Source of the DNA: Acidobacteria bacterium RIFCSPLOWO2_12_FULL_67_14b
Lineage (GTDB): Bacteria; Acidobacteriota; Vicinamibacteria; Vicinamibacterales; UBA2999
Direction of reading: 5' to 3'
Assembly: GCA_001768615.1 (NCBI GenBank)
Contig: MELE01000162.1
Coordinates: forward strand, 1-34,196
Length of the DNA: 34,196 nucleotides
In this document: positions 1-34,196 of the stretch, one piece after another
Layout of the letters: each line of letters begins with the position of its first letter
How positions within the stretch are numbered: position 1 is the stretch's first letter
The notes under the pieces: generated by a model
Told to the model about the DNA's origin: nothing
The model's database searches: none
Seen by the model: only the letters and a program-made list of their open reading frames with translations
Translations under genes and position numbers: made by a program

Positions 1-132
1 CCTCGCTATCCGTGACTTAATGTTCACTAATAGGACAATAAAAGACAGTGTTGGCGTCCGCAAGCGGCTCCCACCTTGAGCTTCGTCGCTGTCGGGCGCA
101 CAATACGCGCGGTCAGTCCCTTGAGGGTCCAC

Positions 133-653
133 ATGGTTCCAGACTCGAGCAGGCGCGTGCGGCTGGTCTTGACGGCGGTGGCCGCGCTGGCGCTGCTGGC
201 CTTCACGACGGCGGTGCCGCGGGCGCAGGCGGAGAAGACCAACCCGCTGGCCGGCAACGTGGCGGCGATCGCGCAAGGCAAGAACATTACGGATGGGAGC
301 AGGAGTTCGTGCAGGGCGAGTACTACTTCGCCGGTGCGGCCCAGCGCACCGGTCGCGGCTTCGGCGCCTTGCGCGCGATCGACCCGGTGACCGCGGGCGT
401 GAAGTGGGAGTTCCGCTACCACACGCCGTCGATGGCCGGCGTGCTGTCAACCGAGTCCGGCGTGATCTTCGGCGGCGACATGGACGGCAACCTGATGGCG
501 TTTGATGCCGCCAGCGGCAAGAACCTGTGGCACTTCCAGACCGGCGCGGCCATCTATGCGGCGCCGGTCACCTACATGCTCGATGGCCGGCAGTACGTCG
601 TGCTGCCCTCGGGCACCACGCTCTACGCGTTCGCGCTCCCGCCGGCGCGCTGA
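133..653 (+). pseudogene. Chimeric remnant: cytochrome c-like signal region joined to PQQ-dehydrogenase C-terminus
   Basis: The ATG at 133 follows a GAGGG-type ribosome site and opens a clear signal peptide (basic VPDSSRRVRL, hydrophobic core, cut near PRAQA), then a short mature stretch NPLAGNVAAIAQGKNI. That stretch resembles the residues just before the haem motif of secreted cytochromes c, but no CxxCH follows. Near 285-295 the meaningful reading moves to another frame (phase of position 285). There it encodes about 120 residues (EHYGWEQEF to FALPPAR) typical of the C-terminus of alcohol-dehydrogenase-type PQQ quinoproteins, including GVIFGGDMDGNLMAFDAASG and a final blade ending at the stop 651-653. 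The middle of both genes is missing, so this is an internal deletion fusing two neighbours or an assembly chimera. The cytochrome assignment of the first part is inference; the PQQ assignment of the second is secure. Confidence 0.7.
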
Positions 654-658
654 ACCGG

Positions 659-1087
659 TTACGGCAGCAGGTCGCGAATCAGCAGCACGATGCGATTGCT
701 GCGTATGTCGATGATGATCAGATCGCGGCCGGCGAAGTACCGGTTGTAGTAGACCGGCACCGGAGGCAGGCGGGCGACGAGCGTCACCGGCACCGGCACC
801 AGGTGCTTCTCCAGCCCCGGTGGCAGGCTTCCAGTTTCGCGAAGCTGCTTGCTCAATCCGGGCGGCAGCGCCTCCCGCTTGGCCAGGCCCGGCGGCAGCG
901 CCTCGCGCGTCACGAACTCGCGGACGATTCGCGAGTGGCCGTCGCGGTCGATCACGACCACCACGTCCGGGCCCTTGTCGGGCTTCGCCGCCTTGCCCTT
1001 CGGCTTCTGGTCCGCGGACGCGGCCATGGCGAGCGACAGAACGCACGCCAGCGCGACCGGTAACGCCAGGGTGATCCGGGTCCTCAT
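659..1087 (-). CDS. Small secreted CigR/RcnB-like protein with LPPGL repeats
   Basis: A 142-residue exported protein. Start chosen at the ATG complementary to 1085-1087, because the reading frame upstream is not signal-like and this ATG overlaps the stop of the upstream gene (ATGA). Residues 1-25 form a signal peptide (MRTRITLALPVALACVLSLA, cut after ASA). A lysine-rich linker (KPKGKAAKPDKG) follows, then three copies of LPPGL(A/S/E)K, then a terminal segment (YYNRYFAGRDLIIIDIRSN, IVLLIRDLLP). Spaced LPPGL repeats followed by a short hydrophobic GxDLxxID end are characteristic of CigR/RcnB-like periplasmic proteins. The exact role is unknown; the family is envelope-associated. Translation is probably coupled to the upstream small membrane protein. 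Confidence 0.7.
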   Translation of the reverse strand: MRTRITLALPVALACVLSLAMAASADQKPKGKAAKPDKGPDVVVVIDRDGHSRIVREFVTREALPPGLAKREALPPGLSKQLRETGSLPPGLEKHLVPVPVTLVARLPPVPVYYNRYFAGRDLIIIDIRSNRIVLLIRDLLP

Positions 1088-1281
1088 CGCTGCGACTCCA
1101 CCGGGCCGGTGGGCTTTCCCGACGAGACCGCCATCATGATGCCGAGGCCGATGGCCACGATCACGCCAATGCCCAGCCAGATCGGCGCCACGTTGTTCAG
1201 CACGCCGCTCTGCCATAAGGCCATCGCGATGCCGATGATGAGAATGACGTAACCGATCAAGTACATGTTGATGAATCGCAT
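1084..1281 (-). CDS. Small two-helix membrane protein
   Basis: A 65-residue protein beginning at the ATG complementary to 1279-1281, preceded by GGAGG with a 3-nt spacer. It holds two hydrophobic helices (MYLIGYVILIIGIAMALW and APIWLGIGVIVAIGLGIMMA) separated by a short polar turn, then a polar tail (SSGKPTGPVESQR). Its stop TGA lies in the ATGA overlap with the start of the secreted LPPGL-repeat protein, so the two are probably co-translated. No function can be assigned. Small two-helix proteins of this kind are common in environmental genomes and usually annotated as hypothetical. Confidence 0.75.
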   Translation of the reverse strand: MRFINMYLIGYVILIIGIAMALWQSGVLNNVAPIWLGIGVIVAIGLGIMMAVSSGKPTGPVESQR

Positions 1282-1482
1282 GGGTCCTCCATCGCTTTCC
1301 ATGCGAGTCCCGTGCCAGCTGTGCTCCACACTTTCAGGAGGCCTGGATGCCGTCGAACCGTCGAGCTGTCGCCGTGTTGGGTTTGCTGCTGATCAGCAGG
1401 GCGAGCTCTTCACGCCGACCGGGGTGGCGACGATGGCGCAGTTACCAATCGCCCCTCTCGCGCCAATTACCAGACGTTCGTC

Positions 1483-1488
1483 TAGAAT
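1483..1488 (+). promoter_or_regulatory. Candidate -10 box TAGAAT for the DinB-like gene
   Basis: TAGAAT (5/6 match to TATAAT) lies 26 nt before the ATG at 1515, leaving room for a short leader containing the strong AGGAGG site at 1504-1509. No convincing -35 hexamer was found at 16-18 nt. The rest of the 233-bp divergent gap (1282-1514) shows no other gene. Confidence 0.45.
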
Positions 1489-1514
1489 TGTGTCTCGGCA
1501 ACCAGGAGGTGGTG

Positions 1515-2030
1515 ATGAAGCGATGGTCCTTGTTCACGGTGGTGGCGCTGCTGATGGTGGCGTTCACAGCGGCGCTCGCCTCCGCGCAGACCGCGACGGC
1601 GAAGCCGGCCCCGACCTATGAAAGCGTCATCGTGAACTCGTGGAAGAACGTGCACAACAAGATCCTCGTGATGGCGAAAGACACCGTGTTTCCCGACGAC
1701 AAGCTCGGATGGAAGCCGCATCCCGATTCGCGCAGCGTGCTTGAGGAACTGCGCCACGTCACGATCGGGCTGGAAATGACGACGGCCGTCGCCAAGGGCG
1801 AGAAGTTCGACTTCGCGGCGCGCGAGAAGGCCGACGCCGGCAAGCCGAAGACCCGCGCGAACATGGTGGCCGAGATGGAAGCGGCGATCGCCGCGTCGTT
1901 CCCGATGGTGGAGGCGAAGCAGTCGCCGTCGCTGATTGGCTGGCTCGAACACCAGGGCGAGCACTACGGCAAGCTCGTCACCGCGTATCGCGTGAACGGC
2001 ATCGTCCCGCCGATCAGCCGTCCGAAATGA
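1515..2030 (+). CDS. Exported DinB-superfamily protein
   Basis: A 171-residue protein starting at the ATG at 1515, with AGGAGG 5 nt upstream. Residues 1-25 are a signal peptide (MKRWSLFTVVALLMVAFTAALASA). The mature part is all-helical in pattern and has DinB/YfiT-fold landmarks: an early helix with a histidine (SWKNVHNKIL), the DKLGWKPHPDSRS turn, a second histidine (EELRHVTIG) and the closing WLEHQGEHYGKLVTAYRVNGIVPP helix. Three spaced histidines are the usual divalent-metal ligands of this superfamily. DinB-like proteins are metal-dependent, often thiol-linked enzymes, but the substrate here cannot be told. An in-frame upstream ATG at 1347 also has a good ribosome site, but would place 56 unrelated residues before the signal peptide. 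The gene stands alone, converging on the FAH-family gene with a palindrome in the gap. Confidence 0.85.
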   Translation: MKRWSLFTVVALLMVAFTAALASAQTATAKPAPTYESVIVNSWKNVHNKILVMAKDTVFPDDKLGWKPHPDSRSVLEELRHVTIGLEMTTAVAKGEKFDFAAREKADAGKPKTRANMVAEMEAAIAASFPMVEAKQSPSLIGWLEHQGEHYGKLVTAYRVNGIVPPISRPK

Positions 2031-2038
2031 AAGGCAGA

Positions 2039-2058
2039 GGCGGGTCTTAAGACCCGCC
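2039..2058. repeat. Palindromic hairpin repeat, copy 1 (TTAA core)
   Basis: A perfect 20-bp palindrome, GGCGGGTC-TTAA-GACCCGCC, lies 8 bp after the stop at 2030 and 10 bp before the stop of the convergent gene at 2069. Flanks (AGAG before, CCTAC after) partly extend the symmetry. It is one of four copies in the window and could act as a bidirectional terminator or mRNA 3' stabiliser. No T-tract follows. Confidence 0.8.
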
Positions 2059-2068
2059 CCTACTTCGC

Positions 2069-2905
2069 CTATTTCGCCGCGACAACCTTGTTGCGCAGCA
2101 GGGCGACACCCGGAATCTCGACCTCGAAGGTGTCGCCCGGCTTCATCGCCTGCGTCACCCCGGGCGTGCCCGTGAAGATCACATCGCCGGGCTCGAGCGT
2201 GATGTAACGGCTCGTATAGCTCACGATGTTGTCGATCGAGAAGATCAGCAGGTCGGTGGTCGTCTCCTGCACGACCTTGCCGTTGTGGCGGCCGATCAAC
2301 TTCAGCTTGTTGTAGTCGACGTTGCTCACCAGCACCGGCCCCATCGGCCCGAAGGTGTCGGCGGCCTTCGCGCGGAACCACTGCAAGTCCTGCTTCTGCC
2401 ACGCGCGCTCGCTCACGTCATTGCAGGCGGTCACGCCGAAGATGTGGTCCTTGACCTGGGCCTCGGTGATGTTTTGCGCCTTCTTGCCGATCACGACGCA
2501 GATCTCCGCCTCGTAGTGCACCGTCGTGGCGTCGGCGGGGTAGATGATCTCGCCCTCGTGGCCGATCAGCGAGGTCGGGAACTTCGCGAACAGCCCGACG
2601 TACTTTGCCGGCGACGCCTGCCCGATGTGGCTCTTGTAGTTGAGGCCCGCCGCGATCACCTTCTTCGCCTCCGCCGGTGCCAGGAACTTCACGTCGGGCA
2701 CCTTGATCCGCCGGCCCGTCAGCTTCGCCGCGCCGCCGAACGGCGCACCGGACAGCTCTTGGATGGTGTTCTCGTTTTCGAGGATGCCCCACGCGGCCAC
2801 GCTGTGCGCCTCGTACTTGACGTATTTCACTTGCGCCTGCGCGAAGGCCGCCGTTGCGGTGGTCAACGCGAAGCCTGCGACGAGAGCAATCATCCGAAAC
2901 ATCAT
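2069..2905 (-). CDS. Secreted fumarylacetoacetate-hydrolase family protein
   Basis: A 278-residue FAH-family enzyme. Start is the ATG complementary to 2903-2905 (a second ATG follows at once), with AAGGA 4 nt upstream. Residues 1-22 look like a signal peptide (MIALVAGFALTTATAAFA), unusual because FAH enzymes normally act on acylpyruvate-type intermediates in the cytoplasm. The catalytic core is intact: GLNYKSH near 87, metal-ligand motif HYEAEICVVIGK (E132, E134), CNDVSERAWQ with D163, the FGPMGPVLV strand and the closing GDVIFTGTPGV motif. The family hydrolyses or decarboxylates C-C bonds of diketo acids. It is last in a minus-strand run of exported proteins. Family is confident; secretion is inferred from the N-terminus; substrate is unknown. 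Confidence 0.9.
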   Translation of the reverse strand: MMFRMIALVAGFALTTATAAFAQAQVKYVKYEAHSVAAWGILENENTIQELSGAPFGGAAKLTGRRIKVPDVKFLAPAEAKKVIAAGLNYKSHIGQASPAKYVGLFAKFPTSLIGHEGEIIYPADATTVHYEAEICVVIGKKAQNITEAQVKDHIFGVTACNDVSERAWQKQDLQWFRAKAADTFGPMGPVLVSNVDYNKLKLIGRHNGKVVQETTTDLLIFSIDNIVSYTSRYITLEPGDVIFTGTPGVTQAMKPGDTFEVEIPGVALLRNKVVAAK

Positions 2906-2923
2906 TCTGTCCTTTGCCGGGAT

Positions 2924-2943
2924 GGCGGCACTCTAGTGCCGCC
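2924..2943. repeat. Palindromic hairpin repeat, copy 2 (TCTA core)
   Basis: A perfect palindrome, GGCGGCAC-TCTA-GTGCCGCC, begins 2 bp past the stop of the unknown secreted protein and sits in the 40-bp gap before the FAH-family gene. It has the same 8-4-8 layout as copy 1, but the two variable pairs are CA/TG in place of GT/AC, a compensatory change. It could attenuate or process the message between the two genes. Confidence 0.8.
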
Positions 2944-2945
2944 GT

Positions 2946-3797
2946 TTATGGCGTAACCGTCACCTTGACGATCGCCGTCGTCCAGCAGCACACTTCGCCG
3001 CCGCCGCCGGTGCCCGAATAGTCTTCGGCCGTCACGTGCAGCAGGTACTCGCCCGGCTGGCTGAACTTCGCCGTGACCGTGGCCTTCCCGAAAAACGCGG
3101 CCTCGCCCGCCAGCTTCTCGAACGCCGGCGGCAGCTTGTCGAACGTCACCTCGCCCGGCCCGCGGTATTTCGACCAGTGCAGGATCACCGGCGGCGGCGG
3201 ATTGCGCTGCGGCGCGTTCGACCCGCTGGAATACTTCGCGTCATCGGTGGCCCAGACCGGGAGCGCCAGGCCGCCGGCGACGGTGGCCGCGCGCGGAATC
3301 GCCTTCGCCACCATCCCGATCGGCCCCTGAAACACCGGCCCGTTCGGATCGAAGCGCAGCACCGGCGGCTGGTTGCCGACGGCGATGTCGGTGAACGGGC
3401 GGACCTCGTAGAGCTCGTTGAGGCGCAGCGGGATGCTCATGGGCTGGCCGTTGGCGACGATGGTCCACGTGAGCCGCTGCTGCGGCGTGAACTCTTTCGG
3501 CACCGTGATGATGAACACGCCGGTCTGCCGTCCCGGCAGGAAGTGCGTGGGCTGTCCCTGGTCCGGGCCGCCCGGCTCGATGCGATTGTTCGGCCCGATC
3601 GGCACGTCGATCGAGGCGTTGGTATTCCGATTCAGGTAGCCGACCAGGAAGCTGTGGCTGCCGTCAGGATTGGTGAACCATCCCTCGTAGGCGCCGGTGA
3701 CGCTGGCGCCGAATTGCCGGAACGGTTCGCTGGGGAGTTGTTGCGCGGAGGCCCACACGCCCGTCAAGAGCGTGAGGGCCAGACAGAGTGGTCGCAT
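2946..3797 (-). CDS. Secreted protein of unknown function with C-terminal beta-sandwich-like region
   Basis: A 283-residue protein with a signal peptide (MRPLCLALTLLTGVWASAQ). The mature part begins with an AYEGWFTNPDGSHSFLVGYL segment and an IEPGGPDQGQPTHFLPGRQ motif. A mid-region aligns in style with WTIVANGQ and IPLRLNELYEV beta strands. The C-terminal 80 residues (GEATVTAKFSQPGEYLLHVTAEDYS-like pattern) resemble a PKD/Ig-type sandwich, followed by GGGGEVCCWTTAIVKVTVTP with an adjacent cysteine pair. No catalytic motif is recognisable. It begins 9 bp after the cytochrome/monooxygenase gene ends, so the two are probably co-transcribed and may act together outside the membrane. There is no obvious ribosome site, consistent with translational coupling. 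Confidence 0.75.
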   Translation of the reverse strand: MRPLCLALTLLTGVWASAQQLPSEPFRQFGASVTGAYEGWFTNPDGSHSFLVGYLNRNTNASIDVPIGPNNRIEPGGPDQGQPTHFLPGRQTGVFIITVPKEFTPQQRLTWTIVANGQPMSIPLRLNELYEVRPFTDIAVGNQPPVLRFDPNGPVFQGPIGMVAKAIPRAATVAGGLALPVWATDDAKYSSGSNAPQRNPPPPVILHWSKYRGPGEVTFDKLPPAFEKLAGEAAFFGKATVTAKFSQPGEYLLHVTAEDYSGTGGGGEVCCWTTAIVKVTVTP

Positions 3798-3806
3798 GAG
3801 CGCTGA

Positions 3807-5186
3807 TTACTGCTTGCTGTCGGTGGTCTGGCGCGCCTTGCGCTCCTCGAGCAACGCCTTGTACTCGCCGTCGCTGAGGTAGACCACGTTCATCCAGGCG
3901 TGCGCCATCTCGTCGACGGTGCGGTCGCCGTAGCCGACCCACTGCTCGGGGTCGGGGTTGTTCGGGTTGTCCTTGGTATTGTCGTACCACGCGCTGACGT
4001 GGATGACGGTGCCCTTGGGGAACGCCGGCGCCGCGTCATCCGCGTAGATGTAATTGGTCATCCAGTTGAAGTTGAACTTGCCCACGTAGCTGACGATCTG
4101 CGTGCTGCCGTCGGGCAGGATGGCCTCGACCTGCATGGCTTTGCCGCGCAGGTGGAAGTGCGGCTGGAAGTTCGTGATCAGCGTGTTTTCCTTCAGCACC
4201 GTGAAGCCCTCGGTGTGCGAGATGCTGTTGGGCGCGATGTCGAGGAAGCCACGCTTCTTGAGACCGGTGAAGCCGATCAGGTAGCTGCGCTTCTTGGGCT
4301 CCTGGCCTTTGGGATACAGCCAAATCCCGATTTCCGATCCGACGGGGGTCTCTTCGCCCGAGGCGTGCAGGTGCTGGTCCCACGAGATCTTCTCGCCGGG
4401 GACGAGCAACTTGCCGGTACCCGGCGTGAACAGGTCGTAGCCCTTGCCGATCGCCCACTCCATCAACTGTGGGCGGCGGTTGACGAGGTCTTCGACCGTC
4501 GGCGTGGCCGCGGGTCCGTTGGCGGTGCCCTGGTTGACAGCGTCGGGATCGTTGTTCAGCACGAGGTACGCAATCGAGTGGTGAACGATCTTGCGCGCCT
4601 GCTGGCTGGTGGGACGAATCTCCACCATCTTGGCCCACCGCGGTTCGGTGAGCGGCAGGTCGCTCATGGGCCGGTACCACACGTCCTGGCCCTTGGCCGG
4701 CATCGGGTACTCGGACGACCTGACCACGATGTCGGGCGGTCCGAAGCCGTCCCGCACGCCTTCCCACTGGTTGTCGGTGACCACTGGCTTCGCGGGCGGC
4801 AGGTCCTTCGGATCGCCCTGCAGCGAGCCGGCGTCGACCCAGGCGACGATGGTGTCGATCTCTTTCTGCGAGAGCGACATGTCGTTCTTGAACTTCTGCA
4901 CGCCGACGCTCTGGTCGATGTGCCACGGCGGCATCTGGCGCGTCGACACGCGCTGCTTGATCGAGCGGGCCCACGGGCGGGCCTCGGCGAAGGTGATGAG
5001 CGACATCGGCGCGATCGAATTCGGCTGATGGCACTCCTGGCACTTGTTCTGGAGGATCGGCGCGACGTCCTTCGAGAAGGTCGGCGCCACGGCCGATTGG
5101 GCCGATGCCGACGAGCCGATCAGGATGACGCTGCCGAACGCTGCCGCCGCCAGAGCCCCCCGCCGTACGGACTTGTGACCGACCAT
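3807..5186 (-). CDS. Secreted cytochrome c fused to a copper type II monooxygenase-like domain
   Basis: A 459-residue exported protein. Signal peptide residues 1-29 (GALAAAAFGSVILIGSSASA). An N-terminal haem domain of the planctomycete/acidobacterial cytochrome type carries C49-x-x-C52-H53 (KCQECH) and a likely axial methionine in QMPPWH (M85). Residues about 150-450 resemble the ascorbate-dependent copper type II monooxygenase (PHM/DBH) fold: KIVHHSIAYLV (H202-H203), DQHLHASG (H272, H274), NFQPHFHLRGKAM (H343, H345) and a late DEMAHAWMNV methionine segment. Such fusions are known in Acidobacteriota but uncharacterised; the haem could pass electrons to the copper site. A GGGAGG site lies 5 nt before the ATG, and a promoter-like TATCAT plus a hairpin lie upstream. 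Domains are well supported; substrate is unknown. Confidence 0.88.
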   Translation of the reverse strand: MVGHKSVRRGALAAAAFGSVILIGSSASAQSAVAPTFSKDVAPILQNKCQECHQPNSIAPMSLITFAEARPWARSIKQRVSTRQMPPWHIDQSVGVQKFKNDMSLSQKEIDTIVAWVDAGSLQGDPKDLPPAKPVVTDNQWEGVRDGFGPPDIVVRSSEYPMPAKGQDVWYRPMSDLPLTEPRWAKMVEIRPTSQQARKIVHHSIAYLVLNNDPDAVNQGTANGPAATPTVEDLVNRRPQLMEWAIGKGYDLFTPGTGKLLVPGEKISWDQHLHASGEETPVGSEIGIWLYPKGQEPKKRSYLIGFTGLKKRGFLDIAPNSISHTEGFTVLKENTLITNFQPHFHLRGKAMQVEAILPDGSTQIVSYVGKFNFNWMTNYIYADDAAPAFPKGTVIHVSAWYDNTKDNPNNPDPEQWVGYGDRTVDEMAHAWMNVVYLSDGEYKALLEERKARQTTDSKQ

Positions 5187-5191
5187 TCAGG

Positions 5192-5230
5192 CCTCCCTAT
5201 CGGCGGACGCGCCGATCCAGGGTGATGATA
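5192..5230 (-). promoter_or_regulatory. Promoter and 5' leader hairpin of the cytochrome/monooxygenase gene
   Basis: On the minus strand TATCAT (5225-5230, 5/6 match to the -10 consensus) is followed about 8 nt later by a perfect hairpin ATCGGCG-CGTC-CGCCGAT (5199-5216), then the ribosome site GGGAGG (5192-5197) and the ATG. The transcript would begin almost on the hairpin. This is typical of a 5' stabilising stem or a simple translational control. No -35 box is evident. Confidence 0.45.
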
Positions 5231-5243
5231 GCCGAACCGGCGA

Positions 5244-6809
5244 TTATTTGGCCATCGTCAGGACGCTGGCCAGCATCTCGATTCCCTCCCAAAGATTGCC
5301 GATTCGCAGATTTTCATCGGGTCCGTGCTGGTTATTGTCGTAGTTGACAATGGAAATGCCGACGGTCGGCAGCTTCAGCTGATCGCTGAAGCTGCCGTAC
5401 GGCATGCTGCCGCCCAGGGTCGGGAGCAGGACGGGTACGACCCCGTTCTGCGAGAGGGCCGCGACCACGGCCCGGCCCATCGGATCGTCCATGGAGACGC
5501 GCGAGGCGGGGTTGCCGCCACGCCGATCCACCCGCGCGAGGCGCGGGTGCGTGACGCGTTCCTCGTCGGTCGGGTCGCGATCGAGCACCACGAAGTAACC
5601 CTGCTTGCGGATGTGCGCGACGACGAGGTCGGTTTGCTTCGCGGGCACGAGACCGTTCACCAGGCGCATCTCCAGCCTCGCCGCGGCGAGCCGGGGAATG
5701 GCCGATCGGGCCGGCGCGTCCAGACCGCCACCGGATTCCATGGCGAGCACGCTGAGCGTGGGCGTGTTCAGCTTGCGCTCCAGCCGCTCCTCCGCGCGTT
5801 CGGGCTGCGCGACCGCGAACTCCTTCTTCAACAACGCTTCAACGTTGGGCGCCTCATCCAGCGCGCGGCTTTCCGTCGGCGTGAGCGGCGTGACGTCCGC
5901 GTAGAAGCCCTCGATCAGCACGCGCCCGTTGTCGTCTTTCATCGTCGCCAGCAATTGCGCGAGGCGCATCGACGGGTCGGGCGCCCAGTTGCCGTAGTTG
6001 CCGCTGTGCAAGTCGCGTTTGGCGCCGTAGACCGTGACGGTGAGGCCGGCGCCGCCGCGGACGCCGAAGTACACGGTCGGCCGCCCGCTGGGATGGCGCG
6101 GGCCGTCGAGCATGATGGCGAGGTCGCTCGTGATCGCTCCGGCGCGCTCGGCCGCGAACCGCCTGAAGTTCACCGAGCCGGCCTCCTCCTGGCCGTCGAG
6201 CACGACGCGGAGGTTCCAGGCCGGGTTGTGGCCGGCGGCCTTGAGGGCATCGACGGCGCTCACCAGCGCGACGATCGGCGCCTTGTCGTCGGACGCCGAG
6301 CGTCCGTAAATGCGCCAGTCGGGGCTGAAGGACGTGACGCCGGCGCCGAGCGCAATCCGTCCCGAGGGTCCGATCACGCAGGGCGTGAACGGACCGCCGC
6401 ACCTGGTCCACTCGCTCGCGGTGACCGGCTGGCCGTCGTAGTGAATGTAAATGGTCAACGTGCCGCGCGGCTGCGGCACATCGAGGCTGGCGAGGATCAC
6501 CGGGGACACGGCGTCGCGCGTCGCCTCGACGGTAAAGCCGCGCCGCCGGAACATCTCGGTGAGGAGCGCGACGTTCTTCAACAGATCGGCATCGTTGGTG
6601 GCCGCGACGTTGGGGATCGCGACGAGCGCGATCAGCTCGTCGACGATCTGTCGTTCATGCTGCGCGCGCCACTCCGCGGTGAGTGACTGGCGGGCCGACA
6701 ACTGCGCCCCCGCAGCCACGATCACCGCCACCGCGAGTGCCAACACCCAACGCCGTTCTATCGTCCGCTTGCGAGTCACCGTCGAACCTCCGTGAGGAAC
6801 CTCCGTCAT
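5244..6809 (-). CDS. Exported M20-family metallopeptidase
   Basis: A 521-residue M20/M28-clan dizinc peptidase-like protein. The N-terminus has a basic stretch and a membrane/signal helix (RRWVLALAVAVIVAAGAQL, cut near ARQ). Metal-site motifs appear in order: IYIHYDGQPV (His and Asp ligand region), GRSASDDKAPI (bridging Asp), VLDGQEEAGS (Glu-Glu pair with catalytic base), LDGPRHP, the dimerisation-domain DLHSGNYG, and a C-terminal NQHGPDENLRIGN histidine ligand. The family hydrolyses dipeptides, acyl-amino acids or amidates. Two starts compete: ATG at 6809, and GTG at 6779 with a better GGAGG site 7 nt upstream. Either keeps the signal segment. It starts 12 bp after the VOC gene ends, so the pair is probably an operon. 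Confidence 0.9.
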   Translation of the reverse strand: MTEVPHGGSTVTRKRTIERRWVLALAVAVIVAAGAQLSARQSLTAEWRAQHERQIVDELIALVAIPNVAATNDADLLKNVALLTEMFRRRGFTVEATRDAVSPVILASLDVPQPRGTLTIYIHYDGQPVTASEWTRCGGPFTPCVIGPSGRIALGAGVTSFSPDWRIYGRSASDDKAPIVALVSAVDALKAAGHNPAWNLRVVLDGQEEAGSVNFRRFAAERAGAITSDLAIMLDGPRHPSGRPTVYFGVRGGAGLTVTVYGAKRDLHSGNYGNWAPDPSMRLAQLLATMKDDNGRVLIEGFYADVTPLTPTESRALDEAPNVEALLKKEFAVAQPERAEERLERKLNTPTLSVLAMESGGGLDAPARSAIPRLAAARLEMRLVNGLVPAKQTDLVVAHIRKQGYFVVLDRDPTDEERVTHPRLARVDRRGGNPASRVSMDDPMGRAVVAALSQNGVVPVLLPTLGGSMPYGSFSDQLKLPTVGISIVNYDNNQHGPDENLRIGNLWEGIEMLASVLTMAK

Positions 6810-6821
6810 TTCGTCCAGATG

Positions 6822-7349
6822 CTACTGCGGGTCCCGGTCGCCCAACGGACCGGTGCCGCCCTTGTACTTCACGTCCTGCAACTGCACGCGGATGCCGTCG
6901 GGGTCCGTGAAGTAGAGCTCCTTCGTGTCGCCGCGCAGGCGGATGTTGCCCTTGATCCCGCGGTCGGTGAGCTGCTTCAGCACGGCGTCGCCGTCGAAGT
7001 TGTCGAGGCCGAAGCAGACGTGGTTGATCGACCCGGCGGTCGCGCCGCCCTGCGTCGGGTAGATGCCGAGGAAGCCCTGGCCCGTGCTCAGGTTCATGCC
7101 GGGATCCTGGCGCGTCAGCAGGGGCATACCGAAGAGCCCCTGGTAGAACGCGACCGACTTCGGCACGTTCGGGACGAAGATGCTGACGTGGTTCATCTGC
7201 TTGACGGCGCCGATCGGCGAGGCCGGCGCGGACTGCGCGGCGCCGGCCTGCGGCGCGGCGACAAGCAGCGCCAGCGCGCCGAGCAGCTCGCGGCGCGAGA
7301 GGCGTCCGATTTCGTACTGTTGCAAGAGTTGATCGAGTCCCTGGCTCAT
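6822..7349 (-). CDS. Tat-exported VOC (glyoxalase/dioxygenase-fold) protein
   Basis: A 175-residue protein starting at the ATG complementary to 7347-7349, with AGGAG 8 nt upstream. The N-terminus reads MSQGLDQLLQQYEIG, then RLSRRELLGALALLVAAPQAGA: a twin-arginine signal (R19-R20) in the form typical of acidobacterial exported proteins. The mature domain is a vicinal-oxygen-chelate fold: MNHVSIFVPNVPKSVAFYQGLFG, then SINHVCFGLDNFD, GIKGNIRLRGDTKELYFTDPDGIRVQLQ. H in NHVSIF, H in NHVCFG and E/Q in the last strand could form a metal site. Role may be lyase, dioxygenase or binding protein. First gene of the minus-strand run; a weak TANNNT (complement of 7371-7376) may be its -10. Confidence 0.85.
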   Translation of the reverse strand: MSQGLDQLLQQYEIGRLSRRELLGALALLVAAPQAGAAQSAPASPIGAVKQMNHVSIFVPNVPKSVAFYQGLFGMPLLTRQDPGMNLSTGQGFLGIYPTQGGATAGSINHVCFGLDNFDGDAVLKQLTDRGIKGNIRLRGDTKELYFTDPDGIRVQLQDVKYKGGTGPLGDRDPQ

Positions 7350-7390
7350 GAGCGGTCTCCTGTCGCGCCCACCGTAACACTCCAAATGCC

Positions 7391-7425
7391 CACACGGAAA
7401 CACAGAAACCCAGAAACACAGAAGG
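7391..7425. repeat. Short purine-rich CACAGAAAC repeat in the divergent gap
   Basis: Four irregular units of the form CACRGAAAC/CAGAAAC run head to tail between the divergent VOC and permease genes. The gap 7350-7555 otherwise shows no gene. It may be a degenerate tandem repeat; function unknown. Confidence 0.5.
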
Positions 7426-7555
7426 GCTTCGCTCGAGTCGTCCGGGTCCATGTCGCGATCCAGGGCGCCGCAAACAAGCAAGGTCGCTATGGCGATCTGG
7501 TGCGCGGCCAGCACCGAACCCCTTTCGAGCCATGCTACCCTCGCGCAGCGTCTCA

Positions 7556-8917
7556 ATGGGTCAGCCGTTCAAGCGCGCGCTCGGGCTGTTCGATGCCGTG
7601 ATGATCGTCATCGGCGGCATCATCGGCGCCGGCATCTTCATCAACCCCTACATCGTCGCGCAGCGGCTGGAGTCGCCGTCGCTGGTGATTGGCGCGTGGC
7701 TGGCCGGCGCGGCGATCGCATTGATGGGGGCGCTGGCGTATGCGGAGCTCGGCGCGATGTTCCCGGCTGCCGGCGGGCAGTACGTCTACCTGCGCGATGC
7801 CTACCACCCCGTGGTGGCGTTTCTCTACGGCTGGGCGCTGCTCCTGATGATCGAAAGCGGCGCGATGGCGGCGGTGGCGATGACATTCGCGGAGTACGCC
7901 GTCCGCCTGGTCTCGGATCGGCCGCACGCCTCGGCGTTGATCGGCGCCGGCGGCGTGCGGGCGGTGGCGATCGGCGCCATCGTCTTCCTGTCGATCGTCA
8001 ACTACCTTGGCGTAATCCCCGGCAGCCGGCTGTTGAACGTGTTCGTGGTGTTGAAGGTGGCCGCGCTCGCGGTGCTGATCGCCGGCGGATTGTGGTTCAG
8101 CGGCATCGTCGAGGCGGCGCAGCAGGTGGCCGCGCCGGGTTCAACCGGCACGTTCGCCGCGTTCGGCGCGGCGCTGATCCCGATCGTGTTTGCCTACGGC
8201 GGCTGGCAGAACGCCAACTACGTCGCCGAGGAGATCAAGGACCCGCGGCGGATCCTGCCGATCTGCCTGCTGGCCGGCACGGCCATCGTCGCGCTCGTCT
8301 ACGTGACGATCAACGTCGCGTATCTGAAGGCGCTGGGGCTCGGCGGCCTCGCCGCCACGGCCACGCCCGCGTCCGATGCGGCGCGCCTGCTGTTCGGCGC
8401 GGCTGGCGACCGCTTCGTGACCGCGGCGATCGCGATTTCGACGTTCGGCTTCCTCAACCTCTGCGTGCTGGCGCCGACGCGCGTCTACTACGCCATGGCC
8501 GCGGACGGCGCCTTCTTCCCGCAGGTGGCCCGGGTCCATCCGCGGTTCCAGACGCCGTCGCTGGCAATCGTGCTGCAATCGAGCTGGGCGATCGCGCTCA
8601 CGCTGACCGGCACTTACGGCCAGTTGCTCGACTACGTGGTGTTTGCCGACTGGATCTTCTTCGGCCTCACCGTCGGCGCCGTCTTCATCTTTCGCTTCAC
8701 CCATCCGGACGCGCCGCGTCCGTTCCGCACGTGGGGATACCCGGTGACGCCGGCGCTGTTCGTGCTGGCCGCCATCGGAATCGTGCTCAGCGTGATTCGC
8801 GTGAGCCCCTATCAATCACTGATCGGCGCCGGCCTCATGCTGGCCGGCATCCCGGCGTTCTACTTTTGGAAGAGCAATTCCGGAGCCCGGAGCCCGGATC
8901 CCGGAGCCCGCTCATGA
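7556..8917 (+). CDS. APC-superfamily amino-acid permease
   Basis: A 453-residue integral membrane transporter with about twelve hydrophobic segments. The first carries the APC signature VIGGIIGAGIFINP (unwound TM1 substrate-binding turn). Other landmarks are the TM3 region AAGGQYVYLRDAYHP, the TM6 motif FAYGGWQNANYVAEEIKDPRR, and AYLKALGL. This pattern fits the LAT/amino-acid-polyamine families; substrate is likely an amino acid but cannot be specified. Start set at ATG 7556 because GQPFKRALGLFDAV is the usual cytoplasmic lead; an in-frame ATG at 7532 would add eight residues. Neither has a strong ribosome site. The C-terminal tail (SGARSPDPGARS) is encoded by a GGAGCCCGG repeat that also supplies the ribosome site of the next gene. 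Stop and next start overlap as ATGA, so transporter and aminotransferase are co-expressed. Confidence 0.9.
   Translation: MGQPFKRALGLFDAVMIVIGGIIGAGIFINPYIVAQRLESPSLVIGAWLAGAAIALMGALAYAELGAMFPAAGGQYVYLRDAYHPVVAFLYGWALLLMIESGAMAAVAMTFAEYAVRLVSDRPHASALIGAGGVRAVAIGAIVFLSIVNYLGVIPGSRLLNVFVVLKVAALAVLIAGGLWFSGIVEAAQQVAAPGSTGTFAAFGAALIPIVFAYGGWQNANYVAEEIKDPRRILPICLLAGTAIVALVYVTINVAYLKALGLGGLAATATPASDAARLLFGAAGDRFVTAAIAISTFGFLNLCVLAPTRVYYAMAADGAFFPQVARVHPRFQTPSLAIVLQSSWAIALTLTGTYGQLLDYVVFADWIFFGLTVGAVFIFRFTHPDAPRPFRTWGYPVTPALFVLAAIGIVLSVIRVSPYQSLIGAGLMLAGIPAFYFWKSNSGARSPDPGARS
8880..8910. repeat. CCGGAGCCCGG tandem motif at the permease 3' end
   Basis: Four units of GGAGCCC/GGATCCC follow one another, encoding the low-complexity permease tail. 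The last GGAG lies 7 nt before the aminotransferase ATG and can serve as its Shine-Dalgarno site. The stretch looks like a repeat insertion that extended the permease. Confidence 0.6.
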
Positions 8918-9999
8918 TCACCGCGCCCTACATGCGTTGGGCCAAAACGCGTCCGCGCGTCACCTATGACCTGGCGGCGAGCGGCCTGCAGCCGGTGACG
9001 ACCGAAGACCTGCTCGGCGATACCACCGCGAAAGACGCCTTCGATCTGTCCGGCCCCAACGACGAGGGCTACCCGCCGCTGCGCGAAGCAATCGCGGCGC
9101 GCTACGGCGTGACACCGGCATCGGTCTCGATCGGGGGCGGAGCGTCGGGCGCCAACTTTCTTGCCTGCCTCGCGCTTCTCGAAGCGGGAGACGACGCGCT
9201 GATCGAGACGCCGGGCTACGACCCGCTGTTCGCGGCCGCTCGCGCCGCGGGCGCCACCGTCGTGCCGTTCACGCGAAGTTGGGACAGGGGTTTCGCGCTG
9301 GATCCGGACGTGGTGCGGGCCGCGCTCACACCGCGCACGAAGCTGATCGTGCTGTCGAACGCGCATAATCCGAGCGGATCGGTGGCGTCGGGCGACGCGC
9401 TCGAACAGATCGGCGTCATGGCGCAAGCGATCGGTGCGCGCGTGCTCGTCGACGAGGTCTATGCCGAAGCGCAGTACCGCAACGATCCGCCGCCGCGCGC
9501 AGCGGCACGCCTGGGTCCGGTGTTCGTGTCGACCAACAGCCTGACGAAAGCGTACGGCCTCGCCGGCCTGCGATGCGGCTGGGTGGTTGCCGAGCCCGGC
9601 ATCTCACAGCGGATCCGAAACGCACGCGACATCGTCGACGGCAGTGGAGCGTTCGTGGCCGAGCGGCTGGCGCTGACGGCCTTCGAACGCCTCGACGCGC
9701 TTCGCGCCCGCGCGCGGGACATCCTCTCAGGGAACCTGGCGATGCTGCGCGACATGGCGGTGTCACACCAGCGGCTCGAGTGGCTCGAGCCCGAGGCGGG
9801 CACGACCGCGTTTCCCCGCGTGCGCGGCGTCGACGACACGGCGGCGTTTGTCGATCGGCTCATTGTCGAACACGACACCATCGTCGTACCGGGACGTTTC
9901 TTCCAGGCGCCGAGCCACATTCGAATCAGCTTCGGCGGCCGTCGCGAGATGGTGGCGGAGGCGCTGCGCCGTCTCGATCGGGCGCTCAGCTCAGTGTGA
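8914..9999 (+). CDS. PLP-dependent class I/II aminotransferase
   Basis: A 361-residue fold-type I PLP enzyme. Hallmarks are the GPNDEGYPPLREAIAARYG substrate/cofactor turn, SIGGGASGANFL, NAHNPSG (N152), the VLVDEVYAEA strand (D180, Y183), the Schiff-base lysine in STNSLTKAYGLAGLRCGW (K212), and a C-terminal substrate-binding arginine in HIRISFGG. Length is slightly short of the usual 390-400 residues, mainly at the N-terminus. Start is the ATG at 8914, inside the ATGA overlap with the permease stop and 7 nt after GGAG. The permease link suggests it transaminates an imported amino acid. Substrate is not predictable from the sequence. Confidence 0.92.
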   Translation: MITAPYMRWAKTRPRVTYDLAASGLQPVTTEDLLGDTTAKDAFDLSGPNDEGYPPLREAIAARYGVTPASVSIGGGASGANFLACLALLEAGDDALIETPGYDPLFAAARAAGATVVPFTRSWDRGFALDPDVVRAALTPRTKLIVLSNAHNPSGSVASGDALEQIGVMAQAIGARVLVDEVYAEAQYRNDPPPRAAARLGPVFVSTNSLTKAYGLAGLRCGWVVAEPGISQRIRNARDIVDGSGAFVAERLALTAFERLDALRARARDILSGNLAMLRDMAVSHQRLEWLEPEAGTTAFPRVRGVDDTAAFVDRLIVEHDTIVVPGRFFQAPSHIRISFGGRREMVAEALRRLDRALSSV

Positions 10000-10059
10000 C
10001 GGACGCGGCCCGCGGAGACCACGGGCCACAGAGACAAGGCGCCACCCGCTGCTCGTGCA

Positions 10060-10395
10060 CTACGCCGACCCGGCCCGGGCCGCCGCGCGCAACTGGTGAT
10101 TGAGCCGGTGATACTCGCGGCGAATCGCCTTCAGCGCCTCGCCATCGCGAGTGTCGACGGCCTGCTGCCGCTTCGCCCGCAACTCCTTCATCCGCGAGCG
10201 GGCCGCGATCTTGATCGCCCCCTGCGCCGCGTGGTGCTCGCGCGCGTCGATCCCCAGCGCCGTGCACAGGGCCGGCAGCAGGTGCTCCTTGTTCAACTGG
10301 GTATAGCCCTGCACGGCGTCGTGCTGCAGGTCCTTGGCGATGTCCCGCAGCTCCGCGACGGTCTTCTTCTTCAGTTCCTCGTAGGTATGCGCCAT
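10060..10395 (-). CDS. Small protein with Rho-N/SAP-like domain
   Basis: A 111-residue basic protein; ATG complementary to 10393-10395 with GGGAGG 4 nt upstream. The first 45 residues (YEELKKKTVAELRDIAKDL, then LNKEHLLPALCTALGI) form the helix-extended-helix Rho termination factor N-terminal/SAP-like motif, which binds nucleic acid. The rest is a charged helical segment rich in Arg and Lys (AARSRMKELRAKRQQAV, AIRREYHRLNHQLRAAARAG). It sits 26 bp after the membrane-protein gene and is probably co-transcribed with it. It is not Rho itself: no ATPase domain is present. A role in nucleic-acid binding is inference. Confidence 0.8.
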   Translation of the reverse strand: MAHTYEELKKKTVAELRDIAKDLQHDAVQGYTQLNKEHLLPALCTALGIDAREHHAAQGAIKIAARSRMKELRAKRQQAVDTRDGEALKAIRREYHRLNHQLRAAARAGSA

Positions 10396-10409
10396 GACGC
10401 CTCCCGAAC

Positions 10410-10429
10410 AGGCCTGTCTTGTCAGGCCT
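10410..10429. terminator. AGGCCTG hairpin between two minus-strand genes
   Basis: AGGCCTG-TCTTGT-CAGGCCT is a perfect 7-bp stem with a 6-nt loop. It overlaps the stop of the membrane-protein gene (10422) and lies just before the Rho_N-like gene. There is no T-tract, so it may be an attenuator or processing stem and not a full terminator. Confidence 0.3.
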
Positions 10430-10847
10430 CCGTGTAAGCCCATGCGCCCGCGATGGTGCCCACGAGCGTGTTGGCGAGCGACGCGGCCGTTCCCTTGACG
10501 AACATCGCCACGGGGAACACGCCCATGCTGGTGAATCCGGCCAGCACCAAGGTCGCCCCCAGGAACGGAATGATCCCGGCGATGACCGCCGTGCTGACGC
10601 CGGGGCCGAACCGCGGCCGGATGGCGGCGTAGGTCCACACCACCAGCAAACCGAACAGGAAGTCGATGACGATCCACGGCGCCATGCCGGCAAAGGATTC
10701 CATCGCCGCCGGATCCAACCCCAGTCGTTTCATGAACTCCGCGTTTTCAGCGGCGAGGAGCATGGTGTTGATGACGAAATCCCCGACGTTGAACACCACG
10801 CCCGCGACCAATCCGCCGACGACGACCTTGCCTGTGTTCATTGCCAT
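10422..10847 (-). CDS. Four-helix integral membrane protein
   Basis: A 141-residue protein with about four hydrophobic helices (GKVVVGGLVAGVVFNVGDFV; PWIVIDFLFGLLVVWTYAAI; AVIAGIIPFLGATLVLAGF; GTAASLANTLVGTIAGAWAY). Start is the ATG complementary to 10845-10847, 8 nt after GGGGAG; a second in-frame ATG lies two codons on. The glycine-rich first helix and the NVGDFVINTMLL segment recur in small membrane proteins of unknown function from soil bacteria. No enzymatic motif is visible. It leads the small Rho_N-like gene and is divergent from the amidohydrolase operon. Confidence 0.75.
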   Translation of the reverse strand: MAMNTGKVVVGGLVAGVVFNVGDFVINTMLLAAENAEFMKRLGLDPAAMESFAGMAPWIVIDFLFGLLVVWTYAAIRPRFGPGVSTAVIAGIIPFLGATLVLAGFTSMGVFPVAMFVKGTAASLANTLVGTIAGAWAYTEA

Positions 10848-10926
10848 GGCCTTGACTCCCCTCTCACTTCTTCGAGGACTAATCCGCCGGGTTGACGACC
10901 AAACCTCATCCGTGTTCCAGCGAGCG

Positions 10927-10963
10927 TAAGATAACGTCATTCGACCCCGCGGGCAAGGCCCGC
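10927..10963 (+). promoter_or_regulatory. Candidate promoter -10 and leader hairpin of the amidohydrolase operon
   Basis: TAAGAT (10927-10932, 4/6 to consensus) is followed by a leader with a GCGGGC-AAG-GCCCGC stem (10949-10963) and a GGAGG ribosome site 5 nt before the ATG at 10981. The start would be about 42 nt from the transcription start, so this message has a leader. Confidence 0.4.
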
Positions 10964-10980
10964 CGCGAACCGGAGGCCGG

Positions 10981-12852
10981 ATGAGAAGATTGGCGTGGCT
11001 GGTGGTACTTACTGGAGCCGTCGTGCACGGCCAGGGACCGTCGTTCGACACGATCGTCCGTCACGGCACGGTGATCGACGGCAGCGGCAACCCGCGGTAC
11101 GACGCCGACATCGGCATCCGGAACGGCTTCATCGTCGCGATCGGCGACCTCGGCGCGGCCACCGCGCCAGTCCAGATCGAAGCGCGCGGGCTGGTCGTCG
11201 CGCCGGGGTTCATCAACATACACAGTCATGCCTCCCCGGACGCGCTGCCGACAGCCGTGAACATGCTCACCCAGGGGGTGACCACCGAGATCTTCAACGC
11301 CGACGGCAACGGTCCGCTCGACGTCAGGCGGCAGATGGAGACGCTGGCCGCGGCCGGCCTGGCGGTGAACATCGGCGGTTACATCGGCTTCAATGCGGCT
11401 TGGCAGACCGTGGTGGGCAACGCCGACCGCCGGCCGGGTCCCGAAGAAATCGAGCGCATGCGCGCGCTGATCGCGGAGGGGCTCGCGCAGGGCGCGTGGG
11501 GCGTCTCGGCCGGCCTCGACTACAAGCCCGGCTACTTCGCGCGCACCGAGGAAGTGATCAGGGTCGTCGACGTCGCGCGGCCGTGGCGCACCAACTTCAC
11601 CAACCACGATCGCATCACGCCCGAGTCGAATTACAGCTCGCGCGTCGGCGTGAACGAAACCGTGGCGATCGGGCAGAAGGCCGGCCTCGTGCCCGTGGTC
11701 ACGCACATGAAGGCGCAGGGCCTCGAGCAGGGGACCGCCGGCGCGATCCTGGCCTCGATGCAGCAGGCCACCCGCCGCGGCTCCTACACCGCGGCCGACG
11801 CGTATCCGTACCTCGCGGGCCAGTCGGGCCTGGGCGCGCTGATCATTCCCGGATGGGCGCAGGAGGGCGGACGCGAGGCCATGCTCACGCGGTTCGCCGA
11901 TCCCGCCCAGCGCGCGCGGATCATCACCGAGTCGGAACAGGCGATGGCGGCCCGCTTCGGCGGGCCGCAGGGCGTCTACCTGCCGCGCACGCAGCAGGAG
12001 CTCACCGATGTGATGAGGGAGATGAACGCCGGCGCCGGCGAGACGATCCTCCGCATCATCGAGAAAGGCGATCCGGGGGCGATCCTCCGGTTCGGGATCG
12101 AGGCCGACCTCGTCAAGATCCTGCAGGACCCGGTGACGTCGATGGCGTGCGACTGCGGCGCATCCACCGCCACCCGCGTGCATCCGCGCTTCTACGGATC
12201 GTTTCCGCGCGTGCTCGGCCGCTACGTGCGCGAGCAGCGGATCATGACGTGGGAGCAGGCGATCCGGAAGTCGTCGGCGCTGCCGGCGGCCACCATCGGC
12301 CTGGTCGATCGCGGCCTGATCGCCGCCGGCATGCGCGCCGACATCACCGTGTTCGATCCCAACACGGTGATCGATCGCGCGACTTACGAGAGCCCGGCGC
12401 TGCCGTCCGAAGGGATCCGTCACGTGCTCGTCAATGGCAAGGTGGCGTTGCGGGATGGCACGGCCACGGGCGACAAGGGCGGCGTCGCGTTGAGCAGGAC
12501 GACGAACATGCCGAGCCGCCCGACAGCCGATGGCAACCGCACGCTGAGCGTCAAAGGCACCGCGTCGGGTCGACGAGTCGACATCAACCTGAGCCAGCGC
12601 GCGGGCGCGCGAGAAGCCACGGGCACGCTCAGGATCGACGGCGTCGAAGGCATCACCCGTCTCGGCGTGCTGCAAATCACGGACGAGTGGGCGTCGATCA
12701 CGGCGGCCACCGCCGGCAAGACCGTCGCCGTCACGGTCGATCTTCGCGACCCATCGAACGCCGGCCGGCCGACGATGGTCGTGAATGTCGAGAGTGAGCA
12801 GACGTTGATGATCAACACGCTGCCTCGAAACGCCGTCACCATTCGCCGATGA
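10981..12852 (+). CDS. Secreted D-aminoacylase-like amidohydrolase
   Basis: A 623-residue amidohydrolase-superfamily protein with a signal peptide (MRRLAWLVVLTGAVVHGQ). The N-terminal beta-sandwich segment (IVRHGTVIDGSGNPRYDADIGI) and metal-site PGFINIHSHA (H81, H83) are typical of N-acyl-D-amino-acid deacylases. Later landmarks are LVPVVTHMKAQG (His ligand), TAADAYPYLAG, CDCGASTATRVHPRFYGSF with a catalytic Asp, and a closing composite domain (GMRADITVFDP). Known D-aminoacylases have a zinc-ligand cysteine in a GNCG turn after GVTT; here the turn is EIFNADGNG, without cysteine, so the metal centre may differ. About 100 extra residues follow the composite domain as a beta-rich extension. Substrate class (N-acyl-D-amino acid or peptide) is inferred. 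ATGA overlap with the next gene. Confidence 0.87.
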   Translation: MRRLAWLVVLTGAVVHGQGPSFDTIVRHGTVIDGSGNPRYDADIGIRNGFIVAIGDLGAATAPVQIEARGLVVAPGFINIHSHASPDALPTAVNMLTQGVTTEIFNADGNGPLDVRRQMETLAAAGLAVNIGGYIGFNAAWQTVVGNADRRPGPEEIERMRALIAEGLAQGAWGVSAGLDYKPGYFARTEEVIRVVDVARPWRTNFTNHDRITPESNYSSRVGVNETVAIGQKAGLVPVVTHMKAQGLEQGTAGAILASMQQATRRGSYTAADAYPYLAGQSGLGALIIPGWAQEGGREAMLTRFADPAQRARIITESEQAMAARFGGPQGVYLPRTQQELTDVMREMNAGAGETILRIIEKGDPGAILRFGIEADLVKILQDPVTSMACDCGASTATRVHPRFYGSFPRVLGRYVREQRIMTWEQAIRKSSALPAATIGLVDRGLIAAGMRADITVFDPNTVIDRATYESPALPSEGIRHVLVNGKVALRDGTATGDKGGVALSRTTNMPSRPTADGNRTLSVKGTASGRRVDINLSQRAGAREATGTLRIDGVEGITRLGVLQITDEWASITAATAGKTVAVTVDLRDPSNAGRPTMVVNVESEQTLMINTLPRNAVTIRR

Positions 12853-13301
12853 GCGACACCGCGCGCCGGTTTCTCCTGGGCATCTTCGTGCTGGGCATCA
12901 GCGGCGTCAATGCCGAGCTGCTGCTGCTCGACCACCATGAAGACCTCTCTCAGCTCATCCCGCTGGTGCTGTCCGCCATCGCGGTCGTGTCGATGACCGT
13001 CGTGGTGGTCAGGCCGTCGGGCCCGGCCGTGCGCGCGTTCCAGGCCGTCATGGCCCTGTTCCTCTTGAGCGGGATGGTCGGCTCCGGGCTGCACTTCAAG
13101 GCCAACATCGAATTCCAGCTCGAAATGGATCCCGCGCTTCGCGGGATGGCGCTGTTCCAGAAGGCCATTCGCGCCAAGGCCCCGCCGGCGCTGGCGCCGG
13201 GCACGATGATCCAATTGGGCTTGATTGGGCTAGCCTATACCTTGCGCCATCCCGCGATTCGTAGAGGCGGGTCTTTAGACTCGTCTGAGGAGAAACCATG
13301 A
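12849..13301 (+). CDS. Four-helix membrane protein downstream of the amidohydrolase
   Basis: A 150-residue protein whose ATG overlaps the amidohydrolase stop (ATGA). It has hydrophobic segments at about 8-28, 35-55, 65-83 and 118-133 (FLLGIFVLGISGVN; LIPLVLSAIAVVSMTVVVV; FQAVMALFLLSGMVGSGLHF; MIQLGLIGLAYTL). The acidic motif ELLLLDHHEDLSQ sits between helices 1 and 2. Its last dozen codons (RRGGSLDSSEEKP) are made from a copy of the 20-nt palindromic repeat, so the native C-terminus may have been extended by repeat insertion. It overlaps the next gene by 4 bp (ATGA at 13298-13301). Function unknown. Confidence 0.8.
   Translation: MSDTARRFLLGIFVLGISGVNAELLLLDHHEDLSQLIPLVLSAIAVVSMTVVVVRPSGPAVRAFQAVMALFLLSGMVGSGLHFKANIEFQLEMDPALRGMALFQKAIRAKAPPALAPGTMIQLGLIGLAYTLRHPAIRRGGSLDSSEEKP
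13266..13285. repeat. Palindromic hairpin repeat, copy 3 (TTTA core, inside coding sequence)
   Basis: GGCGGGTC-TTTA-GACTCGTC matches the left arm of copy 1 exactly, with two decayed positions in the right arm. The preceding GTAGA resembles the flank of copy 4. It lies within the last codons of the membrane-protein gene and 12 bp before the next ATG. Confidence 0.65.
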
Positions 13302-13924
13302 CACGCACGCTCGCCCTGTTGCTCGCCCTTGCTTTCGCCACCCCGGCCTTCGCGCAAGTCGGCAAGTCGCTCGGCGTCGTCGACGCCAATACCGCCAGCG
13401 AGGCCGACCTGGCTGCCATGCCGGGCATGACGCCGGCGATCGCCAAGGCGCTGGTCGCCGCGCGGCCGTTTGACAGCATCGTCGCGCTCAACACGTTCCT
13501 GCTCGGGCAGAAGCTCACGCCGGAGCAGGCCAACGCCTTCTATCAGAAGGCCTTCATCCACATCAACCTGAACACCGCGACCGGTGAAGAGATCCTGCTC
13601 GTGCCCGGCGCCGGCAAGCGCATGGCCAGGGAATTCGCCGAGTACCGCCCCTGGAAGTCGTACGCGCAGTTCGAGAAAGAGATCGGGAAGTACGTCGATG
13701 CGAAAGAGGTCGCGCGGCTGGCGCAGTACACCTTCATTCCCGTGAACCTCAACACCGCCACCGACGACGACATCCTCAGCATTCCGGGCGCCGGCCGCCG
13801 CATGGTCCGCGAGTTCAAGGAATATCGTCCGTGGAAGACGCCGGCGCAGTTCGAGAAAGAGATCGGGAAGTACGTCGACGCCAAGGAGGTCAAGCGGCTC
13901 TGGCGCTACGTGGTGATTCAGTAA
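13298..13924 (+). CDS. Secreted triple helix-hairpin-helix (ComEA-like) protein
   Basis: A 208-residue protein with a signal peptide (MTRTLALLLALAFATPAFAQ) and three ComEA-type helix-hairpin-helix units of about 60 residues: DANTASEADLAAMPGMTPAIA, INLNTATGEEILLVPGAGKRM and VNLNTATDDDILSIPGAGRRM. Units 2 and 3 each end EKEIGKYVDAKEV and carry a 35-nt identical DNA stretch 180 bp apart (13664-13698 and 13844-13878), so the third is a recent duplication. ComEA-type units bind double-stranded DNA without sequence preference, and exported versions act in DNA uptake or surface DNA binding. No transformation genes are nearby, so the role here is open. GAGGAG lies 6 nt before the ATG. Confidence 0.88.
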   Translation: MTRTLALLLALAFATPAFAQVGKSLGVVDANTASEADLAAMPGMTPAIAKALVAARPFDSIVALNTFLLGQKLTPEQANAFYQKAFIHINLNTATGEEILLVPGAGKRMAREFAEYRPWKSYAQFEKEIGKYVDAKEVARLAQYTFIPVNLNTATDDDILSIPGAGRRMVREFKEYRPWKTPAQFEKEIGKYVDAKEVKRLWRYVVIQ

Positions 13925-14012
13925 TCGACGACATCCCGGCGGATGCCGTCGGGGCGATTTGAGCGGAGTAAGACCCTCGATTGCAGAATCTGAACGCGGC
14001 TTCGACGTTGCC

Positions 14013-14031
14013 CGTGGCAGTTTCTGCCACG
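14013..14031. repeat. Strong intergenic hairpin CGTGGCAG-TTT-CTGCCACG
   Basis: A perfect 8-bp stem with a 3-nt loop lies 88 bp after the helix-hairpin-helix gene and 92 bp before the Uma2 gene. No T-tract follows. It may be a terminator-like stem or a regulator-binding site upstream of the next promoter. The rest of 13925-14122 holds only the promoter-like motifs listed next. Confidence 0.55.
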
Positions 14032-14070
14032 TTCGGCGTTGCCACCCGCCCGATCGCGCCTGAAGGGGCG

Positions 14071-14086
14071 TGGCACACCGCTGGCA
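14071..14086 (+). promoter_or_regulatory. Sigma-54-like -24/-12 element
   Basis: TGGCAC-ACCGC-TGGCA keeps the invariant GG and GC dinucleotides 10 bp apart and differs from TGGCAC-N5-TTGCA at one position. It would start transcription near 14098, about 25 nt before the Uma2 ATG. A separate -10-like TAAGAT lies downstream, so only one may be used. No sigma-54 activator gene is in the window. Confidence 0.35.
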
Positions 14087-14110
14087 GGAATGTCCCGTCA
14101 TGCCCGGGTG

Positions 14111-14116
14111 TAAGAT
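14111..14116 (+). promoter_or_regulatory. -10 box TAAGAT 6 nt before the Uma2 start (leaderless arrangement)
   Basis: TAAGAT, then TCCCCC, then ATG at 14123. There is no Shine-Dalgarno site. The spacing puts the transcription start at or next to the A of ATG, which also decides in favour of this start over the ATG at 14141. Confidence 0.5.
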
Positions 14117-14122
14117 TCCCCC

Positions 14123-14710
14123 ATGGACGGGAAGGACGCGATGTCCACCAGCGCTCGACCTGACGCTCGTCTCACCTACGACGACTTCCTGCTCTTCCCG
14201 GATGACGGGAAACGGCACGAGCTCATCGATGGGGAGCACTACGTGACTCCCTCGCCCAGCCTGCGTCACCAGCAACTGCTGGGACGGCTCTATTTCGCAG
14301 TTGAGGAACACCTGCGTGCGCACCCGGCTCTCGGCGAGGTGTACGTGGCGCCGCTGGACGTCGTGTTCTCGCATTGGGATGTTGTCGAGCCCGACCTGCT
14401 CTTCGTCGCCGGCGACCAGCGGGAAATTCTCACCGAGCAGAACATCGTCGGCGCGCCTGCCCTCGTCGTCGAGATTCTATCTCCCGGCACGCGGAAGCGC
14501 GATCAGCAGCTCAAGCGACAGCTGTTCGAGCGAAGCGGCGTTCGTGAGTACTGGATGGTCGATCCCGACAGGAAGGCGGTCGTGATCCACCGGCGCGACC
14601 AGAACGGAGCGTTTCCGCGAATCGACGAGCTCACCGCCGCCGCACAGGCCGTGCTGACCACGCCCCTGCTGCCGGGCTTCTCGCTGCCCTTGCATCAGCT
14701 GTTCGCATAG
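14123..14710 (+). CDS. Uma2-family (DUF820) putative endonuclease
   Basis: A 195-residue protein with the Uma2 layout of the PD-(D/E)XK nuclease superfamily: N-terminal LTYDDFLLFPDDGKRHELIDGE (glutamate of the first motif), VEPDLLFV (PD motif), ALVVEILSPGT (E-x-L motif) and KRQLFERSGVREYWMVDPD. All expected acidic residues are present. The family is greatly expanded in cyanobacteria, Deinococcus and Acidobacteriota, with unproven function; a role linked to mobile DNA is often suggested. An alternative ATG at 14141 would remove six residues. It is followed 18 bp later by a secreted hydrolase and then MsrB; a shared transcript is likely, a shared function is not evident. Confidence 0.88.
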   Translation: MDGKDAMSTSARPDARLTYDDFLLFPDDGKRHELIDGEHYVTPSPSLRHQQLLGRLYFAVEEHLRAHPALGEVYVAPLDVVFSHWDVVEPDLLFVAGDQREILTEQNIVGAPALVVEILSPGTRKRDQQLKRQLFERSGVREYWMVDPDRKAVVIHRRDQNGAFPRIDELTAAAQAVLTTPLLPGFSLPLHQLFA

Positions 14711-14728
14711 ATCGCCGACAGCATTCCC

Positions 14729-15829
14729 ATGTTTCAGCGCCTCGCGCTTCTGTCCCTCATCGTGAGCTCGTGGTCGGCGGCATTCGCGCAGACGCCCGCA
14801 CTGTTCGAGCTGCCCGTGCCGACCGGGCGGACGCCGATCGGCACCACCCGGTGGGTCGTCACCGATACGGCGCGCCACGAGACGTTCGCGGAGGGAAAGA
14901 CCCGCCAGGTGGAAGTGATCGCCTGGTACCCCGCGGCGGCCTCGCTGGCGCCGACCGCGCCCGACTTGCGGGACGGGATGGAAGAGGTGTTGAGCTTCGC
15001 GCGGCTGGCGAAGCTGGGGACCGCGTACGACGGCCTCGCCGGCGTCAAGACCCACGCCGTGCTCGAGGCCAAGCCCGCGGTGTCGCCCGCGCGCTTTCCC
15101 GTGATCCTGCTGCAGCACGGCTACACCGGCCTGCCCAGCTCGCACACCGCGCTCGCCGAAGACCTCGCCAGCCACGGCTGGGTCGTCCTCAACATCGTCC
15201 ATCCCTACGAAGCCACCGGCGCCATGCTCGCCGACGGCACGGCGATCACGTTCCTCAACGAGAAGGGAACGATGCACCAGGGGATCGTGGATGTGTTGAC
15301 CGAGTGGGGGCCGGAGGACGGCACCATGACGAAGGTCACCGAGGCGAAAGACGACGCCGAGAAAGAGAAGTTGATGCGCGGCTACCTGGCCGCGTTGAAG
15401 AACACCGACCTCGTCGTGAAGCGGTGGGTGCTCGACACGAAGGTCGTGCTCGACCGGCTGCCGAAAGACGGCGCCGCCGGCCGCATCGCCGGCCGGCTGG
15501 ATCTGTCGCGCCTCGGCGCCGCCGGACATTCGATGGGCGGCGTCGCGACCGGCCAGTTCTGCGTCGACGATCGCCGCTGCAAGGCCGGCCTCAATCTCGA
15601 CGGCATTCCGCAGTACGGCGCGATGATCGACACGCCGATGGCGGCGTCGTTCCTGATGGTCTATTCCGGGCGGCCCGGGCGCGCCGGGGCGAGCGACATC
15701 ATTTATCGCCGGTCGGCATCGAAGTATTACCGCGTGGACGTGAAAGACACAAAGCACCTGGATTTCACGGACATGAACTTCTGGGGCGGCCCGCCCGAGG
15801 TCACGGTGGCGGAGTTGCGACGACCGTAA
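14729..15829 (+). CDS. Secreted PAF-acetylhydrolase-like alpha/beta hydrolase
   Basis: A 366-residue exported alpha/beta hydrolase. Signal peptide: MFQRLALLSLIVSSWSAAFAQ. The N-terminal PTGRTPIGTTRW and VEVIAWYPA segments match platelet-activating-factor acetylhydrolase-like lipases. Catalytic elements are the oxyanion LLQHGYTG (H130-G131), nucleophile elbow GAAGHSMGG (S268), acid in NLDGI (D291) and histidine in KHLDFTDM. Members usually have another 30-50 residues after the histidine; this one stops 23 residues later in ELRRP, so the C-terminal helix may be missing or natively short. Likely activity is ester hydrolysis outside the cytoplasm. MsrB follows after 5 bp. Confidence 0.85.
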   Translation: MFQRLALLSLIVSSWSAAFAQTPALFELPVPTGRTPIGTTRWVVTDTARHETFAEGKTRQVEVIAWYPAAASLAPTAPDLRDGMEEVLSFARLAKLGTAYDGLAGVKTHAVLEAKPAVSPARFPVILLQHGYTGLPSSHTALAEDLASHGWVVLNIVHPYEATGAMLADGTAITFLNEKGTMHQGIVDVLTEWGPEDGTMTKVTEAKDDAEKEKLMRGYLAALKNTDLVVKRWVLDTKVVLDRLPKDGAAGRIAGRLDLSRLGAAGHSMGGVATGQFCVDDRRCKAGLNLDGIPQYGAMIDTPMAASFLMVYSGRPGRAGASDIIYRRSASKYYRVDVKDTKHLDFTDMNFWGGPPEVTVAELRRP

Positions 15830-15834
15830 GCACA

Positions 15835-16323
15835 ATGCCGCAGGTTCCTTTGTTCGTCTTCAATCGCCACGGGCAGCTGGTGGGGCCGCTGCCGATCCCG
15901 CGCGTCGAGAAGAGCGATGCGGAGTGGCAGGACATCCTCACGCCGGAACAGTTCGCGGTGGCGCGCGCGCACGGCACCGAGCGGCCGTTCTGCGGGACGC
16001 TGCTCGACAACAGGCGCGCCGGCGTCTACTCGTGTGTCTGCTGCGGGCTGCCGCTGTTTGCCTCGAACGCGAAGTTCGAATCGGGCACCGGCTGGCCCAG
16101 CTTCTTCCAGCCCATCGCCGACGAGAACGTCGCGACCAGGCCCGATCGAAGCTTCGGCGTCCTGCGCGTCGAGATCCTGTGCGCGCGCTGTGATTGCCAC
16201 CTCGGCCACGTGTTCCCGGACGGGCCGAAGCCGACCGGGCGGCGGCACTGCGTGAACTCGGAGTCGCTGACCTTCACCGACGTCGACGACCTCGCCACGC
16301 TCGCCGATCCCGCCGCGGACTAG
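15835..16323 (+). CDS. msrB: Peptide-methionine (R)-S-oxide reductase MsrB
   Basis: A 162-residue MsrB. Structural zinc cysteines are present in CVCC (C67, C70) and CARC (C116, C119). The conserved GTGWPSFFQP core is intact and the catalytic cysteine lies in GRRHCVNSESL (C139). Extra cysteines (C53, C69, C121) could include the recycling cysteine. MsrB reduces methionine R-sulfoxide in proteins using thioredoxin. The N-terminus (PLFVFNRHGQLVGPLPIPRVEKSDAEW) has no signal peptide, so it is cytoplasmic. It begins 5 bp after the hydrolase stop, with no strong ribosome site, consistent with coupling. The N-terminal 25 residues before EKSDAEW are longer than in minimal MsrB proteins. Confidence 0.95.
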   Translation: MPQVPLFVFNRHGQLVGPLPIPRVEKSDAEWQDILTPEQFAVARAHGTERPFCGTLLDNRRAGVYSCVCCGLPLFASNAKFESGTGWPSFFQPIADENVATRPDRSFGVLRVEILCARCDCHLGHVFPDGPKPTGRRHCVNSESLTFTDVDDLATLADPAAD

Positions 16324-16333
16324 CCTTCGCGCG

Positions 16334-16738
16334 TCACGCTTTCCACAGTCTCGCCAGTCCAGACCCCGCGATCCGTGCGTCCTTCGTGAGAATCGGCAGC
16401 CCGTGCACGCGGCTCGTCGACACGATCACGCGGTCCGCGGGATCGCGATGGAACGTGTCGGGCAGCCGTGCCACATCGGCGGCGATCATGCCGTTGATCG
16501 GCAGGACCCGCACCGTCCTGGGATTGGCTGCGGCCGCCAGCCAGGTCTCGAACGACACCTTGAGCGCGACGCGGCCCAGATTCACCAGCATGGCCATCTC
16601 CCACAAGCTGATGTCGCTGATCAGGGGCCGCTCGGCCTCTGGGAACGCGTCGAGCTTCTTGCGGATTCTCGGTTCGAGGCGGTCGTCGCCGTCGACCCAC
16701 CAGATCCACGCGTGGGTATCGAGCAGCGGGATCGTCAC
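16334..16738 (-). CDS. VapC-like PIN-domain toxin
   Basis: A 134-residue PIN-domain ribonuclease. Start is a GTG (complement of 16736-16738) in a GTGA overlap with the antitoxin stop. Acidic active-site residues are in place: D7 in LLDTHAWIWW, E47 in SLWEMAM, D99 and D102 in RDPADRVIV, D120 near the end (LTKDARI). The opening LLDTHAWIWW is typical of VapC toxins paired with Phd/YefM-type antitoxins. Such toxins cleave tRNA or rRNA; the target here is unknown. It converges on msrB with a 10-bp gap. Confidence 0.92.
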   Translation of the reverse strand: MTIPLLDTHAWIWWVDGDDRLEPRIRKKLDAFPEAERPLISDISLWEMAMLVNLGRVALKVSFETWLAAAANPRTVRVLPINGMIAADVARLPDTFHRDPADRVIVSTSRVHGLPILTKDARIAGSGLARLWKA

Positions 16739-16968
16739 TTGAGCGCCTCGATCTCGTCGGCGCCGAGGACCGGAGCCAACGGATCGCCACGCCACTCCGC
16801 GACCTGGCCGCGCAGGGCCAGCCACGGTTCGGCGTCGTCGTCGGCCTTGCCCACCAGTTCGGCCACCACACGGCCGCGCTTCGTGATGGTGATGCGCTCG
16901 CCCCGGGACTGCACGCGGTCGATGAGCGACAGGCACTTGGCCTTGAATTCGGTCGCCGAAATCACCAT
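16735..16968 (-). CDS. Phd/YefM-family antitoxin
   Basis: A 77-residue protein opening MVISATEFKAKCLSLIDRV, the Phd/YefM DNA-binding fold (ATEFKAK and RITITKRGRVVAELV). The C-terminal half (WLALRGQVAEWRGDPLAP) would wrap the toxin. It precedes the toxin and overlaps it by 4 bp, the standard antitoxin-first arrangement. The ATG complementary to 16966-16968 has no Shine-Dalgarno site and lies 6 nt after a -10-like TAAACT, so the message is probably leaderless. The antitoxin likely represses its own promoter through the repeats described at 16966-17004. Confidence 0.9.
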   Translation of the reverse strand: MVISATEFKAKCLSLIDRVQSRGERITITKRGRVVAELVGKADDDAEPWLALRGQVAEWRGDPLAPVLGADEIEALK

Positions 16969-17004
16969 ATGACCAGTTTAAGTGACCAGTCATATTGAGG
17001 TCAA
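16966..17004 (-). promoter_or_regulatory. Promoter and operator of the Phd/VapC operon
   Basis: On the minus strand TTGACC (16999-17004, 5/6) and TAAACT (16975-16980, 4/6) are 18 bp apart, and the -10 ends 6 nt before the ATG. Between and over them lie two direct copies of TGACCAGT in plus-strand reading (16970-16977 and 16983-16990, period 13) and an inverted pair ATATGAC/GTCATAT (16967-16973, 16989-16995). This suits autorepression by the antitoxin. A further inverted pair GAGGTCA/TGACCTC (16997-17003, 17017-17023) overlaps the -35. Confidence 0.6.
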
Positions 17005-17027
17005 GGGTGATGGCCATGACCTCTCCT

Positions 17028-18584
17028 CTACCGAAGCGGCGGCGTGCTCTCCGGCGCCCGCCGATGATGCGTGGCCTGCTCGTAGGCATACGCGAGCCTG
17101 ATCAACGTCGGCTCCGACCACGCGCGGCCGAAGAAGGTGATGCCGGCCGGCAGCCGGCCGCCGCGGGTGTAGCCCATCGGCACCTGGATCGCCGGAAACC
17201 CTGTCGTCGGCGCGAAGAACTGGCTGTTGTCGCCGCCGGGCGTGTTCAGATCGCCGATCAGCCGCGGCGGGTTGCTCCAGGTCGGATAGACCCACGCGTC
17301 CAGCTTCTGCGCATCCATGGTCCTGGTCACCGCGTCGCGCACCTGCTGGCGGTACTGCGAATCGCCCTTGCACTCCGGCGAATCCGGACCGTTCTCGGCG
17401 CCGGCCTCGGCCTGTTCGAGCCGTCGCTGCACGGTGGGATGAAACTTGCCCGACTTCACGATCTCGGTCAGGGATTTCACCGGCACGCGATCGCCGTGCG
17501 AGGCGAGGTAGCGGTTGATGTCGTACTTGAACCCGCCGCACCCGCCCGAGCCCTGCGGCCGCTTGATCTGATCGAGGCCGTCGACCACTCCCGGATCGAT
17601 GATCGTGGCGCCCTGCGCGCGCAGGTCGTCCACGGCGCGCATGAACACCCGGACGATTTCCGGATCCGTGGTCTCGCGCTCGTAGGCGAAACGGAGCACG
17701 CCGATGCGCGCGCCCTTCAGGCCATCGCGGACGAGCGACGCGGCGTAGTTCTGCGGCAGGTGCGCGGCGGCGGCCGCCGTCACCGGGTCCGCCGGATCGC
17801 TGCCTGCGACCACCTGGAACACCGCAACCGCGTCTTCGACGGTTCGCGCCATCGGTCCGGCGATGTCGGCCAGCAGGTTGAGCGGCATCACCCCGCCACG
17901 GCTCGTCAGCCCCATCGTCGACCGAATCCCCACCAGCGCCTGGTGCGACGACGGGCCGCGGATCGAGTTGCCGGTGTCGCTGCCGAGGCCGGCCGCGCCG
18001 AAGCTGGCCGCGACGCCGGCCGCGGTGCCGCCGCTCGATCCGGCCGTGACGCGATCGAGCGCGTACGGGTTCTTCGTGTAGCCCGGCAGAATCGAGCTGA
18101 GCGTCTCGTTGGGCGTAAACGCCCACTCGGCCATGTTCGACTTGGCGATGACGATGGCGCCCGCGTCCTTGATCCGCTTGACTTGGAATGCGTCCTTGTT
18201 CGACACGAACCCGGCGAGCGCCAGCGATCCGTTGGCGCTCTGCAGCCCGATGGTCTCGAAGTTGTCCTTCACGATCGTCGGGATGCAGTGGAGGGGACCG
18301 ACCGGACCGCCCTGCGCGTACCGCCGATCCATTTCCTCGGCCTGCCTCACGGCCTCGGGATTGGTGATGACGATGGCGTTGATGGCGGGGCCGTTTTTGT
18401 CGTAGACGTCGATGCGCCGCAGGTACTGCTCGACGAGCGCCTTGCACGTCAGCCGCCCGGCTTTCATGGCGGCCTGAACCTGCGCGATCGTCGCTTCATG
18501 CGCCTCAAAAGGCGCCGGCGCCTGGGCCGACGGGCTCACCGACGCCAGGGCCACACACACAAGTACGAGAAGTCGTCTGGTCAC
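17028..18584 (-). CDS. Secreted amidase-signature enzyme
   Basis: A 518-residue amidase of the Ser-cisSer-Lys class. Start set at the GTG complementary to 18582-18584: it begins directly with a signal peptide (TRRLLVLVCVALASVSPSAQ) and lies 6 nt after a TATTAT box; a longer frame upstream adds non-signal residues. Triad: K106 in IPTIVKDN, cis-Ser S183 in AGSSGGTAAG, nucleophile S207 in GSDTGNSIRGP. The whole amidase-signature block 180-225 is intact. The C-terminal FFAPTTGFPAIQVPMGY and LPAGITFFGRAW segments are typical of exported Glu-tRNA-amidotransferase-A-like amidases that are not part of GatCAB. Substrate is a small or aryl amide, not identifiable. Divergent from the CRTAC1-like gene. 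Confidence 0.92.
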   Translation of the reverse strand: MTRRLLVLVCVALASVSPSAQAPAPFEAHEATIAQVQAAMKAGRLTCKALVEQYLRRIDVYDKNGPAINAIVITNPEAVRQAEEMDRRYAQGGPVGPLHCIPTIVKDNFETIGLQSANGSLALAGFVSNKDAFQVKRIKDAGAIVIAKSNMAEWAFTPNETLSSILPGYTKNPYALDRVTAGSSGGTAAGVAASFGAAGLGSDTGNSIRGPSSHQALVGIRSTMGLTSRGGVMPLNLLADIAGPMARTVEDAVAVFQVVAGSDPADPVTAAAAAHLPQNYAASLVRDGLKGARIGVLRFAYERETTDPEIVRVFMRAVDDLRAQGATIIDPGVVDGLDQIKRPQGSGGCGGFKYDINRYLASHGDRVPVKSLTEIVKSGKFHPTVQRRLEQAEAGAENGPDSPECKGDSQYRQQVRDAVTRTMDAQKLDAWVYPTWSNPPRLIGDLNTPGGDNSQFFAPTTGFPAIQVPMGYTRGGRLPAGITFFGRAWSEPTLIRLAYAYEQATHHRRAPESTPPLR

Positions 18585-18590
18585 GGCAGA

Positions 18591-18596
18591 ATAATA
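18591..18596 (-). promoter_or_regulatory. -10 box TATTAT 6 nt before the amidase GTG start
   Basis: On the minus strand TATTAT (5/6 to consensus) is followed by 6 nt and the GTG at 18584. There is no Shine-Dalgarno site. The arrangement points to a leaderless message with a GTG start. No clear -35. Confidence 0.5.
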
Positions 18597-18648
18597 GTGC
18601 CTATTGTGCGTACGGTGCCTGACGTGCCTAAGGGTTGGTGCCATGGGC

Positions 18649-18654
18649 TAGGAT
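18649..18654 (+). promoter_or_regulatory. -10 box TAGGAT 6 nt before the CRTAC1-like start
   Basis: TAGGAT, then GTGCCG, then ATG at 18661. The AGGA inside the box could also be read as a weak ribosome site 7 nt from the ATG, so this case is ambiguous between leaderless and leadered. Confidence 0.4.
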
Positions 18655-18660
18655 GTGCCG

Positions 18661-20116
<1,456 letters not shown>

Positions 20117-20136
<20 letters not shown>

Positions 20137-21205
20137 TCGGCTCGACGCGGAACATCGTCTGCACCCCTTCGACCACGAGGTGCCAGACGACCTGGCCGCC
20201 GGTGGTGACCTCGTACGCCTCGGTGGGCCCCGACGATCCGTTGCGGCCCGCGCTCATGCCAAAGGCCACCAGCGTGTGGCCGTTCGACAGCCGCCGGGCC
20301 GAGCCGACCGCCGACGAATAGTTGTTGTTCGGCGGCCGCCACTGCCAGCGCACCCTCGCGGCGCCGGCTTCGATCGAGAACTCGGCGGCGCGCGAATACG
20401 GTCCCGGCAGGCCCGTGCGATTGTCGAACACGAGGATCCGCCCGGGGGAAAGCTCCGCGGCCGTGTGTTGCGCCGACGTCCGTTCTTCCTCGGGCGCGTG
20501 AATCGTGGGGCGCACCCCGCCGAGCCGCCACTCGATCGATTGCCAGTCCGGTGCGATCGAGATCACCTGGTCCAGATAGTGAAAGCTGACGATGGTGTTC
20601 CCACCCGGTCCGACCCAGAGCGAGTTGGCGTGCAGCCACTCACCGGCGGTTCGCGCCGAGCGGTCGAGCGCGGGCGACAGGTGATCCCACGACCGCCAGC
20701 GCTTCACGTCGTCGCCGGTATCGGGGTTCCATTCCCAGATGGCCTCGCCCTTGAGCGGCTTGCCGTCGAAGGGCTCGGTGTCGAAGGCGAGGTAGAGAAC
20801 CGTGTCGCGCGGTGTCACCACGATCCCGTGGTGCATCTCGCGCCCGGCATCGCGCTGCCGCAGTTCGTGCACGATTGCGCCGGTGCGGTCGACCTCGACT
20901 AGGCCATAGCCCTTGTCCATGAAGACGAAGTTCCCGTTGGCGCGGTGGCCGGCGCCGAATGGAAAGTCCCGCGTGCGGTAGTACCACGCGATACGGCCCG
21001 CCGAATCGACCAGCGCGTAGCCCTTGAAGCCGTCGTCGGAAAACAGGTGGACGAGCGCGAAGCGGGGTGAGAGCGTGCCCGTGGCCGTGATCCGGACCTT
21101 CGCCAGATCTGGCGGCAGGGCATTTGGCGCGCTGCCGGTGTCCCTCGCGCTTCCCGCGATCGAGACGGCGCCCGCGAGCAGCCATCCACACAAGAACCGT
21201 CGCAT
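20117..21205 (-). CDS. Arylsulfotransferase (ASST)-like secreted protein
   Basis: A 362-residue protein; ATG complementary to 21203-21205, with GGAGG 5 nt upstream. Signal peptide MRRFLCGWLLAGAVSIAGSA. The mature part is a beta-propeller of the arylsulfotransferase family: LVHLFSDDGFKGYALVDSAG, EMHHGIVVTPRDTVLYLAFD, WLHANSLWVGPGGNTIVSFHYLDQVISI, WRLGGVRPT, ILVFDNRTGLP and SNGHTLVAFG. The HANS histidine region and the FDN turn are conserved in the family. Only classical ASST enzymes with a catalytic histidine transfer sulfate between phenols; many distant members may bind other ligands, so sulfotransfer is not certain. It is downstream of the GT87-like gene by 13 bp, probably an operon. Confidence 0.8.
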
Positions 21206-21218
21206 GCATCCTCCAGAC

Positions 21219-22442
21219 TTACGCAGCGTCGACCGTTCCTGCTGAGCGCGTGGCGCGGGCGTCAGCGACAGGCGAATATCGTAACATGGCCGCCACCGCC
21301 AGTCCCCACAGCAGCCACACCGCGTAGAGCCGCGGGTACGCGGCGAGCACGCTCCAGCCATCGGTGAAGACCTGGGCGGTACGCGCGAGCGGGACGAGAT
21401 ACAGCACGGCGAACACCGCCAGCATCGCCGGAGACAGGACCAGCAGCGCGAGTGGCACGGCGAAGAGGATGAAGTGCGGCTCGGCGGCCGCGGGCATCGA
21501 CAACTCGCACAGGCACACGCCGGCGGCGGCCCACAAGTGCGTGGGACTTCGCCGCGCCAGCACCACGGTCACGAGCATCGCCGCGGCCAGCAGGATCGAC
21601 GGCACCGTGAACGCCGCCGCCGCGCAATCCGCGGCGGGGTGCGGGTTCCACACCGGATCGGCGATGCACAAGCGCCTGAACAGGCCGAGCGTGGTTTGGT
21701 AGGCGGTCACCGATCCCGAAGGGCGGTTCACGAACTCGCTGACCGTCGACGGATACCGCCACCACATGTCGGGATCCACCAGCAGCGCCGTCACGCCGAC
21801 CGTTGCTGCCACCACCACGACGAACGCCTGGATCGCGCGCCAGCGGCGCGCCACCACGAGCAGGAGGAGCAACGGCAGGCCCGTCGACTTGAGCCCGAAG
21901 GCCAGCCCGAGGAAGATGCCGGCGCGCCGATCGTGCCCCGTGACGACCGACAGTGCGGCGCCGGTGAGCAGCGCGAAGACGAACAGGTATCCCTGGCCGG
22001 TTCGCAGGTTCGCGAACGTCGAGGGGTTCAGCAGGACGATGGCGACGATGGCGGCGGTCAGCGGCGCGTCGGCGCGCTCGCGGTAGCGCAGCAGCGCAAG
22101 CGATGCGGCGGCGAGCGCGCACAGGGAGGCGACGAGCCAGAGCGGCCGCGCCGTCGCGTGATCGAGCCACGCGAGCGGCGCGGCCATCAGCGCCATCATC
22201 GGCGGGTTCGGCGTGAAGATCTCGAGGACGCCCGTGCCGGTGATCGATTGCACGTAGGCACGGAACCAGTCGTCGTTGTAGGCCGAGACGCCCAGCTCGC
22301 CCGAGACGAGCAGCCGCGCCGCGCCGTAGTACGCCACGAACCCGTGCGTCACGGCCGACGCGGCATCCGTGAAGATGTACGCGGTCAGCACGGCGAGGCC
22401 GGCGATCCAGACCACCACGGGAACGATCACAATCGCGCGCAT
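21219..22442 (-). CDS. GT87-like integral membrane glycosyltransferase
   Basis: A 407-residue polytopic protein with about ten hydrophobic helices. The first luminal loop carries YYGAARLLVSGELGVSAYNDDWF and the second FTPNPPMMALMAAPLAWL, as in GT-C family 87 (polyprenol-phosphate-mannose-dependent mannosyltransferases). Acidic residues in the first loop would be the catalytic site; FGLKSTGLPLLLLL and TTLGLFRRL also fit the family. It would transfer a sugar from a lipid-linked donor on the outer face of the inner membrane; acceptor unknown. Start taken at the ATG complementary to 22440-22442; an ATG 10 codons upstream (22472) is 3 bp from the divergent start at 22476. No ribosome site is evident. 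Confidence 0.78.
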   Translation of the reverse strand: MRAIVIVPVVVWIAGLAVLTAYIFTDAASAVTHGFVAYYGAARLLVSGELGVSAYNDDWFRAYVQSITGTGVLEIFTPNPPMMALMAAPLAWLDHATARPLWLVASLCALAAASLALLRYRERADAPLTAAIVAIVLLNPSTFANLRTGQGYLFVFALLTGAALSVVTGHDRRAGIFLGLAFGLKSTGLPLLLLLVVARRWRAIQAFVVVVAATVGVTALLVDPDMWWRYPSTVSEFVNRPSGSVTAYQTTLGLFRRLCIADPVWNPHPAADCAAAAFTVPSILLAAAMLVTVVLARRSPTHLWAAAGVCLCELSMPAAAEPHFILFAVPLALLVLSPAMLAVFAVLYLVPLARTAQVFTDGWSVLAAYPRLYAVWLLWGLAVAAMLRYSPVADARATRSAGTVDAA

Positions 22443-22475
22443 GCTAACAGATTGGCGGCATGCTGACGGCATCGC

Positions 22476-22673
22476 ATGAACGCGTTCATCGCCGCCGTCT
22501 TCTTCGGCATCATCGGGTCCGGGTATTTCCTGTACGGACGGAAGGCGCAGAACTGGCTGGCCCTCGTCTGCGGCGTGTTGCTGTGCGCCTTCCCGTACTT
22601 CGTCGACAGCTTCCTGTGGACGATGGTGATCGGGCTCGTGCTCCTTGCCGCGCCCTTCGTGATCACCCTGTAA
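22476..22673 (+). CDS. Tiny two-helix membrane protein
   Basis: A 65-residue protein with two hydrophobic helices, MNAFIAAVFFGIIGSGYFLYGRKAQNWLALVC-like first half and a second half ending LWTMVIGLVLLAAPFVITL. The GSGYFLYGRKAQN turn between helices and the PYFVDS motif recur in small conserved membrane proteins of Proteobacteria and Acidobacteriota. The opposite-strand frame here is low in character, while this one has a clear helix pattern, so it is taken as real. Function unknown. It precedes the phosphatase gene by 67 bp. Confidence 0.75.
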   Translation: MNAFIAAVFFGIIGSGYFLYGRKAQNWLALVCGVLLCAFPYFVDSFLWTMVIGLVLLAAPFVITL

Positions 22674-22740
22674 ACGGACCGCGTTTGTACTGGATTTGTC
22701 GGGGAGGCCGCGGCTACCATCGGCCTGCGCGCCCTGACCG

Positions 22741-24372
22741 ATGATGAGAACCGCCGCCTCCGCCCTCCTTGCCGCGCTGCTGATGGCTCACGCGCCCTCG
22801 GCCCAGCCGGCGCCGCCTCTCACACCGCCGGCACGGCCCAGGCTCGTGGTCTTCATCTCGGTGGACCAGATGCGCGGCGACTACATCGACAAGTTCCAGC
22901 ATCAGTGGACCAAGGGCCTCAAGCGCCTCGTCACCGAGGGGGCGTGGTTCCGGCAGGCCGATTACCCGTACTACAACACCGTCACGTGCGCCGGCCACGC
23001 CAGCATGAGCACCGGCACCGTGCCCGCCGTGCACGGCATGGTGCTCAACCAGTGGTGGGAACGCGACAACAGCCGCCTGGTCAGCTGCACCGATGACGAG
23101 AGCCAGCAACTGGTGACCTACGGGATTCCGGTGAAGGGCGTCGGCCACAGCCCGAAGCACCTGATGACGACGACCCTGTCGGACGAGCTGCGGCTGCAGG
23201 CCGCCTCGCCGCCACGCGTGGTCAGCATTTCGCTCAAGGCGCGCTCGGCGATCAACCTCGGCGGCCATCGCCCCGACGCGGTGATCTGGCTGGACGAGGC
23301 CGACGGCGAATGGGTCACCTCGACCGCGTTTGCGAAGGCGCCGGTACCGTACTTCGCGGACTACATTGCGAAGCATCCCTTGCGGAACGAGATGGGCCGG
23401 CCGTGGGATCGCACGCTGCCGAGGGATCGCTATCTCTACGACGGGTCGTTGCAGGGCCGGCAACGGACCGCGCTCGTCACCAAGGACTTTCCGCACATCG
23501 TCAAGGGGACCGGCAACGAGGTCGGTGGCGCCTTCACCGATGCGTGGGAGTCGAGCCCGTACTCGGACGCCTACCTGGCGGCCCTCGCGGCGGCGGCGCT
23601 CGACGGCGCGAAGCTGGGGCGCGGCGCGTCTACCGACTTTCTGGGGATCAGCTTCTCCTCGCTCGACAAGGTGGGCCACGACTTCGGCCCCGACTCGCAC
23701 GAAGTGCAGGACGTGCTGATCCATCTCGACCACGAGCTCGGCATGCTGCTGGACAAGCTCGATCGCGACGTCAAGGGCGCCTACGTGATCGGACTGACTT
23801 CGGACCACGGCGTGGCGCCGGTGCCCGAGCGGGTGAAGGCGCAGGGCTTCGACGCCGGCCGCATCAACACCGTCACCGTCGGCCGCGCCATCGACGCCGT
23901 GCTCGCCCGCGAGCTGGGCGGCGGGTCGTATCGGACGCGCGTGATCTACAACGACATCTACTTCAACGAGGGCGTCTACCTGAAGCTCTCGCAGAATCCG
24001 AAGGCGATGGCGGCGGTGCTCGACGTGGTGCGCAAGACCGAAGGCGTGTGGCGCGTCTATCGCAAGGAGGAGCTGTCGGCCACCGATCCGTTCACGCGCT
24101 CGTCGGCCTTGAGCCACTTCGAAGGGCGCAGCGGCGACATCAAGATGCTGGGCCGCGCCTACTGGATCACGTCATCCAGCACGAGCACCCACGGCACCGG
24201 GCACCGCTACGATACGCGGGTGCCGGTACTGCTGTTCGGCCGCGGCATCAGGAAGGGCGAGTACCTGCAGCCCTCGTCGCCGATTGACCTCGCGCCGACA
24301 CTGGCGCACCTGCTTGGCCTGACCCTGCCCGATGCCATGGGCCGGGTCCTCAGCGAAGCGCTTGTGCCATAG
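22741..24372 (+). CDS. PafA-like alkaline phosphatase
   Basis: A 543-residue secreted alkaline-phosphatase-superfamily enzyme with a signal peptide (ASALLAALLMAHAPSAQ). Active-site elements fit the PafA phosphate monoesterase: metal ligand D42 in FISVDQMRGDY, nucleophile T82 in NTVTCAGHAS, N103 in LNQWW, and the phosphate-binding pair K166/R168 in SLKARSA. They lie three to four residues from the corresponding PafA residues (T79, N100, K162, R164), and total length matches. Distal metal ligands appear in SSLDKVGHDFGPDS, TSDHGVAPVPE and STHGTGHRYDTRVP. This set distinguishes it from diesterase NPP relatives. Its role is organic phosphate scavenging in the periplasm. The 3' end overlaps the convergent kinase gene by 23 bp. 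Confidence 0.93.
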   Translation: MMRTAASALLAALLMAHAPSAQPAPPLTPPARPRLVVFISVDQMRGDYIDKFQHQWTKGLKRLVTEGAWFRQADYPYYNTVTCAGHASMSTGTVPAVHGMVLNQWWERDNSRLVSCTDDESQQLVTYGIPVKGVGHSPKHLMTTTLSDELRLQAASPPRVVSISLKARSAINLGGHRPDAVIWLDEADGEWVTSTAFAKAPVPYFADYIAKHPLRNEMGRPWDRTLPRDRYLYDGSLQGRQRTALVTKDFPHIVKGTGNEVGGAFTDAWESSPYSDAYLAALAAAALDGAKLGRGASTDFLGISFSSLDKVGHDFGPDSHEVQDVLIHLDHELGMLLDKLDRDVKGAYVIGLTSDHGVAPVPERVKAQGFDAGRINTVTVGRAIDAVLARELGGGSYRTRVIYNDIYFNEGVYLKLSQNPKAMAAVLDVVRKTEGVWRVYRKEELSATDPFTRSSALSHFEGRSGDIKMLGRAYWITSSSTSTHGTGHRYDTRVPVLLFGRGIRKGEYLQPSSPIDLAPTLAHLLGLTLPDAMGRVLSEALVP

Positions 24373-25270
24373 CGGCGGCGTCGTCGAGTGAGGGCACCGA
24401 GTCGATGGCGCCCGCGCGCGTGCAGCTGACGGCGGCCGCGGCGTTGGCAAAGCGCAGCATCTCGCGCGGCGAATCACCACGGAGCATGGCGTAGATGAAC
24501 CCGGCGCGGAACACGTCGCCGGCGGCGGTGGTGTCGATCGCGGTGACAGCCGGCGCGGGCTCGTAAATCAGCGTGTCGCCGTCGAGCAGCACCGCGCCGC
24601 GCGGGCCGAGGGTGATGCAGAGCATGCCGGCGTGCTGCTTGCGGATCTTGCGCAGCGCGCGCTCGGGATCGGCCTCCCCGGTGATTGCCGCCGGCACGTG
24701 CTCGGCGAAGATCGGCACGCTGACCGCCGCCACCAGTGCCGCCGTGCGGTCCGTCACGCGATCGAGGTCGCTGGTGACCGGCAGGCCGGCCGCGCGCGCG
24801 AGCGTGGCGGCGCGAATGGCCGCCTCCTGATCGACGTCGTCGACATGGACCACGCGGGCCGAGGCGACGAGCCCGGCGGGGATGTCGCTCTCGCCGAGCC
24901 GGAGACGGTCGTCGCGGTCCCACAACACGATGCGCTCGCCCGTGGTGTCGTCGACCGCGATCACCGCGAACTGGTTCGGAGCCTCACGCACGATGCAGTG
25001 GCTCATGTCCACGCCCCGGCCGTGCAGCGCCTCGCGAATGCGCCTGCCGTTGTCGTCGTTGCCCGTGGCGCCCACGTAGGTGGTGCGCAGGCCCATCGCC
25101 GCGCACGCCGACAGCGCCGTGGCCATCTGTCCGCCGCACGAGACGGCGTGGCTGGTGATGCGCAGCTTGGCGGTCGGGCTGTCGGCCCTGGGCGACGCGG
25201 GAAGGCGATAGACGTAATCGACCGAATTGGCGCCGACGCCGAGGACGTCCCACCGGACGCAACTGGACAC
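24350..25270 (-). CDS. PfkB-family carbohydrate kinase
   Basis: A 306-residue ribokinase-like enzyme from a GTG start (complement of 25268-25270). The body begins VLGVGANSVDYVYRLP and has SCGGQMATALSACAAMGL (substrate region), GATGNDDNGR, and the second PfkB signature AIDTTAAGDVFRAGFIYAM with the catalytic aspartate; the usual GAGD is AAGD. An ATG at 25291 is in frame, but lies upstream of a -10 box (TATACT) and only 2 bp from the divergent ATG, so the GTG, 7 nt after that box, is preferred. The enzyme phosphorylates a sugar or nucleoside; the GGQ pattern suits sugar kinases but the substrate is open. The product is cytoplasmic. Confidence 0.9.
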   Translation of the reverse strand: MSSCVRWDVLGVGANSVDYVYRLPASPRADSPTAKLRITSHAVSCGGQMATALSACAAMGLRTTYVGATGNDDNGRRIREALHGRGVDMSHCIVREAPNQFAVIAVDDTTGERIVLWDRDDRLRLGESDIPAGLVASARVVHVDDVDQEAAIRAATLARAAGLPVTSDLDRVTDRTAALVAAVSVPIFAEHVPAAITGEADPERALRKIRKQHAGMLCITLGPRGAVLLDGDTLIYEPAPAVTAIDTTAAGDVFRAGFIYAMLRGDSPREMLRFANAAAAVSCTRAGAIDSVPSLDDAAAMAQALR

Positions 25271-25277
25271 GACCGGC

Positions 25278-25287
25278 AGTATACGAT
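25278..25287. promoter_or_regulatory. Shared bidirectional -10 core between two divergent leaderless genes
   Basis: The 6-bp palindrome GTATAC (25279-25284) gives TATACT on the minus strand, 7 nt before the kinase GTG (25270), and TACGAT (25282-25287) on the plus strand, 6 nt before the VWA-protein ATG (25294). Neither gene has a Shine-Dalgarno site. One melting region could start both messages. Confidence 0.5.
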
Positions 25288-25293
25288 GCACGC

Positions 25294-27177
25294 ATGAGGG
25301 CCCTGGGCAGGCGACCGCGGTTCCCCGCCCCGCTGGCGGCGCTGCTGGCGATCTGCGTGATCGCCGGCACCGGCGTGTCGGGCCGCCAGGATCCGCGGCA
25401 GGAACCCAAGCCCCAACCGGAGCCGCAACAACCGATCCCCGTCTTCCGCGCCGGGACGGCCCTCGTGCGCGTCGACGTCACGGCGACCGTCCGCGGCGAC
25501 GAGCCGGTCACCGACCTCACCTCCGACGACTTCGAGGTCACCGAGGACGACGTGCCGCAGATCGTGCAGACCTCGCAGTTCGTCCGCATCGACGGCGAGC
25601 GCAAGTCGGACCTGAACGAGCCGCTCGAAATCCGATCCAAGGACCACGCCATCCTCGAAGCCGCTCGCGACGACGTCCGGCTGTTCGCGATCTTCCTGGA
25701 TGACTATCACATCGACAAGAAGCCCGACGTCACGCTGCCGCTGCGCGAGGCCCTCACGAAATTCGTCAGCCAGTTTCGCTCGAACGATCTGATCGTGATG
25801 ATGGACCCCCTGACGACCCTCTACGACCTGAAGTACACGCGGTCGAAGCCGGATCTGATCAACCGGATTCGCACCTTCGAAGGGCGCCGCGGCGAGGTCT
25901 TCCCGGTGAAGAGCCCGATCGAGGAAGCGCAGATGTCGCAGCGCAACTGGCAGGAGCTGCGCGCCGGCGTCACACTGTCGGCGCTCACGGCGCTTGCCAC
26001 GCAGATGGGCGGGCTGCGCGAGGGGCGCAAGTCGATTCTCTTCGTCAGCCAGGGCCCGCCCGTCCGGCCGGGCAGCCCGAACGACCAGCGCCTCAAGGAA
26101 GCCCTCGAAGCGGCCAATCGGGGCAACGTCACAATCCACGTGCTCGATCCGCGGCCGCTCGGCACGGTGGCCTTCGGCGGCGACAACGTGCTGCGCCAGA
26201 TCGCCGGCGACACCGGCGGCCGCGCCATCCTGAATACCAACAACCCATCCGATCAACTGACAGCCGTGATCGCCGACGCCAGCGCCTACTACCTGGTTGG
26301 CTACACGCCCACGCGCAGCGCCAACGACGGCAAGTTCCACCGCATCGAGGTCAAGGTGAAGCGGCGCGGCGTCAAGGTGACCGCGCGCCGGGGCTATTGG
26401 GCCGCGACCGAGAAAGAGATGACCGCGGCGGCCGAGGCGGCGGCCACACCCGTGAACGTGGGACTGACGACCGCGCTCGCGTCGCTGTCGCAATCGACCA
26501 CCAACACGCGGGCCGTGGGCATCTGGACCGGCGTGTCGCGTGGCGACGGCGAGCGCACGCGCCTGACCTTCACGTGGGAGGCCAACCCCGCCGTGACCGG
26601 CGACAAGCCCGCGCGCCTCGAGATCCAGCCGGCGGACGAAGCCGGCAAGCCGACGCTGGACGCGCAGGTCATCGCCGGCGCGCCGGGCGAGATCCCGATG
26701 ATGGCGAGGTTCGATCTGCCGGCCGGGCGCCACCGGATCCGCTTCACCTCGCTGAGCTCCGCCGGCGACATCATCGACCGCTGGATCCAGAACATGACGG
26801 TCCCGGCGCACTCGACCGAACCGATCGTCCTGTCGACGCCGCGGTTCCTGCGGGCGCGGAACATGATCGAGCTGCGGGCGATCGAAGCCAACCCGGCGGC
26901 GGTGCCGACGGCCGCCACCCGGTTCCGGCCGAGCGATCGCGTGCTGCTGGAGATCGAATGTGAGGCGCCGGGCCTGACGCCGGCGATCAAGGTCGAGCTG
27001 CTGAACGCGAAGGGCGACCTGTTGCGCCCGCTCGATGCGCCCCCGCTCGCGGACGGCAAGCTGCGCATGACGCTCGCGGTCAGCAGCCTCGCGCCGAGCA
27101 CCTATGTGCTGAAGATCACGGCGACCGCCGGAGACCACGCTGCCGAGCAATGGGCCGCGTTCCGCATCGCTCCGTAG
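25294..27177 (+). CDS. Secreted VWA protein of the acidobacterial VWFA-related type
   Basis: A 627-residue exported protein. Signal peptide about 1-31, then a Pro/Gln-rich linker (QDPRQEPKPQPEPQQP). Residues 45-100 form a beta domain (VRVDVTATVRGDEPVTDLTSDDFEVTEDDVPQ) that precedes the VWA domain in acidobacterial VWFA-related proteins. The VWA domain starts LFAIFLDDYHID: the MIDAS DxSxS is replaced by DDYHI, as in that family, so classical metal-dependent adhesion is doubtful. It runs to SAYYLVGYTPT and VKVTARRGYW, the family's closing strands. About 250 C-terminal residues add beta-rich repeats. The family is abundant in Acidobacteriota and supports the taxonomic guess; its function is unknown, probably surface or periplasmic binding. 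Confidence 0.9.
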   Translation: MRALGRRPRFPAPLAALLAICVIAGTGVSGRQDPRQEPKPQPEPQQPIPVFRAGTALVRVDVTATVRGDEPVTDLTSDDFEVTEDDVPQIVQTSQFVRIDGERKSDLNEPLEIRSKDHAILEAARDDVRLFAIFLDDYHIDKKPDVTLPLREALTKFVSQFRSNDLIVMMDPLTTLYDLKYTRSKPDLINRIRTFEGRRGEVFPVKSPIEEAQMSQRNWQELRAGVTLSALTALATQMGGLREGRKSILFVSQGPPVRPGSPNDQRLKEALEAANRGNVTIHVLDPRPLGTVAFGGDNVLRQIAGDTGGRAILNTNNPSDQLTAVIADASAYYLVGYTPTRSANDGKFHRIEVKVKRRGVKVTARRGYWAATEKEMTAAAEAAATPVNVGLTTALASLSQSTTNTRAVGIWTGVSRGDGERTRLTFTWEANPAVTGDKPARLEIQPADEAGKPTLDAQVIAGAPGEIPMMARFDLPAGRHRIRFTSLSSAGDIIDRWIQNMTVPAHSTEPIVLSTPRFLRARNMIELRAIEANPAAVPTAATRFRPSDRVLLEIECEAPGLTPAIKVELLNAKGDLLRPLDAPPLADGKLRMTLAVSSLAPSTYVLKITATAGDHAAEQWAAFRIAP

Positions 27178-27186
27178 CGTCGTGAT

Positions 27187-27203
27187 GCCGGCCTTCGGCC
27201 GGC
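27187..27203. terminator. GCCGGCC-TTC-GGCCGGC hairpin after the VWA gene
   Basis: A perfect 7-bp stem with a 3-nt loop starts 9 bp after the stop at 27177. The following sequence is pyrimidine-rich further on (about 27217-27253) but has no immediate T-run. It is a plausible 3' end stem for the VWA message. Confidence 0.45.
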
Positions 27204-27260
27204 TCCGCACGCTCAGTCTTGCGTCTCCTATTCTTCTGATCTTCTGAGCTCCTGTTGAAT

Positions 27261-27266
27261 TATTCT
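27261..27266 (+). promoter_or_regulatory. -10 box TATTCT 7 nt before the PQQ dehydrogenase start
   Basis: TATTCT (4/6 to consensus), then 7 nt, then ATG at 27274, without a usable Shine-Dalgarno site. This is another leaderless-type start. TTGAAT directly abuts the box, too close to be a -35. Confidence 0.45.
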
Positions 27267-27273
27267 GCCCGGA

Positions 27274-29307
27274 ATGATCCATCGCATGGTTCGCACCGTG
27301 GTCGCGGCCGCGTGCCTGGTCACCTCACTGGCGGCACAAGCACCGGCGCATTCCACCGCCACCGGCGAGTGGCCGACCTACGGCGGCGACCTGGCCAACT
27401 CGAAGTACTCGCCGCTCGATCAGATCACCGCCGCGAACTTCGCGTCGCTGCAGGTCGCCTGGCGCGCGAAGTCGCCGGACGGCTTCCTCAGCCTCACGCA
27501 GCCGGACGGATCCGAATGGTCGGCGGACTCGAAGACGATCTTCGACGAGCTCAACCGCCTGGACCCGAAGCGCTGGCGTGACGGCCGGCCGCCCTTCGTC
27601 CAGAACTACAAGGCCACGCCGCTGATGGTCGGCGGCACGCTCTATGTGAACACGCCGTCCTCGGTCGGCGCCGCGTACGACGCGCGCACCGGCGCGCTCA
27701 AGTGGGTCCACAACCCCAAGAGCTACGAGTCGGGCACCACGACGATGAGCCTCCGGTGGAACCAGCGGGGTGTCGCCTACTGGACCGACGGCACCGAGGA
27801 ACGGATCTACTGGGGCACCGGCGACGGGTATCTGATCGCCGTCAACGCGAAGACGGGCCGGCCGGTCCCCGGATTCGGCGCCAACGGCCGCGTCGATCTG
27901 ATGGACGGCCTGCCGCGCGCGAAGCGGGGCACGCGCGATTACCTGAACGCGTTGACCTACTCGGTGCAGTCGCCGCCGATCGTCGTGAAAGACATCGTGA
28001 TCACGCCCGCCGCCATCTCGTCGTTGATCAAGACGAAGGAACAGATCCCCGGCTGGATCCGCGGGTTCGATGCGCGCACCGGCCAGGTGCGCTGGACCTT
28101 CCGCACGGTGCCGGCCAAAGGGGAGTTTGGCAGCGAGACCTGGAGCGACGGCGCCAACGAGTACGCCGGCAAGGTCACGGTGTGGACGCTGATGAGCGCG
28201 GACGAGGCGCTCGGCCTCGTCTACCTGCCGACCAACACCACCGCGCCCGATTACTACGGCGCGCACCGGCTCGGCAACAACCTCTTCGCCGAAAGCGTCG
28301 TCGCGCTCGACGTGCAAACGGGCGGGCGCGTCTGGCATTTCCAGACGGTGCATCACGGGCTGTGGGACTACGACAATCCGGCGGCACCCAACCTGCTCGA
28401 CATCACCGTGAACGGCACGCGCATCAAGGCGCTCGCGCAGCTGACCAAGCAGGGCTACATCTTCACGTTCGATCGCGTCACCGGAAAGCCGGTGTGGCCG
28501 ATCGACGAAAGGGCGGTGCCGCCGTCGGACGTGCCGGGTGAAAAGGCGTCGCCGACGCAGCCGGTGCCGTCGAAGCCGGCGCCGTTCGAGCACCAGGGTG
28601 TGACCGTCGACGACCTCGTCGACTTCACGCCGGAGCTGCGGGCGATGGCGGTGAAGGCGATCGAGCCGTTCAAGTACGGCCCACTGTATACGCCGCCGTC
28701 GGTGCAGGGCACCATCGCGCGCCCGGGATCGACCGGCGGCGGCAACTGGCAGGGCGCCGCGGTGGATCCCGCCACCGGATACATGTACGTGCCGTCACGC
28801 AATGCGTTCGCCATTCACAAGCTGGGCCCGCCCGATCCCGCGCTGGGCAGCAACCTTCTCTACATGCAGACGGCGGGCCGCAATCCGACGATGCCCGAGG
28901 GCCTGCCGCTGTTCAAGCCGCCGTACTCCCGCATTACCGCGATCGACATGAACACGGGCGATCATGTCTGGATGGTGCCCACGGGCAACGGCGACCGCAT
29001 CCGCAACAACCCGCGGTTGAAGGGCCTCAACCTGCCGCCGCTCGGCGGCGACAGCACCTTCAGCGGCCCGCTGCTCACCAGGACCGTCCTGATCTATGCG
29101 CTGACGACGGGCGGGAAGGCCGGCGGTCCGCGGCTGGTGGCCTACGACAAGGCCACCGGGAAAGAGCTGGCGTCGGTCGATCTGCCGGGCGCGGCCATCG
29201 GCACGCCGATGACCTACGTGGTGAACGGCAAGCAGTACATCGCGATCACCGTGCAGGGCCGCACCCCGACGGATGTGCCGGAGCTCGTGGCCCTGACCCT
29301 GCCCTAG
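27274..29307 (+). CDS. PQQ-dependent dehydrogenase (membrane glucose dehydrogenase-like, soluble form)
   Basis: A 677-residue secreted quinoprotein. After the signal peptide (VRTVVAAACLVTSLAAQ) the opening EWPTYGGDLANSKYSPLDQI and ITAANFASLQVAW is the first propeller blade of PQQ dehydrogenases. Further marks are the HHGLWDYDNPAAPNLL tryptophan/aspartate motif, WQGAAVDPATGYMYVPSRN, and a final blade TPMTYVVNGKQYIAITVQG. The family oxidises sugars or alcohols in the periplasm and passes electrons to quinone or a cytochrome. There is no fused cytochrome domain and no N-terminal membrane anchor, so it is the soluble variant of the glucose-dehydrogenase-like clade. It is distinct in sequence from the PQQ remnant at the left end. 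A second ATG at 27286 is possible. Confidence 0.9.
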   Translation: MIHRMVRTVVAAACLVTSLAAQAPAHSTATGEWPTYGGDLANSKYSPLDQITAANFASLQVAWRAKSPDGFLSLTQPDGSEWSADSKTIFDELNRLDPKRWRDGRPPFVQNYKATPLMVGGTLYVNTPSSVGAAYDARTGALKWVHNPKSYESGTTTMSLRWNQRGVAYWTDGTEERIYWGTGDGYLIAVNAKTGRPVPGFGANGRVDLMDGLPRAKRGTRDYLNALTYSVQSPPIVVKDIVITPAAISSLIKTKEQIPGWIRGFDARTGQVRWTFRTVPAKGEFGSETWSDGANEYAGKVTVWTLMSADEALGLVYLPTNTTAPDYYGAHRLGNNLFAESVVALDVQTGGRVWHFQTVHHGLWDYDNPAAPNLLDITVNGTRIKALAQLTKQGYIFTFDRVTGKPVWPIDERAVPPSDVPGEKASPTQPVPSKPAPFEHQGVTVDDLVDFTPELRAMAVKAIEPFKYGPLYTPPSVQGTIARPGSTGGGNWQGAAVDPATGYMYVPSRNAFAIHKLGPPDPALGSNLLYMQTAGRNPTMPEGLPLFKPPYSRITAIDMNTGDHVWMVPTGNGDRIRNNPRLKGLNLPPLGGDSTFSGPLLTRTVLIYALTTGGKAGGPRLVAYDKATGKELASVDLPGAAIGTPMTYVVNGKQYIAITVQGRTPTDVPELVALTLP

Positions 29308-29345
29308 CAGGCTGCTGAAAAACGACAGACCGTAGCGCGGTGTAG

Positions 29346-29365
29346 GGCGGAACTTTAGTTCCGCC
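29346..29365. repeat. Palindromic hairpin repeat, copy 4 (TTTA core)
   Basis: GGCGGAAC-TTTA-GTTCCGCC, 38 bp past the PQQ dehydrogenase stop, with variable pairs AA/TT. It is preceded by GTAG, as in copy 3. Upstream of it, GCAGGCTGCTGAAAAAC (29308-29324) resembles a recurrent intergenic element. The hairpin sits 24 bp before the TPR gene start. Confidence 0.8.
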
Positions 29366-29389
29366 TTCGGTGTCAAAACCTCGGTGATC

Positions 29390-30973
29390 ATGCGGTTGCA
29401 TGTCGCGACCCTCGTGATATTCACGGCCGCCTGTGCGGCTCGCGGGCCGTCGCCGCAGTTGCTGGCCGAGCTCGGCAAGGCCGACGCCCTCCTGCGCCAG
29501 GGCTGTTACACCTGTCTCAAAGAAGCGGAAGCGATCTATCAGAAGGTCTCGACGATGCCCAGGCCCGTGCCGGGCGCGGCGCAAGGCGCCTTCGATGCAG
29601 CGCTGCTCGTTTCATTGCGGGAAAAAGAACTCGGCCTGCCGGCCGAGGCCGCCATGGATCGCGCCCGCCAGCGCGCCACGGGCCTGATGCCGGTGGTTCC
29701 GCCTGCGAGCGCGCCGTCGGTACTCCTTGAGGCGGCGGAACTGTTCATCGGCGAAACGTCGGGCATGGATCCGGGCCGCCCCTCGCCGTTGACCGGACGT
29801 GGCCGTCTGCCGCTCGATCCCGCCAACGCGCAGCGCCGCGCACTCGACGCCGCCGCGCCGACCAACCTGGTGGCCGACTATCTCGCGCTTGCGATCGATT
29901 GTGAGCAGGCGCGCCTGCGCGACACGATCGATCCGGCCGCCCTGCTCGCCCGTCGCGACGGCGTGCCGCTGATGCGGTTCCGCCTGGCGATCTGCGGGAG
30001 GCCGGGGGGACCGTTGGCGGCATCGATCAGGGAGGCGGATCCCCGATTCCTCGACACCCTGCCGTGGGAAGCGCGGCGGGCCATGGTCGGTTCGCAAACA
30101 GAGGCGATCGATCTGTTCAGGGCCATTGCGCTCCTCGGTGAGGCCCGCGCCGCATTTCCCGCGTCGTTCTCGATCACCATGTTGTGGTCGCAGACCAACC
30201 AGTCGGTGGCGGAATTCGAGGCGGCGCTCTCGGGGTTCGACCGCATCCTGGCGGAGGCGCCGACCCACCGCAATGCCATGCTGGGCCGGCTGACGAGCCT
30301 CAGCTACCTGCTGCGCCACCAGGACGCCATCGCGACCGCCACGGCGATGATCGAGCTTGGCACGTGGCACATCGGCGACGCGCACTATTGGCGCGCGTGG
30401 AACCACTACAACCTCAACGCGCTCGAGCCGGCGTGGGCCGACGTCGAGATTGCGACCAAGCTGCTCTCGAACTCGAACGTCTACATGCTGGCCGGGCTGA
30501 TCGCCTATGCCCGCACCGACCTGCCGACGGCGATCGCGCGCTTCGATCGCGCGTTCGTGCTCGATTCGGGCAACTGCGATGCCGTGTGGATGTCGGGCCT
30601 GGTGAACGTCGATCGCCAGGAATGGGAGCCGGCCTCGCCGAAGTTCTCGCGCGGCATGACGTGCTTCACGTCGGCGGCCGAGCAGGCGCGCCGGGACCTC
30701 ACCCAGCTCGAAGCCGGCATCGCCCGGCGCGGCGGGCCGGCCGATCCGCCGACACCGCGCGACGCTCGCGACGCGAAGCAGCGTGCGAAGCTGCAGAAAG
30801 ACATCGAAACCGGCGAGGAGCGCTCGGCCCAATCGGCCTTCAACGCCGCCCAGTGCTACGCCCGCATCGGCCAGAAGCTCCTGGCCCGCACCCACGTCGA
30901 TGCCGCTGCGGCTCACCCGCGCTTGAAAGAGAAGGCGGATGCGTTACGCGCCGCCATCGACAAGATGCAATAA
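29390..30973 (+). CDS. TPR-repeat protein, probable lipoprotein
   Basis: A 527-residue protein. The start ATG at 29390 (a GTG two codons earlier is possible) leads to MRLHVATLVIFTAACAARG, a hydrophobic segment ending in TAAC, an atypical lipobox. The mature protein begins with KADALLRQGCYTCLKEAEAIYQK, a TPR-like helix pair with a CxxC. Tetratricopeptide-like pairs recur from about 260 to 420 (FDRILAEAPTHRNAMLGRLTS; RAWNHYNLNALEPAWADVEIA; AIARFDRAFVLDSGNCDAVW) and again at the C-terminus (FNAAQCYARIGQKLLARTHVDAAA). TPR proteins are scaffolds; partner unknown. The central part (100-230) has no recognised domain. It lies between the PQQ dehydrogenase and a serine hydrolase on the same strand, with no evidence for a joint pathway. 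Confidence 0.8.
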   Translation: MRLHVATLVIFTAACAARGPSPQLLAELGKADALLRQGCYTCLKEAEAIYQKVSTMPRPVPGAAQGAFDAALLVSLREKELGLPAEAAMDRARQRATGLMPVVPPASAPSVLLEAAELFIGETSGMDPGRPSPLTGRGRLPLDPANAQRRALDAAAPTNLVADYLALAIDCEQARLRDTIDPAALLARRDGVPLMRFRLAICGRPGGPLAASIREADPRFLDTLPWEARRAMVGSQTEAIDLFRAIALLGEARAAFPASFSITMLWSQTNQSVAEFEAALSGFDRILAEAPTHRNAMLGRLTSLSYLLRHQDAIATATAMIELGTWHIGDAHYWRAWNHYNLNALEPAWADVEIATKLLSNSNVYMLAGLIAYARTDLPTAIARFDRAFVLDSGNCDAVWMSGLVNVDRQEWEPASPKFSRGMTCFTSAAEQARRDLTQLEAGIARRGGPADPPTPRDARDAKQRAKLQKDIETGEERSAQSAFNAAQCYARIGQKLLARTHVDAAAAHPRLKEKADALRAAIDKMQ

Positions 30974-31010
30974 AACAATAACGCCGCAGAGACACGCTCC
31001 GTGGACACGG

Positions 31011-31063
31011 TAGAATGCCGCCCACCCGCCTTCGCATGGAGGATCCCTTCCTGCTTCGGCGGG
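31011..31063 (+). promoter_or_regulatory. -10 box TAGAAT and leader hairpin of the serine hydrolase gene
   Basis: TAGAAT (31011-31016, 5/6) would start a leader of about 58 nt. The leader can pair CCCGCC (31025-31030) with GGCGGG (31058-31063), just before AAGGAG (31069-31074) and the GTG at 31081. A short inverted repeat CCGTG-GA-CACGG precedes the -10. The stem could influence access to the ribosome site. Confidence 0.4.
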
Positions 31064-31080
31064 CAAGCAAGGAGCCCACC

Positions 31081-32391
31081 GTGACACTGCGACCCGTCAC
31101 CCGTCTTGCCGCCGCCTTCGTGCTCGCGTGCGTCTTTCTGACCGCGCTGGCCGTTTCTCCCCGCCCCATCGTCACGGCCGCCGAAGCGGTGCGCGACCTT
31201 GCGGTGGCGACCCCCGAATCGGTCGGCGTGTCGACGGAACGGCTCAAGCGGCTCGACGCCGCCATCAAGAAATGGGTGGACGGCGGACGCATCGCCGGCG
31301 CGGTCACCATGCTGACGCGGCATGGGAAAACGGTGAACGTCACCGTCCACGGCAAGAAGGACATCCGCAAGCCCGACCCGATCGAGCGCGACTCGATCTT
31401 CCGCATTTTCTCGATGACCAAGCCCGTCACCGGCGTCGCGATGATGATGCTCTACGAGGAGGGGCTGTGGCGCCTCGACGATCCGGTGGCCCGCCTCGTG
31501 CCCGAGCTCGGCAAGCTGCAGGTGTTCGTCGGCGAGAACCCCGATGGGACGATGAAGACGGAACCGGCGCGCCGCTCGATCACGATGCGCGAGCTGATGA
31601 CGCACACCGGCGGCCTGGGCTACGGCTTGAGCGCGGCCAACCCGGTCGATCGGATGTTCCGCGCCGCCAGCCTCACGTCGGGCCGGGTGCCCCTTCAGCA
31701 GGTGGTGGAAGGAGTGGCGAAGATCCCGCTGTTGACGCAACCCGGCACGCGCTGGTCCTACAGCATCGCCGTCGACATCCAGGGTTATATCGTCGAAAAG
31801 CTGTCGGGCCAGTCGCTCGGGGATTTCATGAAGGCGCGCATCTTCGATCCGCTCGGCATGAAGGACACCGGCTTCTACGTGCCGAAGGAAAAGCTGGCGC
31901 GGCTCGCGCTCGTGCACGGCGAGGATGCCGCCGGCACGCTGACCCCGCCGGACGACACTCGCGGCGATCCCACGGTCCCCCCGGCCGGCGCATCAGGGGG
32001 CGGCGGCCTGTTCTCGACCGCGGCCGACTACGCGCGCTTCTGCGAGATGCTGCTGGGCCGCGGACAGTTCGGCAAGGCGAGGCTGCTCGCGCCGCGGACC
32101 GTCGAGATGATGCGCACCAACCACGTGCTGCCCGAGCCGCTGAAGACGATGCGCGCCGGCACGGGATGGGGCATGGACGTCTCCGTGATGCTCGACGCGG
32201 CCACCGCAGGCGAGCCGGTGTCGGACGGGACCTACTGGTGGTGGGGCATCGCCGGCAGCTGGTTCTGGATCGATCCGGTCGCCGACCTCGCCTTCATCGG
32301 CATGATTCAGCACCAGGGGCCGACGTTCCGCACGGTCAGCGAGCTGCACGGGGTGTCGCGGAACTGGGTGTATCAGGCGGTGATGAATTGA
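31081..32391 (+). CDS. Secreted serine hydrolase of the beta-lactamase/EstB family
   Basis: A 436-residue class-C beta-lactamase-fold enzyme. Start is GTG 31081, 6 nt after AAGGAG and immediately before a signal peptide (LRPVTRLAAAFVLACVFLTALAV); longer upstream frames start in non-signal sequence. Motifs are SMTK (S111, K114) in FRIFSMTKPVTGVAMM, the tyrosine motif WSYSIAVDIQG (Y-S-x in place of Y-x-N, as in EstB-type esterases), LMTHTGGLGYG, and GGGGLFSTAADYARFCEML near the third motif. Such enzymes are mostly esterases or D-amino-peptidases, not resistance enzymes. C-terminal WWWGIAGSWFWIDP and FIGMIQHQ match the family end. Confidence 0.9.
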   Translation: MTLRPVTRLAAAFVLACVFLTALAVSPRPIVTAAEAVRDLAVATPESVGVSTERLKRLDAAIKKWVDGGRIAGAVTMLTRHGKTVNVTVHGKKDIRKPDPIERDSIFRIFSMTKPVTGVAMMMLYEEGLWRLDDPVARLVPELGKLQVFVGENPDGTMKTEPARRSITMRELMTHTGGLGYGLSAANPVDRMFRAASLTSGRVPLQQVVEGVAKIPLLTQPGTRWSYSIAVDIQGYIVEKLSGQSLGDFMKARIFDPLGMKDTGFYVPKEKLARLALVHGEDAAGTLTPPDDTRGDPTVPPAGASGGGGLFSTAADYARFCEMLLGRGQFGKARLLAPRTVEMMRTNHVLPEPLKTMRAGTGWGMDVSVMLDAATAGEPVSDGTYWWWGIAGSWFWIDPVADLAFIGMIQHQGPTFRTVSELHGVSRNWVYQAVMN

Positions 32392-32407
32392 CGATGGTCG
32401 AACGACT

Positions 32408-32492
32408 GATTGGGCGATTGTCTGGTGATTGCCGATTTGCGATTTTGTGATTCGATGGTGGGATTGACGATTCACTGATTGGCTGCCCGATT
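32408..32492. repeat. Degenerate GATT-rich tandem stretch
   Basis: GATT occurs ten times in 85 bp, mostly 7-8 bp apart, in DNA much poorer in G+C than its neighbours. It fills the gap between two convergent genes (serine hydrolase and VapC). It may be a decayed short tandem repeat; no gene is seen. Confidence 0.6.
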
Positions 32493-32509
32493 CGGCAACC
32501 GCCGCGAAT

Positions 32510-32890
32510 TCACAGCCGCTGAGCACCATCGATCTTGCCCAAGTCGCGGTCAAAGGTGCCGAGCGGAGTGTGCCCCGCTTTCCGAGCCACCTCCACCATG
32601 AGGCAATCGGAGAATCCGACCTTCGGCTGTTGCCGAAACAGCGCGACGGCGGCGGCGACCGCCTCAGTGTCTTGGACGGTCAGGTGTTCGTGGCTCAACA
32701 GCATCTCGATAGCAGTCGCGATTGCCTCGGGATCACGATCGTAGACGGAGCCAAGCACCCAAGTTGCCTCAGCGATTGCCAGGTGCGGCACCCATGCCCC
32801 TTTGGCAACGAAGGCCTCGGCGACGGCAACCTGCTTAACGTCATCTCGCGTCATGAGCCGGACCAGCACGTTGGTGTCAACGGCCCGCAT
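32510..32890 (-). CDS. VapC-like PIN-domain toxin (second TA module)
   Basis: A 126-residue PIN-domain nuclease from the ATG complementary to 32888-32890. Active-site acids are D5 in RAVDTNVLVRL, E41 in LAIAEATWVL, D95 in VGFSDCLMVE and D114/D116 in GTFDRDLGKI. The opening AVDTNVLVRLMTRDD is that of VapC toxins paired with AbrB-type antitoxins, which is what lies upstream, overlapping it by 14 bp. It probably cleaves tRNA. It is not closely related to the other PIN toxin in the window (different opening and partner class). Confidence 0.92.
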   Translation of the reverse strand: MRAVDTNVLVRLMTRDDVKQVAVAEAFVAKGAWVPHLAIAEATWVLGSVYDRDPEAIATAIEMLLSHEHLTVQDTEAVAAAVALFRQQPKVGFSDCLMVEVARKAGHTPLGTFDRDLGKIDGAQRL

Positions 32891-33137
32891 GGCGCTTCTT
32901 GATGTACCGCCGGATTCCGTTCTTCATCTCTTCGACGGTTCGCCGTCTTGGGCTCTTCGAGAACAGCACCCGATGAATGTCTTCGGACGAATAGCGGCCT
33001 GCCTTGCGGACGACCACCCGGTCGCCATCCTCATCCCACTCGAGCACCGAGCCCGGACCGACGCCCAGCCTTTGGCGCACCTTGGCGGGAACCGAGACCT
33101 GACCTTGCGCCGTGACTTTCGAATGTGCCAGCGCCAT
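32877..33137 (-). CDS. AbrB/MazE-type (SpoVT-AbrB) antitoxin
   Basis: An 86-residue protein with the swapped-hairpin AbrB fold: HSKVTAQGQVSVPAKVRQRLGVGPGSVLEWDEDGDRVVVRK. The lysine-rich C-terminal tail (SPRRRTVEEMKNGIRRYIKKRH) would bind the toxin. The ATG complementary to 33135-33137 has no Shine-Dalgarno site and lies 7 nt after TAATAT, so translation is probably leaderless. It overlaps the toxin by 14 bp. The ATTACC/GGTAAT palindrome over its -10 is the expected autorepression site. Confidence 0.92.
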   Translation of the reverse strand: MALAHSKVTAQGQVSVPAKVRQRLGVGPGSVLEWDEDGDRVVVRKAGRYSSEDIHRVLFSKSPRRRTVEEMKNGIRRYIKKRHAGR

Positions 33138-33144
33138 GGGGGCT

Positions 33145-33160
33145 ATATTACCACGGTAAT
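33145..33160 (-). promoter_or_regulatory. Promoter -10 and palindromic operator of the AbrB/VapC module
   Basis: TAATAT (33145-33150 read on the minus strand) ends 7 nt before the antitoxin ATG. Overlapping it is ATTACC-AC-GGTAAT (33147-33160), a 6+2+6 palindrome. AbrB-fold antitoxins repress their own promoters through such sites. No clear -35. Confidence 0.5.
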
Positions 33161-33239
33161 GAAGCTGCCATGCCCGATCCGGACGAGGTCAGAATCGTCG
33201 TGTCGCCTCGGGCTGTGAGGGTGCGTCGGAATTCTGTCG

Positions 33240-33329
33240 GCCCAACGGATCGCGCTTGAGCTGCGGCGCGCTGGTGAAAGATTCACTCCCTGATCTACGC
33301 GCGCCGCCCGCTTCAGCCGCAGGTTTGGC
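33240..33329 (-). other. attC-like recombination site downstream of the DUF3224 gene
   Basis: A 90-bp imperfect palindrome, read on the minus strand, starts 30 bp after the DUF3224 stop. Outer arms are GCCAAAC (one mismatch to RYYYAAC) and GTTGGGC (exact GTTRRRY). Inner arms hold GCTGAAGC opposite GCTCAAGC and a perfect 9-bp stem GCGGCGCGC/GCGCGCCGC around a 27-nt loop. Bulges and imperfect pairing between arms are typical of integron attC sites, as are the size and position just after a gene. No integrase gene is in the window. Confidence 0.5.
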
Positions 33330-33359
33330 AGCGCCTTGAAGGATCTGAATGGCGCCAGG

Positions 33360-33758
33360 TTAGCCCAACTCATAGTTCAGCGTTAGAGGATGCTCAGTCC
33401 CGTGCCCAACAGCCGACGTGCCCTCGCCGCGCAGGCTCCGAAGCTCTCCCGTGCCGGAGCCAGGGATGACGAAATAGGACTCCTTCGCCACGCCGTTCTC
33501 GAATATTCCCGTGCGTTGGAGCACGAAGCTGCCCGCTTTCCCTGCAACGTGCCCGACGACCCGCTCGAGGCCGACGAACGTGGCCGAGCCGTCGCTGCGG
33601 TACATCATCAAGTATTCGACATGCCCCTCGCCCGCGATATCGCCCGTGAACGTCTTTGTGACGGCGGCCCGAGTCAGCTTCGGCACGTCCTGGCTCTCAC
33701 TATAGGGCTTCTCGTCCCAGCTCTTGATGGTGAATCGGGAGTTCGCAACGTTCTTCAC
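33360..33758 (-). CDS. DUF3224-family protein, possible integron cassette gene
   Basis: A 132-residue protein with the DUF3224 beta-barrel pattern: FTIKSWDEKPYSESQDVPKL, TRAAVTKTFTGDIAGEGHVE, YLMMYRSDGSATFVGLERVV, GKAGSFVLQRTGIFENG and EGTSAVGHGTEHPLTLNYEL. The family is a small single-domain, probably cytoplasmic fold of unknown function. Start chosen at the GTG complementary to 33756-33758, with GAGG 7 nt upstream, which gives the usual family N-terminus; the frame is also open to an ATG at 33797 inside IS-derived sequence. An IS481 fragment begins about 20 bp upstream, so the native promoter may be lost. The attC-like site follows the stop. Confidence 0.8.
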   Translation of the reverse strand: MKNVANSRFTIKSWDEKPYSESQDVPKLTRAAVTKTFTGDIAGEGHVEYLMMYRSDGSATFVGLERVVGHVAGKAGSFVLQRTGIFENGVAKESYFVIPGSGTGELRSLRGEGTSAVGHGTEHPLTLNYELG

Positions 33759-33776
33759 GTTTCTACCTCGGCCAGG

Positions 33777-34186
33777 TGAGCTGAAGGCGGAGGCCACGCG
33801 TCCGCCCAGCGGGAATCTTCAAGCGCAACAAGTCCGCTTCAATCGGTTTCGTCACGAGTACAACGACGAGCGTCCGCACGAAGCCTTGAATCAGGAGACC
33901 CGGACACATTGAACGCCGACTCGTCAGCCGCAATAGTGGGATCCGTTGGAACAAGCGCTGGGTCTGCGTCAGCCACACCCTCGCCGGGGAATACGTGGGT
34001 CTCGAAGAGGTGGGTGACGGCCTGTGGGACGTATACTTCGGAGCGCTGAAACTGGGGCGCATGGACGAACGCCTCCTCCGGATCGAAGATCATAAAGGCC
34101 GAACCGTCAGAAGACCGTCGCCACCGCCCGCCGGCGCCCCGGCGGAGTGGGAGGACGAAACAGTGTTACCCATGTCCCCGGACTGA
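33777..34186 (+). pseudogene. IS481-family transposase C-terminal remnant, frameshifted
   Basis: Two reading frames together encode the end of an IS481-type integrase-core transposase. First, from about 33777, ELKAEATRPPSGNLQAQQ and VRFNRFRHEYNDERPHEALN (end of the DDE core with the RPHEAL motif) stop at 33910-33912 after QETRTH. Then, in another phase from about 33902, GHIERRLVSRNSGIRWNKRW, GEYVGLEEVGDGLWDVYFG and DERLLRIEDHKGR cover the C-terminal domain, running to the stop at 34184-34186. The usual 20-25 residues between RPHEALxxxTPA and YPGH are absent, so a deletion caused the shift. The N-terminal two thirds are missing. It cannot be active. Confidence 0.8.
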
Positions 34187-34196
34187 TCTGTTACCT
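34164..34196. mobile_element. IS481-type terminal direct repeats at the window edge
   Basis: TGTTACCCATGTCCCCGG (34164-34181) is followed by a second copy beginning TGTTACCT (34189-34196), cut by the window end. IS481-family ends carry such TGTTACC-ATGTC motifs. A multi-copy IS end explains why the sequence stops here. Confidence 0.65.

What the first reader, a model, noticed from the sequence alone, without database searches (positions are those of the whole stretch)
25268..25296. Two divergent leaderless genes sharing one palindromic -10 core
The kinase GTG (25270) and the VWA-protein ATG (25294) are 23 bp apart. GTATAC in the middle serves as TATACT to the left (7 nt to GTG) and, offset by a few bases, TACGAT to the right (6 nt to ATG). 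If right, it is an unusually compact bidirectional promoter in which each gene's upstream promoter sequence lies inside the other's coding region, and it corrects the kinase start from the in-frame ATG at 25291.
Basis: partly seen in the sequence, partly recalled or inferred. Interest (0 to 1): 0.55.

Follow-up and report, generated by a model that had tools for sequence, protein, structure and literature searches.

The report
Two leaderless genes, one two-way promoter
In an Acidobacteriota genome two genes run away from each other from only 23 base pairs, which seem to hold both promoters and both translation starts, and the same tiny layout recurs at other gene pairs in its relatives.

Summary
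Observation confirmed with small corrections. The 23-bp interval 25271-25293 holds TATACT (minus, 7 nt from the kinase GTG at 25270) and TACGAT (plus, 6 nt from the VWA-gene ATG at 25294); the hexamers share the dinucleotide TA (25282-25283). The rejected in-frame start at 25291 is GTG, not ATG. All 9 genomes of the genus keep both hexamers with start-codon spacings of 7-8 and 6-7 nt, although the interval varies from 21 to 29 bp; AGTATA is the only 6-mer common to all nine. The GTATAC palindrome is not conserved (2 of 9). Two species carry 4 extra nt that separate the hexamers, yet each keeps its distance to its own start. TANNNT 6 nt before start codons is enriched in the genome sample (16 vs 2.3 expected). 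The layout is not unique: in 11 genomes 54 sites match CAT-N6-8-ANNNTANNNT-N6-8-ATG and 30 are divergent coding pairs (19 distinct, e.g. purA/hutH). Best reading: a bidirectional -10 core of the known 23-bp class driving two leaderless mRNAs. Both parts are known separately; the doubly leaderless pair as a recurrent unit was not found in the papers searched. No transcript data were available.

The parts
24350..25270 (-). PfkB-family carbohydrate kinase gene, start GTG 25270 (306 aa)
   Evidence: Pfam PF00294 E 4.9e-43; below the cut-offs of all 23 NCBIfam models listed, so substrate unassigned; start supported by relatives
25294..27177 (+). acidobacterial VWFA-domain protein gene, start ATG 25294 (627 aa), signal-peptide-like N-terminus (by eye)
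   Evidence: TIGR03436 acidobact_VWFA 155.3 bits, cut-off 81.25; no Pfam hit
25278..25283 (-). -10 hexamer TATACT of the kinase, 7 nt before GTG
   Evidence: TATACT in 9 of 9 genus members
25282..25287 (+). -10 hexamer TACGAT of the VWA gene, 6 nt before ATG
   Evidence: TACGAT, TAGGAT or TATAGT in 9 of 9
25282..25283 (.). TA dinucleotide shared by both hexamers (core ANNNTANNNT = AGTATACGAT, 25278-25287)
25271..25293 (.). whole 23-bp interval between the two start codons; inferred TSSs at or next to 25270 (-) and 25294 (+)
   Evidence: TSSs are inference from spacing

Best explanation
The 23-bp interval is a complete bidirectional expression unit. RNA polymerase with the housekeeping sigma factor recognises two back-to-back -10 hexamers whose first two bases coincide (ANNNTANNNT). 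Bound one way it melts TATACT and starts at or next to the kinase GTG; bound the other way it melts TACGAT and starts at or next to the VWA-gene ATG. Both mRNAs would be leaderless, so no Shine-Dalgarno sequence is needed, and each gene's upstream promoter contacts lie in the other gene's first codons. Because the two -10s overlap, only one polymerase can sit there at a time, so the two genes should compete for initiation. Shown here: the hexamers, their spacings, their conservation, the start codons and the recurrence. Inferred: sigma-factor recognition, exact TSSs, leaderless translation, competition.
For: (a) 9 of 9 genus members keep both hexamers; -10-to-start spacing 7-8 nt (kinase) and 6-7 nt (VWA) while the interval runs from 21 to 29 bp. 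(b) Natural insertion: G002 and G007 have 4 extra nt between the hexamers, yet the spacings are 8/6 and 8/7. (c) AGTATA is the only 6-mer present in all nine intervals. (d) Kinase start: in relatives an in-frame stop lies directly upstream, or the 25291 codon is CTG. (e) 13 of 28 distinct PfkB loci outside the genus also carry TANNNT 5-9 nt before a candidate start, against 0-4 loci in other 5-nt distance bins. (f) 238 genes in 384 kb of this genome: TANNNT 6 nt before ATG/GTG 16 times, background 2.3 per position, Poisson P 3e-9; 31 of 238 genes at 6-8 nt. (g) Same layout elsewhere: 137 matches in 43 genomes against 48 for the backward control pattern, and 66 (backward 31) for a shifted spacing (sums); in 11 genomes 30 of 54 sites are divergent coding pairs, 19 distinct. 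(h) In one representative of each of those 19 pairs the unconstrained bases lean to -10 consensus: fourth base A in 21 of 38 hexamers, fifth base C or A in 32 of 38. (i) The kinase start has an SD-like AGGA/GGAG/GAGG in 0 of 9 genomes.
Against: No transcript, ribosome or protein data. No -35 element stands out: 3 of 38 upstream regions have 4 or more TTGACA matches at spacer 16-18, against 1 of 38 and 11 of 38 at control spacers. AGGA-like motifs, which could act as SD, precede the VWA start in 6 of 9 genomes. In G000 alone the looser pattern with GTG allowed is barely enriched (17 forward and 11 reverse against 10 and 11) and most sites are not gene pairs. Three of ten sites at a 10-12 nt control spacing in G000 are divergent coding pairs, so short leaders may occur with the same core. 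G008 keeps the core although its kinase is broken.
Confidence: 0.8

Rival explanations
1. Only the kinase uses this promoter leaderlessly; the VWA gene is translated from an ordinary SD-led mRNA started further upstream inside the kinase gene, with AGGA in TAGGAT acting as SD.
For: AGGA-like motif within 14 nt before the VWA ATG in 6 of 9 genomes.
Against: The motif is absent in 3 of 9 (TACGAT in G000 and G006, TATAGT in G004) while TA...T is kept in 9 of 9; spacing is fixed as for a -10; genome-wide 6-nt TANNNT signal.
Confidence: 0.12
2. The AGTATA core is an operator for a DNA-binding regulator (palindromic site) and the promoters lie elsewhere.
For: GTATAC is a palindrome in G000; divergent genes can share operators (for example the CsoR box over overlapping -10s, PMC5057107, passages).
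Against: The palindrome is lost in 7 of 9 relatives while AGTATA and a TANNNT on the other strand persist; 4 extra nt are tolerated between the halves in two species; unrelated gene pairs carry the same kind of core.
Confidence: 0.06
3. Chance AT-rich hexamers in a short gap.
For: TANNNT is short and the first pattern search of one genome is noisy.
Against: 9 of 9 conservation with fixed spacings in a 63-70% GC window.
Confidence: 0.02

Closest known systems
Bacterial bidirectional promoters with a symmetric -10 core (PMC12825309: introduction and passages read; PMC10268837: first of three parts of the text read; the earlier genome-wide paper that they cite was not read)
   Same: One short core, two overlapping -10 elements, divergent TSSs; TSS distances of 18, 10 and 23 bp are the common ones, and this site (24 by first bases of the start codons) fits the 23-bp class in which, by my own geometry, the two TA dinucleotides coincide.
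   Different: There TSSs were mapped in enterobacteria, and leaderless does not occur in the text of PMC12825309; here both products would be leaderless mRNAs starting at conserved start codons.
Leaderless genes with TANNNT about 12 bp before the start (PMC3160421, passages read; Deinococcus-Thermus study PMC12340547, one abstract passage read)
   Same: Same motif and position; Acidobacteria predicted to have such genes in 3 of 3 genomes, average 13.3%.
   Different: No divergent doubly leaderless pairs seen: the terms divergent, bidirectional and head-to-head have no occurrence in PMC12340547, and divergent none in PMC3160421.
csoR-cueA divergon of Bradyrhizobium liaoningense (PMC5057107, passages read)
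   Same: Partly overlapping -10 elements, divergent genes, csoR mRNA leaderless by 5' RACE.
   Different: Only one side leaderless (cueA leader 42 nt); a regulator box overlies the core.
lysG-lysE of M. tuberculosis (PMC5648196, passages read)
   Same: Divergent genes with overlapping promoters and a leaderless lysE transcript.
   Different: 108-bp intergenic region; the leaderless transcript comes from a second, separate promoter.

Membership tests
Leaderless bacterial gene (kinase) | -10 hexamer TANNNT about 6-8 nt before the start codon | tested here: met
   TATACT N7 GTG; 9 of 9 genus members
Leaderless bacterial gene (VWA) | -10 hexamer TANNNT about 6-8 nt before the start codon | tested here: met
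   TACGAT N6 ATG; 9 of 9
Leaderless bacterial gene (kinase) | no Shine-Dalgarno sequence | tested here: met
   AGGA/GGAG/GAGG in the last 14 nt in 0 of 9
Leaderless bacterial gene (VWA) | no Shine-Dalgarno sequence | tested here: inconclusive
   absent in G000, but an AGGA-like motif in 6 of 9 genomes, overlapping the -10
Leaderless bacterial gene (both) | TSS at the first base of the start codon | not testable with these tools
   no transcript data
Bidirectional promoter, 23-bp class | overlapping -10 elements on opposite strands | tested here: met
   hexamers share 25282-25283; overlap by 2 bp in 6 of 9, by 4 bp in G004, separated by 2 bp in G002 and G007
Bidirectional promoter, 23-bp class | divergent TSSs measured on both strands | not testable with these tools
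   no transcript data

The most novel reading that the evidence does not exclude
A whole lineage of Acidobacteriota uses a recurrent minimal unit in which 21-29 bp hold two overlapping -10s, two TSSs and two start codons, so that polymerase orientation alone decides which of two leaderless genes is expressed; conserved pairs such as purA/hutH, rpiB/methyltransferase and PfkB/VWA would be coupled by mutual exclusion.
Probability: 0.35. Interest if true: 0.7.

Novelty: new variant of a known kind. Interest (0 to 1): 0.5.

Why it matters
It joins two phenomena usually treated apart, bidirectional promoters and leaderless mRNAs, into what looks like one of the smallest possible divergent gene units, and its conservation suggests that it is under selection. 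It gives a clean test of polymerase-orientation competition without leaders or recognisable -35 elements, corrects a start codon, and predicts more paired starts in this lineage from sequence alone.

Tried and rejected
Rejected: kinase start at GTG 25291 (in-frame stops or CTG in relatives). Rejected: an upstream ATG inside the VWA -10 (GATG, present in 8 of 9; by eye it is in frame with the gene only in G005 and G007). Rejected: a conserved palindrome as the essential feature. Rejected: an Rfam RNA in 24900-25700 (0 matches). Led nowhere: the -35 search; the looser whole-genome pattern with GTG, which is mostly noise. Other overlaps, one count each in the 9 genus genomes: ANTATANT 13 matches against 0 backward; hexamers 2 nt apart 3 against 0, two of the three being this same gene pair.

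Dropped rows: the test set is all 54 sites of 11 of the 43 genomes; the shifted-spacing set is 20 of the 26 sites of those 11 genomes. Of the 20, 5 were divergent coding pairs, all one orthologous pair by their N-termini; two of the six sites not fetched (G006:C171, G008:C267) look like the same pair by sequence. In some searches non-genus PfkB loci were dropped as duplicates (28 distinct kept), and loci whose match began after residue 12 were left out. L104 was not counted as a pair because its right-hand gene runs into an N gap; its relatives L171, L179 and L187 were counted. Literature searches for the doubly leaderless layout: (listings and starts of abstracts), with passages or parts of six papers read.

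Full report
Observation. The interval 25271-25293 separates a minus-strand GTG (25270) from a plus-strand ATG (25294). It contains TATACT on the minus strand (25283-25278, 7 nt from GTG) and TACGAT on the plus strand (25282-25287, 6 nt from ATG); their first two bases, TA at 25282-25283, are the same base pairs. The in-frame codon at 25291 is GTG, not ATG. The minus gene is a PfkB kinase (PF00294) of unassigned substrate, and the plus gene an acidobacterial VWFA protein (TIGR03436). The window is a contig of a 5.3-Mb genome; the named relatives of the kinase are Acidobacteriota MAGs, one labelled Luteitalea.

Conservation. The kinase was found in 34 of 43 family genomes and the VWA protein in 23 of 43. 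The divergent pair is present in 8 of 9 genus genomes; in the ninth, G008, the VWA gene is present and the kinase broken (residues 6-55 then 251-270 remain), but the interval is kept. In all nine the kinase side reads TATACT with 7 or 8 nt to the start and the VWA side reads TACGAT, TAGGAT or TATAGT with 6 or 7 nt to the ATG. The interval itself is 21, 23, 23, 24, 24, 24, 25, 28 or 29 bp. Two species have four extra bases between the hexamers and still keep both spacings: the constrained quantity is hexamer-to-own-start, as expected for two leaderless promoters. AGTATA is the only 6-mer in all nine intervals.

Start codons. Upstream of the inferred kinase start, relatives have in-frame stops (G006, G002, G007, G003), and G006 has CTG where the window has GTG 25291. 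The start at 25270 is therefore well supported. Outside the genus, with other neighbours, 13 of 28 distinct PfkB loci carry TANNNT 5-9 nt before a candidate start, against 0-4 loci in other distance bins. Loci in which a codirectional gene ends close upstream mostly lack it. I infer that the leaderless kinase promoter is older than the pairing with the VWA gene.

Genome background. In 21 stretches (383,873 bases, 20 fetched plus the window) a simple codon-score caller accepted 238 genes. TANNNT ends 6 nt before a candidate ATG/GTG 16 times, against a mean of 2.3 at distances 12-99 (Poisson P 3e-9); 31 of 238 genes have it at 6-8 nt. This agrees in size with the predicted 13.3% average of leaderless genes in Acidobacteria (PMC3160421, passage).

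Recurrence. The pattern CAT-N6-8-ANNNTANNNT-N6-8-ATG matches 137 times in 43 family genomes against 48 for the backward control; with spacings of 13-15 it matches 66 times against 31 (sums). Orthologous sites recur between genomes, so these are not independent events. Of all 54 sites in 11 genomes, 30 have coding-like ORFs of at least 80 codons on both sides, falling into 19 distinct gene pairs; of 20 shifted sites 5 do, all one pair. Examples by Pfam: adenylosuccinate synthetase with an aromatic amino acid lyase (called purA/hutH here from recall), enoyl-CoA hydratase with a NUDIX protein, RpiB-type isomerase with a PUA/SAM methyltransferase. The purA/hutH core TAGGATACAGT is also seen in five genomes of another genus; in three of nine window-genus members (G002, G004, G003) the hutH start is not adjacent, by eye. 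A tighter overlap, ANTATANT, gives 13 matches against 0 backward in the genus.

Mechanism and limits. The simplest reading is a bidirectional promoter of the 23-bp class described for E. coli (PMC12825309, introduction), here with both transcripts starting at start codons. That paper states that opposing polymerases cannot bind such a promoter at once; competition between the two genes is therefore expected but untested here. No -35 signal was found. Everything about transcription is inferred from sequence.

Novelty. Overlapping divergent -10s and leaderless mRNAs are both known, and one divergon with overlapping -10s and one leaderless side is published (csoR-cueA, PMC5057107, passages). In the searches made (open-licence PMC only) I saw no report of doubly leaderless pairs as a recurrent unit.

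Noticed in passing
L055 (G008 contig C146), interval and about 230 bp beyond: The kinase is broken in this species (two fragments fused) while the divergent core and the VWA gene are kept.
   Followed up: partly
L204, L205, L208, L215, L219 near position 900: One orthologous divergent pair (a 93-codon ORF, microcompartment-shell-like as recalled, and a lipoprotein-like ORF) has a shared-TA core 13 nt from both starts in 5 genomes.
   Followed up: no
L111, L113, L115 near position 1515: Divergent coding pairs in this genome with a core of the same kind but 10-12 nt from a start on at least one side.
   Followed up: no
L118-L147, start of purA: purA is preceded by a TANNNT hexamer close to its start in most family genomes, by eye.
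   Followed up: no
window 18584 (-): Candidate start GTG with TATTAT 6 nt upstream: another possible leaderless gene in the window.
   Followed up: no
G000 contig C65 near 26575-27522 (L002, L003): A second PfkB paralogue, about 56% identical, without the TANNNT hexamer at 5-9 nt.
   Followed up: no
9 genus genomes, sites listed: CAT-N6-8-ANTATANT-N6-8-ATG: 13 matches, 0 backward controls, several apparently orthologous; flanking genes not checked except for G004's kinase/VWA pair and L166.
   Followed up: no
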